A stretch of DNA of 43,130 bases from Verrucomicrobiota bacterium (GTDB lineage: Bacteria > Verrucomicrobiota > Verrucomicrobiia > Limisphaerales > Fontisphaeraceae): contig JBAXGN010000049.1 in assembly GCA_037139415.1 (NCBI GenBank), positions 1 through 43,130 of the forward strand, read 5' to 3'. Shown in pieces: positions 1 through 43,130 of this stretch. Position 1 is the first letter of the stretch; the number at the start of each line of letters is the position of its first letter. The notes under the pieces were generated by a model. The model was not told the DNA's origin. It ran no database searches and saw only the letters and a program-made list of their open reading frames with translations. The translations under genes and the position numbers were made by a program.

Positions 1-51
1 TTATTCAAAAACCTGCAAAAAATCCGCATTGTTAAGTCCGACAGGCTGCTA
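1..51. mobile_element. End of an insertion sequence (IS1182-like guess), lying to the left
   Basis: Positions 32-51 read TAAGTCCGACAGGCTGCTAG, the exact reverse complement of 42831-42850. A 20-bp exact match in one window is far beyond chance, and the right-hand copy sits beside a decayed transposase tail, so this is best read as a terminal inverted repeat. The orientation puts the element body left of the window. The last four bases, CTAG, are present at both ends and could be a preferred target or its duplication. Family assignment is inference. Confidence 0.6.
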
Positions 52-165
52 GTGGTGGTCACCAACGGCAGCCACGGCATCGGCGGCTGGGATAAGAAGA
101 ACCTGGAATACAAACCCCAACTCATCCGCTGGCTGAAAGCAAAACTCGCGCCCACCGGCAAGTGA
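1..165 (+). pseudogene. C-terminal remnant of an unknown, possibly alpha/beta-hydrolase-like, protein
   Basis: The frame is open from the first base to TGA at 163-165. Codons up to about position 51 fall in the IS terminus, so only the last ~37 residues (VVVTNGSHGIGGW onward, ending LIRWLKAKLAPTGK) are likely to be the original gene. The GSHG stretch followed by an amphipathic C-terminal helix resembles the catalytic-histidine end of alpha/beta hydrolases, but the piece is too short to identify. The gene was probably cut by the IS, or else is just a partial gene at the window edge. The next gene follows at once, so the two may once have been co-transcribed. Confidence 0.45.
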
Positions 166-188
166 TCCCCCGAACCCGCAACCTGAAT

Positions 189-1778
189 ATGACACCCAAG
201 CATTCCTGGCCGTTCGCCACCGCACTCCTCACCGCCGGTCTCGCCCTGGCCAGCAGCGCCTGGGCGGCGGATTGGCCCCAATGGCGCGGCCCGGCGCGCA
301 ACGGCATCCAAGCCGACAGCCCGCCCCTGGCCGAGCAATGGCCCGCCACCGGCCTCGCCAAACTGTGGGACAGCGAAATGATTCCCGCCGATGACGATGG
401 CGGGCACGGCAGCGTGGTGGCCGCCGGCGGACGCGTGTATGCCGCGATTGTCTGGCATACCGACACGCCGACCGAGACCCGCGCCATTGATGACCTGGTC
501 CTGCGCCAGATCGGCTACCAATCCGTCGCCGGCTGGCCCAAGGAAACCGTCGCCAAGATGGAGCACGACCGCCAGTCGCTGGACCCCAGCCTGACCGGCG
601 AAGCGTTCAACAAATACGTCAACGACTGGATCGCCAGCAACCTCGACAGCCACAAGCAACAAACCTCCGGCGGCTACGTCCGCACCCGGTTTGACCGGCG
701 CGGCGACGCCATCCCCCTGGAAGTGTACGACCGCCTCTTGACCGTTTCCAAAAAGCGCTTCCCCGACCAGGCCGCGCTGGTGGCCTGGCTCACCGAACAG
801 AACTTCGGCGAGAAAGTCACCAAGGAAATCCTCGCCGCCGTGCCGCCCACCATGAAAGTCGCCGAAGACGTCGTCATCAGCCTGGACCTCGCCACCGGCA
901 AGACCCTCTGGAAATGCTCCTCCCCCGGCGAAGCCGTCGGGCGCACGGCCTCCAGCACGCCCTGCGTGGCGGATGGCCGGGTGTACGCGCTGGGCAGCAC
1001 GCACGCCTACGCCGTGGACGCCGCGAGCGGCAAACTCCTATGGTCCGCTCCCCTGCCCGCCAAAGGCCCGGCCGCCTCGCCGCTGGCGGTGGCGGGCGCG
1101 CTCATCCTGAACGCCGGCAAACTCACCGCCCTGGACGCCGCGACCGGCCAACCCCTCTGGACCCAGCCCAAGGCGGGCGGCGGCAACTCCTCCCCCGTGG
1201 CGTGGCAGACCGGCGACCAAACCCTCATCCTCTGCCAGGGGCGCGGCGTGCTGGCCGCCGTGGACGCCCAGACCGGCGCGCTGCGCTGGACCACCCCGGC
1301 GGGCGGCGACTGCACCCCGGCCATCGCGCAAGACCTGCTGGCCGTGCAAACCGGCGATCCCAAAATCGGCATCCTCGCGGGCCGGTTGGCCGCCGACGGC
1401 TTCACCAAACTCTGGAACACCCCGTACAACCCGCTGCGCTCCCAATCCAGCCCGCTCATCCTGGGCGGGCACGTGTACCTGATGGATGACAACCAGCACT
1501 TCTGCCTCGACCTCCTGACCGGCCAGCAACGGTGGAAAGAAAAATCCGGCGGCTCCTCCATCACCTCCCCGGCCTGTGCCGATGGCAAAATCTTCCTGGT
1601 CACCAGCGGCGGCTCCAAGATCATCATGCTCAAGCCCTCGCCCGAGAAGCGGACCGAACTGGCCAAGGCGAACATCCGCGTGCTGGGCTGCCCCTCCCCG
1701 GCGATTGCGGATGGCAAACTCCTGCTGCGCGGCCGCAAAGGCATCACCTGCTACCGCCTGCCCGGTGCCGGTTCGTGA
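189..1778 (+). CDS. Secreted PQQ-like beta-propeller repeat protein
   Basis: A 529-residue exported protein. ATG 189 is chosen because a clean signal peptide follows (MTPKHSW, a hydrophobic core, then cleavage after AWA). A GTG at 162 overlapping the previous stop would only add a charged lead. The mature N-terminus, DWPQWRGPARNG, is the usual opening of Verrucomicrobia/Planctomycetes PQQ-like propellers. Blades show the PQQ-repeat pattern, e.g. LDLATGKTLWKCSSPG, VDAASGKLLWSAPLP, LDAATGQPLWTQP and VDAQTGALRWTTPAGG. Between blade 1 and the rest (about residues 95-225) is a helical, charged insertion without propeller motifs. Quinone binding is not implied; many such proteins are structural or assist outer-membrane processes. 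The exact role is unknown. Confidence 0.8.
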   Translation: MTPKHSWPFATALLTAGLALASSAWAADWPQWRGPARNGIQADSPPLAEQWPATGLAKLWDSEMIPADDDGGHGSVVAAGGRVYAAIVWHTDTPTETRAIDDLVLRQIGYQSVAGWPKETVAKMEHDRQSLDPSLTGEAFNKYVNDWIASNLDSHKQQTSGGYVRTRFDRRGDAIPLEVYDRLLTVSKKRFPDQAALVAWLTEQNFGEKVTKEILAAVPPTMKVAEDVVISLDLATGKTLWKCSSPGEAVGRTASSTPCVADGRVYALGSTHAYAVDAASGKLLWSAPLPAKGPAASPLAVAGALILNAGKLTALDAATGQPLWTQPKAGGGNSSPVAWQTGDQTLILCQGRGVLAAVDAQTGALRWTTPAGGDCTPAIAQDLLAVQTGDPKIGILAGRLAADGFTKLWNTPYNPLRSQSSPLILGGHVYLMDDNQHFCLDLLTGQQRWKEKSGGSSITSPACADGKIFLVTSGGSKIIMLKPSPEKRTELAKANIRVLGCPSPAIADGKLLLRGRKGITCYRLPGAGS

Positions 1779-1785
1779 GGTGCCC

Positions 1786-1815
1786 GCAAACCAAACCCGG
1801 AGGGCTTGCAGAATG
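1786..1815. repeat. Dispersed intergenic repeat B, copy 1
   Basis: A 30-bp block beginning GCAAACCAAACCCGG and ending GCAGAATG lies directly after the PQQ gene. A copy at 3506-3535 matches about 25 of 30 positions. Both lie in gene-free DNA close to the duplicated small membrane genes. Confidence 0.5.
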
Positions 1816-1853
1816 AAGCCGAAAACGGGGGGTTGGGCACTTTGTTCCGAGCG

Positions 1854-2104
1854 GCGGAACACGTGTTCCATGGGATGGAACAAAGTTCCGGGGCATGGAA
1901 CATGTGTCTGGCCGCGTGAGACACATGTCTCACCGGTTGGGACATGTGTTCCGCCGGATGAGACAAGCTTCCATGGCGTGGAACACGTGTCTCGGCCCAT
2001 GGAACATGTGTCTCAGCCCATGGAACATGTGTCTCAGCCCATGGAACATGTGTCTCAGCCCATGGAACACGTGTCTCGGCCCATGGAACACGTGTCTCAT
2101 GGGG
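1854..2104. repeat. Array 1: about 12 degenerate 21-bp units, each centred on a 14-bp dyad
   Basis: Each unit carries a dyad built from half-sites GGAACA or GAGACA: GGAACACGTGTTCC (a perfect palindrome at 1856-1869), GAGACACATGTCTC (1918-1931), GGGACATGTGTTCC (1939-1952), GGAACACGTGTCTC (1980-1993). Near-identical units then start at 1999, 2020, 2041, 2062 and 2083. Dyad centres fall at about 1862.5, 1883, 1903.5, 1924.5, 1945.5, 1966, 1986.5, 2007.5, 2028.5, 2049.5, 2070.5 and 2091.5, a pitch of 20.5-21 bp. Half-sites vary while spacing is kept. It can be read as a heptapeptide repeat in several frames, which is a trivial result of 21 being divisible by 3. Confidence 0.85.
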
Positions 2105-2118
2105 TGGAACAAGGCTAT

Positions 2119-2190
2119 TTTTGCCAAAAACGGGGGTTTTGGACCCCGAATCGAGGGTTTTGGGTCAAAAACGGGGTGTTTGGGGGGACG
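2119..2190. repeat. G/T-rich continuation of the 21-bp periodic region
   Basis: After the last clear dyad unit, three further G/T-rich 21-bp segments follow (CAAAAACGGGGG, CCGAATCGAGGG and AAAAACGGGGTG starts). A CCAAAA/TTTTGG dyad at 2124-2142 is centred at 2133, in phase with the array upstream. The stretch ends at the left border of the duplicated small-gene unit. Confidence 0.5.
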
Positions 2191-2197
2191 GCACCCC

Positions 2198-2782
2198 TCA
2201 CTCCAACGTGTGGCCGCTGAAGGTGCACCTCGGCTTCACGCCGAGGCGATTCAGTATGTAAGTTCCGTTAGCCGGACAACTGGGAAGCACCTTAATATAA
2301 TTGGTGTAACCGATGAGATCGGTCATGGCCGGAGTATCATTGGTGGTCTTGCGGTATTCGAGCGCCCATTGTTCCTTCGCGCCATCGAGTTGGCGCAAGT
2401 TATTATAGCATGAACTGCGACTTACGTGATACCGAGGTCGGGTGTAAAAAAGGTAACCCAAGCCTACGATCACGGCGATACTGGTGGCACCCGTCCAGAA
2501 ACCAGTGAATGCGTTGGCGCGGCCTGAAACCGGTTCGGGCGAACTTCGAATCCGATAGACCGCGACGCGGGCTAACACAACCGCCGCCAAGCCAGCCACA
2601 AGCGACAGGAGGAACGGGATAATATACAACACCCACCGAACATCGTACAGTGTAACCAATTTTGGCAGGATGCACGCGATCCCGAGCGCGATCAAACTGC
2701 CGATCCCCAGCTCTTTGCTGAGCCGGGCCAGACGGCTGATGCGGGAAGCGTTCGCGGGCGCAGCGGGTTCGGTTTCTTTCAT
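2198..2782 (-). CDS. Small membrane protein: helical N-terminal half fused to a pseudopilin-like C-terminal domain (paralog 1)
   Basis: A 194-residue protein. After a polar start (MKETEPAAPANASRISRLAR) there are three hydrophobic segments (about residues 25-45, 50-75 and 95-112) in an arrangement like DUF4190-type membrane proteins, with the usual AVVLARVAVYRI stretch. The C-terminal ~75 residues carry the pattern NNLRQLDGAKEQWALE, then TPAMTDLIGY, CPANGTY and GHTLE, seen in prepilin-like proteins of Verrucomicrobia and Planctomycetes. No type IV pilin N-terminal helix or prepilin cleavage site is present, so the tail seems to have been joined to a membrane anchor. Paralog 2 lies immediately upstream on the same strand. 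The function is unknown. Confidence 0.7.
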   Translation of the reverse strand: MKETEPAAPANASRISRLARLSKELGIGSLIALGIACILPKLVTLYDVRWVLYIIPFLLSLVAGLAAVVLARVAVYRIRSSPEPVSGRANAFTGFWTGATSIAVIVGLGYLFYTRPRYHVSRSSCYNNLRQLDGAKEQWALEYRKTTNDTPAMTDLIGYTNYIKVLPSCPANGTYILNRLGVKPRCTFSGHTLE

Positions 2783-2846
2783 GGGTCCTATTCAGTAATT
2801 TCCCAAGGCTCCCCGTCAAGCGCCAAGTGGGAACATTGGGCACCCC

Positions 2847-3422
2847 TCACTCCAACGTGTGACCGCTGATGGTGCAGGTGGGTTTGTTGGTCATGTTATT
2901 CAGCATGTAGATTCCGCCCTGGGGGCAATTGAGCGACCATTTCACGTATTTATCGGTGCCGACGAGATCGGTCATGGCGGGCGTATCCTTGCCGGTCTTG
3001 TGATTTTCGAGCGCCCATTGTTCCTTGGACCCGTCAAGCTGGCGCAGGTTATTGATGCATTGGCATTTGTAGTGATCGTGGGATTGAACCGGGAACAGTT
3101 GGGGGTGATACGCGAGGAATACCAGGCATACGGTTAGCAACCCTACCCAGTAGCCAACCCGCGCATGGGCCCGGCCTTCCATTGGTTCGGGGGACCGGCG
3201 AATCCGGTAGGCCGCAACCTCCGCCAGCACGACCGCTGCCAGACCAACCACAAAGGACAGATCCAGCAGCACCCCCAGCCATGACCCGCTCAGGCCAAAG
3301 CTATGTAGCATATATGGGGCACCAAGTAATACGATACTGCCAACCCCCAGTATCAGGCTGGCGCGGGCCAGGCGGGAGACGCGGGAGGCGTTCGCGGGCG
3401 CAGCGGGTTCGGTTTCTTTCAT
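2847..3422 (-). CDS. Small membrane protein with pseudopilin-like C-terminal domain (paralog 2)
   Basis: A 191-residue tandem paralog of the previous entry. The first 20 residues are nearly the same (MKETEPAAPANASRVSRLAR) and the C-terminal motif is retained (NNLRQLDGSKEQWALE, TPAMTDLVG, CPQGGIY, SGHTLE with paired cysteines). The membrane-spanning middle is much less conserved. ATG at 3422 lies at the same point of the duplicated block as ATG 2782 of paralog 1. The almost identical upstream DNA suggests shared control or recent gene conversion at the 5' end. A link to type II secretion or pilus machinery is only a guess from the C-terminal motif. Confidence 0.7.
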   Translation of the reverse strand: MKETEPAAPANASRVSRLARASLILGVGSIVLLGAPYMLHSFGLSGSWLGVLLDLSFVVGLAAVVLAEVAAYRIRRSPEPMEGRAHARVGYWVGLLTVCLVFLAYHPQLFPVQSHDHYKCQCINNLRQLDGSKEQWALENHKTGKDTPAMTDLVGTDKYVKWSLNCPQGGIYMLNNMTNKPTCTISGHTLE

Positions 3423-3505
3423 GGGTCTTATTCAGTAATTTCCCAAGGCTCCCCGTCAAGCGCCAATTGGGAAAAGTCGGCGTTGATCTGAAGGCCCATG
3501 CCCAA

Positions 3506-3535
3506 GCAAACCAGACCCGGCGGATTGGCAGAATG
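3506..3535. repeat. Dispersed intergenic repeat B, copy 2
   Basis: Starts GCAAACCAGACCCGG and ends GCAGAATG, matching 1786-1815 at about 25 of 30 positions. It lies just beyond the outer edge of the duplicated gene unit, so copies of B bracket the 21-bp array plus both paralogs. Confidence 0.5.
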
Positions 3536-3582
3536 GTTGCCAAGACGGTTTTTGAACATCAGCCCGTTGGGCGCAGCGGCCA

Positions 3583-3707
3583 CCAAAGCGGCGTCGCGGC
3601 CCCTCCACCCCACCTTGCCGCACGCACTCCCAAATTGGGTACCCGCGAAATTTGGACTGCGGTGGCAAAATCCGGGGGTGACAGGGCGGATGCCGACACC
3701 GCTTTGG
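3583..3707. repeat. Imperfect nested inverted repeat (REP/MITE-like)
   Basis: Outer arms CCAAAGCGG (3583-3591) and CCGCTTTGG (3699-3707) are exact complements. Inner arms CCAAATT (3630-3636) and AATTTGG (3649-3655) are also exact, with a further TTGCC/GGCAA pair between them. The whole 125-bp block could fold into a long interrupted hairpin. The rest of 3423-3848 holds the duplicated leader, repeat B and nothing that looks coding. Confidence 0.5.
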
Positions 3708-3848
3708 ATTTCACCCACCGAACGGCACACTCACAATATCACTCTCCAATCCCACCTCATCCTCATTGCCCCTCCCGCAGGCCATAACTTAAGCGGTTGG
3801 CTGCATTTATTCATTGCGCTTGGGGGCGCTGGTTTCTAACGTGGGCGC

Positions 3849-4637
3849 GTGTCTGTGCAGTTCACCATCTTGGGCAGCGGTTCCAGCGGCAATTGTGCGT
3901 ATCTGGAGACGCCGGAAACCCGCTTGTTGATTGACGCCGGTTTGAGCGGGCGTCAAATCCGCCAGCGTTTGGCCGGGATCGGGCGCACGCCGGAGTTGGT
4001 GCAGGGCATTTTGATCACGCATGAACACGGGGATCATATTCAAGGGCTGGCCACCTTGGCGGCCAAGTTGCGCATCCCGGTTTATTGCAACCGGCTGACG
4101 CGCGAGGCGATTGAGCGCCAGTTGGAGTTGCCCGCGCCCCTGGAGTTCCGCTTGTTTGACACGGGCGCCGGGTTTGAGCTGGGCGATGTGCAGGTGGAGA
4201 CGTTCAGCATTCCGCATGACGCCATGGACCCGGTGGGGTTCCTGTTGCGCACGGTCGCGGGTAACCTTGGTTTCCTGACGGATTTGGGTCATGCCACCAA
4301 GCTGGTCATTGAACGGGTGCGCCCCGCGAACGTGCTGGTGCTGGAGGCGAACCACGATGTGAAGTTGTTGCAGGAAAATCTGCACCGCCCCTGGAGTTTG
4401 AAGCAGCGCATCCTGAGCCGGCACGGGCATCTCTCCAATGAATCGGCAGCGGCGGCGGCGGCGGAGATCGTGAGCGGCGCGCTGAAGCAACTTTATCTGG
4501 GCCACTTAAGCCGGGACTGCAATAGCCCGGAATTGGCGCATCGCGTGGTGAATGAGAAGTTGCTCGGAGAAAAGGCGGGGCACGTCAAGATCACGGTGGC
4601 ATCCCAGGCGACGCCGTGCCCGACGCTGGAGTTCTGA
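3849..4637 (+). CDS. MBL-fold metallo-hydrolase, WalJ/YycJ type
   Basis: A 262-residue cytoplasmic metallo-beta-lactamase-fold hydrolase. It opens with FTILGSGSSGNCAYLE, typical of the YycJ/WalJ group, and has the dinuclear metal motif THEHGDH (His58, His60, Asp62, His63). Later ligands are likely in IPHDAMDP, TDLGH and GHLSRD. Family members are linked to cell-wall or DNA-related phosphodiester chemistry (YycJ is reported as a 5'-3' exonuclease), but the substrate cannot be read from sequence. GTG 3849 is chosen because it directly precedes the first beta strand. It is the first gene of a plus-strand run leading to kdsA, though 194 bp with a dispersed repeat separate them. Confidence 0.8.
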   Translation: MSVQFTILGSGSSGNCAYLETPETRLLIDAGLSGRQIRQRLAGIGRTPELVQGILITHEHGDHIQGLATLAAKLRIPVYCNRLTREAIERQLELPAPLEFRLFDTGAGFELGDVQVETFSIPHDAMDPVGFLLRTVAGNLGFLTDLGHATKLVIERVRPANVLVLEANHDVKLLQENLHRPWSLKQRILSRHGHLSNESAAAAAAEIVSGALKQLYLGHLSRDCNSPELAHRVVNEKLLGEKAGHVKITVASQATPCPTLEF

Positions 4638-4746
4638 TTTCTGCCGCCTTGCGAATTTCGTCCCCGCCCCTCCTGCTCCGTTTGCGTAGCCGCTGAGGTG
4701 AGGAAGCGGACCACCAGCAATTGCGGGTTTCAGATTCCCGAGTTAT

Positions 4747-4770
4747 CCGTCCCCTACCTCGACGGTTACG
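4747..4770. repeat. Dispersed element A, partial copy (hairpin part only)
   Basis: CCGTC-(loop)-GACGG hairpin core with CCCCTACCTCGACGGTTACG, one base shorter than the copies at 6313-6337 and 30749-30773. The AATCCG-type heptamers found upstream of the other two copies are missing or decayed here. It sits about 60 bp upstream of the kdsA start. Confidence 0.55.
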
Positions 4771-4831
4771 GGGGCTGCAAAAAACGTGAGCGCTTATTTA
4801 CAAGCGCACTTTCCGCTGGTACAACTTCGGT

Positions 4832-5650
4832 GTGTCTAATTCCGTTGATCAGTTATGGAAGCGGCTCACGGCGCGGCGCGGCTTGTTTTTGATCGCTGGC
4901 CCGTGCGTGATCGAGAATGAGGCGGTCTGCCTGACCGTGGCGCGCAGTTTGAAGAAAACCTGCGCGGCGCTCGGCATCCCCTATGTGTTCAAGGCCAGTT
5001 ACGACAAGGCCAACCGCACGTCCGGCAAGTCGTATCGCGGCCCCGGCCTGGCTGCCGGGCTGGAAATCCTCGCCAAAATCCGGCGGGATTTGGCGCTGCC
5101 CATTCTCACCGATGTCCACACCGAGGAGCAGGCCCGCGCGGCGGCGGAGGTGGTGGACATCCTGCAAATCCCCGCGTTCCTTTGCCGCCAGACGGATTTG
5201 ATCGCCACGGCGGTGGCCACCGGCAAGATTGTCAATTTGAAGAAAGGGCAGTTCCTTTCGCCGCAGGAGATGTTCCAGGTGGCTGAGAAGGCCAAGGCGG
5301 CGGGCGGCAAGCGCCTGATCCTCACCGAGCGCGGCACGACGTTTGGGTATAATAACCTGGTGTCGGACATGCGCTCCATTCCGATCCTGAAACGTTCCGG
5401 CTGGCCGGTGGTGTTTGATGCCACGCATTCGGTGCAGTTGCCGGGCGGCGGCGGGGATCGCTCGGCGGGGCAGCGGGAGTTTGCGCCCCTGTTGGCGGCG
5501 TGCGCGGTGACCGCCGGGGCGGATGGGGTGTTCATTGAGACGCACCCGAACCCGGACCAGGCCCTGAGCGATGGCCCGAACATGATCCCGCTGGCCGAGA
5601 TGCCCGCCGTGCTGAAACGGTTGTTGAAATTGAAAAAAGCGCTGAATTAG
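4832..5650 (+). CDS. kdsA: 3-deoxy-8-phosphooctulonate (Kdo-8-phosphate) synthase, metal-dependent type
   Basis: A 272-residue cytoplasmic enzyme that condenses phosphoenolpyruvate with arabinose-5-phosphate to make Kdo-8-phosphate, the first step of Kdo synthesis for lipopolysaccharide. Motifs run in the expected order: LIAGPCVIEN, FKASYDKANRTS, YRGPGL, TDVHTEEQA, FLCRQTDL, KKGQFLSPQEM, ERGTTFGYNNLV, DATHSVQLPGG, IETHPNP and SDGPN. Cys25, His199, Glu236 and Asp247 align with the metal ligands of Aquifex-type KdsA, where the E. coli-type enzyme has Asn instead of Cys, so this should be the metal-dependent class. GTG 4832 is the likely start. kdsC follows after 34 bp. Confidence 0.95.
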   Translation: MSNSVDQLWKRLTARRGLFLIAGPCVIENEAVCLTVARSLKKTCAALGIPYVFKASYDKANRTSGKSYRGPGLAAGLEILAKIRRDLALPILTDVHTEEQARAAAEVVDILQIPAFLCRQTDLIATAVATGKIVNLKKGQFLSPQEMFQVAEKAKAAGGKRLILTERGTTFGYNNLVSDMRSIPILKRSGWPVVFDATHSVQLPGGGGDRSAGQREFAPLLAACAVTAGADGVFIETHPNPDQALSDGPNMIPLAEMPAVLKRLLKLKKALN

Positions 5651-5684
5651 CCTTCAGCGAAGTCCGTCTTTATTGTTTGCAATT

Positions 5685-6215
5685 ATGTCTGACCCCAAAG
5701 ATTTGACGCAGCGCCTGAAAAAGGTGCGCCTGTTATTGTGTGACGTGGATGGCATCCTGACCGATGGCACCGTGCTGGTCAGCGACGGCCATGAGATCAA
5801 ACAATTCCACGTCATGGACGGCATCGGCGTCCGCATGGCGCGGGAAGCGGGCTTGCAGGTCGGCTGGTTTTCCGCCCGGCCCTCCTCCGCCACCACCAAG
5901 CGGGCGCATGAGCTGAAGGTGGATTTCCTGTACCAGGATAAAGGCAGCAAAGTGGAGGCCATCGAGAAAATCCTGAAAGAAACCGGCTGCACCTGGGCGG
6001 AGGTCTGCTACATGGGGGATGATATTGTGGACCTCGGCGCGTTGAAACGCGCGGGCGTTGCGGCGTGCGTGCCGGACGGGATGGAAGACGCGAAGCGCAT
6101 CTCTCACTATGTCACGCGCCTGGCTGGTGGATACGGAGCGGTACGGGAAGTCATCGAACTGATCTTGAAAGCGCAAGGCAAATGGGACGCATTTGTGCAG
6201 CATTACTCCGCATGA
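5685..6215 (+). CDS. kdsC: 3-deoxy-D-manno-octulosonate-8-phosphate phosphatase (HAD family)
   Basis: A 176-residue small HAD phosphatase without a cap domain, removing phosphate from Kdo-8-phosphate after KdsA. Motif I is LLLCDVDGILTDG (nucleophile and acid aspartates), motif II is the serine in WFSARPSSA, motif III is the lysine of YQDKGSK, and motif IV is MGDDIVDL. The length matches the family (~170-190). ATG 5685 is preferred over TTG at 5673. Its TGA (6213-6215) overlaps the ATG (6212) of the next gene in an ATGA arrangement, suggesting translational coupling of Kdo synthesis to the LPS export gene. Confidence 0.93.
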   Translation: MSDPKDLTQRLKKVRLLLCDVDGILTDGTVLVSDGHEIKQFHVMDGIGVRMAREAGLQVGWFSARPSSATTKRAHELKVDFLYQDKGSKVEAIEKILKETGCTWAEVCYMGDDIVDLGALKRAGVAACVPDGMEDAKRISHYVTRLAGGYGAVREVIELILKAQGKWDAFVQHYSA

Positions 6216-8467
6216 AGCAGGTTGCTCGCATTACGTCCGCACCGTGCCGCTGCCATGGCAAAGCGGCGGGCAATTCCGCAATCCACAATCCGCAATCCGC
6301 AATCACCTGGTTCCGTCTCCTTATCTCGACGGCTACGATCATTCTGTGCCTGATAATGCCTCCCGGCGTTCACGCGCAACCCGCCGTGGGCAAGGTCAAG
6401 GGCGGCTTTCTGGTGCCGGAATATGACGCGCAGAATCGCAAACGTTCGCTGCTCTCCGGCGAAAGTGCCGAGGCGAAATCCGTCACCCTGTGGCTGGTAT
6501 CCAAATTAAAGATTGAGGTGCTGGGCGAGGATGAAAAAACTACTTGGATTGTGGAAGCGCCCGTCTGCCTCTACGATTATGCCCATAAAGTGGCGCAATC
6601 ATCTACCGCGATTTCTGCCCGTTCCGCCAATGGCCAGTTGGCCATTACCGGTGAAGGCTTTGAATGGAAGCAGGCCGACCAGCATCTGATCATCTCCAAT
6701 GCGGTGAAAACCTTGATCCGTCAGACCAGTGGTCAGACCAACGCCCTGTCCGGCTTGGCCAAGCAGGACTTGGAAATCCGTGCGGGCCGGTTTGATTTTG
6801 ATAGCCGCAAATCCTATGTGAATTATACCGGCGGCGTGCAGGTGCGCGAACTGACCAACAACAGCGCGACGCCACGCCCGTTCAAACTTTCCAGCGCCAC
6901 CATGGGTATTCAACTGCCGCCCGGGGGCGGTGGCGGCGTGCAAACCATCATCAGTGAGGAAAATGTGGTCATCGAAGAGGGCACCAGCCGGGTCACCGGC
7001 ACCCGAGCCGTCTATTCCGCCACCAACGAACTGGTGGTGGTAACCGGCCTGGCCCGCTGGGAAACCGAACAGGCCGAAGGCAAGGGAGAACGCCTGGTGC
7101 TGGACCGCAAACAAAACCGATTTGAAGCTTACGACGCCACGTACACCAAACTGCGTCCAAGCTTAGGCGGCACCAACACCACCGCCTGGTTCCCCACGCA
7201 ACACGGCAGCACCAATGAACCGGTGGAAATATTTGCCGATTCCTTGATAGCCAAACTTCCCCCCGCCGGAACGCGCAACCTTGAAATCGTGGCCGTTAAG
7301 GAAGTCAGCATTGTGCAAGGCACCAATCGGGCCAGCGCCGATCACGCGATTCTGCAAACCATCGGCAGCAACAGCGTGGTGACCCTGACCGGCAACGGAC
7401 GCTGGAAAACCCCCGCCGCCAGTGGCCAGGCCAACACCCTGATATTTGATCAGGGGAAAAACAGCTTTAAAGGCGATGGCAACGCCGCCATTCAATTGCG
7501 GCAAGCCGCCACCAAAACCACCACCGACACCAATCTCAAAACCAACCGGGCGCGTTTCCTGGAAATCAAGTCCGCCCGCTACGAGTTCCAGAACGGACAG
7601 TTCAATTTCCACGACCACGTCACCGCCCAGGACGATCAGTGGCGTATGGCCACCGGTCAATTGAGCGTAAAAACGGTTGGGCCGACCAACCGCCTCGAAC
7701 GGCTCATCGCGGAACAGGGCGTGCAACTGGAGCCGATTTCCATCACCAACGGCAACCCCTGGAAACTCACCTGTGACCGCGCCACCGCGTTGGGCAATGA
7801 AAAGGATGGACACTTGGACAGCATCATTGCCGAAAATAACTTGCACTTGGAACAGTTAAAGCCGACCGCCAATGGTCTTTGGAGCATGGATTGCGACCGG
7901 GCCACCCTGCATCTCAAACCCGGCACGGATCAGCAAATTGAAGACGTCCACGCGGAACAGAATGTTCGGGTGGTTCAACTCGGCACCAACGGTCCGTTCC
8001 TCTGGCGTTTGCAATCCGGGCAGTTGGACCTGACCATGGCCGCGAGCAACCGCATTGATCGCGTCACCGCCCGGCAAAACGTTCATTTGGAACAAGGCGT
8101 CACCCGTAAAGGGCCTCCCCTCAAAATGCGTTGTGAAACCGCCTCCCTGACCCTGGACGTGTCGAACCATATTGACCGGGTGATTGCCGAAGACCAAGTG
8201 TTCCTTGAACAAGGACCGAGCCGTGCCTCCGGTCAGATGATCACCTTCAACAGTGCGGATAACGAGATGGAACTCAAAGGTCATCCCAGCGTAACCTTGG
8301 TGGAAACTGCCAACACGAAAACCAACGGACCACCGCAAATCATCCACATTGACGGCGCGGAACAGCTTTTCTGGAATCGGCTCTCCAACAAATTCAGAGG
8401 GCGCGGCCCCTACCGGATCACTCCCGGCGGGCCCCTGCCCGTGAAGAATTCCATCGTATTCCCGTAA
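6212..8467 (+). CDS. LptC-LptA-like fusion: LPS transport periplasmic bridge protein
   Basis: A 751-residue periplasmic protein. A hydrophobic export segment (about residues 33-55, ending GVHA) is followed by an LptC-like domain (about 57-165: FLVPEYDAQNRKRSLLSGES, EAPVCLYDY, ITGEGFEW). Then come several OstA/LptA-type beta-jellyroll repeats, e.g. IISEENVVIEEGTSRVTGTR and later units with LIAEQGVQLE, IIAENNLHLE, VHAEQNVRVV, VTARQNVHLE and VIAEDQVFLE. LptA is usually ~180 residues and LptC ~190, so this is a much extended bridge. It overlaps kdsC and is followed 22 bp later by lptB, which supports the LPS-export role. The N-terminal 22-42 region is a dispersed repeat read in frame. Confidence 0.82.
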   Translation: MKQVARITSAPCRCHGKAAGNSAIHNPQSAITWFRLLISTATIILCLIMPPGVHAQPAVGKVKGGFLVPEYDAQNRKRSLLSGESAEAKSVTLWLVSKLKIEVLGEDEKTTWIVEAPVCLYDYAHKVAQSSTAISARSANGQLAITGEGFEWKQADQHLIISNAVKTLIRQTSGQTNALSGLAKQDLEIRAGRFDFDSRKSYVNYTGGVQVRELTNNSATPRPFKLSSATMGIQLPPGGGGGVQTIISEENVVIEEGTSRVTGTRAVYSATNELVVVTGLARWETEQAEGKGERLVLDRKQNRFEAYDATYTKLRPSLGGTNTTAWFPTQHGSTNEPVEIFADSLIAKLPPAGTRNLEIVAVKEVSIVQGTNRASADHAILQTIGSNSVVTLTGNGRWKTPAASGQANTLIFDQGKNSFKGDGNAAIQLRQAATKTTTDTNLKTNRARFLEIKSARYEFQNGQFNFHDHVTAQDDQWRMATGQLSVKTVGPTNRLERLIAEQGVQLEPISITNGNPWKLTCDRATALGNEKDGHLDSIIAENNLHLEQLKPTANGLWSMDCDRATLHLKPGTDQQIEDVHAEQNVRVVQLGTNGPFLWRLQSGQLDLTMAASNRIDRVTARQNVHLEQGVTRKGPPLKMRCETASLTLDVSNHIDRVIAEDQVFLEQGPSRASGQMITFNSADNEMELKGHPSVTLVETANTKTNGPPQIIHIDGAEQLFWNRLSNKFRGRGPYRITPGGPLPVKNSIVFP
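6278..6337. repeat. Dispersed element A, full copy inside the 5' end of the lptC-lptA gene
   Basis: A 60-bp element: heptamers of AATCCGC type at 6278-6304, an 8-bp spacer, then a CCGTC/GACGG hairpin core (6313-6337). The copy at 30714-30773 has the same length and spacing, and its hairpin part differs at 1 of 25 positions. Translated here it supplies NSAIHNPQSAI and part of the hydrophobic export segment (FRLLISTATI). Confidence 0.75.
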
Positions 8468-8489
8468 ATTCCCGCTACTACTGAACGCC

Positions 8490-9212
8490 ATGGACCTCAT
8501 TATTACCGATAAACTGGTCAAAAGCTACCGCCAACGGCGCGTGGTGGACGGGGTTTCCATCCAAGTCAAGGCGGGTGAGGTAGTGGGCTTGCTTGGCCCC
8601 AACGGTGCTGGCAAAACCACGACGTTCAACATGGTGGTCGGTGTAGTGCGTCCGGATGAAGGGCGCGTCCTGTACCAAGATCAGGACATCAGTGCATTGC
8701 CGATGCACAAACGAGCGCGGTTGGGCATTGGTTACCTCACTCAGGAACCATCGGTCTTCCGCAAACTGACTGTGGAACAGAATATCCTGGCCATCCTGGA
8801 AGTACTCAAGATCAATGCCCAGGAACAACAGGTAAGGTTGAAATATTTGCTGGATGAATTGGACCTCACCCCGCTGGCCAAGAGCTACGCCTACCAATTG
8901 AGCGGCGGTGAAAAACGCCGGCTGGAAATCACCCGTGCGTTGGTCACTAGCCCCAAACTGCTGCTGCTGGATGAACCGTTTGCCGGCATTGACCCCATTG
9001 CCGTGTACGAGGTGCAAAAGATTGTCCGCCGCCTCCGGGATCGCGGCTTGGGCATTCTGATCACCGACCACAGCGTGCGCGAGACCTTGAAACTGGTGGA
9101 TCGCGCCTATCTGATTCACAAGGGACAGGTCATCTGCGAGGGCGATGCCGAGTTCCTGGTGAACGATCCCAAGGCCCGGGAAATATATCTGGGGCCGGAA
9201 TTCAACCTGTAA
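8490..9212 (+). CDS. lptB: LPS export ABC transporter ATP-binding protein
   Basis: A 240-residue ATPase that powers lipopolysaccharide extraction from the inner membrane with LptF/LptG. Walker A is GPNGAGKT (residues 36-43), the Q-loop region is YLTQEPSVFRKLTVEQNI, the signature is LSGGEKRRLEITRAL, Walker B is LLLLDEPFAGIDP, and the H-loop is ILITDHSVRETL. FRKLTVEQNI and SYAYQLSGGE are typical of LptB rather than amino-acid ABC ATPases. lptF/lptG are not in the window. It sits between the lptC-lptA fusion and hprK, the same neighbourhood seen around lptB in many Gram-negative genomes, but rpoN is missing here. Confidence 0.95.
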   Translation: MDLIITDKLVKSYRQRRVVDGVSIQVKAGEVVGLLGPNGAGKTTTFNMVVGVVRPDEGRVLYQDQDISALPMHKRARLGIGYLTQEPSVFRKLTVEQNILAILEVLKINAQEQQVRLKYLLDELDLTPLAKSYAYQLSGGEKRRLEITRALVTSPKLLLLDEPFAGIDPIAVYEVQKIVRRLRDRGLGILITDHSVRETLKLVDRAYLIHKGQVICEGDAEFLVNDPKAREIYLGPEFNL

Positions 9213-9227
9213 TCCCAAGGAGCCAAC

Positions 9228-10205
9228 ATGGAATCGAACCCCGCCTTTTTTTCAGCGTCGCAAGGCAACTCTCAGAAAGTCACGGTGGAGCATTTTTACC
9301 GGACGCACTCCGAAGACCTTGGCCTCAAACTTATTGCTGGCGAGAAAGGGCTCAAGCGAATCATCCAGGAACCCACCGTCAACCGCCCCGGGCTGGTGCT
9401 GGCAGGGTTCATGAAATTTTTCTCGTTCAAACGCGTGCAGGTCATTGGCAGTGCGGAAACCGCTTATCTCAAATCCCGTCCGCCGGAAGAACGCCTCGCC
9501 ATCTATCGCCGCATGTTCGGTTTCCGTATGCCATGCCTGGTGTTTTCCCGCAATCTGAATCCCGAACGCGCGTTTTTGGAACTTGCCGAGGCACATCGCG
9601 TGCCCATTTTCAAATGCCCGATGCCCACGGTCAGATTCATCAACCAGGCCACCTTGGCCCTCGAATGGCACTTTGCCCCACGCGGCAGTGAAATGGGCAG
9701 TATGGTGGACATTCTGGGCGTCGGCGTCATCATCAAAGGCGAAAGCGGCATCGGCAAAAGCGAAAGCGTCCTCGCCCTCATCGAGCGCGGGTACAGTCTG
9801 GTGGCGGATGATATTACCAAATTGACCGTGCTGGATGGCCGCGAAATTTTCGGTACCTGCTCCGAAGTCACGCGCAACCACATGGAAGTGCGCGGCATTG
9901 GCATCATCAATGTGGCCTCCATGTTCGGCGTCAAAGCCATCCGCGACAAAAAGCGCGTGGACTTGGTGGTCACCCTCCGTAACTGGGAGGAAGTGCCGGA
10001 CATTGATCGCTTGGGAATGCAGGAAGACTTCGTGGAAATTCTAGGCATTAAAGTACCGCACATCACCATTCCGGTGCGTCCAGGCCGCGATCTCGCCCGT
10101 TTGGTCGAAGTCGCCGCGTTCCAAACCAAACTCCGAGCGTCAGGTCATAATGCCGCTCAGGATTTGGAAGCGAAAATCCTCTCAAAAATGGCTATTCCGC
10201 AGTGA
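9228..10205 (+). CDS. hprK: HPr kinase/phosphorylase
   Basis: A 325-residue cytoplasmic bifunctional enzyme that phosphorylates a serine on HPr (or an HPr-like protein) and reverses it. The N-terminal domain (about 1-135) includes PGLVLAGFMKFF, RVQVIGSAE and CLVFSRNL. The C-terminal kinase domain has the P-loop GESGIGKS (171-178), LVADDITKL, the HprK signature around MEVRGIGIINV, and the capping region ITIPVRPGRDLARLVEVAA. A clear ribosome binding site AAGGAG (9217-9222) lies 5 bp before ATG. No PTS genes are visible in the window, so it may act on a regulatory HPr elsewhere. Its stop overlaps the GTG of the next gene. Confidence 0.94.
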   Translation: MESNPAFFSASQGNSQKVTVEHFYRTHSEDLGLKLIAGEKGLKRIIQEPTVNRPGLVLAGFMKFFSFKRVQVIGSAETAYLKSRPPEERLAIYRRMFGFRMPCLVFSRNLNPERAFLELAEAHRVPIFKCPMPTVRFINQATLALEWHFAPRGSEMGSMVDILGVGVIIKGESGIGKSESVLALIERGYSLVADDITKLTVLDGREIFGTCSEVTRNHMEVRGIGIINVASMFGVKAIRDKKRVDLVVTLRNWEEVPDIDRLGMQEDFVEILGIKVPHITIPVRPGRDLARLVEVAAFQTKLRASGHNAAQDLEAKILSKMAIPQ

Positions 10206-11407
10206 GCCAGACCATCGGCATCATCGGCGCCGGGCTGGTGGGACTAGCCACGGCCCACAAGCTGGCCAAGCACGCCCCCTCAGTGCGCGTGGTGGTGTTC
10301 GAGAAAGAGTCGGCACCGGGACAGCATCAGAGCACGCATAATAGCGGGGTGCTACATGCCGGTCTTTATTACAAACCGGGTTCCGCCAAAGCCCGCCTGG
10401 CCGTTTCCGGTTTGCGGCAAATGTTGGATTTTTGCCAGACGAATGCCGTGCCTTACGAGCAATGTGGCAAACTGGTACTAGCGGTGGATGCCGCCGAACT
10501 CGCCTTGCTCCCGGGATTATTCGAGCGCGGTACCGCCAATGGCCTGCGCGGGTTGCGACTTTTGGGGCCCGATGAAATTCGCGAACGAGAACCGCACGCG
10601 CGCGGGGTCGCCGCCATTCTGGTGCCGGAGGAAGGCATTGTGGATTACGCGAAAGCCGTCGAAGTCCTGACCGCCCAACTGCGACAGTCCGGCCATCGGG
10701 TTTTGACCGGATGGCGGGTCAACCGGCTGGAACGCCATGGCCAACAATGGATCGTGCATTCCACCAGCGGAGACGAGGCGTGCGATTTCATCGTGAACAC
10801 GGCTGGACTGTACTGTGACCGGGTCAGTCAAATGGCGGGTGAACCCCGCGATACCCGGATCATCCCTTTTCGCGGCGAGTACTATCAATTGCGGGCGGAC
10901 CGTCAGCATCTGGTGCGGCACCTGATCTACCCGGTGCCAAATCCTAAATTTCCTTTTCTGGGAGTCCACTTCACCCGCTTAATTCACGGCGGGATCGAAG
11001 CCGGCCCCAACGCCGTGCTCGCCTTTGCCCGCGAAGGTTACCGTAAATCCCAGGTCAACGTGTACGACCTGGCAGACACCCTCGGTTTTGCCGGATTTTG
11101 GCGTTTTGCCAGGCGGCATTCCGGCATGTGCTGGCAGGAACTGCGCCAGTCCTTCAGTTCGCATCGGTTTGCCACCGCCCTGCAACGGTTGGTGCCGGAA
11201 ATTCAGCCGGAAGACCTGAAACCCGGTGGTGCTGGCGTGCGCGCCCAAGCGATGCGACCAGACGGCTCGTTGGTTGAGGATTTTCAATTCATCAAAAAAC
11301 CGGGCGCCCTGCATGTGCTCAACGCCCCCAGTCCCGCCGCCACCGCCTCCCTTGCCATCGCGGATGAAATCCTCGCCCGAATTCGGGCCGGTTTTCTCGC
11401 AATATGA
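10202..11407 (+). CDS. lhgO: L-2-hydroxyglutarate oxidase/dehydrogenase (FAD-dependent)
   Basis: A 401-residue FAD-dependent DAO-fold oxidoreductase, expected to oxidise L-2-hydroxyglutarate to 2-oxoglutarate and pass electrons to the membrane quinone pool. The N-terminal dinucleotide motif is IGIIGAGLVGLATAHKLAKH (GxGxxG at residues 8-13). The LhgO-type flavin loop is HNSGVLHAGLYYKPGS, the substrate region includes IPFRGEYYQL and YPVPNPKFPFLGVHFTR, and the C-terminal FAD contact is the NAPSPAATASLAIAD stretch. Length agrees with E. coli LhgO. GTG 10202 overlaps the hprK TGA (GTGA), so the two are probably translated together. Why carbon control and this oxidase are paired is unclear. Confidence 0.9.
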   Translation: MSQTIGIIGAGLVGLATAHKLAKHAPSVRVVVFEKESAPGQHQSTHNSGVLHAGLYYKPGSAKARLAVSGLRQMLDFCQTNAVPYEQCGKLVLAVDAAELALLPGLFERGTANGLRGLRLLGPDEIREREPHARGVAAILVPEEGIVDYAKAVEVLTAQLRQSGHRVLTGWRVNRLERHGQQWIVHSTSGDEACDFIVNTAGLYCDRVSQMAGEPRDTRIIPFRGEYYQLRADRQHLVRHLIYPVPNPKFPFLGVHFTRLIHGGIEAGPNAVLAFAREGYRKSQVNVYDLADTLGFAGFWRFARRHSGMCWQELRQSFSSHRFATALQRLVPEIQPEDLKPGGAGVRAQAMRPDGSLVEDFQFIKKPGALHVLNAPSPAATASLAIADEILARIRAGFLAI

Positions 11408-11485
11408 TCGGCGACGGATTGGCCAATCCATACCACATCATATTTTCAGGTTGAAAAAGTCGCCCAGTCCGTACAAATTAGCCCC

Positions 11486-12046
11486 ATGAAAAGTGTGTTT
11501 ACCGGAGCCGTCTATGTCGTGCGGGATAATATTGATACGGATCAAATCATCCCGGCTCAATATCTTAACCTCGTGCCCACCATCGCCGAGGAATACGAGA
11601 AATTGGGCAGCTTTGCCCTCTGCGGGCTGCCGGAGTCGTTATACCCGGTGCGCTTCATCAAAGAAGGCCAACTGGATACTGACTACCCAATCGTCATCGC
11701 CGGGCGCAATTTTGGCTGTGGCAGTTCCCGGGAACACGCCCCCATCGCCTTAGGTTCGGCCGGATGCCATGTGGTCCTCGCCGAAAGTTTTGCCCGCATC
11801 TTTTTCCGCAATTGTGTCGCCACCGGCGAGTTGTATCCGTGTGAAAGCGTAGATCGTTTGTGTGAAGTACTCAAGACCGGCCAGGTCGTCACCGTGAATC
11901 TGGACGCCGCCACCGTTACCGTCCAAGACACGGGCAAAGTCTATTCGTTCAAACCCTTGGGCGAGGTGCGCCCGGTGGTGGATGCCGGCGGCCTGTTTAA
12001 TTTTGCGCGCCAAACCGGGATGATGCCCGCCATCGCCCCGCAATAG
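11486..12046 (+). CDS. leuD: 3-isopropylmalate dehydratase small subunit
   Basis: A 186-residue small subunit of the aconitase-family isomerase that converts 2- to 3-isopropylmalate in leucine synthesis. It opens with the swivel-domain motif VVRDNIDTDQIIPAQYLNLV and has the family signature AGRNFGCGSSREHAPIAL, then FARIFFRNCVATGELYP. The YLNLVPT segment is the variable loop that sets substrate range. The close homologs HacB/DmdB cannot be fully excluded without the large subunit. No leuC lies beside it, which is unusual because leuC and leuD are commonly adjacent. A 78-bp gap separates it from lhgO, enough for its own promoter. Confidence 0.9.
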   Translation: MKSVFTGAVYVVRDNIDTDQIIPAQYLNLVPTIAEEYEKLGSFALCGLPESLYPVRFIKEGQLDTDYPIVIAGRNFGCGSSREHAPIALGSAGCHVVLAESFARIFFRNCVATGELYPCESVDRLCEVLKTGQVVTVNLDAATVTVQDTGKVYSFKPLGEVRPVVDAGGLFNFARQTGMMPAIAPQ

Positions 12047-12136
12047 ACTTACTCCGGATTAAACCAATAAATCCGCAGCGCGCAACCCAACGGCCACCTG
12101 GTGAGGGTGTTTTACGCTAGCCGTGAGATATACCGC

Positions 12137-13006
12137 CTAGTTTTTCTTCTTCACCGGTGTTTTCAGGGTGGACATGTATTCCACGAGGTCCACCAATTCC
12201 TGCACGGTGAGCACTTGTTGCAAGAGCATGGGCATGATGGACACCCTGAGCTTTTGTCGCTTGGTGATATCGCTCAGTTTGTATTGGGAGAGCGCGCCTT
12301 TGTGGTCTTTCAGGGTGACTTCGGCGGCGGTTTCGCCCGCGAGGATGCCATAGACGTCATCGCCATTCTTAAGCGTTAATTGCCACGCCTCAAAGCCGGG
12401 GGAGATGGTGGCGTTGGGTTCGAGGATGTTTTCAAAGAGTTCTTCGCGGCTGAGCCGCAGCCCCGCATCCGAAAGGTCCGGCCCGATTTCCACGCCGCGT
12501 CCACTGGTGAGATGGCAGTTGATGCAATTCGCATCGGGACGCATGTACACTTTGGCACCGTTGAAGGCGTCGCCTTTCATTTTCAGCAACGTGGCCAGCG
12601 GGGGCAAGGGAACGGAGTTCTGGGTGAGGTAAGGCGGCAGGATCGCAGCGGCTTTCTGTTTGAGGTCGGCAGGAACATTGTAGGTGAATTCCAAAGTGGC
12701 GGTCATGCGCAGGTCCACGGGGAACAAATCGGTATCGGCCATCTGCAACACCTGGTCTGCTCCCGCTGGCGTCTTGATGAGGGCCAGCAGCGCCGCTTTG
12801 CGTTTGCTGACCTCGATCACGGTGTTGGTCAGACTGGTGGCCAGGTCGGCAGGCACGCTGACTGGTTCAGCGCCAGGCAAGGGAAGCGCGATCATGGCGG
12901 CAATCATTACGAATGCCGTCATCATCCAGCGGGTTCCGACTGTGCCGTTGCGCCAACGCATGGGGAAAGCTAACGGCATCCGGTGAAGAATCTCAATCCA
13001 AATCAC
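12137..13006 (-). CDS. Exported PVC-type heme-binding (cytochrome c-like) protein
   Basis: Up to 289 residues with a CINCH heme-attachment motif (Cys161, Cys164, His165) in a C-terminal domain of the putative heme-binding type widespread in Verrucomicrobia and Planctomycetes (GAKVYMRPDANCINCH, VEIGPDLSDAG, ILEPNATISPGFEAW, QLTLKNGDDVYGILAGE). The distal methionine is probably in SIMPMLLQQ. A hydrophobic export segment ends at LPLPGA. GTG 13006 overlaps the uvrB TGA, but the in-frame ATG at 12961 gives a more normal signal peptide and may be the true start. Most family members are fused to large dehydrogenase domains; this one stands alone and its electron partner is unknown. Confidence 0.78.
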   Translation of the reverse strand: MIWIEILHRMPLAFPMRWRNGTVGTRWMMTAFVMIAAMIALPLPGAEPVSVPADLATSLTNTVIEVSKRKAALLALIKTPAGADQVLQMADTDLFPVDLRMTATLEFTYNVPADLKQKAAAILPPYLTQNSVPLPPLATLLKMKGDAFNGAKVYMRPDANCINCHLTSGRGVEIGPDLSDAGLRLSREELFENILEPNATISPGFEAWQLTLKNGDDVYGILAGETAAEVTLKDHKGALSQYKLSDITKRQKLRVSIMPMLLQQVLTVQELVDLVEYMSTLKTPVKKKN

Positions 13007-15042
13007 GACTTGCGAGAAGCCTGGCGCCGTGTCGGCTTTGCTTTGGGGTAGCGCATCGGGGTGGGAGAGGCTGGTGCGCCGCCCATGCCGCGTTTCAGTT
13101 CGCGAATCTGGTCGCGGAGCAGAGCGGCTTTCTCAAATTCCAAGTTATTGGCGGCTGACAACATCTCCGTTTCCAACTCGTTGATCGTTTCCGTCATGTC
13201 CAAGTCGCCAGTGGCTTCCCGCAAAACACTGTCTGCCTCTTCCTGGGTTTGATGATGCGACGACAGGCTTTCCTCCAGCGCGCGGATGACGCTGCGCGGG
13301 GTGATGTGGTGCTCCAGGTTGTACGCCACCTGGCGCTTCCGGCGATAATCGGAAACCGCGATGAATTTCTGGATGCTCTGCGTCATCACGTCGGCGTAGA
13401 GGATCACTTCGCCGTTGAGATGGCGCGCGGCGCGGCCCGCCGTCTGGATCAGGCTCGTGGCGGAGCGCAAATACCCCTCCTTGTCGGCGTCCAGGATGGC
13501 CACCAGCGAGACCTCCGGCAGGTCCAGCCCTTCGCGCAGCAGGTTGATGCCGACCAGCACATCGAACTCCCCCTTGCGCAGCCCGCGCAGGATTTCCACG
13601 CGTTCAAGCGCGTCAATTTCGCTGTGCAAATACCGCACGTTGATGCCGATGCCGCGCAGGTAATCCGTAAGCTCTTCCGCGGTGCGCTTGGTGAGTGTGG
13701 TGACCAGCACCCGTTCTTTGAGTTCCACCCGCTTGCGGGCTTCCTCGATCAGGTCATCAATCTGTCCGGTTAACGGCTTCACCGTGACTTTCGGATCCAC
13801 CAATCCGGTGGGCCGCACGATCAGTTCCACCACCCGGCCTTGCGACCACGCCAGTTCCCGCTCAGCCGGGGTGGCGCTAACGTACACCGTCTGGCCTTGC
13901 AAGGATTGGAATTCCTCGAAGTTGAGCGGGCGGTTATCCAACGCGCTCGGCAGGCGGAAACCGTAATCCACCAGTACCGTTTTGCGCGAACGGTCGCCGG
14001 CGTGCATGCCGCCGATCTGGGAAACGGTGACGTGCGATTCATCCAGGACCAGCAGATAATCCTTGGGGAAGAAGTCCAGCAACGTGCTGGGCCGCGAGCC
14101 AGATAGGCGGGCGGCAATGTGGCGCGAATAGTTTTCGATGCCGGAGCAGAACCCCATTTCTTCCATCATCTCCAGGTCATACTCCGTGCGCATCTTGATC
14201 CGTTGCGCCTCGATTAGTTTGCCCTGCTTTTCAAACCAGGCGATGCGGTCGGTAAGTTCCTCGCGGATGGAGAGGATGGCGCGTTTCAACTTGTCTCCCG
14301 GCGCGACAAATTGTTTGGCGGGGAAGATGGTAGCATAAGCCGGTTGTTCCAGGGCGTGCCCGGTGAGTGGATCGAACCGGGTCAACCGCTCAATTTCATC
14401 GCCAAAGAACTCAATGCGCAAACCGTCGTCGGTGCCGGCAGGACGTACCTCCATGGTGTCACCCCGCACCCGGAATTGGCCGCGCCCAAATTCAATGTCG
14501 TTCCGGGTGTATTGCAGATCCACGAGGCGTGACAGCAACTGTTCGCGGGTAATGGATTCCCCCGGATGCAGGTGGATCAGCATCGCCTCGTAATCTTCCT
14601 TGCTGCCGATGCCGTAGATGCAGGAGACGCTGGCCACCACAATCACGTCCCGTCGCGCAAACAGCGAACTCATCGTAGACAGCCGCATCCGCTCGATCGC
14701 TTCGTTGATGCTCGAATCCTTCTCAATAAACGTATCGGTGCGCGGAATGTAGGCCTCGGGCTGGTAGTAATCAAAGTAGCTGACGAAGTATTCGACGGCG
14801 TTCTCCGGGAAGAAGCTCTTGAACTCGGCGTACAACTGCGCCGCCAGCGTTTTGTTGTGCGAAATCACCAGTGTGGGCCGGTCCAACGTTTTGATGACAT
14901 TGGCAATCGTGTATGTCTTGCCGGACCCGGTCACGCCCAACAGTGTGTGATGCCGGGCTCCGGAGAGGAGTCCCTCCGTGAGTTTGGCAATCGCCTGCGG
15001 CTGATCTCCCGCCGGCTCGTATGGTGCAACCAACTTAAACAT
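13003..15042 (-). CDS. uvrB: UvrABC system protein B
   Basis: A 679-residue DNA-damage recognition helicase of nucleotide excision repair. Helicase motif I is GVTGSGKT (residues 36-43), the damage-probing beta-hairpin is YFDYYQPEAYIPRTDTF, motif II is LVLDESH, motif III is YVSATPAERE, motif V/VI is the DLPEVSLVAILDADKEGYLRS...IQTAGRAARH region, and the C-terminal UVR domain (LETEMLSAANNLEFEKAALLRDQI) contacts UvrC. The length is normal. It is divergent from a uracil-DNA-glycosylase-family gene with a 77-bp shared upstream region. I saw no convincing LexA-type operator there. The downstream cytochrome-like gene overlaps its stop codon. Confidence 0.97.
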   Translation of the reverse strand: MFKLVAPYEPAGDQPQAIAKLTEGLLSGARHHTLLGVTGSGKTYTIANVIKTLDRPTLVISHNKTLAAQLYAEFKSFFPENAVEYFVSYFDYYQPEAYIPRTDTFIEKDSSINEAIERMRLSTMSSLFARRDVIVVASVSCIYGIGSKEDYEAMLIHLHPGESITREQLLSRLVDLQYTRNDIEFGRGQFRVRGDTMEVRPAGTDDGLRIEFFGDEIERLTRFDPLTGHALEQPAYATIFPAKQFVAPGDKLKRAILSIREELTDRIAWFEKQGKLIEAQRIKMRTEYDLEMMEEMGFCSGIENYSRHIAARLSGSRPSTLLDFFPKDYLLVLDESHVTVSQIGGMHAGDRSRKTVLVDYGFRLPSALDNRPLNFEEFQSLQGQTVYVSATPAERELAWSQGRVVELIVRPTGLVDPKVTVKPLTGQIDDLIEEARKRVELKERVLVTTLTKRTAEELTDYLRGIGINVRYLHSEIDALERVEILRGLRKGEFDVLVGINLLREGLDLPEVSLVAILDADKEGYLRSATSLIQTAGRAARHLNGEVILYADVMTQSIQKFIAVSDYRRKRQVAYNLEHHITPRSVIRALEESLSSHHQTQEEADSVLREATGDLDMTETINELETEMLSAANNLEFEKAALLRDQIRELKRGMGGAPASPTPMRYPKAKPTRRQASRKS

Positions 15043-15119
15043 GCCGCCACTGTAGCGCGGAATTCAGGTTTGGTAAATATCGCTTCAAATATAAGTCAAA
15101 GCCGGGCAATCTAACCGCC

Positions 15120-15707
15120 ATGGAAGCCTTGGCACAATTATTGCAAGAAGTCCGGTCGTGCCGCCTCTGCGCGGCGCAGCTCCCGTTTCCGCCGCGTCCG
15201 GTGCTGCGTGCTGCTGTGACCGCACGGCTGATGATTGTCGGTCAGGCACCTGGCACCCGGGTTCATGAGACGGGGATTCCCTGGAACGATCCCTCGGGAG
15301 ACCGGCTGCGCGCCTGGTTGCAAATGTCGCGGGAAGAGTTTTATGATGAAACCCGAATCGCAATCATCCCCACCGGATTTTGTTACCCGGGAAAAGGGTC
15401 AGGCGGTGATCTGCCGCCGCGTCCCGAGTGCGCCCCCTGCTGGCATCCTCGGTTGCGGGCGGCCTTGCCCAATATCAAACTGACCCTGCTAATCGGCAGT
15501 TACGCGCAAGCCTACTATTTACCAGGTGCCACCAAACAATCCCTGGCAGAAACGGTGGCCAGTTATCAGGAATATTTACCCGCATTTTTCCCATTACCAC
15601 ATCCCAGCCCGCGCAACCTGCGTTGGTTCAAGCTGCACCCATGGTTTGAATCCGAAGTAATCCCAGCCTTGCGCAAGCGAGTTGAGGTCGTCCGCGCAAC
15701 ACCCTGA
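15120..15707 (+). CDS. Uracil-DNA glycosylase family protein
   Basis: A 195-residue UDG-superfamily protein. The catalytic-pocket motif is IVGQAPGTRVHETGIPW, followed by DPSGDRLRAWL, FYDETRIAIIPTGFCYPG and the C-terminal motif LPHPSPRNLRWF, where family members contact DNA. Cysteine pairs (CRLC near residue 14 and CAPC near 101) recall the Fe-S cluster ligands of family 4/5 enzymes, but spacing differs, so cluster binding is uncertain. It belongs to the ~190-residue COG1573-like group whose substrate is not well defined. Divergence from uvrB suggests a shared DNA-repair control region. Confidence 0.82.
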   Translation: MEALAQLLQEVRSCRLCAAQLPFPPRPVLRAAVTARLMIVGQAPGTRVHETGIPWNDPSGDRLRAWLQMSREEFYDETRIAIIPTGFCYPGKGSGGDLPPRPECAPCWHPRLRAALPNIKLTLLIGSYAQAYYLPGATKQSLAETVASYQEYLPAFFPLPHPSPRNLRWFKLHPWFESEVIPALRKRVEVVRATP

Positions 15708-16026
15708 ACTCGGGAGCAGGATTAAGTGGTTCAGGTTCAAATGTCGGCGGAGTCCCATCTCCCCAGAAACCGCCAAAGTGAGGGGGTATCCACCATGAGG
15801 CCGTAAGCGCACACCCACGCCCCGACCTGCCCATTCCCATGATTGAATATTCCCCATTGTTCGCAAGGCCCCGCACGCTCATTGCATAAATTTTTCTGGC
15901 GACATTGCCGCCTTATTGGTTTAGGCTTGCGTCATGACACTGGCAAAACAGAACCGCGTGCGCGCACTCTTGGGAGCGCCGGACCGCGTTGTCTCCCCGT
16001 CCGGTGCCGCTTCAATTGATCTGAAT
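15708..16026. other. Gene-free stretch before the exported oxidoreductase
   Basis: 319 bp with no convincing gene on either strand. A weak GGCGG/CCGCC pair around 15747-15773 may be a terminator stem for the UDG-family gene but lacks a T-tract. The last third is A/T-richer and probably holds the promoter of the following oxidoreductase. I cannot place a -35/-10 pair with confidence. Confidence 0.4.
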
Positions 16027-17328
16027 ATGATATTATCCAAACCATTGGCCAGCCGCCGTTCCTTTTTTAAAACCGCCGCCTTCGGAACGTTGTTGATGGA
16101 GCTGCCCACCATCATTCCCGCCCGCGTACTCGGGGCGGAGGGAGCGGTGGCACCCAGCAACCGTATCCAGGTCGGCTTCATTGGCACTGGCAGTCATGGT
16201 ACGAATTGGAATTTGGCGAAATATCTTAAGCTGCCCGACGCCCGGGTGCCGATTGTGTGCGATGTGGATCGCGAACACATGGAGTTTGCCAAGGAGAAGG
16301 TGGATGCGGCGTACAAGAACAAGGATTGCGCCACAACCACCGATTTTCGCGAGGTGCTCGCCCGCAAGGATATTGACGCGGTGATGATTTCCACGCCGGA
16401 CCACTGGCATACGCTCATCAGTGTTATGGCGGTGCGCGCCGGCAAGGATGTGCAGTGCGAGAAACCAACGTTGACGATTGGCGAGGGCAAGGTGCTGATT
16501 GATACCGTCCGGAAGCACAAGAAGATTTTCCAGACCAGCACGGAAGATCGCTCATTGCCCATGTATCATCGCATGGCGGAACTCGTCCGCAACGGCAGGA
16601 TCGGCAAGTTGCAGCGCATCGAGGTCATGCTGCCCAAGCAACCAACCAAGCCCGGCGATCCCACGCCCCAACCCGTCCCCCCAGAACTGGATTATGAGAT
16701 GTGGCTGGGCCCCGCCCCCTTCGCGCCCTATACCAAGGATCGGGTACATTTTAATTTCCGTTGGATTTGGGATTATTCCGGCGGCATTATCTGCGACTGG
16801 GGCACGCATTTGTTTGATACCGCGCAATGGGGGAATGATACGGAACATAGTGGTCCCGTGGAGGTGGAAGGCACTGGTACACATTGGGAGGGCGGGCTTT
16901 ATAATACGGTGAAAGACTATGATGTGACCTACCGTTATGCCAACGGGGTGGTGATGACCTGCAAACCGGGCAACCCCAGCATTAAATTCATCGGTACGGA
17001 CGGGTGGGTGGGGAACACTGGTTGGCGCAAGCCGGTGGAGGCCAGTTCGCCCGAAATTCTGAACTCGGTCATTGGACCGAATGAACTGCATTTGTTCACC
17101 CAGCCGGAAGGGGAACACCGGGATTTCTTGGATTGTTTCAAGAGCCGTAAGGATCCTTACTTCCCGGTGGATATCGGACATCGTGTCGCGACCGTCTGCC
17201 ACATCGCGAATATCGCCCTCCGGCTCGGGCGAAAACTGCGCTGGGACCCGAAAGCCGAGCGCTTTGAAAATGACGAAGCGGCCAACGCCATGATGACACG
17301 GCCCTTGCGGGCACCCTGGAAGTTGTGA
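16027..17328 (+). CDS. Tat-exported Gfo/Idh/MocA-family oxidoreductase (1)
   Basis: A 433-residue NAD(P)-dependent sugar or polyol oxidoreductase-type protein. ATG 16027 is chosen because a twin-arginine signal (SRRSFFKTAAFGTLLM) follows in the right place; an upstream in-frame ATG at 15934 would make an over-long lead. The Rossmann motif is QVGFIGTGSHG, the catalytic lysine motif is CEKPTLTIGEGK, and the C-terminal domain has WIWDYSGGIICDWGTHLFD. Periplasmic members use a tightly bound cofactor, and several act in glycoside cleavage by an oxidation-elimination route. It is 52 bp upstream of a GH29 gene on the same strand, suggesting a shared role in glycan breakdown. Confidence 0.87.
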   Translation: MILSKPLASRRSFFKTAAFGTLLMELPTIIPARVLGAEGAVAPSNRIQVGFIGTGSHGTNWNLAKYLKLPDARVPIVCDVDREHMEFAKEKVDAAYKNKDCATTTDFREVLARKDIDAVMISTPDHWHTLISVMAVRAGKDVQCEKPTLTIGEGKVLIDTVRKHKKIFQTSTEDRSLPMYHRMAELVRNGRIGKLQRIEVMLPKQPTKPGDPTPQPVPPELDYEMWLGPAPFAPYTKDRVHFNFRWIWDYSGGIICDWGTHLFDTAQWGNDTEHSGPVEVEGTGTHWEGGLYNTVKDYDVTYRYANGVVMTCKPGNPSIKFIGTDGWVGNTGWRKPVEASSPEILNSVIGPNELHLFTQPEGEHRDFLDCFKSRKDPYFPVDIGHRVATVCHIANIALRLGRKLRWDPKAERFENDEAANAMMTRPLRAPWKL

Positions 17329-17380
17329 GCAATGAAGAAGTAAACCCGAACCACGAAAACTGAATACCGAAGAAATTACC

Positions 17381-18799
17381 ATGAAACACACCAAGTTCAT
17401 TCTAACTTTCGCGCTGGCCGCCGTGTTATCCGCCACGAACCCGCTCAAGGCGCAGGAACCCCCGGAACAACACGACGCCCGGATGCAGTGGTGGCGCGAG
17501 GCACGTTTCGGGATGTTCGTTCACTGGGGGCTTTACTCGGGGCTGGCGGGTACTTGGGACGGCAAGCCGGTGGCGACCAAAGGCGGCATGGAATGGATAC
17601 AACAGCGGGTCAAGGCCGACACGGATACATACGCGCAGAAGGCGATTCCGCTCTTTAAGCCCACGCCCGCCTTTGCTCGCGAGTGGGCCCGTCTCGCCAA
17701 GGAGGTGGGTTGTCGTTATGTCGTGTTCACGACAAAGCATCACGATGGCTTTGGCCTGTTTGCGTCCAAGGCGGGCGATTACAACGCCGGCGCGGTGTTG
17801 CACCGGGACTTGGCAAAGGAAATCGTGGAGGCCGTGCGCGCCGAGGGGCTGCGAGTGGGTTTTTATCATTCAGTAATTGATTGGCATCACGACCAATATG
17901 CCTACGCCAAATCCAAACAACTGCCGCATCCGCTCAAGGGCCAGCCGTATCCCAACGGCGAGCGGAACCATGAAAAGTATCTCGATTATCTCCACGCCCA
18001 AGTGAACGAGCTGGTTTCCAATTATGGCCCGGTGGATGTAATCTGGTGGGACTATAGCGCCCAGGATTTTCAGGGCGATGAGGCGTGGCGCTCAACCGAT
18101 CTGATCAAACTCGTGCGCAGCAAGCTGCCGCAGACCGTCATGAACAACCGGCTCTTCCGCATTCCCGAGGCTGGCTGGACGGGCATGGGCACGGCCTCCA
18201 CCATTCCCAAGCTGGAACTGCAATATGGCGATTTTTTGACGCCCGAGCAGCATATCCCGCCGACGGGAATGCCTGGCGTGGATTGGGAAACGTGCATGAC
18301 GCTTAACACCACTTGGGGTTACAGCGAGCATGACCACGCTTGGAAGTCCGACGAGACCTTAATCCGCAACCTCGTGGATATCGCCAGCAAGGGGGGAAAT
18401 TATCTGCTGAACATTGGCCCCAAGGGCGACGGCAGTGTGCCGGAGGAAAGTGTAAAATCCCTGCGCAGCATCGGTGCCTGGATGAAGGCGAACGGGGAAG
18501 CCATCTATGCCACTACCGCCAGTCCGTTTCCGAATCTGACTTGGGGCCGTTGCACCAAGAAACTGACAGCGAAGGGCGGGACACTCTACTTACACGTGTT
18601 CGATTGGCCGGCGGATGGCCGGCTCGTTGTCCCCAGCTTGCGCAATGAGGTAAAAAAAGCCCGTCTGCTCGCGACCGGCAAAAAGGTGAAGACCAAGGCG
18701 GACGGCAATGACCTCATCGTCACACTCCCGGACAAAGCGCCCGATGCCATTTCCAGCGTGGTGGCTCTGGACTTTGTTGGGACTCTAAAAGTGGAGTAA
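17381..18799 (+). CDS. Secreted alpha-L-fucosidase, GH29 (1)
   Basis: A 472-residue exported glycosidase with a signal peptide ending about PLKAQ. GH29 hallmarks are REARFGMFVHWGLYSG, YVVFTTKHHDGFGLF, VGFYHSVIDWHH and the nucleophile segment VIWWDYS (Asp224). Then come NNRLFR, WETCMTLNTTWGY and a NYLLNIGPKGDG block before a C-terminal beta-sandwich (about 390-472). The family releases L-fucose with retention of configuration. Linkage preference is not visible. It is probably co-transcribed with the upstream oxidoreductase. The GH51 gene follows after 91 bp on the same strand, pointing to breakdown of a fucose- and arabinose-bearing glycan. Confidence 0.93.
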   Translation: MKHTKFILTFALAAVLSATNPLKAQEPPEQHDARMQWWREARFGMFVHWGLYSGLAGTWDGKPVATKGGMEWIQQRVKADTDTYAQKAIPLFKPTPAFAREWARLAKEVGCRYVVFTTKHHDGFGLFASKAGDYNAGAVLHRDLAKEIVEAVRAEGLRVGFYHSVIDWHHDQYAYAKSKQLPHPLKGQPYPNGERNHEKYLDYLHAQVNELVSNYGPVDVIWWDYSAQDFQGDEAWRSTDLIKLVRSKLPQTVMNNRLFRIPEAGWTGMGTASTIPKLELQYGDFLTPEQHIPPTGMPGVDWETCMTLNTTWGYSEHDHAWKSDETLIRNLVDIASKGGNYLLNIGPKGDGSVPEESVKSLRSIGAWMKANGEAIYATTASPFPNLTWGRCTKKLTAKGGTLYLHVFDWPADGRLVVPSLRNEVKKARLLATGKKVKTKADGNDLIVTLPDKAPDAISSVVALDFVGTLKVE

Positions 18800-18890
18800 A
18801 CTCCGTTTTCGCGCGTGAAAAACCTGCAAAGAAAGTTTGCATTTTGGGCGTAATTTGCTTTATTCGCGCCCGATCAACGATATTGTGAAT

Positions 18891-20825
18891 ATGAAAATTA
18901 ATACCAGATACCTTGTAGCAACGGCGGCCAGCCTGGTCGTCATGGCGGGCCAACTCACCGCTGGTGAGCCGGTCAAACTGAACACGGGCAAGGTGAACAC
19001 ACCGATCAGCCCGTACATCTACGGCCAGTTTATTGAGCATCTGGGCCGCTGCATCTACGGCGGCATCTGGGCCGAAATACTGGAGGATCGCAAGTTTTAT
19101 TACCCCATCACCGACACCTACAATCCTTGGGGTACAGATAGCGACAAGCAATGGAACGCGGGGGAATTTCGGTTCCTCAATGGCTCGCCTTGGAAAGTGA
19201 TTGGCGCGCCGGGGACCGTGGCAATGGACACGAACAAGCCGTACGTAGGGCAACAAACGCCGCTGATCCACTGCGACGGCAAACTCGCCGGGATTTCTCA
19301 GGAAGGGTTGTCCGTTCTCAAGGGCCATAAGTACGAAGGGCGAATCATTCTCGCCGGGGATGCCACGGCGGCACCCATCCTGGTGCGCCTGGTTTCTGAT
19401 AAGGGCGCAGTGCATGAGCAGAAAATCGCCCATCTGACTCCCGGTTTTAAGACCTACGAAATTGAGTTCTCCGTAGGGACCAACAGTGAAAACACCCGGC
19501 TGGAAATCGTCAGCAAGGGCAAAGGATCCTTTAAGATTGGGACGGTTTCCTTGATGCCTTCGGATAATATTCAAGGTTGGCGTCGGGATGTAATTGCGTT
19601 GCTGAAGGAATTAAACTCGCCGGTGTATCGCTGGCCGGGTGGCAACTTTGTGAGCGGGTACAATTGGCGGGACGGCATCGGCAATCGCGATCAGCGTCCG
19701 CCGCGTAAAAATCCTGCTTGGAAAGGCGTGGAGCATAATGACGTGGGGATTCATGAATACATGGAATTGATGGCGCTATTGAAGACGGAGCCGTATGTGG
19801 CCGTGAACACCGGCTTGGGCACCGTCGAGGAAGTGGCCGCCGAGGTCGAGTATTGTAACGGAACTACAGCGACGCCGATGGGCAAATTGCGCGCCAAGAA
19901 CGGGCATTCCGCCCCGTACCATATTAAATGGTGGGCGGTGGGAAATGAGATGTACGGCAAATGGCAGTTGGGCCACATGCCAATGGCAGAATATGTCAAG
20001 AAACACAACCAGGTGGCGGAAGCCATGTGGAAAGTGGATCCCCAGATCAAGCTGGTGGGCGTTGGGGCCGCCGGTGATTGGACCAAGACGATGTTTACCG
20101 TCTGCGCCGGCCACATGGACCTGATCAGCGAGCATATCTATTGCAAGGAGAAGCCGGATGTCCAGGAGCACACCAAACAACTGGCCAAATCCATTCAGCG
20201 CGTGGCTACCGCCCATCGCGAGTATCGCAATTCCATCCCGGAGTTGAAGGGCAAGAATATCCGCATTGCCATGGATGAGTGGAATTTTTGGTACGGCAAT
20301 TATATCTATGGTGAGTTGGGTTGCCGGTATTACCACAAGGATGGACTGGGCGTCGCCATGGGGCTGCATGAATACTTCCGTAACAGCGACCTCTACTTCA
20401 TGGCCAATTACGCTCAGACGGTTAATGTCATTGGCTGCATCAAGACCACCCGCTCCGCCGCCGCGTTCGAGACTACCGGCTTGGTGCTAAAGTTATATCG
20501 GCAGCACTTTGGGTCGGTGCCCATCGAGCTTTCCCAACCCACGGGTAACCTGGACGTCTCCGCCGCGTGGACCGCTGATTTTAAGGCCATCACCGTGGCG
20601 GTGGTGAATCCCACCGCGACCGCCGAAACGCTGGCGCTGGATTTGACGGCGTTCAATACGGATAAGGTTCAACAATGGCTGATTCAAAATTCAGACCCGC
20701 AAAGTTTCAACGAGCCCGGCAAGCCCCCCGGTGTGATCATCAAGGAATCGCGGGTGAAGATTGCGAAGAACCAAGTGTCGGCCCCGGGATACTCCGTGGC
20801 GCTGTATCGGATTCCGCTACGTTAA
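18891..20825 (+). CDS. Secreted alpha-L-arabinofuranosidase, GH51
   Basis: A 644-residue exported enzyme. ATG 18891 is chosen because it begins the signal peptide MKINTRYLVATAASLVV; an upstream ATG at 18837 adds an unrelated lead. The mature protein starts with ISPYIYGQFIEHLGRCIYGG, typical of GH51. An N-terminal carbohydrate-binding-like beta domain (about 75-215) is inserted before the catalytic barrel. The acid/base is Glu353 in VGNEMYG, and the nucleophile is Glu463 in MDEWNFWYG. A C-terminal beta-sandwich ends GYSVALYRIPLR. The expected activity is removal of terminal alpha-L-arabinofuranose from arabinan or arabinoxylan. The stop lies only 6 bp from the convergent thioesterase gene. Confidence 0.93.
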   Translation: MKINTRYLVATAASLVVMAGQLTAGEPVKLNTGKVNTPISPYIYGQFIEHLGRCIYGGIWAEILEDRKFYYPITDTYNPWGTDSDKQWNAGEFRFLNGSPWKVIGAPGTVAMDTNKPYVGQQTPLIHCDGKLAGISQEGLSVLKGHKYEGRIILAGDATAAPILVRLVSDKGAVHEQKIAHLTPGFKTYEIEFSVGTNSENTRLEIVSKGKGSFKIGTVSLMPSDNIQGWRRDVIALLKELNSPVYRWPGGNFVSGYNWRDGIGNRDQRPPRKNPAWKGVEHNDVGIHEYMELMALLKTEPYVAVNTGLGTVEEVAAEVEYCNGTTATPMGKLRAKNGHSAPYHIKWWAVGNEMYGKWQLGHMPMAEYVKKHNQVAEAMWKVDPQIKLVGVGAAGDWTKTMFTVCAGHMDLISEHIYCKEKPDVQEHTKQLAKSIQRVATAHREYRNSIPELKGKNIRIAMDEWNFWYGNYIYGELGCRYYHKDGLGVAMGLHEYFRNSDLYFMANYAQTVNVIGCIKTTRSAAAFETTGLVLKLYRQHFGSVPIELSQPTGNLDVSAAWTADFKAITVAVVNPTATAETLALDLTAFNTDKVQQWLIQNSDPQSFNEPGKPPGVIIKESRVKIAKNQVSAPGYSVALYRIPLR

Positions 20826-20831
20826 GACTGG

Positions 20832-21278
20832 TTAGGCTTGCAGCACGCCCAGGAACCAACCGGGCGGGCGAATCGGCTTGCCGACAGGATCGGTGAACGC
20901 GTGGATCGTGTAGCCGCGCGTCACCTTCTTGCCGGTCTCAGCGTGGACAATCTCCACGTCGCAACGTAGTCGTGCCCGCCCCTCAATGGTCATGGTGCAA
21001 GTCATGCGCAGCGGGTCATCATATCGGGCGCGCCCCAGATATTCTACGTGGGATTCCACCAGCGGCAGAAAGGCACCACGCGTTTCCATCTCCGTGTACG
21101 GGATGCCGAGCTGCCGCAGTAATTCCGTGCGTCCCACCTCGAACCATTCCAAGGGGCGGGAGTTATAGAAGGTGCCCATCTGGTCCGTCTCGCTGTAACG
21201 CACCCGAAACGTGATGGTATGGGAAAAAGCAGGCGTCTGGACCGCCTGCCGGGTGGATGCGTGATTGGTTTCACTCAT
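20832..21278 (-). CDS. Acyl-CoA thioesterase, 4HBT hotdog-fold (YbgC-like)
   Basis: A 148-residue hotdog-fold thioesterase. The active-site helix motif FRVRYSETDQMGTFYNSRPLEWFEVGRTEL matches the 4-hydroxybenzoyl-CoA thioesterase/YbgC group, with the aspartate of SETDQMG as the likely catalytic residue. VESHVEYLGRARYDDPL and CDVEIVHAETGKKVTRGYTIH complete the domain. The substrate is unknown. ATG 21278 gives a ~20-residue polar lead before the fold. It is convergent with the GH51 gene and 39 bp downstream of the second oxidoreductase gene on the same strand, so it may be the end of that transcript. Confidence 0.87.
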   Translation of the reverse strand: MSETNHASTRQAVQTPAFSHTITFRVRYSETDQMGTFYNSRPLEWFEVGRTELLRQLGIPYTEMETRGAFLPLVESHVEYLGRARYDDPLRMTCTMTIEGRARLRCDVEIVHAETGKKVTRGYTIHAFTDPVGKPIRPPGWFLGVLQA

Positions 21279-21317
21279 GCGGAAACGTGGTTAAATGCCG
21301 CTGCGTGAACTGTGAGC

Positions 21318-22658
21318 TTAAGAGAGCCCCTTGATTTCCCAACCTTTGCGATACGTGCGGCGAATGTATTGGTTGGCATCGGCCAAGTTGGTGAATTTGA
21401 GATGCGCGCCGTCCCATTCCAGCGTGGTCTTGGGGAAACGGGTCGCTACGCCACCCAACAGCACTGCTTCCGTCAAGGGACCGGAATAATCAAAACCAGC
21501 CGAGGTCTTGCCCTTGCCCGTGCAGGCTTCGGCAAACTGGACGTAATGGTTCTGCGGTTCCAGTTTTGGGTATTGAAAGTCTTTATAGGTGGTGTCCGGG
21601 TAGAGTTCCGGCTTCGCGATGTGCGGCAGCAGCATGGCCCCTTTGGTGCCGATGAAAACCGAGCCTTGACCCGGCAGTTTTCGGTCTGCTGGCAGCAGGG
21701 CTTGCACCTCGGCGGGTGGACGTTGTCCGCCATCGTACCAAGTCACCTTCACGGTCTTTTCCTCAGTGAACGGAGTGCCTGGGAATACATAATGAATGAC
21801 CGCATCCGTGGCCCAGTTATGCGCATTGGGCACAAGCCCCTCGGAGCGCACCGATAACGGTGAAGTCAACGCCAGCGCGTTGAAAACGGGATCATAGATG
21901 TGGCAGCCCATGTCGCCAAACGTGCCGGTGCCAAAGTCCAGGCGTTTGCGCCAATTGCTTGGATGATAATAACCGGTGCCAATAAACGGGCGCTCCGCGC
22001 ACACTCCCAGCCACAGGTTCCAATCAAAACCGTCGGGTATTGGGTCGGTCTTATCGGGACGCGGTAGCAGATCGCCCCATTTCTTGTCACTGAAGGCGTG
22101 GACTTCCTTGATTTTGCCGATCACCCCTTCCTGCACGAATTTCACCGCCATGCGATACGAAGTATCAGAATGGATTTGAATCCCCATCTGGGAGACCAGC
22201 TTTTTTTCTTTCGCGACTCGGGTGAGTTGCCGGACTTCGTAAATGTCGTGAGCCAGCGGCTTTTGGCAGTACACATGTTTGCCCGCTTGCAGGGCCGACA
22301 TGGCAATCGGGCCATGCATGTGGTCCGGGGTTGAGACGTTGACGGAATCCAGATTCTTCGCCTCCTTGTCCAGCAGTTCGCGCCAGTCCTGATACACCTT
22401 CACGTCCGGTAAGCGTTCTTTCAGCTTGGCCACCCGGGTGGTGTCCACTTCCGCCACTGCCACCAGCTTGAGGAATTTGGCCGCGCCAAAGCTGCTGATA
22501 TCCGAACCCGCCATCCCCGCCGCGCCAAAGCTGGCGTGGCGCAGAATGCTGTTGGGTGATTGCGCCAGCAGATCGCTCGTGATAAAGGGCGCGGCAATGC
22601 CGGCCAGCGTGAGTTGCTTGAGGAACTCGCGACGGTGAGCGGTAAATGTTTTCTTCAT
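21318..22658 (-). CDS. Tat-exported Gfo/Idh/MocA-family oxidoreductase (2)
   Basis: A 446-residue protein with a twin-arginine-type signal (HRREFLKQLTLAGIAAPF) followed by an LLAQSP cleavage region. ATG 22658 is preferred to the TTG at 22673. The Rossmann half includes VAVAEVDTTRVAKLKE and SVNVSTPDHMHG, and the catalytic lysine motif is YCQKPLAHDIYE. The C-terminal domain has GTGTFGDMGCHIYDPVF. The sequence is clearly different from oxidoreductase 1, so it is not a recent duplicate. Its neighbour upstream is a DUF1080 protein (43 bp), a pairing frequent in Verrucomicrobia and Planctomycetes glycan loci. Confidence 0.87.
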   Translation of the reverse strand: MKKTFTAHRREFLKQLTLAGIAAPFITSDLLAQSPNSILRHASFGAAGMAGSDISSFGAAKFLKLVAVAEVDTTRVAKLKERLPDVKVYQDWRELLDKEAKNLDSVNVSTPDHMHGPIAMSALQAGKHVYCQKPLAHDIYEVRQLTRVAKEKKLVSQMGIQIHSDTSYRMAVKFVQEGVIGKIKEVHAFSDKKWGDLLPRPDKTDPIPDGFDWNLWLGVCAERPFIGTGYYHPSNWRKRLDFGTGTFGDMGCHIYDPVFNALALTSPLSVRSEGLVPNAHNWATDAVIHYVFPGTPFTEEKTVKVTWYDGGQRPPAEVQALLPADRKLPGQGSVFIGTKGAMLLPHIAKPELYPDTTYKDFQYPKLEPQNHYVQFAEACTGKGKTSAGFDYSGPLTEAVLLGGVATRFPKTTLEWDGAHLKFTNLADANQYIRRTYRKGWEIKGLS

Positions 22659-22700
22659 AAGGCGTCTATCCAATGTTAATGAGACGGCGCAAGCGCAGGT

Positions 22701-24035
22701 TTACTTCAACTTCTTAATGGAGATATTGCGAAACATGACCGGATCGTTGTGACCCGCAAACCCAAAGAAGCCCTGCGTCCGATCCTTGCCCGGGTGCGGA
22801 TGATTTCCCATGTATTCAGTAACCTTGGAGAGGTCGCAATCGAGAATCACCGTGCCATTCAGTTCCACCTTGATCTTGGAGCCTACCACCGTCACCTCCT
22901 CGTAATTCCATTGACCGTTGGGCCGGTGGTAACCGCGTTGGGCCGCCACCATGCCGTAGGCGGAGCCATGCGCTTGGCGCGGGTCTATCTTGGCATTGCG
23001 GGCCTTTTCATAATTGTCGTCCAGCACTTGGATTTCACACATGCCCACATAAGCAGTATCGCCCTGGCCGGGATAGCGGATGGCCAGGCCGTTGTTGCCG
23101 CCGGGCGGCAGGTTAATTTCAAGGCGGACAATGAAATCCGAATACTCTTCCTTGGTGAAGATGGTGCCGCCCTTCTTCGGCTTGCAGACAATGGCTCCGT
23201 CTTTGACTTCGTAATTGTCAATCGGGCCGTCCCAACCGGTAAAGTCCTTGCCGTTGAAGATCGGCTCAAACCCTTCGGGGTCTTTGCCGCGCAACATGGC
23301 GTTGGCCTCCTCGGCGGATGGTTCATGCACAAACACGTTGCGCCACCGGATTTCTCCACCGTGCGTTTGAAGTTGCAGCGGACCTTCAGGCGGCAGCGGA
23401 ATCACGCGCGCCTTGTCGTAATAATTCTCATGGATGGCGTTCTCCACCACCTGCTTATCATTCAGCCAGACCCAAGTGCGGGTGCCGAGTTGCACCACCT
23501 TGAAATGATTCCATTCGCCAAACGGTTTATCAGCGAGCACCGCCGGATCTTTGCCGGGCGAGCCGGCGCGATTATTCCACAGGCCGCCGGAACCTTTATC
23601 GGCGCCGAGCTTGAATTTCGCCTGCTCGGTATAATCCCAGATTTGCACCTGTGGCGTGCCTTTCAAGTAGATGCCGCTATCCGCCTTGGGGACCGTGCGG
23701 TAATCCAGCAGCAGTTCGAAATCGCGGTAGTTTTTATCGGTGGTGAGGTACAATCCTTTGCCGTCATTGATCAGCTCCTCGTTTTCCACGCGCCAGTGCG
23801 CTTGGATGTCGGGCAGGCTGGCATCGTGCTTCTGTTTGAAGTCTTCCGGCGAGAGCGCCAGGTATTTGCGAGGATCCTCGGTGGTGGCACCCCACCAGCC
23901 ACTCAGGTCCTGGCCGTTAAATATGGCTTGATATCCAGCAGGTGGAACGGCGGTGAAGGCAATGACCTGGCTGATTCCCAGCGAGGCGGCGCATGTGAAC
24001 ATCCACGAACAGCACGATGGTATGGCGTATTTCAT
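22701..24035 (-). CDS. Two-domain DUF1080 (3-keto-disaccharide hydrolase-like) secreted protein
   Basis: A 444-residue exported protein with two DUF1080 lectin/glucanase-like jellyrolls. ATG 24035 begins MKYAIPSCCSWMFTCAASLGIS, a signal-like segment. Domain 1 (about 33-245) runs from YQAIFNGQDLSGWWG to GGEIRWRNVFVHE. Domain 2 (about 263-444) runs from FEPIFNGKDFTGWDG to DPVMFRNISIKKLK. Some DUF1080 proteins hydrolyse 3-keto-glycosides formed by Gfo/Idh/MocA oxidoreductases, which fits the oxidoreductase gene right behind it on the same strand. A long open frame on the opposite strand is a shadow of this high-GC gene. The specific substrate is not visible. Confidence 0.88.
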   Translation of the reverse strand: MKYAIPSCCSWMFTCAASLGISQVIAFTAVPPAGYQAIFNGQDLSGWWGATTEDPRKYLALSPEDFKQKHDASLPDIQAHWRVENEELINDGKGLYLTTDKNYRDFELLLDYRTVPKADSGIYLKGTPQVQIWDYTEQAKFKLGADKGSGGLWNNRAGSPGKDPAVLADKPFGEWNHFKVVQLGTRTWVWLNDKQVVENAIHENYYDKARVIPLPPEGPLQLQTHGGEIRWRNVFVHEPSAEEANAMLRGKDPEGFEPIFNGKDFTGWDGPIDNYEVKDGAIVCKPKKGGTIFTKEEYSDFIVRLEINLPPGGNNGLAIRYPGQGDTAYVGMCEIQVLDDNYEKARNAKIDPRQAHGSAYGMVAAQRGYHRPNGQWNYEEVTVVGSKIKVELNGTVILDCDLSKVTEYMGNHPHPGKDRTQGFFGFAGHNDPVMFRNISIKKLK

Positions 24036-24173
24036 GGACGAGGTTGTATGCGACCAACCCAACGATGGCAATGAAGAAAATAGGGCAACCGCATCGAAAA
24101 CGAGAATGCAACAGCCGCAGTGAACCGGCTGGTGGCAATCGTGAATAATGGAACGAACAATTTTATGGTGAGT

Positions 24174-24371
24174 TTAGTTCTTGATATATCCCTTGAGGCG
24201 ATAGGCGTACCAACCAATGGCTTCATGCAAGTACATGGAGGTTTTCTCGAACCCCGAATACCGAGGGATCAGGCTATATTTGGATTTGCCCTCCAGACTC
24301 ACACTGGTTTTATAGTCGCACGCCACACACACCACCTCCAGGCCAGCCGTTCCATCGTCGTAGGGCTTTTA
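24174..24371 (-). pseudogene. Tail of a decayed, unidentified gene
   Basis: A minus-strand frame reads KPYDDGTAGLEVV, then DYKTSVSLEGKSKYSLIPRY, FEKTSMYLHEAIGWYAY and a natural-looking end RLKGYIKN before TAA (24174-24176). It has no good start codon. Just upstream are two in-frame stops (TAG TAA at 24369-24374), before which the same frame reads QEELKQEVK. The amino-acid make-up is protein-like and differs from the repeat-derived sequence beyond. It looks like the C-terminus of a gene broken by the adjacent 21-bp repeat array. I do not recognise the family. Confidence 0.4.
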
Positions 24372-24494
24372 CTATTTTACTTCCTGCTTCAGTTCCTCCT
24401 GGTATGAGCATGGTAAGCTAAAAATGTAAAATGTTTTCGCCCCCTGGAAACGGCTTTGGACGCCCCCATTGGCCCTCAGACGGGCGGATTGGAC

Positions 24495-24963
24495 CCAAAA
24501 AAGTGCTGTAGTGGTTCCTAAAAGTCCCAAAACCATCGCCGAAACGGCCAAAAAGGGCACTCCGGGGTATATTTGGCCTCCCAGCCGTGCACCGACCTCC
24601 AAAACCTGTGCACCGACCTGCAAAACCTGTGCACCGACCTGCAAAACCTGTGCACCGACCTGCAAAACCCGTGCACCGACCTGCAAAACCCGTCCACCAA
24701 CCTGCAAAACCCGTCCACCAACCTGCAAAAACCGTGCACAGACCTGCAAAACCCGTCCACCAACCTGCAAAAACCGTCCACCAACCTGCGAAACCCGTCC
24801 ACCGACCTGCAAAAACCATCCACCGACCTGCAAAACCCGTGGACCAACCTGCAAAAACCGTGCACCGACCTCAAAAAGTGCTGTGGCGACCTCAAAAAGT
24901 GCTGTGGCGACCCATAAAAGTCCCGAAACCATAGCCAAAGAAGCTAAAAGGCGCACTTTGGAA
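24495..24963. repeat. Array 2: about 14 core 21-bp units (TGCA-phased) inside 21-bp flanking repeats
   Basis: Core units at about 24596-24880 have the form ACCTGCAAAACCTGTGCACCG, drifting to CCCGTCCACCA variants. Palindromic TGCA tetramers fall alternately 11 and 10 bp apart in intact units, one per helical turn. Both flanks hold related 21-bp segments: AAAAGTGCTGTAGTGG... at about 24500-24562, and AAAAAGTGCTGTGGCGAC twice plus a decayed copy at about 24884-24962, so the flanks form an imperfect direct repeat around the core. Long heptapeptide-repeat frames exist on both strands. Changes between units are frequently non-synonymous in each, so I do not call a gene. Confidence 0.85.
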
Positions 24964-25009
24964 GGTTTTGTGGCCACCTATCCCGCCGCCGTCCATTGCC
25001 ACAACCCCG

Positions 25010-25190
25010 TTTCAGGGGGCCCCGAAAGGATTTGGGGGCACCCCCGGAGAGTTTCTACGCCCCCTGAAAAGGTTTCGGGGGCCCCCAGAGAGTTTCAGCG
25101 GCCCCTGAAAATGTTCCGGGGCGCCCCGGAAGTATTTCTGCGTCCCCTGAAAACCTTTCGGGGAGCCCCCGGAGAGTTTGGGGGAGCCCC
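25010..25190. repeat. Array 3: nine dyads at 21-bp pitch, alternating TTTC...GAAA and GGGG...CCCC types
   Basis: Dyad centres are at 25018.5, 25039.5, 25060.5, 25081.5, 25101.5, 25122.5, 25143.5, 25164.5 and 25185.5: every step is 21 bp except one of 20. Examples are TTTCAGGGGGCCCCGAAA (25010-25027), GGGGGCACCCCC (25034-25045), TTTCAGCGGCCCCTGAAA (25093-25110) and the perfect palindrome CCGGGGCGCCCCGG (25116-25129). The first eight alternate between a TTTC/GAAA type and a G4-5/C4-5 type, giving a 42-bp super-unit. No coding reading is plausible. Confidence 0.85.
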
Positions 25191-25470
25191 GGAATATCAT
25201 TCCCAGCGCCAAGGAATCATCTTCGGCCCGCGGGAAACGGTTCCTGGCCGCCGGAATTTGGGGCAAGTGAGGCCAAAAACCAGGGGCTCGCCTGTAAATG
25301 AGCGCCCCGCCGCCTCCCGGCGGGTATCGGGACGCACCGGAATCTCCAGCCTCCTTGGGACTGCCCGGCGCGGACGGCGATCCCCCGACGCAATGGGAGG
25401 TGGGGACGAGTTTGAACCCGGTGAACGCAGGCTTGCAAGCGCAGCGACGACCGTAGCGGGTTTAGAAAGT
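25191..25470. other. Gene-free GC-rich stretch
   Basis: 280 bp between array 3 and the terminator of the minus-strand fucosidase/URO-D unit. Short open frames exist on both strands, but their composition follows the GC-rich DNA and shows no motif. A CCGCCTCCCGGCGGG imperfect hairpin at about 25308-25326 is the only structure noticed. Confidence 0.35.
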
Positions 25471-25501
25471 AAAACCCCGGAGCGATGGGTTCCGGGGTTT
25501 G
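25471..25501 (-). terminator. Rho-independent terminator of the GH29/URO-D operon
   Basis: A 10-bp perfect stem (AAACCCCGGA at 25472-25481, TCCGGGGTTT at 25491-25500) with a 9-base loop. On the minus strand it is followed by TTTTACTTTC. It lies 17 bp beyond the URO-D stop, ideal for ending that transcript. Confidence 0.8.
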
Positions 25502-25517
25502 GTTTGAGTTCCGGGGA

Positions 25518-26759
25518 TCAGCCGTTGAATTCCTGGATGGCCTCGAACATGGCGAGGATGTTTTGCGGGGGCACTTCGGGGAGGATGTTGTGTACGGTGT
25601 TGAAGACGAAGCCGCCGCCTGGCATGAAGATTTCCAACCGGCGCCGCACGTGGTCCCGGACTTCCGCCGGAGTGCCCTGGTTGATCACGGATTTGGTGTC
25701 GCACCCGCCGCCCCAGAAGCAGATGTCGTTGCCGAAGTCCGCCTTGAGCCGCTCCGGCTCCATGTCCCGGCAACTGGTTTGCACGGGGTTGATGATGTCG
25801 AAGCCCGCTTCGATGAGGTCGGGCAGGAGCGCGCGGATGGAGCCGCAGGAGTGCAGGAAGGTTTTCATGCGCGTGCGTTTGTGAATGTACGCGCAGAGCT
25901 GGGTGTGGCGCGGCTTGAAGAATTTGCGGTAGGTGGCGGGGGACATGAAGGGGCCGCCGTTGGTGCCGAGGTCGTCGCCAAAGCGCACGATGTCTGCGGT
26001 GTCGCCCACGGCGCGGCAGATTTTCGCCAGGCCGGCCAGGTGCCGTTCGAGCAGGGCATCCAGCAGGGCCTCGACGTGGTCCGGCTCGGCGATGAGGTCC
26101 ATGCAGAAGTTGTCAATGCGGCGGAGGAAGGTGCCCCATTCAAAGAGGTTGCAGCCGACGACGATCATCAGGGCGCGATCGGAGGATTGGCGCAGGGCGA
26201 GGGCGTTCTGGCGCAGGGTTTCCCAAAAGCCGGGGTCGCCGGCGTGATCCCACGGGCTGTGCACGAGGGCGGCCCAGAGGATTTTGGCCATCTGTTGGTC
26301 GAGGTCGCGGAAGTCATCCGGGTAGCCGTCCACGTACGGGAAGCAGCTTTGGTCAAAGAAGGTGCCGCCCGCCGGCATGTGGGCGATGTCGGTGCCGTCG
26401 GCCAGGCGCGCGATGACCGAGCCGTCCGGCTGGACTTCGGGATGAAACCATTTGGGGTATTGCGCGGGCTGGCCATCAGCGAGGGTGACGTTGTACCAAT
26501 CGGCATCGCGGGTGTTGAAGGTGCGGCCGATGTCCAGGACGTCCACGCCGAGGCGCTGCAAGACTTCTTCCTCCGGCTGGGCGAGTTGTTGCACGACGTC
26601 GTAAAGGCGGGTCTGCCCGGTGTGGATGCCCAGGTGGCGTTTGAGGTTGCCATAGGCGATGGCGGAGATGCCGGAGCTGGGGGTGGCGCCCAAATCCACC
26701 GGCACCCGGTCCGGCTGGCGATGTTCGACGGCGGCCAGGATGCGTTCGCGTGAGGTCAT
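25518..26759 (-). CDS. URO-D/MtaA-superfamily protein (uroporphyrinogen decarboxylase-like), not HemE
   Basis: 413 residues. ATG 26759 follows the upstream gene's TAA after 2 bp and begins MTSRERILAAVEHRQPDRVP, the usual start of COG0407 proteins. Other family blocks are DDLGTNGGPFMSPATYRKFF, FLHSCGSIRALLPDLIEAGF, INPVQTSCRDMEPERLK and FWGGGCDTKSVINQGTPAEV. The HemE substrate motif (RQAGR near the N-terminus) is missing, and the protein is longer than HemE (~350), so heme synthesis is unlikely. Relatives include corrinoid methyltransferases, where His/Cys residues such as those in HSCGS may bind zinc. Here it is translationally linked to a secreted fucosidase. The substrate is unknown. Confidence 0.85.
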   Translation of the reverse strand: MTSRERILAAVEHRQPDRVPVDLGATPSSGISAIAYGNLKRHLGIHTGQTRLYDVVQQLAQPEEEVLQRLGVDVLDIGRTFNTRDADWYNVTLADGQPAQYPKWFHPEVQPDGSVIARLADGTDIAHMPAGGTFFDQSCFPYVDGYPDDFRDLDQQMAKILWAALVHSPWDHAGDPGFWETLRQNALALRQSSDRALMIVVGCNLFEWGTFLRRIDNFCMDLIAEPDHVEALLDALLERHLAGLAKICRAVGDTADIVRFGDDLGTNGGPFMSPATYRKFFKPRHTQLCAYIHKRTRMKTFLHSCGSIRALLPDLIEAGFDIINPVQTSCRDMEPERLKADFGNDICFWGGGCDTKSVINQGTPAEVRDHVRRRLEIFMPGGGFVFNTVHNILPEVPPQNILAMFEAIQEFNG

Positions 26760-26761
26760 GG

Positions 26762-28531
26762 TTATTTCTCCAGCAGTTCGATTTCGGAAAGGGTGGGGCC
26801 GTTTTTGGCTTCCAGGATGTTCAGGCGGAATTCCTGCGCGGTGACGGGCGGGAAGCTCTGGATGAGTTTGGCGCCGATGGTGGTGCCGGTGGTGAGCGTC
26901 TTCCAATCGCCCTCCGCGCGGTATTGGAACTCGAACTTTTGCACGCGGTTGGTGTAGCTCTCCGCTTCGCTGAGGCGCACTTTGCTGACGGTGCGGGGTT
27001 TGCCGAAGTCGGCGGCGATCCAGCCGGCGCGCATGTCAACGTCGGAGGCCCAGCGGGTGTGCGGGTCGTTGTCGAAGGCATTCTCCGGCCCGTACTGATC
27101 TTTTTGGTTCCTGTACACGTTGGAGGCGGTGGCTTTGACTTCGGCGGCGAAGGTGTTCTTGATGGCCGGCACTTCCATGACTGAGCCGTCCGCGACGAGC
27201 TTGATGATAGTGTCAATTTCCTTGCGGCCCGCCGGCGGCACGGTGACGGTGAGTTTGTCGCCGTCCTGTTGCACCGTGGCCGTCCCGCCACCGAGCACCG
27301 CGGCCGAGGTCACCTTGAGCGGCAGGTTGGGCAGGGTGATACTGTCACCCTCCCAGCGCATCACGTGCAGGTAAATGACATTGCCCTTGCGGGTGCTGGC
27401 CACGGTTTTGGCGGGTTTCCACGGGCCGCCGCGCGTGCCGTAAATGCTCTGGCCGTATTGGGCGAGCCAGGCGCCCATTTCCTTGAGGCGCTCGACCTGG
27501 CGTTTCTCGATGACGCCATCGGGCGTCGGCCCGACGTTGAAGAGCAGGTTGCCGTCGCCGCCCGCGCAGAGCACGAGGGTTTGCAGGCATTGCTCGAGCG
27601 TCTTCATGGTGTCGTCGGGCTTCCAGGCCCATTGATGGCAGATGGTCATGCAGGTTTCCCAGGGGCGCGAGTCCTGGTATTTGCCGACGCGTTGCTCGGG
27701 GGTGTCGAAGTCGCCGGGCGCGCCGGTGCGGTTGTTGATCACGATGTCCGGTTGCAGGGAGCGCACGTAATCCACGACGCCCTGGCCGCGCGTGCGGTCG
27801 AACTCCATGGGCACATCGAACCACAGGGTGCAGAGCGGGCCGTACTGGGTGATCAGTTCCTTGACCTGGGCGCGCAAGTATTGTTCGTAGCGATCCAGGT
27901 TATGCGTCTCGCGGCGGACTTTGCCGCCGGGGCTGGTGCGGGGGAAATCGGGATGATACCAGTCGCACGTGGAATAGTACGTGCCGAACGCCAGCTTGTT
28001 TTTCCGGGCAGCCTGCGCCAGTTCCTTGACGACGTCGCGGCCAAAGGGGGAGCGCATGATGTTGTGGTCGGTCTGCTTGGTATCGAACATGCAGAAGCCG
28101 TCATGGTGCTTGGTGGTGAACACCACGTATTTCATGCCGGCCTCGCGGGCGACCTGCATCCATTCGTCGGCATTGTAGTTGGTGGGGTTGAACTGCTTGT
28201 AGAGGTTGTCGTATTCCTCGATCGGCACCTGCGCGCCGCGCGACCAGCCAATCTCCGTGCCCTTGATGGCGACCGGCCCCCAATGGATGAACATGCCAAA
28301 GCGCCACGCCTGCCAGTTGGCAATCGCCTTCGCGGTCTCGATCGAAGTGGCTGGGGTAGCTGGGGTGGCTGGAGTGGCCAGCGTAACTGGTGGCACGGTG
28401 GCTGCACCCGGCTGCAAGCCGCGGCAGCCGGCGACCAGCAGGGCAAGGAGGAACGCCAGGGTTAAGAACATGGATTGCACCGACGGCCAGGAAGGCAGCA
28501 CGGCGACTATTCGCTTATAGCATGATTTCAT
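26762..28531 (-). CDS. Lipoprotein alpha-L-fucosidase, GH29 (2), with C-terminal discoidin domain
   Basis: 589 residues. ATG 28531 is preferred over TTG 28543. A lipobox (LLALLVAG|C) predicts a lipid-anchored protein, followed by a short Pro/Ala/Thr linker with PATPATPAT. GH29 motifs are WRFGMFIHWGPVA, YVVFTTKHHDGFCMF, TYYSTCDWYHPDF and the nucleophile segment TLWFDVPMEFD (Asp239), then WETCMTICHQWAW and GNLLFNVGPTPDG. A beta-sandwich (about 375-450) and an F5/8 type C (discoidin) domain (about 455-589: NAFDNDPHTRWASD, GWIAADFGKPRTVSKVRL) follow, the latter probably carbohydrate-binding. It is only distantly similar to fucosidase 1. It is first in an operon with the URO-D gene and divergent from the symporter. 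Confidence 0.93.
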   Translation of the reverse strand: MKSCYKRIVAVLPSWPSVQSMFLTLAFLLALLVAGCRGLQPGAATVPPVTLATPATPATPATSIETAKAIANWQAWRFGMFIHWGPVAIKGTEIGWSRGAQVPIEEYDNLYKQFNPTNYNADEWMQVAREAGMKYVVFTTKHHDGFCMFDTKQTDHNIMRSPFGRDVVKELAQAARKNKLAFGTYYSTCDWYHPDFPRTSPGGKVRRETHNLDRYEQYLRAQVKELITQYGPLCTLWFDVPMEFDRTRGQGVVDYVRSLQPDIVINNRTGAPGDFDTPEQRVGKYQDSRPWETCMTICHQWAWKPDDTMKTLEQCLQTLVLCAGGDGNLLFNVGPTPDGVIEKRQVERLKEMGAWLAQYGQSIYGTRGGPWKPAKTVASTRKGNVIYLHVMRWEGDSITLPNLPLKVTSAAVLGGGTATVQQDGDKLTVTVPPAGRKEIDTIIKLVADGSVMEVPAIKNTFAAEVKATASNVYRNQKDQYGPENAFDNDPHTRWASDVDMRAGWIAADFGKPRTVSKVRLSEAESYTNRVQKFEFQYRAEGDWKTLTTGTTIGAKLIQSFPPVTAQEFRLNILEAKNGPTLSEIELLEK

Positions 28532-28595
28532 GAGTTCATTCAAACAGACCGACTAGGATTTGTCATTGAGGTTTTCCATATATTAATTATGGTTT

Positions 28596-28630
28596 TTGAC
28601 ATTGACACGATTCCATGAAATCGGGAAAAT
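28596..28630 (+). promoter_or_regulatory. Candidate sigma-70-type promoter of the symporter gene
   Basis: TTGACA at 28602-28607 (a second overlapping TTGACA at 28596-28601), a 17-bp spacer and GAAAAT at 28625-28630 (4 of 6 to TATAAT). It lies in the A/T-rich 147-bp region between the divergent fucosidase 2 and symporter genes, about 49 bp before the symporter ATG. Confidence 0.4.
28609..28622. promoter_or_regulatory. Operator-like dyad within the promoter spacer
   Basis: GATTCCATGAAATC is symmetric at 12 of 14 positions and sits between the proposed -35 and -10 elements. A half-site GATTTCATG recurs at 28524-28532, over the fucosidase 2 start codon. A repressor bound here could control both divergent genes. 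The regulator encoded at 30.6 kb is the obvious but untested candidate. Confidence 0.35.
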
Positions 28631-28678
28631 TATGCAAAGTCAGACCGTAAAAAAGCGACATAACGATCATCTTATACC

Positions 28679-30553
28679 ATGAAAAACATCGGCATTATTG
28701 ACCTGATCATCATTGTGCTCTACCTCGGCGGCATCGTCGGCGCGGGGGTGTGGGTGGGGTTAAGGAAACGCAAGGGGAGCGAGGCGGGCAGCTATTTCCT
28801 GGCGGGCAACACGCTGGGCTGGCCGTCCATCGGGCTGGCGCTGTTCGCCACCAATATCTCCTGCCTGCACCTGGTGAGTTTGGCGCAGGCGGGGTATGAC
28901 TCGGGGCTGCTGATGGGCAACTTTGAATGGCTGGCCGCCTATACGCTGATTGTGTTGAGCCTGATCTTCGTGCCGTTCTACATGCGGGCCAAGATTTCGA
29001 CGCTGCCGGACTTTCTGGAAAAGCGTTATTGCTCGCAATGCCGCGATTGGCTGGCGGGGGTGTCCATGGTGACGGCGATCATTTTCAACATCGCGTTTCC
29101 GCTCTCCACCGGCTGGCTGGTGTTGCACGGGGTGTTCGGGATTGATAAGTGGGTGTGCATCGTGACCCTGACCACGTTGACCGCGATCTACACCATTCTG
29201 GGCGGGCTTTCGGCGGTGGTGCTCACTGAGACGATTCAGGCGGTCATCCTCTTGCTCGGTTCGATCATCATCACCGGCCTGGCATACGTGAAAGTGGGCG
29301 GCTGGGATGGCATGGTCTCCCAACTGCAAACCGGCAATGATATGACCAAACTATCCATGCTGCGGTCTTCGGCGGTGGAGCCCAGCCTGCCTTGGTACGC
29401 GGTGCTGCTCGGCTATCCAGCCCTGAGCATTTGGTATTGGTGCGCCGATCAAACGATTGTGCAGCGCGTGCTGGGGGCGAAGGACGAGAACCACGCGCGC
29501 ACCGGCCCGTTGTTCTGCGGGTTGATCAAAATCTTTCCCGTGTTCGTGTTCATCCTGCCCGGCCTGATGTTCCTGACAATGATTCAGGGCGGAAAACTGG
29601 ATGGGTTGGTCCAACTGCGCGTGCGCAGCGAGGCGGTCGCCGATGCCGGCAAGGGTTCCGGTAAACAATATCAGCTCGAACTGAGCGGCGGATCGCTGGG
29701 CGGCCAGGTCCGCAAGATTACCTATGCGGAAGGGCAGCCGGCGCTGGATTTGACCAAGGAACTGGCCAATGGCGGCAAACCGATCACCCTGATGACCGGG
29801 TTGGAGGAAAAGAAATTGAACCTGCCCGCCAACGTCACGGTGATGACCTCCAAGGAAACCTACGGGCTGATGATCAAGAACCTGATGCCGGTGGGATTGT
29901 TCGGGGTGATGGCGGCGGCGCTGATGGCGGCGTTGATGGGCAACCTGGCCAGCGCCTCGAATTCGATTGCAACGTTGTTCAGCTATGACCTGTACCGGCG
30001 CTTCAGTCCGGCGACACCGGAGCATCGGCTGGTGTTGATCGGGCGGGTGGCGTCGCTGGCGGCGTTCCTGCTGGGGATCGGGCTGGTGCCGTTGCTGGAT
30101 AATTACAAGAGCATCTTTGCCGGCATCAACGACATCATCGCCCATATCGCGCCGCCGATATCGTGCGTGTTTGCCGTGGGCGTTTTCTGGCCGCGCGCCT
30201 CCGCCTTTAGCGCCAAGTGGACCATGTGGGTGGGATCTCTGACCGGGGCGACGGTGTTTACGCTCAAGACGCTGCATGTGTGGAAGCCGGAAACCTTCGG
30301 GTTTATTCCGGCGTTCTTCTATGAAACGCCGTTCATGCTCATGGCGTTTTACCTGCTCTGCTTCTGCATTGGGCTGCAAATCACGCTGACTTTGCTGCGT
30401 CCGAAAGCGGCTGGGGAAGACCCGCAGAAACTGTATTGGGAACATCCGCTGGATTCCCTCAAATCGCCCGGCTGGCCTGGTTTAGCCAACTATAAATTTT
30501 TGGCGGCAATGGTGTTTGTGGCGATGACGGTGCTGTATTACATATTCAGATAA
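28679..30553 (+). CDS. Sodium:solute symporter (SSS family) with a soluble insertion
   Basis: A 624-residue polytopic inner-membrane transporter of the LeuT-fold SSS family (SGLT-like). The first helix region is IIDLIIIVLYLGGIVGAGVW, then SYFLAGNTLGWPSIGLALFATNIS, the family signature, GYDSGLLMGNFEW, YTILGGLSAVVLTETIQ and WYWCADQTIVQRVLGAKDENHAR. About 13-14 membrane spans are predicted. Between the spans ending PGLMFLTMI and MKNLMPVGLFGVMAAALMAALMGN-like helices lies a ~85-residue hydrophilic segment (about 307-392) not usual for the family. Located beside fucosidase 2, it probably imports a released sugar such as fucose, but specificity is not readable. Confidence 0.9.
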   Translation: MKNIGIIDLIIIVLYLGGIVGAGVWVGLRKRKGSEAGSYFLAGNTLGWPSIGLALFATNISCLHLVSLAQAGYDSGLLMGNFEWLAAYTLIVLSLIFVPFYMRAKISTLPDFLEKRYCSQCRDWLAGVSMVTAIIFNIAFPLSTGWLVLHGVFGIDKWVCIVTLTTLTAIYTILGGLSAVVLTETIQAVILLLGSIIITGLAYVKVGGWDGMVSQLQTGNDMTKLSMLRSSAVEPSLPWYAVLLGYPALSIWYWCADQTIVQRVLGAKDENHARTGPLFCGLIKIFPVFVFILPGLMFLTMIQGGKLDGLVQLRVRSEAVADAGKGSGKQYQLELSGGSLGGQVRKITYAEGQPALDLTKELANGGKPITLMTGLEEKKLNLPANVTVMTSKETYGLMIKNLMPVGLFGVMAAALMAALMGNLASASNSIATLFSYDLYRRFSPATPEHRLVLIGRVASLAAFLLGIGLVPLLDNYKSIFAGINDIIAHIAPPISCVFAVGVFWPRASAFSAKWTMWVGSLTGATVFTLKTLHVWKPETFGFIPAFFYETPFMLMAFYLLCFCIGLQITLTLLRPKAAGEDPQKLYWEHPLDSLKSPGWPGLANYKFLAAMVFVAMTVLYYIFR

Positions 30554-30599
30554 GCCTGGCTGTGCAGGTATCCGCAGCGGGACTTTAGTCGGCATTATC

Positions 30600-31979
30600 A
30601 TGGCTGAAAAATCATCCTCCAACCACCGTAGCCAACGGCCCCCGGCTCAGGCGTCCTGTGTACTTAAAACGCCCTTGCCGCGTAGTCGTCGGAGTAATGG
30701 GGTTGGAAATTCAGAAATCCGAAATCCGAAATCCGAAATCTCTGGATCCCGTCTCCTTACCTCGACGGCTACGAAGAAATCCAAGGCCGTTTCAAGATGC
30801 CCCCACTCGATTCCCAGAGTGGCGTTGTTGGTGGAATCCGCGCGGGCTTATGGCCGGGGCTTGTTGCAGGGGATTGCCCATTATGTGCGCGATCATGCCC
30901 CGTGGTCCATGGATTACCAGGAACGCGAACTGAACGATCCGCCGCCGTCGTGGCTGGCGCGCTGGCAGGGGGATGGCATCATTGCGCGTGTGGAGACGCC
31001 GGCGATGGCGCAGGCCATCAAACGCTTGCGGGTGCCAGCGGTGGATTTGATCTATTGCCTGCCCGGGCTCGACATGCCCAGTGTGCGCACGGATGAACCG
31101 GCGGTGATCCGCATGGTGATGGAATATTGGCAGCAACGGGGTTTTCGCCAGGTGGCCTATTGCGGGTTCGACGGACTGTATTATTCCGAGTTGCGCAAGA
31201 AACTCTATCAGCAGGCGGCGGCCAAAGCTGGGATGACCTGCCACCTTTATCATGCGCCTCACCGTCTCGCGCACGCCTTGACCCGGCGCATGGAACAGGA
31301 AGGTATGGCGCAGGCCGCGCATCTGGGCCGGTGGTTGCGCAGCTTGCCCAAGCCCATCGCTTTGCTCGCTTGCAACGATGTTCGCGCGCAGCAGGTCTTG
31401 AGCGTCTGCCGCAGCGAAGGAATCAGCGTGCCGGATGAGATTGCGGTCCTGGGGATAGATAACGATGAAGTGCTGTGCGATCTGTGCGATCCGCCGCTAT
31501 CGAGCGTGTTGCTGAATGCCCGGCAGATCGGCTATGAGGCTGCCCGGCTGCTGGAGGGCATGATGCGCCACCGGAAGCCCCCCGCCAAACCGATTTACCT
31601 AGGGCCAGTCAAAATCATCACCCGCCGCTCGACGGATGTGCTGGCGATTGACGACCCCCAGGTGGCCGCGATCCTCCGCCTGATTCGCGAGCGGGCGTGC
31701 GAGGGGTTGAAGGTCGAGGAACTGATCCGCTCCGTGCCGGTGTCACGCACGTTGCTGGAACGCCGTTTCACACGCCACGTTGGACGCTCCCTGAAACAGG
31801 AAATCTTGCGGGTGCAAATCGAGCGCGCCAAGACGCTGCTGCACGAAACGGACTTCAGCATCAGCGCGGTGGCGGAGCAATGCGGCTTCAAGTATGTGGA
31901 GTACTTCAACGGCCTCTTCCACGAACGCGTGGGGCAGACCCCGCGCCGCTACCGGCAACAGCGGCAGGCGGGTGCTTGA
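30600..31979 (+). CDS. XylR-type transcriptional regulator: LacI-like sugar-binding domain plus AraC HTH
   Basis: Up to 459 residues. The ligand domain (about 72-340) begins PRVALLVESARAYGRGLLQGI, characteristic of XylR-like regulators, and includes LLACNDVRAQQVLSVC and VPDEIAVLGIDND. The C-terminal AraC/XylS DNA-binding domain (about 354-455) has two helix-turn-helix units (LKVEELIRSVPVSRTLLERRF and FSISAVAEQCGFKYVEYFNGLF) and the end motif GQTPRRYR. It probably senses a sugar released by the nearby glycosidases and controls the fucosidase 2/symporter region. The first ~70 residues are low-information and include a dispersed repeat; ATG 30600 is the only ATG, but GTG 30819 would start directly at the domain. 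Confidence 0.88.
   Translation: MAEKSSSNHRSQRPPAQASCVLKTPLPRSRRSNGVGNSEIRNPKSEISGSRLLTSTATKKSKAVSRCPHSIPRVALLVESARAYGRGLLQGIAHYVRDHAPWSMDYQERELNDPPPSWLARWQGDGIIARVETPAMAQAIKRLRVPAVDLIYCLPGLDMPSVRTDEPAVIRMVMEYWQQRGFRQVAYCGFDGLYYSELRKKLYQQAAAKAGMTCHLYHAPHRLAHALTRRMEQEGMAQAAHLGRWLRSLPKPIALLACNDVRAQQVLSVCRSEGISVPDEIAVLGIDNDEVLCDLCDPPLSSVLLNARQIGYEAARLLEGMMRHRKPPAKPIYLGPVKIITRRSTDVLAIDDPQVAAILRLIRERACEGLKVEELIRSVPVSRTLLERRFTRHVGRSLKQEILRVQIERAKTLLHETDFSISAVAEQCGFKYVEYFNGLFHERVGQTPRRYRQQRQAGA
30714..30773. repeat. Dispersed element A, full copy inside the 5' end of the regulator frame
   Basis: AATCCGA heptamers (30714-30740), an 8-bp spacer, then the CCGTC/GACGG hairpin core (30749-30773). It has the same architecture and 60-bp length as 6278-6337. 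Translated in the regulator's frame it gives NSEIRNPKSEIS and RLLTSTAT, the same reading frame as in the lptC-lptA gene. Confidence 0.75.
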
Positions 31980-32072
31980 ACGCAAAATCCGCAGCCCGAA
32001 AACCGAGTGCCGAAACATAGGCGGGAAGCCGCCAAAAAATCACCGAAAACACCTTGCAGTTATTTTTTAATC

Positions 32073-32088
32073 TGGCACGTTAATAGCA
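32073..32088 (+). promoter_or_regulatory. Candidate sigma-54 (RpoN) promoter of the giant repeat-protein gene
   Basis: TGGCACGTTAATAGCA matches the -24/-12 consensus TGGCACG-N4-TTGCA with one mismatch and exact GG-to-GC spacing. The predicted transcript start is near 32099, where an inverted repeat GTGACAGGTCAC (32099-32110) lies. No bEBP gene or rpoN is in the window. Confidence 0.5.
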
Positions 32089-32112
32089 CGCTTTGTTGGT
32101 GACAGGTCACAG

Positions 32113-32274
32113 ACCAGCAGCCGGTGGTATTTTGTGCCCCGCGCGGCTGTGGTTATATGTTTGTTGATGGCTGAAACAGGCAGGGCCAAACAAATATGAT
32201 ACACGGTCCGGTAATGCCAGTCCCAAAGCTCAGTCTGCACGCACACTGAGCGGCTGGATGATTTTACCCGGACC
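32113..32274 (+). ncRNA. Structured 5' leader: three consecutive imperfect hairpins
   Basis: Hairpin 1 (32113-32153): ACCA-g-CAGCCG pairs with CGGCTG-TGGT, ten pairs with one bulged G. Hairpin 2 (32155-32197): ATAT-gt-TTGTT pairs with AACAA-ATAT, enclosing TGGC/GCCA. Hairpin 3 (32205-32274): GGTCCGGTAA pairs with TTACCCGGACC around one bulged C, enclosing CCAG/CTGG and a perfect 7-bp stem GCTCAGT/ACTGAGC with loop CTGCACGCAC. It ends 31 bases before the ATG of the 10.4-kb gene. I recognise no known riboswitch class. It might act in RNA stability or translation control. The rest of 31980-32305 shows no coding potential. Confidence 0.4.
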
Positions 32275-32305
32275 ATCCGAACAACCTTCCAAAATTAAAA
32301 CGATT

Positions 32306-35300
32306 ATGAATACAAAACACCAAACTATCTCTTTAAAAACCCTGGCTCTTCTTTGCCTGACAGGAATCCTGCTGGCGGGTGCTGCGCTGACGACGTTTGC
32401 CGCCCCCCGGAGTTGGGCGGGCAATGGCAGTACCCCTTCTTGGCTGGATCCCCTTAACTGGAATGAGGGTGCCTTGACCAGCGGTGACTTTCTGAGTTTT
32501 ATCAGCCCAGTGACAAAGCCAGCCAATTCAAATGATGCCCCCGGACGTGTGGTGGGGTCTCTGACGTTTGGGCCGGGAACCAGCGGATATGGCTTGGGTG
32601 GGGCATCGTTATTCATCACCAACGGCATCAGCAATTCCAGTTCCAGTGCTTTGAACACAATTAGCAACTCGATCTCGTTTGCCACTCCGTCGGCGGTCGG
32701 TCTTGTCCAAGCCACCCAGACCGTATTGAACGCCGTTGCCAGCGGCAGCGGCGCGCTGGTGTTCAAAGGGTTTCTGACCAACAGCGCTCCGTCGGGTGCG
32801 GCGGCAGGCACCAACGTGCTGGTGTTTGGCGGCACGGGTGATTTCGGGGTGAGTAATGTTATCTCGGGGGTCGCGGGGTTGATCAAAACCGGCGCGGGCA
32901 ACCTCACGTTGGGGGCGGCCAATACCTATGGCGGCAACACGGTTGCCGGTGCCATGGTGGATACGCTGCTCTTGGGCGGCACCATTCGCGCGGGGGCCAA
33001 TAACGTGATTCCCAACGGCAATGGCAAGGGCAACCTGAATATCACCAATGCCACGTACGACCTGAACGGCACCACCCAGCAGTCGGTGGATGGTTTGAAT
33101 GGCGATAGCACGGCGATCGTGAACAACTCTTCGACAGTGAGCAATTCGACTCTCTCCATTGGCAATGGCGGCAGTAACTCATTCTGGGGTGGTAACATAA
33201 CAGATCCCAATTGGGCTTCGGGAGGCATTATCACCGTCAGCAATAATAACGGAGGCAGCACTTTCTTCACGGCTGCCAATGCCTACCACGGGATGACCCG
33301 GGTGCAAGGCGGCACGTTGATTCTCACCAATAATGGCACGGTGCTGAATAGCACTAATATTTATATCGCCAACGGTAGAACGCTTCGTATTGATAACAAT
33401 AGTGTGGGCGGCAATCTGACTGATCGTATTAGCGATAATGCCCTGGTTATTCTGGATAACGGCGTTTTGGGTTTCTACCATAACGCGGCCGCTGGTGTAA
33501 ATTACAGCGAGACGCTCGGCACCGTCATCTTCACAAATAATCAGAGCCGGATTGACTTGAATCAAGCGGCGGCCGGGCAAACCTGTACGCTGACCATTAA
33601 CAATGTGGTTCGCTATGGTTCAGGATGGGGTTATTTCAGCGGCACTGGATTGGGATTGGACACGCGTTCCCGCATCATCTTCAACAATCCCGGTGCCCTG
33701 ACCAACGTCGCCATGCAGTTGACACCGTCCGGTGTGCCCTTGGGTATCATTCCCTGGGCCTACAATGGCAGTGATGATTTGCAACGTTGGGTCAGCACCA
33801 ACAACCTGAATTCACCAGCCATCCTGGTTGCCAACGACTACGCGCTGAATATTCCCGAAACGCAATGGGACATCACGAATAACGTCCGGCTCGGTTACGG
33901 TCAGACGTTGACCGGCAGCCGCACAGTGAGCAGTCTGAACCTGGGGGCGTCGGCGGTGGCACTGACGCGAGCTGGCGCATTACCTTTGGATTTGGGTGGA
34001 AGCAGTTTGCGCATCGCGTCTGGAGCACTGATGTTTGGTGGTGATTCTACGGGCATTTTCCAGATTACGAATGGCACGTTGACGGCTGGCATTTCGGCAG
34101 GAACACCGGCGGAACTGATGATCTATACCCGCAATACGGGCACGGCGTTGCCACTCAACGTCGGGTATTCGGCCCCCTACATCGGTTCTGAAATCGCGGC
34201 CAGTATCACGGATAATGGCGGTGGGGCGGTTACAGTGACTAAAGCGCTGGGGAACCCGCTCGTATTGAGCGGTAACAATACCTATTCTGGAGGCACAACG
34301 GTTGCGAACGGCGGTGGCACCTTGATTATCGGTAATGGCGGCACCACGGGTTCGGTCGGAACGGGTGATATTACCAACTATAGCGGTGAAATTTATCTGA
34401 ACCGCTCGGATGACCTTCCCTTTACCAATGTGCTGCGCGGCACCGGCGGCAATTTCCGCAAGTTTAATGCCAACAACGTTATCATGACGGCGGACAGCGG
34501 TTCCTATGCAGGTACGGTTTATGCCTATCCCGGCCTCACGCCGGATACTGGCAGCCTGATTCTTGCCGGGGGCGGGCGCCTAACCAACGCCCCAATCACT
34601 GTACGGCGTAGCACGTTTGTCGTTTCCAACTCGGTCTCTGCGAATAACACGGATCGTTTGGGCGATGGCAAAGCTTTTACGCTGGAAGCTGGCACCTTTA
34701 TTTACACCAATGACGGTGGTGGTGCCACCAACTACTCCGAGTCTGTGGGTGGTCTCACAGCCAACTACGGCTTCAATACGGTGGTGGCGGCTCCGCCTCA
34801 GGCAAATTACCGGTCCCGCCTCACCTTCTCTTCCTGGACCCGTAACAATAACTCTACCTTGAATATTGTAGCTCCGGGGCTGGGCACGAATGTTACCACG
34901 GGTAGTGCCACAAACTTGGTGGTGTTCACCACCGCACCGGGCCAGCAGTTCGGCACCTTCAACCCGGCGTCCGTGATTTGCGGTACGGAGTTTGCCAAAT
35001 ACACGACCAATATCAGCTTGGTGGTAACCTCCGTTGCGCCAGTGCTTGATACGGACTTCAATTCCATTGGCGACGCTGCGGGAGAGGCTAATTGGCGGGC
35101 CACCAACAATCTCAAACTGACCAGCAGCGCGGCGACCACTGCCTCTCGAACGGTCAACACCCTCAACCTGACCAATGGGCCCACCCTGACTCAGGCCCCA
35201 AACACCTACCTCACCGTCTCCAACGCGGGTATTCTGGCCAGCGGCGATGCCAATGCCACCATCACCGGTGGCATCCTGAACGGCGGAGTGGCAGAACTCA

Positions 35301-38300
35301 TCTTCCATGTCATGATCTCCACAAATAATGGCAACACGTTGACGGTCAATTCAGTCATCACGAATTCGGCGTATGCCAATCTCGATTTAACTAAGAGCGG
35401 CCCGGGCACACTGGTTCTGGGCGGGGCCAATGTTTACAGCGGCCTGACCCGTATCGGCGGCGGTGTGCTCAGTGTAAGTCAGATTGGCGATGCGGGTTCG
35501 TCCAGTGGCCTTGGAACCAACATTGCCAGCGGCACCTATCTCCGTGGTGGCACGCTCCGATACACCGGTTCCGGTCTCGCGACTACCGCCCGGCCTTTCG
35601 ATGTGCAAGGCAGTGGCGGTACCATTGAAATTAACGATCCGAACGGAAACCTTACCATTAATGCGGCGGTGGCTGGCAATAGCGGTGGAAATTATGCCGA
35701 TTTGACCAAAGCCGGTCCGGGCACGCTCACTTTGGGAGGCACCACGGATAACAACAGTCTTCACGCCATCGTTCAGGCGGGTACGTTGGTGCTCAACAAG
35801 ACTGTGAGCGGGAAGGCTTTAGCTGGCGTTTCCTACGTGGCGCCCGGCGCGACCATCAAGTATGGCAACACCACGTACGGCGACCAGATTCTTGACAGTA
35901 AAAACTGGGGCGTTTTGAATATGAACGGCACCCTTGACCTTGCTGGTGCGAGTGATGCCATTGTATGGATGACGGGCAGCGGTAATATTACGAACAGCGC
36001 CAGCACACCCTCGTTCCTGACCAATGGCGTGGGCGTGGCTTCCGTCAATACGCTCAACATCACGGATGGGGCGAACAGCGGCGGTGGCACGATCACCCTG
36101 GTCAAGAGCGGCGCCAACATTTTGGCGTTGAGCGGCAACAACACCTACAGTGGCAAAACGCTGGTACAAAACGGCACCCTTGCGATTGACGATGACAGTA
36201 GGCTAGGTGCAGTGCCGACAACGTATGTGGCCGATCAGCTAACCTTGGGTTATATCGGAACCTCGGGTGGATTTGGAACACTGCTAGCCGCACGTGGCAA
36301 TTTCAGCATTGCTGCCAATCGCGGCATCACCCTCGCAACCAATGGTACCTTGGAGGCTGCTTATGGTGCCACCATGACCATCAACAGCATCATTACCGGA
36401 ACCAACAATCTGACCAAGACCGGGCCCGGCACTGTTGTTTTGGCCAATTCCGGCAACAACTGGACCAACGGTCTGACCATCAGCGGCGGCACACTCAAAA
36501 TGGGCGCTTCGGGGGTAATTCCTTACGGCTTCGGCATTGCTAACGTGACGGTCAACGGCGGATCCATGGGGATCGGTACCGCGAGCATTCAGAATTTTGG
36601 TACGCTGGATTTGAATGGGTTCGACACCAGTGTCAACGGCTTGACGGTGAACGTGACCACCCCCGGAGTAGGTGGCGTGGTGTTGAATAACGCGGCCAAT
36701 ACGACTAATACGCTATCCGTTGGTTATGCGGACGTGTCCACCACTCTCAACGGTGGTCTCATGGATAATAACAATAGCCTCGGCGGGGTGTTGGCCCTCA
36801 AGAAAGTCGGGACCAATATCACGATTCTGGGTAACTACACCAACACCTATTCTGGCGGTACCATTCTTGCGAGCGGCAACCTCAGCATTAATAATGACGC
36901 CAATCTTGGTGCCGTGCCGGCCACGCCGACCACCAATATCACGTTCATGGGCGGTACCCTAAGAAATGCGGCTAGTACCACATTCCCTGTAGTGCATGCC
37001 AACCGCATCGTCAATCTCACCACAAGCGGTGGGTTCCTGTCCTCTGGCTTTAATACCAGTCCCTTGGTCATCAATGGCAAAATCACGGGACCGGGTTTTC
37101 TCGGGATCGCCTATGAGAGTTCGACGAATGTGATTGCCAATCCGCTCAACGACTATACGGGTAACACCATTGTGGGCACGAACGGGTACACCCATTTTTA
37201 CAATAACGTGGCTCGCTTGCGACTGGGGGCGTCCGAGGTCATTCCCAACGGCCCCGGCAAAGGCAACCTGCTCATTACCAATACCAGTTTTGTGGACCTG
37301 GGTGGGTTTACCGAAACCGTCAATGGGCTCAGCGGCTTTGGGACTGCCGTGGCGGGTAGTGTGGATAACACCTCGGGTAATGGCAACCTCATCGTTGGCG
37401 ATGCGGACACGACCTCGGTGTTCGATGGCGTGCTCAAGAATACCTTTGGCACGCTCAGCCTGACCAAGATTGGCGCAGGCAAGCTGACCCTGACCAGCAC
37501 GAACTCCTATGCTGGCGGTACGACCAATGCAGGTGGTATCCTGAATATTAACGCGGATACTGCGCTTGGGACGGCAGCGCCGCTGGTCTTCTCGGGCAAT
37601 AGCGCGCTCCAGGAAGCAGCCAATCTCACCCTTTCGGGCAGTCGCTCCATCACGATCAACAGCGGCGTGACTGCCACGAATGATGACCAGGGATTCAACG
37701 TCGCCATCAACGGACCCATCAGCGGAGCGGGTAGCCTTACCAAAGTTGGTTCGGGGACACTCAGCCTGTACGGTGCCAACACCTATTCGGGTAGCACTGT
37801 GGTTGCGGATGGCACCTTGCTGATTACGAGTTCGCACCAAGGTGGCGGGGCCGTTGCCGTCAACGACGGTAAAGTTTTAACGATCAGTTTCTCTGGTCCA
37901 GAGCAGACCGTTCCCATGACTTCGCTGACGTTGGGGACCGCAAGCGGTGCGGCGCTGAACTTCACCGGTTGGGCGGCTGATCCAGCCACGGCCTCGGTCT
38001 GGGCGACCAATCTGGTCGTCAACGGTACGGTCACGATTAATCTCAGCGGCCAGTTTGTGGCCGGTGCCGCCATTCCGCTCATCCGGTACACGGGCGCCAT
38101 TGGCGGCAGTGGGTTTGCCGGTCTGCAACTGGGCAATCTACCACGCGGGGTTACAGCCACGTTACAGGATAATCCGGGTGAGGTATCGCTGCTCATCACC
38201 GATGCCTCGGGTATTTCCTGGACGGGTGCGCTCAGTCCGATTTGGGATGTTGCCAACACTGCGAACTGGCTGTTCTCTGGCAGTGGTACCATGTATCAGG

Positions 38301-41300
38301 AGCCTCCGGGCGACGCAGTAACCTTCGGTAATGGGGCGATCGCCTACACGGTGATACTGAGCAATAATGTGGCGCCTTTGCAGATTCAGTTCACCAATAC
38401 CGACTCCCCCTACACTCTCACCGGCACAGGAATGGTGACGGGCGCGGGGTTGATCATTCAAAATTCTCCGTTCACCAATACCCTCAGCACCACCAATACC
38501 TTTACGGGCGGTACGCTGATCAAGGATGGTGTGCTCAAGATGGGTATTTCCAATGCGCTGGGTGCTCCTTCCGGGCCGTATCTGGCCTCCATCAGTTCCG
38601 GTGCCGCATTGGACTTGAACGGTAATTTTATGGAAAGTGTGACGACCAAGGCCGTGTTGATCAATGGCCGCCGGGGCACCGATGGCGCAATTGTAAACAG
38701 TGGTGCCGCGTTGACGTCACATGGCGTGGGGAGTGTCACGCTGGGCAGCGATGCCGCACTGGGATCTGTCAATAATTATGACGTGGTCGGCCGCTTGGAT
38801 GGCGCCGGGCATCACTTGGATAAGATTGGCGGTAACAGGATTGGCATTCGCACCGGGCCGGTGGTTAACCTGAATGGCATCACCGTCAGCAATGGAACTT
38901 TGGAAGTATTCGTTGATTTGGGCGGCGCACCCGTCGAAGTGCAGACCAACGCCTCATTATACTTGAATGGCGTAGTGGGTGGCGTGGTGTCCAATTCCAC
39001 ACTTACGATGCATTCCGGTACCTTCTCGGTCTCTGGAACCGCCAGCGGTTGGTCCGGCCCGGTCATCCTGCAGGATGGCACAAATGCCTTTAATCCCACC
39101 ATTGGCAACTTAAGTCTCTTCGGCCCCATCAGCGGCACTTCACCGTTGACAAAAAATGGCGGGAATAGTCTGTTACTTTACAATGGCGCGAACAGTTGGA
39201 GCGGCCCCACCACCAACAGTTCAGGGGTGCTCTATGCCTACGCTAGTGGCGCATTGCCGGTGGATGTGGTCAACAACGCCATTGTGGCCTTTGTGCCCAG
39301 CAACGGCGCTACCATCGTTTACGGGAAGACGCTGACCGGTTTCGGCAATCTTGCCACGGCCTCCAGCGCCCTGGGTACCACCATCTTTACCGGTACGAAC
39401 CTGTGTAGTGGCGGGTTGCAGGTCAATGGCGGCACCATGATCATCACCAATGGCGGATATACCACCAACGCGCTCATTGTGGGTTACACGAATACGGTCG
39501 GCAGCACACTGATCATCGGGGCAGGCGGCACAGTCAGCGCCACCAACTTGATTGTGGGGTTGGATACCACCAACGTCACCCGCCTCACCGCGTTGGCAGG
39601 CAGTACCTTCACGGTCGGTAAAGGTGCCAACAGCCTGTTCCGCGTGGGCGGACGCACCGGCCCCAATGTGAACAACTGTTCAGCCTTTGTGAACCTTGCC
39701 GCGATGTCCAATTTCACAGCTAATGTCGGGCAGTTCATGGTGGGCACCGATAACAGTTCGGGTGGCACGGGTAATTACGATGGGACGGTATTTCTGGCGA
39801 CCAACAATACCATCACGGCGGCCAACTACGTTTATCTGGGCTTCAGCACCGTGGTTGGTGGCTCTCCGCTTACCAATACGATGGTTTTCGGCAGCGGCAC
39901 CAACCTGCTCATTACCCCGCTGGCGATCGTAGCACATTACAAGACCAGTGGCTATATGTACATGAATAGCGGCGGGAATTTGACGCTCAGCAACACTGTG
40001 GCTCCCTACAAGACAGCGTTGCTCATCGCCACCAATAATGGCACAGGCAATACGACCACTGGTTTGGTAGATATGGCCAGCGGAACAATCAGCGCTCGCC
40101 TGAACAGCTTGGCCATCGGAAAAAAGGTGAACGGCGGCGGAACGGGAAATACGCGTGGCACCTTGAATGTTGGCACCAATGCCGCCAACGATATCCAAGT
40201 GGATAATGTGGAACTCGGTTACTTGGACAATGCCACCAATGCCAACATGCTGGGCATCGGCACCCTGAACTTCGGTGGCGGCGTTATGGCTATCAGTTCC
40301 AATCTCACCATGGCGACACTGATTGCCTACCCGGCAGTGGTCACCAATGGTTATTCCGCTGGTAACCTCAACCTCACAGGGGGAACGGTGACGCTTGGTG
40401 GCGATGTCGTGGTTGGGGTGGGATATAGTTCACTGATTCTTGATGGTGCCACGTTGGATCTGCGTCCGGAAGGGCGTCCGACCAACGGGCTCATTGGAAC
40501 CGCTCTCTCGCCTCTCAGCACGAATCGTTTTCTGAGCGGGACGCTGCGGAATATAGGCGAGCTTAACGGCGGCACTCCGCTGGTGAAGACGGGCACCGGT
40601 ACCTTGATCTTGGATGGCACCAACACTTATACCGGTCTGACCTTGGTCAGCAACGGCACGTTGCTGGTTCACGGCATCATTAACACCAATGCGCTGGTGA
40701 CCTACGCGGGGGCCACCCTTGGCGGTAACGGCGTCATCCACGGTCCGGTGACCATCCAAAATGGCGCCACCCTCAGCCCGGGGGCCTCCATTGGCATCCT
40801 GACGGTCAGCAACTCCCTGACCATTGCCAATGGCGCGGTGACGGTCATGGAAATCAACAAGACCGGCAACGTCCTGACCAATGACCTGGCGCGGGCCGCC
40901 ACCATCACTTATGGCGGCACGTTGAATCTGGCACTCAGCGGTTCGGCCTTGCAATCCGGGGATGCCATCAAACTCTTTGACGCCTCCTCGGCCTATGTGG
41001 GCGCATTCACCAATATCACCCCGGCTACCCCGGGGACCGGCTTGGTGTGGAACACCAACCAGTTGGCGGTCAATGGCACGCTGATGGTGCAAGGCATCCC
41101 GGTCATCACCCAAGACCCGGTCAGCCAGACCAGCGGCACGCATCTGACGGCGATCTTTACTGCCGGGGCACAGGGCTATCCGGCGCCGGATTACCGGTGG
41201 TACTTCGATACCAATACGCAGGTGGCGGGTGCTACCAGCCTGACCCTGACACTCAACAACCTGCAACTGAGCCAGGCAGGGTACTACCAGTTGGTGGCCA

Positions 41301-42703
41301 GCAACCTATATGGTTCCGCCACGAGCGCGCCGGCCCAGTTAGTGATTACCAATACCGTCACGGGGCCCAGCGTTTTAGTGATTACGCCTTCACCCACCAA
41401 CTACGTTGAAGTGGGTTATCCAGTGGGCTTCCTGGCCACTGTGTCGGGGACCACGCCAGACATCCGTTGGTACTTGAATTCAAACTTCAATACCATGGTG
41501 TTCATGGGGGCGGCCTATACCAACCCGGTGGCCCAGTGCGTGAACAACGGGGAGTACTACAGTGTTACCGCCAGCAATGAACTGGGTGTGATCACCAGTG
41601 ACGCCCCGGTTTATGTGGCAGTGACGGACACCAATCGTCCGGCATTTGTGACGGATCTGGTTCAAACCACCAACACCACCGGCGCGGGTTCAAACTTCAC
41701 ACTCTCGGTGACCATGGCGGCGAGCTGTCATGCCCCAGTGTACACGTGGTACTACAATACCAATACCGTGGTGACCAATGGCCTTTTTGACGTGCCGAAT
41801 AATATCAATGCCTCACTGACCTTAACCAACCTGCAAGTGAGCGATTCGGGCAAATACATCGTGACGGTCACGAATAGTAACGGGGCCACCAATAGTATGG
41901 AAGTGACCCTGGTGGTAACCAACCACTCCAGTGTGGCGCTTGGCTTGCTGATCACCCCGTCGCCGACCAACACGGTAGATGCGGGCAACACGGCGGGATT
42001 CACCGCCACAGTGACGGGTGGCACATCGCCGATTGACTTCTACTGGTACAAGCTGCCGAGCCTGACCGTGCCGGTGGGCACCGGCAACAACTTCACCAGC
42101 GCGGTGGTGACGTGCCTAAGCGAAGGGGATGCGTATCAGGTGGTGGCCAGCAATATCGTCGGCCTGGTGACCAGCGCGGTGGCCTATGTGGAAGTGCGGG
42201 ACCTCAACGTCCCGGCGTTCACTCCGGCGATCGTGACCACCAATGTGACGCTGTTGCAAGGGACGAACTTCAGCGTCGCGGTGGGTGTGGCGGCCTCCTG
42301 CAATCTGGCGACCTACCGCTGGTACGTGAATGCGACGAACCTGTTGGCGAGCCAAACCACGCCGACGCTGAGCCTGGCGAGCCTGAAGCTCAATGATGCG
42401 GGTATCTATACGCTGATTGTGTCGAATAACAACGGGTTATCCCAAATTGGGACCGCGGCGGTGGTGACGGTAACATACGTGGTGGAGAACCCGATGGTGT
42501 TGACGCTGGGGACAACGTTCCAAACGACGGTGACGGCGGAGCTGAACCGGGCGTACTGGCTGGAAGCCCGGGACAGCCTGACGGAAGGAACGTGGCACCT
42601 CATCATCGGGGTGACGAACGTGACGGGACCGCAGGTATTGCAAGACGTGCAGGCGACGAATGGCTTTAGATTCTACCGGATCGGCAGCGCGCCTGCGCCA
42701 TAA
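32306..42703 (+). CDS. Giant secreted autotransporter-associated beta-strand repeat (PATR) protein with Ig-like C-terminal domains
   Basis: 3465 residues, Gly/Asn/Thr-rich. ATG 32306 begins a signal peptide (cleavage about TTFA|AP). At least 11 PATR motifs of the form LTKxGxGTLxLxGxNTYSGxTxVxxGTL occur near residues 192, 641, 1027, 1132, 1263, 1368, 1497, 1717, 1809, 2279 and 2759, predicting a long right-handed beta-helix. Residues ~2930-3410 hold several Ig-like domains (YRWYFDTNT, LQLSQAGYYQLVASN, LQVSDSGKYIVTVTNSN, LKLNDAGIYTLIVSNN). The end (YWLEARDSLTEGTWHLI...FRFYRIG) is a beta-sandwich tail common in Verrucomicrobia. There is no C-terminal beta-barrel and no PEP-CTERM anchor, so the export route is not the classical autotransporter one. 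It is likely a surface adhesin or matrix fibre. Confidence 0.93.
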   Translation: MNTKHQTISLKTLALLCLTGILLAGAALTTFAAPRSWAGNGSTPSWLDPLNWNEGALTSGDFLSFISPVTKPANSNDAPGRVVGSLTFGPGTSGYGLGGASLFITNGISNSSSSALNTISNSISFATPSAVGLVQATQTVLNAVASGSGALVFKGFLTNSAPSGAAAGTNVLVFGGTGDFGVSNVISGVAGLIKTGAGNLTLGAANTYGGNTVAGAMVDTLLLGGTIRAGANNVIPNGNGKGNLNITNATYDLNGTTQQSVDGLNGDSTAIVNNSSTVSNSTLSIGNGGSNSFWGGNITDPNWASGGIITVSNNNGGSTFFTAANAYHGMTRVQGGTLILTNNGTVLNSTNIYIANGRTLRIDNNSVGGNLTDRISDNALVILDNGVLGFYHNAAAGVNYSETLGTVIFTNNQSRIDLNQAAAGQTCTLTINNVVRYGSGWGYFSGTGLGLDTRSRIIFNNPGALTNVAMQLTPSGVPLGIIPWAYNGSDDLQRWVSTNNLNSPAILVANDYALNIPETQWDITNNVRLGYGQTLTGSRTVSSLNLGASAVALTRAGALPLDLGGSSLRIASGALMFGGDSTGIFQITNGTLTAGISAGTPAELMIYTRNTGTALPLNVGYSAPYIGSEIAASITDNGGGAVTVTKALGNPLVLSGNNTYSGGTTVANGGGTLIIGNGGTTGSVGTGDITNYSGEIYLNRSDDLPFTNVLRGTGGNFRKFNANNVIMTADSGSYAGTVYAYPGLTPDTGSLILAGGGRLTNAPITVRRSTFVVSNSVSANNTDRLGDGKAFTLEAGTFIYTNDGGGATNYSESVGGLTANYGFNTVVAAPPQANYRSRLTFSSWTRNNNSTLNIVAPGLGTNVTTGSATNLVVFTTAPGQQFGTFNPASVICGTEFAKYTTNISLVVTSVAPVLDTDFNSIGDAAGEANWRATNNLKLTSSAATTASRTVNTLNLTNGPTLTQAPNTYLTVSNAGILASGDANATITGGILNGGVAELIFHVMISTNNGNTLTVNSVITNSAYANLDLTKSGPGTLVLGGANVYSGLTRIGGGVLSVSQIGDAGSSSGLGTNIASGTYLRGGTLRYTGSGLATTARPFDVQGSGGTIEINDPNGNLTINAAVAGNSGGNYADLTKAGPGTLTLGGTTDNNSLHAIVQAGTLVLNKTVSGKALAGVSYVAPGATIKYGNTTYGDQILDSKNWGVLNMNGTLDLAGASDAIVWMTGSGNITNSASTPSFLTNGVGVASVNTLNITDGANSGGGTITLVKSGANILALSGNNTYSGKTLVQNGTLAIDDDSRLGAVPTTYVADQLTLGYIGTSGGFGTLLAARGNFSIAANRGITLATNGTLEAAYGATMTINSIITGTNNLTKTGPGTVVLANSGNNWTNGLTISGGTLKMGASGVIPYGFGIANVTVNGGSMGIGTASIQNFGTLDLNGFDTSVNGLTVNVTTPGVGGVVLNNAANTTNTLSVGYADVSTTLNGGLMDNNNSLGGVLALKKVGTNITILGNYTNTYSGGTILASGNLSINNDANLGAVPATPTTNITFMGGTLRNAASTTFPVVHANRIVNLTTSGGFLSSGFNTSPLVINGKITGPGFLGIAYESSTNVIANPLNDYTGNTIVGTNGYTHFYNNVARLRLGASEVIPNGPGKGNLLITNTSFVDLGGFTETVNGLSGFGTAVAGSVDNTSGNGNLIVGDADTTSVFDGVLKNTFGTLSLTKIGAGKLTLTSTNSYAGGTTNAGGILNINADTALGTAAPLVFSGNSALQEAANLTLSGSRSITINSGVTATNDDQGFNVAINGPISGAGSLTKVGSGTLSLYGANTYSGSTVVADGTLLITSSHQGGGAVAVNDGKVLTISFSGPEQTVPMTSLTLGTASGAALNFTGWAADPATASVWATNLVVNGTVTINLSGQFVAGAAIPLIRYTGAIGGSGFAGLQLGNLPRGVTATLQDNPGEVSLLITDASGISWTGALSPIWDVANTANWLFSGSGTMYQEPPGDAVTFGNGAIAYTVILSNNVAPLQIQFTNTDSPYTLTGTGMVTGAGLIIQNSPFTNTLSTTNTFTGGTLIKDGVLKMGISNALGAPSGPYLASISSGAALDLNGNFMESVTTKAVLINGRRGTDGAIVNSGAALTSHGVGSVTLGSDAALGSVNNYDVVGRLDGAGHHLDKIGGNRIGIRTGPVVNLNGITVSNGTLEVFVDLGGAPVEVQTNASLYLNGVVGGVVSNSTLTMHSGTFSVSGTASGWSGPVILQDGTNAFNPTIGNLSLFGPISGTSPLTKNGGNSLLLYNGANSWSGPTTNSSGVLYAYASGALPVDVVNNAIVAFVPSNGATIVYGKTLTGFGNLATASSALGTTIFTGTNLCSGGLQVNGGTMIITNGGYTTNALIVGYTNTVGSTLIIGAGGTVSATNLIVGLDTTNVTRLTALAGSTFTVGKGANSLFRVGGRTGPNVNNCSAFVNLAAMSNFTANVGQFMVGTDNSSGGTGNYDGTVFLATNNTITAANYVYLGFSTVVGGSPLTNTMVFGSGTNLLITPLAIVAHYKTSGYMYMNSGGNLTLSNTVAPYKTALLIATNNGTGNTTTGLVDMASGTISARLNSLAIGKKVNGGGTGNTRGTLNVGTNAANDIQVDNVELGYLDNATNANMLGIGTLNFGGGVMAISSNLTMATLIAYPAVVTNGYSAGNLNLTGGTVTLGGDVVVGVGYSSLILDGATLDLRPEGRPTNGLIGTALSPLSTNRFLSGTLRNIGELNGGTPLVKTGTGTLILDGTNTYTGLTLVSNGTLLVHGIINTNALVTYAGATLGGNGVIHGPVTIQNGATLSPGASIGILTVSNSLTIANGAVTVMEINKTGNVLTNDLARAATITYGGTLNLALSGSALQSGDAIKLFDASSAYVGAFTNITPATPGTGLVWNTNQLAVNGTLMVQGIPVITQDPVSQTSGTHLTAIFTAGAQGYPAPDYRWYFDTNTQVAGATSLTLTLNNLQLSQAGYYQLVASNLYGSATSAPAQLVITNTVTGPSVLVITPSPTNYVEVGYPVGFLATVSGTTPDIRWYLNSNFNTMVFMGAAYTNPVAQCVNNGEYYSVTASNELGVITSDAPVYVAVTDTNRPAFVTDLVQTTNTTGAGSNFTLSVTMAASCHAPVYTWYYNTNTVVTNGLFDVPNNINASLTLTNLQVSDSGKYIVTVTNSNGATNSMEVTLVVTNHSSVALGLLITPSPTNTVDAGNTAGFTATVTGGTSPIDFYWYKLPSLTVPVGTGNNFTSAVVTCLSEGDAYQVVASNIVGLVTSAVAYVEVRDLNVPAFTPAIVTTNVTLLQGTNFSVAVGVAASCNLATYRWYVNATNLLASQTTPTLSLASLKLNDAGIYTLIVSNNNGLSQIGTAAVVTVTYVVENPMVLTLGTTFQTTVTAELNRAYWLEARDSLTEGTWHLIIGVTNVTGPQVLQDVQATNGFRFYRIGSAPAP

Positions 42704-42746
42704 CGACAAATTTACGCGTACAGGGACGCGGAAGGCACTCCAACCC

Positions 42747-42776
42747 AAAGCCGGGCTCAATGCCCGGCTTTTTTTA
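42747..42776. terminator. Strong bidirectional-type terminator after the giant gene
   Basis: AAAGCCGGGC (42747-42756), a 5-base loop, GCCCGGCTTT (42762-42771): a 10-bp perfect stem followed by a T-run to 42775. A's precede the stem (CCCAAAG), so it could also serve the convergent gene remnant, whose TAA lies in the T-run. Confidence 0.92.
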
Positions 42777-42830
42777 TTGTAACACCGCCCGGATTTGGTC
42801 CATCTGCGTCAGCGACACATACTCGATCTG
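42774..42830 (-). pseudogene. C-terminal remnant of a gene cut by the IS
   Basis: A minus-strand frame reads QIEYVSLTQMDQIRAVLQ then TAA (42774-42776). It is open up to 42830, and the next codon, inside the IS terminus CTAG, is a stop. Its position directly behind a shared terminator and against the IS border fits the tail of a real gene truncated by insertion. Eighteen residues are too few to identify. Confidence 0.45.
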
Positions 42831-43130
42831 CTAGCAGCCTGTCGGACTTAGAAAAGCAGTTTTTTTAAGAAGCCCGGACATAATGTGGGATAGGAGCCTG
42901 TATCACGGAAACGTTAGGTCGCCATGTGCCGGATTTGACCATCCACACCATCCGTCACAGCGCGTCCCAATCGAACGGAACTTGTTTTTCTTTCGTTGGA
43001 GGCTTTTCGCCCTTTTAGCCACCGCTGGCCAGTTTTAAGCCCGCGCCCATCAAATGCAGCCGCTTGAGGTTGTAGGCTCAGAACACCGCATCTGCGCCGA
43101 ATAATTTGATACCATTGGGGATTGGCGGGT
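42831..43130. mobile_element. End of an insertion sequence (IS1182-like guess), extending beyond the window
   Basis: It begins CTAGCAGCCTGTCGGACTTA (42831-42850), the exact inverse of 32-51. The transposase remnant on the minus strand has its C-terminus toward this border, as expected. Between 42851 and 43014 there is only non-coding IS end. Confidence 0.65.
43015..43128 (-). pseudogene. Transposase C-terminus, interrupted by an in-frame stop
   Basis: The minus-strand frame reads GIKLFGADAVF, TGA at 43078-43080, then AYNLKRLHLMGAGLKLASGG and TAA. The YNLKRL segment near the end is typical of IS1182/IS5-group DDE transposases, where a hydrophobic residue would stand in place of the stop. The piece is therefore decayed, or carries a sequence error, and runs off the window. 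Confidence 0.55.

Follow-up and report, generated by a model that had tools for sequence, protein, structure and literature searches.

Plasmid iterons and partition-site arrays consist of tandem sites spaced at about two helix turns and bound cooperatively on one DNA face; each such array is formed by one sequence and lies beside a replication or partition gene. The Bacillus-type LexA box has the form GAAC-N4-GTTC. Among repeats, REPs belong to sequence families that are dispersed and carry GTAG/CGTC tags (PMC3733652), and Borg tandem repeats are perfect and of varied unit length, about half of them intergenic and about half in genes (PMC9879509). We analysed a 43,130-nucleotide stretch of a Verrucomicrobiota genome (the window, contig C49 of a 7.9-Mb draft), which carries a row of short dyads at two-turn pitch that is probably one of dozens of intergenic arrays in the host genome.

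Architecture of the array

The array nearly fills the 1778–2198 gap between two convergent genes, and is made up as follows (features without strand are given as unstranded):

162–1778, + strand: upstream flanking gene, PQQ/BamB-like beta-propeller protein, stopping before the array (ORF; Pfam PQQ_2 8e-42)
1820–1853, unstranded: head of the element, CCCGAAAACGGGGGGTTGGGCACTTTGTTCCGAG, the approximate start of homology among three genomic copies (alignment of copies, BLAST)
1856–2098, unstranded: core array, 12 dyads, half-site GRRACA, 20–21 bp pitch (dyad listing, motif count, autocorrelation, column permutation)
1877–1889, unstranded: odd-centred 13-bp dyad GGAACAAAGTTCC, a 13-mer in three of three genomic copies
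1960–1972, unstranded: odd-centred 13-bp unit GAGACAAGCTTCC with a weak dyad, a 13-mer in three of three genomic copies
1980–2098, unstranded: six near-identical units, GGAACAYGTGTCTC plus RGCCCAT (Tandem Repeats Finder, alignment of copies, dyad listing)
2104–2190, unstranded: tail, a degenerate unit followed by CCAAAA/TTTTGG-type dyads in about the same 21-bp phase as the core; common to C122, absent from C80
2198–2782, − strand: flanking gene on the downstream side, convergent, encoding a small protein weakly similar to DUF4190 (ORF; 1.6e-4, below cut-off)

Twelve mirror-symmetric dyads start at 1856, 1877, 1897, 1918, 1939, 1960, 1980, 2001, 2022, 2043, 2064 and 2085, with start-to-start steps of 21, 20, 21, 21, 21, 20, 21, 21, 21, 21 and 21 bp. 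An earlier note on this DNA had counted about 12 operator-like dyads, and the count holds: nine of the 12 are exact matches to the strict motif GRRACANNTGTYYC, where shuffled sequence would give 0.01, with about seven to eight dyads independent because units 7–12 are near-identical recent duplicates. Its 21-bp unit centred on a 14-bp dyad describes ten of the 12 units, but those at 1877 and 1960 are odd-centred 13-mers, around which the pitch between centres is 20.5, not 21 bp, and two of the steps are of 20 bp. The further claim that dyad symmetry and a 20.5–21 bp pitch are both kept is borne out by steps of 20–21 bp and by a dyad score above that of column-permuted units (p about 0.02). Autocorrelation, a check proposed with it, reaches 0.97 at lag 21, and Tandem Repeats Finder returns two arrays, a 21-bp one at 1979–2099 with 95% matches and a weaker one of 20 bp at 1856–1907.

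GGAACA and GAGACA make up most half-sites; the intermediate GGGACA also occurs, as does GAAACA in a paralogue, and GRRACA is the best notation for them. The dyad centres in 1856–2098 are mostly CG, TG or CA, and in the 14-bp dyads all of them are; these are equivalent to CpG or its transition products. These centres may represent CACGTG decaying through CpG transition, a possible hint of cytosine methylation.

The whole element spans about 1820–2190. The core lies inside the 1854–2104 extent first proposed, but homology starts earlier and phased CCAAAA/TTTTGG dyads, centred at about 2133, 2154 and 2174 (tail phase read by eye), continue later. Because these dyads prolong the GRRACA phase, the half-site letters change completely inside one array while pitch and symmetry persist.

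Units 7–12 (1980–2098) are near-identical copies of one GGAACA/GAGACA unit, with mixed imperfect dyads, and read as recent 21-bp unit duplications; slippage is therefore part of the array's story. The proposal that the spacing reflects more than slippage alone gains some support from the constant pitch and the small number of indels, but is in part wrong given the unit-wise duplication that has clearly shaped the 3′ half. More broadly, such arrays could be a mutational by-product, in which hairpin- or template-switch-primed synthesis together with slippage would generate tandem palindromic units that then drift with no function. We give this origin a substantial, though minority, chance; the recent exact 21-bp expansions visible here are a point in its favour.

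Paralogous small proteins with weak DUF4190 similarity (window 2198–2782 and 2847–3422; L046:10173–10634; L121:1020–1448) are encoded beside three different arrays, which represent two sequence types. The first 53 bp of the window (1–53) are common to the contig starts L099, L109, L122 and L145; they probably form one end of a multi-copy insertion element at which the assembly broke.

Paralogous copies and the strict motif

Two diverged copies of the array lie in other gene contexts of the same genome, at C80:19408–19677 (86% identity) and C122:12116–12419 (75%). The first seven units align one-to-one across all three; a single GGAACA/GAGACA unit is expanded to six in C49 and to four or five in C80, with one or two in C122. 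The C122 dyad score likewise exceeds that of column-permuted units (p ≤ 0.003). Among the three copies, 12 of 90 half-site positions vary (13%) against 17 of 69 in spacers and centres (25%; p 0.10), so that half-sites seem only weakly more conserved, a point against the protein-bound element that we favour below. Within the half-sites, positions 2–3 vary more than positions 1, 4, 5 and 6 (p 0.008).

In its strict form, an operator reading would make these sites the target of a single dedicated regulator that controls the adjacent genes, which we consider very unlikely. As would suit such a regulator, GRRACANNTGTYYC is in strong excess and nearly all of it lies in the three arrays: 24 of its 29 genomic occurrences are found there. 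The five that remain, however, do not exceed control (four for the reversed pattern), the genes on either side of the three arrays are unrelated (convergent pairs in two cases), and other arrays carry other motifs. An operator for a specific regulator is accordingly not supported. The strict motif pair is missing from 57 relatives of the order, which a mutational origin accommodates readily. DNA matches were absent from those 57 relatives, and none in genome or viral collections was credible; a single Prevotella match was taken as chance.

Period-21 arrays across the host genome

Autocorrelation at all lags over 1.64 Mb of the host genome (about 21%) gave, at a strict threshold, 14–15 regions at lag 21, 13 at lag 42, 11 at lag 63 and 0–3 at every other lag; the lag-21 count includes a period-7 array (L050) and a possibly coding array (L124:1–129), without both of which it is 12–13. 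Some single counts at lags 14, 28, 35, 49 and 56 fit the period-7 array in L050, which also feeds lag 21. Extrapolated by proportion, the whole genome would hold very roughly 80–90 such arrays. Two more lie in the window, the non-dyadic one directly preceding the dyadic one:

24585–24921, unstranded: second 21-bp array, CCGTGCACCGACCTGCAAAAC x 14, without significant dyad (p 0.42; Tandem Repeats Finder, column permutation)
25000–25206, unstranded: third array, 20–21/42-bp pitch, GGGGCGCCCC-type dyads (p ≤ 0.003; Tandem Repeats Finder, column permutation)

The consensus differs from array to array: GGACAAGACCTTGTCC (L130), CCAAACCNNGGTTTGG (L118), CAATCCN6GGATTG (L110), TCGTTCNGAACGA (L121) and CGGGGGGAAGTTCCCCCG (L138). 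Most arrays are private in sequence, as a mutational origin predicts, with a few small families (C49/C80/C122; L047/L130, to which L114 is similar; window 25000 and L116). Since the array families have no motif in common, standard motif searches would miss the class. Unit length is 21 bp in 185 of 217 unit steps (19 arrays), and the same arrays have accumulated about 1,040 substitutions but only about 29 deletion runs, a scarcity of indels that tells against slippage as the sole source.

A codon-model gene call, which marks 85.6% of the sequence as coding, places 20 of the 22 arrays wholly outside genes; of the two that overlap a prediction, at least one was itself called as the 'gene'. Flanking genes are convergent, divergent and tandem in comparable numbers. 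No common neighbour gene or regulator was found, the flanks comprising the PQQ protein, DUF4190-like proteins, purL, a GxGYxYP hydrolase and other unrelated families. The arrays at L114:14884–15250 and L130:17000–17160 each lie just upstream of a paralogous fn3-domain gene and share a similar GGACA/TGTCC dyad, although the arrays have diverged; arrays may thus be inherited with a gene. Period-21 repeats at three contig starts (L124:1–129, L132:1–109 and L130:53–164) look partly coding, with heptads such as ASADAAK, and apparently differ in kind from the dyad arrays.

Probable insertion-element ends with the terminus CATTTACACAATTATATTTACAAAACC occur at 17 places (L179–L195), of which five are inside 21-bp arrays. 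Arrays make up about 2.7% of non-coding DNA, giving p of about 7e-5 (0.003 if arrays are 6%), and this one element possibly has a target preference for them. That arrays tolerate its insertion agrees with a mutational origin.

Symmetry, reading frame and folding

We aligned the units of each array to a circular 21-column profile and compared them with permuted unit columns, a control that keeps composition and variability. Complementarity at the best dyad axis is 0.41–0.69, against a mean over axes of about 0.26, and symmetry exceeds the control at p ≤ 0.03 in 15 of 19 arrays, those inside one family not being independent. No significant dyad was obtained in the other four (window 24585, p 0.42; L116, 0.29; L124b, 0.29; L047, 0.09, marginal), which counts against our favoured reading. 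Column variability is itself mirror-symmetric about the dyad axis in 17 arrays (combined z 3.2; 3.3 when permuting within G/C and A/T columns). The best axis was chosen per array, a choice for which the column permutations allow and the mirror-symmetry test allows only via its own permutations. This symmetry would be expected of two-fold recognition and is awkward for a mutational origin; inverted gene conversion could be an alternative source.

The two halves of a unit pair at random: pooled over 19 arrays, 1797 pairs are observed against 1796.5 expected under permuted pairing. The earlier note had seen left and right halves varying independently in the window array, and the pooled count agrees; such uncoupling is also what a mutational origin would leave. 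A transcribed hairpin-array RNA, its units folding singly or as long nested helices, appears improbable for the same reason, pooled covariation being nil. On either strand the window array folds much more stably than its shuffled versions (z −8.5 and −6.9), but such folding is expected of any palindromic array. Coupling of paired halves does appear in a few arrays (L096 axis 2, z 3.9; C122, z 2.3). Many dyad centres, however, leave no room for a loop, the imbalance of G-T versus A-C, a potential RNA strand signature, mostly follows base composition, no Rfam family matches the window at its gathering threshold, and flanking genes have no uniform orientation. The array at L096:5882–6182 is the single one with strong coupling, including AATAAACCGTTTATT and ACCGTC...GACGGT pairs, and may be a structured RNA.

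That the arrays encode heptad repeats (21 bp as seven codons) is hardly credible. Open frames do cross the window array, but variability lacks codon-phase bias in all 19 arrays, several arrays have stops in all frames, and frames are lost at units of 19 and 20 bp and in 41-bp arrays. The absent phase bias and broken frames contradict this reading, and sustain the initial judgement that the array is not coding sequence.

Arrays in related genomes

Four arrays built alike but unrelated in sequence are present in two relatives from other families of the order, three in G007 (41, 42 and 41 bp) and one in G009 (21 bp); they surfaced without a sequence-based search. Each G007 unit comprises two dyads at 20.5–21 bp, and dyads are significant in all four arrays (p ≤ 0.007 each). 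The 41-bp arrays, at 20.5 bp per dyad, match the turns of the helix but not the codon, of which 41 is no multiple. Slippage gives no evident reason for a 20.5–21 bp spacing everywhere, across genomes. About 200 kb of two same-family genomes contains no array where about 2.5 would be expected at host density, so absence there is not established.

Discussion

The recurring trait of the class appears to be pitch and symmetry, not letters. We tentatively favour an architectural role for the double-stranded DNA, with a dimeric protein of low sequence specificity bound to it, over a purely mutational origin or an RNA, because the two-turn pitch recurs in unrelated sequences and variability is mirror-symmetric about the dyad axis. 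The window array would then be one copy of a lineage-wide intergenic class, dyad rows spaced by two B-DNA turns (20.5–21 bp). New units arise through unit-wise duplication inside an array, as the sequence of units 7–12 shows, and pitch and dyads would then persist through recognition of the double-stranded DNA as an array. The reader would most simply be a dimeric, cooperative, nucleoid-type protein that binds half-sites independently along one helix face, and its likely effect would be on local chromosome structure or insulation between genes, not on control of a single promoter. The private sequence of each array is awkward for any single sequence-reading protein. Of the earlier cooperative binding-array proposal, the dyads, two-turn pitch, non-coding nature and independent halves are supported; its strict form, an operator for a specific regulator, is not.

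Extending this to a class found throughout the order, with helical pitch and two-fold symmetry conserved, sequence free at each locus, and the arrays as candidate binding sites of an undescribed chromosome-organising protein, is a more doubtful step. If confirmed, geometry rather than sequence would be what is kept, offering a handle on a new nucleoid protein or, alternatively, on a mode of replication by which palindromic repeats are laid down at a two-turn spacing.

The earlier note knew of no described system with this arrangement, and we found no published precedent in the open-access literature searched. Similarity to the LexA box is limited to GGAACAYRTGTTCC, which contains GAAC-N4-GTTC; many half-sites here are instead GAGACA, and they form arrays, not single operators. 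An SOS operator is not supported: GAACN4GTTC and TGTTCN4GAACA are absent from two lexA-like loci (L226/L227, the only SOS genes examined), and TGTTCN4GAACA occurs once genome-wide, equal to control. Like REP and BIME elements, the dyads are short intergenic palindromes, many per genome, but they form tandem two-turn-pitch arrays with private sequences (three copies for the window array), and GTAG, CTAC, CGTC and GACG do not occur in the core array (read directly). Iterons and partition sites share the tandem pitch of about two turns; here, in contrast, many unrelated sequences are scattered over the chromosome beside ordinary genes, with no replication or partition gene adjoining arrays among the flanking families examined. 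Borg repeats are likewise locus-specific tandem arrays of independent origins in one lineage, whereas those described here are imperfect, of a single pitch, dyadic and nearly all intergenic. Each described family compared fails at least one defining feature, and the element, with its dyads in constant helical phase, has the layout of a cooperative protein-binding DNA array.

What the first reader, a model, noticed from the sequence alone, without database searches (positions are those of the whole stretch)
25010..25190. Second phased dyad array with a different sequence but the same 21-bp pitch
Nine dyads have centres 21 bp apart (one step of 20), the first eight alternating between TTTC...GAAA and GGGG...CCCC types, including the perfect palindrome CCGGGGCGCCCCGG. 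The sequence is unrelated to the array at 1.85 kb, so common descent is not obvious, but the geometry is the same.
Basis: seen in the sequence. Interest (0 to 1): 0.75.

Follow-up and report, generated by a model that had tools for sequence, protein, structure and literature searches.

The report
Genome-wide 21-bp phased palindrome arrays
A bacterial genome carries many intergenic DNA arrays, unrelated in sequence, whose repeat units nearly all sit two helical turns (21 bp) apart and mostly read as imperfect palindromes, which suggests that something in the cell reads spacing and symmetry rather than the letters.

Summary
Nine dyads sit at 25018.5-25185.5, step 21 with one step of 20, alternating between two types. 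Their symmetry exceeds that of column-permuted arrays with the same 21-bp periodicity (0.69 vs 0.49 +/- 0.04, p=0.001). The window also holds a third 21-bp array (24585-24920), which has no dyad. These arrays belong to a genome-wide set. In 1.98 Mb of the 7.9-Mb genome I segmented 29 intergenic arrays in 17 sequence families. Of 355 steps, 318 are 21 bp; 20 of 29 arrays have significant dyads. A comb scan of 1.855 Mb not chosen by content gives 21 hits at pitch 21 against a mean of 2.4 at 18 other pitches; 1.06 Mb of relatives gives no excess. Arrays of different sequence share boundary sequences. They are non-coding, show no G-U preference, and are predicted to be more curved than tiled random 21-mers. 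The best reading is a dispersed, satellite-like DNA element whose spacing and symmetry are kept at DNA level, probably as a platform for a helically phased dimeric or architectural DNA-binding protein. That protein is unidentified. The main rival is neutral tandem amplification. I found no precedent in eight searches of open-access text.

The parts
25006..25193 (.). phased dyad array, nine 21-bp units (one 20-bp step), alternating TTTC..GAAA and GGGG..CCCC dyads; GGGG/CCCC family
   Evidence: segmentation and centres; dyad p=0.001 against column permutation; related arrays on C29, C43, C98, C288
25114..25131 (.). perfect palindrome TTCCGGGGCGCCCCGGAA in unit 6
   Evidence: sequence
24585..24920 (.). 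second 21-bp array, 16 units, consensus CCGTGCACCGACCTGCAAAAC; no dyad; highest predicted curvature of the 29 arrays
   Evidence: p=0.71; ratio 2.14, percentile 0.99
24529..24582 (+). boundary sequence shared with a differently sequenced 21-bp array on C71
   Evidence: 83% identity to C71:25950-26003; locus read
24888..24957 (+). second copy of the left flank of the 24585 array, on its right side (76% to query bases 93-162 of window 24400-24584)
1843..2176 (.). GGAACACGTGTTCC-type 21-bp dyad array, 16 units
   Evidence: copies on C80 (85%) and C122 (73%)
22701..24071 (-). flanking gene, 3-keto-disaccharide hydrolase domain protein
   Evidence: Pfam PF06439
25518..26906 (-). flanking gene, URO-D family protein
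   Evidence: Pfam PF01208

Best explanation
The feature is one member of a lineage-specific, dispersed, satellite-like class of intergenic elements. Each element is an array of roughly 6-20 units at a pitch of two B-DNA turns, often bordered by a shared boundary sequence. Unit sequences turn over by tandem duplication and mutation, so families have become unrelated in sequence. Pitch, dyad symmetry and, by model, in-phase curvature are kept at DNA level. The most likely working is that a dimeric or architectural DNA-binding protein sits on one face of the helix at every unit and wraps or coats the array cooperatively, reading mainly shape, symmetry and spacing. Shown: geometry, symmetry, family structure, shared boundaries, non-coding nature, absence from sampled relatives. 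Inferred: that a protein binds, that selection (not the amplification mechanism) keeps the pitch, and any effect on neighbouring genes or on the nucleoid.
For: Steps: 318 of 355 are 21 bp and 33 are 20 bp, although adjacent units differ at 3209 of 7455 positions. Dyads beyond periodicity: 20 of 29 arrays at p<0.05; one array per family, 17 families, Fisher p=5e-10. Pitch 21 stands alone in the comb scan: 21 hits against a mean of 2.4 at other pitches. Half-site covariation: Stouffer z 8.8 over 20 arrays, 4.7 with one per family for 11 families. Columns 4 and 7 bp from the centre are the most conserved (z 2.6 and 3.8), those 1 bp from it the least (z -2.6), as expected of a two-fold footprint. 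Model curvature exceeds tiled random intergenic 21-mers in 14 of 17 families. No wobble preference: G-T 186, A-C 179, dispersion p=0.22. A shared leader precedes differently sequenced arrays.
Against: No binding protein is identified. ParB_N and LacI are not expanded (one match each in this genome), and an archaeal-type histone fold was not found. Nine of 29 arrays, including the one next door at 24585, show no significant dyad. Flanking genes share no family or orientation. Tandem duplication inflates covariation. Curvature comes from one wedge model with angles recalled from memory. All of it rests on one draft genome, about a quarter of which was read.
Confidence: 0.45

Rival explanations
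1. Neutral or selfish tandem amplification. A dispersed element carries a palindromic seed; slippage or hairpin-templated copying repeatedly adds units of one helical-repeat-related size. Symmetry and pitch are by-products of the generating mechanism and nothing binds.
For: Neighbouring units are often identical; the C80 copy differs from the window by a net loss of one unit; arrays are dispersed with shared boundaries and about 15 leader copies; no common gene context; not seen in relatives.
Against: Pitch stays 21 at about 50% unit identity with few indels. Seventeen unrelated families share one pitch; a generic slippage process gives no obvious reason for that. Conservation is structured around the dyad.
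Confidence: 0.33
2. Transcribed arrays of small RNA hairpins that bind an RNA-binding protein or stabilise transcripts.
For: Array strands fold better than column-permuted arrays, mean z -3.3 and -3.0 over 29 arrays.
Against: Both strands fold about equally well. G-T and A-C pairs are equally frequent and not overdispersed by array. In the even-centred arrays the pair 2 bp from the centre is complementary in 58% of 119 units, leaving a 2-nt loop. A fixed 21 pitch is not needed for RNA hairpins. No Rfam family in the window and four further loci. No orientation relative to genes.
Confidence: 0.12
3. REP/BIME-like elements moved by Y1 (RAYT-type) transposases, with the array as their transposase target.
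For: Short intergenic palindromes in alternating types; eight Y1_Tnp matches in the genome.
Against: Only 1 of 8 Y1_Tnp loci has such an array within 1.5 kb; units are 21-bp tandem and family sequences are unrelated, unlike one REP family per RAYT (recalled).
Confidence: 0.08
4. Repeated protein-coding sequence (seven-residue repeats).
For: 21 bp is seven codons and long ORFs run through some arrays; the simple gene caller called a gene at 24543-24917.
Against: Mismatches between adjacent units show no codon-phase bias in 28 of 29 arrays, and seven arrays have stops in all six frames.
Confidence: 0.02

Closest known systems
[quoted passage not shown] PMC6238139, passages read)
   Same: tandem array of dyads at about a whole number of helical turns; ParB binds each dyad
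   Different: 21-bp pitch, many chromosomal arrays of unrelated sequence, one ParB_N match in the genome
pSM19035 parS heptad arrays bound by RHH ParB (PMC9499535, passages read)
   Same: short contiguous repeats that need several copies to work
   Different: 7-bp non-palindromic units with one consensus
REP/BIME and GTAG/CGTC palindromic repeats (PMC3733652, passages read; GTAG repeats reported there in PVC bacteria, Opitutus terrae highly enriched)
   Same: dispersed intergenic palindromes, sometimes clustered or in tandem
   Different: single-sequence families with a terminal tag; no common 21-bp pitch across unrelated families in the passages read
Eukaryotic satellite DNA (recalled)
   Same: library of tandem families with fast sequence turnover and constrained monomer length
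   Different: bacterial, 21-bp monomer, short intergenic arrays
Plasmid iterons (recalled; about 17-22 bp)
   Same: array pitch near two helical turns
   Different: origin-linked, one sequence per replicon, usually fewer copies

Membership tests
Plasmid/chromosome centromere (sopC/parS type) | tandem dyads bound by a dedicated ParB | tested here: inconclusive
   tandem dyads present; binding not testable here
Plasmid/chromosome centromere (sopC/parS type) | cognate partition gene family, one per distinct array family | tested here: not met
   one ParB_N match in the genome for 17 array families; RHH-type partition proteins not searched
REP/BIME | association with Y1/RAYT transposase | tested here: not met
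   1 of 8 Y1_Tnp loci has an array within 1.5 kb
REP/BIME | one recurrent palindromic sequence in many copies | tested here: not met
   17 sequence families among 29 arrays
LacI-type operator clusters | a LacI paralogue for each operator family | tested here: not met
   one LacI match in the genome
CRISPR array | identical repeats separated by unique spacers | tested here: not met
   contiguous diverged 21-bp units without spacers
Protein-coding repeat | codon-phase bias and an open frame | tested here: not met
   codon-phase bias in 1 of 29 arrays, no open frame in 7 of 29
Known structured RNA | match to an Rfam model | tested here: not met
   0 matches at gathering score in window, L075, L088, L149, L108
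Archaeal-type histone wrapping | histone-fold gene PF00808 | tested here: not met
   0 of 10 genomes including this one

The most novel reading that the evidence does not exclude
A bacterial satellite-DNA library. Intergenic arrays of unrelated sequence are held to one monomer length (two helical turns), two-fold symmetry and curvature by a sequence-tolerant architectural protein, so that the cell reads geometry rather than letters to organise its chromosome or silence flanking DNA. This would be a bacterial counterpart of the constraint that chromatin puts on satellite monomers.
Probability: 0.3. Interest if true: 0.88.

Novelty: new variant of a known kind. Interest (0 to 1): 0.62.

Why it matters
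If the pitch is under selection, it implies an unknown DNA-binding system in a little-studied bacterial group that recognises spacing and symmetry across unrelated sequences. If it is not, the genome shows a tandem-repeat generator locked to two helical turns. Either is unusual, and both are testable with synthetic arrays whose pitch is changed by one or five bases. It also gives a simple genome-scan statistic (dyad comb against pitch) that can be run on any genome.

Tried and rejected
Coding repeats were rejected by codon-phase mismatch counts and stops. An RNA hairpin array was judged unlikely. A dedicated ParB or LacI paralogue per array was not found, nor an archaeal-type histone fold. A common neighbouring gene family was not found: the commonest Pfam family matched 3 of 48 flanking proteins. 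Y1 transposase linkage was not found. Orthologous arrays in relatives: no 21-bp lag hit in 11 relative loci of the flanking gene (the only hit was lag 30 in L035).

Similar arrays were not found in G002, G010 and G013 (382 kb; one hit, in L122, had best lag 42 at 0.52 with 0.38 at lag 21). In G001, G036 and G041 (322 kb) several hits had best lag 21 or 42. I inspected four stretches: two are 7-bp microsatellites and two look like coding sequence. The others (in L195, L209, L211, L213) I did not inspect singly; the comb scan over all 74 relative loci shows no excess at pitch 21 (4 hits against a mean of 3.1). Among 23 named PVC loci, L046 has a strong 21-bp repeat that I judge by eye to be coding, and a weak 21-bp hit in L038 was not followed up.

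No match in plasmid records with one array, and none in viral contigs for one pattern. Paralogue comparison for compensatory change was unhelpful. Rfam found nothing. A strand or orientation preference was not seen.

Rows dropped before counts: of the 30 merged array intervals, L015, L082 and L097 were left out by eye, the merged window interval was split in two, and one array (L070, 30-230) was added by hand, giving 29. The conservation and covariation tests used only the 20 arrays with dyad p<0.05.

Literature: eight full-text searches of the open PMC library; listings seen, and passages read in three papers. No description of 21-bp phased dyad arrays appeared in those listings. Subscription papers and preprints were not covered.

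Full report
What is in the window. The nine dyads are real. The array at 25006-25193 has units with centres at 25018.5, 25039.5, 25060.5, 25081.5, 25101.5, 25122.5, 25143.5, 25164.5 and 25185.5, i.e. steps of 21 with one of 20. Units alternate between TTTC..GAAA and GGGG..CCCC, giving a 42-bp superperiod (autocorrelation 0.59 at 42, 0.54 at 21). TTCCGGGGCGCCCCGGAA is a perfect palindrome at 25114-25131. The array lies in the gap between a 3-keto-disaccharide hydrolase gene and a URO-D gene, both on the minus strand. The same gap holds another 21-bp array, 24585-24920, with 16 units and no dyad, and the window holds a third at 1843-2176 (GGAACACGTGTTCC type).

Is it more than chance? Permuting the 21 columns of the unit alignment keeps the period, the composition of each column and the unit-to-unit variation. 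The permuted arrays reach 0.49 +/- 0.04 against 0.69 observed (p=0.001, 1000 permutations).

It is not alone. I read 1.98 Mb of the 7.9-Mb genome (101 stretches, plus the window). A lag scan over 12-63 bp found 64 intergenic hits; 49 of them have best lags 21 (21), 42 (14), 63 (6), 41 (5), 62 (2) or 43 (1), and the next commonest lag is 14 (9 hits). From these and one array added by hand I segmented 29 arrays (rows dropped are listed under Tried and rejected). Of 355 steps, 318 are 21 bp, 33 are 20 bp and 4 are others. BLAST groups the 29 arrays into 17 families. Dyad p is below 0.05 in 20 of 29; taking one array per family, Fisher's combined p is 5e-10 over 17 families. Examples of family cores read from the sequence are CAAACCACGGTTTG, AAACCCACATGGGTTT, AATGACATCATT, CTCGTTCCGAACGAC and GGACAAGACCTTGTCC.

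Independent scan. A comb that sums dyad scores at six centres, run at pitches 14-32 with no use of tandem similarity, gave 21 hits at pitch 21 in 95 own-genome stretches not chosen by content (1.855 Mb, score 29 or more); the 18 other pitches gave 0-5, mean 2.4. In 74 stretches of relatives (1.056 Mb) pitch 21 gave 4, others 0-9, mean 3.1; about 10.6 excess hits would be expected at the own-genome rate. Direct lag scans of two genomes of the same family and four more of the order show no comparable array among the hits inspected (uninspected hits are listed under Tried and rejected). Twenty-one of the 29 arrays come from the 1.855 Mb not chosen by content, so roughly 90 may exist in the genome (an extrapolation).

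Architecture. A leader of about 75-90 bp (CTTTAACGCCCGCC.TTAAAG ... TTTTTGACGTTTTTGG ... GCGTAAGTGCC) has about 15 good copies among 19 matches in this genome and none in 11 relatives. Read in 16 of those loci, it is followed or bordered by arrays of at least five different sequences; in five loci (L174, L177, L180, L182, L184) the lag scan found no array. A second boundary sequence, window 24529-24582, borders a differently sequenced array on C71. The 25.0-kb type has related arrays on C29, C43, C98 and C288; the 1.85-kb type on C80 and C122 and in none of 11 relatives. Some arrays lie at contig ends in sequence shared between contigs, so the assembly probably loses more.

What level is conserved? 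The arrays are not coding: adjacent-unit mismatches show codon-phase bias in only 1 of 29, and seven arrays have stops in all six frames. Both strands fold better than permuted arrays, but about equally. G-T and A-C mispairs are equally frequent (186 and 179 of 1856 cells) without array-to-array overdispersion (p=0.22). In the even-centred arrays the pair 2 bp from the centre is complementary in 58% of 119 units, and the central pair in 30%. This points to DNA-level two-fold symmetry. Column conservation peaks 4 and 7 bp from the centre and dips next to the centre. A wedge-model calculation, with angles recalled from memory, predicts more curvature than GC-matched random intergenic 21-mers tiled with the same deviations: mean percentile 0.80 over 29 arrays, 14 of 17 families above 0.5. 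The array without a dyad, 24585-24920, has the highest predicted curvature. Half-site covariation is above shuffling (Stouffer 8.8 over 20 arrays, 4.7 over 11 families), but tandem duplication inflates it.

How it most likely works. A fixed pitch of two turns, two-fold symmetry, a footprint-like conservation profile and in-phase curvature across unrelated sequences fit a dimeric or architectural protein that sits on one helical face at every unit. Each step beyond the sequence facts is inference. Two obvious sequence-specific candidates are not expanded: one ParB_N and one LacI match; an archaeal-type histone fold was not found. Flanking genes share nothing. This weakens a one-protein-per-array model and favours either a shape-reading protein or neutral amplification; I hold these at 0.45 and 0.33.

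Known systems. The F-plasmid centromere (twelve 43-bp repeats with ten 16-bp inverted repeats; PMC6238139, passages read) is the nearest in layout, but the membership test fails on cognate genes and on sequence unity. REP/BIME elements are the nearest in distribution but fail on transposase linkage and on sequence unity. Eight literature searches listed no such class.

Limits. One draft genome, a quarter read; organism unnamed (named hits to the flanking gene are uncultured Verrucomicrobia, Opitutae, Lentisphaerae, Planctomycetes and a few otherwise labelled bins at 53-66% identity). No experiment.

Noticed in passing
window 25377-25420: A roughly 40-bp stretch after the array matches 15 other places in the genome at 80-97%; a separate dispersed repeat; ARAGORN finds no tRNA in the window.
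   Followed up: no
L088 13784-14035, L149 13000-13240: A large dispersed intergenic element with CTCTGGCACCC...GGGGTGCCAGAG ends and CCCTTCGGG hairpins, directly before the array leader; 84% identical between two loci.
   Followed up: partly
L092 end and L145 end; L108 start and L168 start: Contigs end in the same 55 bases (or start in nearly the same 52) beside different 21-bp arrays, suggesting multicopy sequence, perhaps mobile elements, next to arrays.
   Followed up: no
L215 2505-2868: A 41-bp-period array (CCAAAAAACCCTTTTTGGG plus a second dyad) lies within 1 kb of a Y1 transposase match.
   Followed up: partly
window 32258-42703: A single 3481-codon ORF.
   Followed up: no
L213 14884-15250, L210 80-170: In relative G041, runs of a 7-bp repeat (GTTGAGC and its complement) that score at lags 14 and 21.
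   Followed up: no
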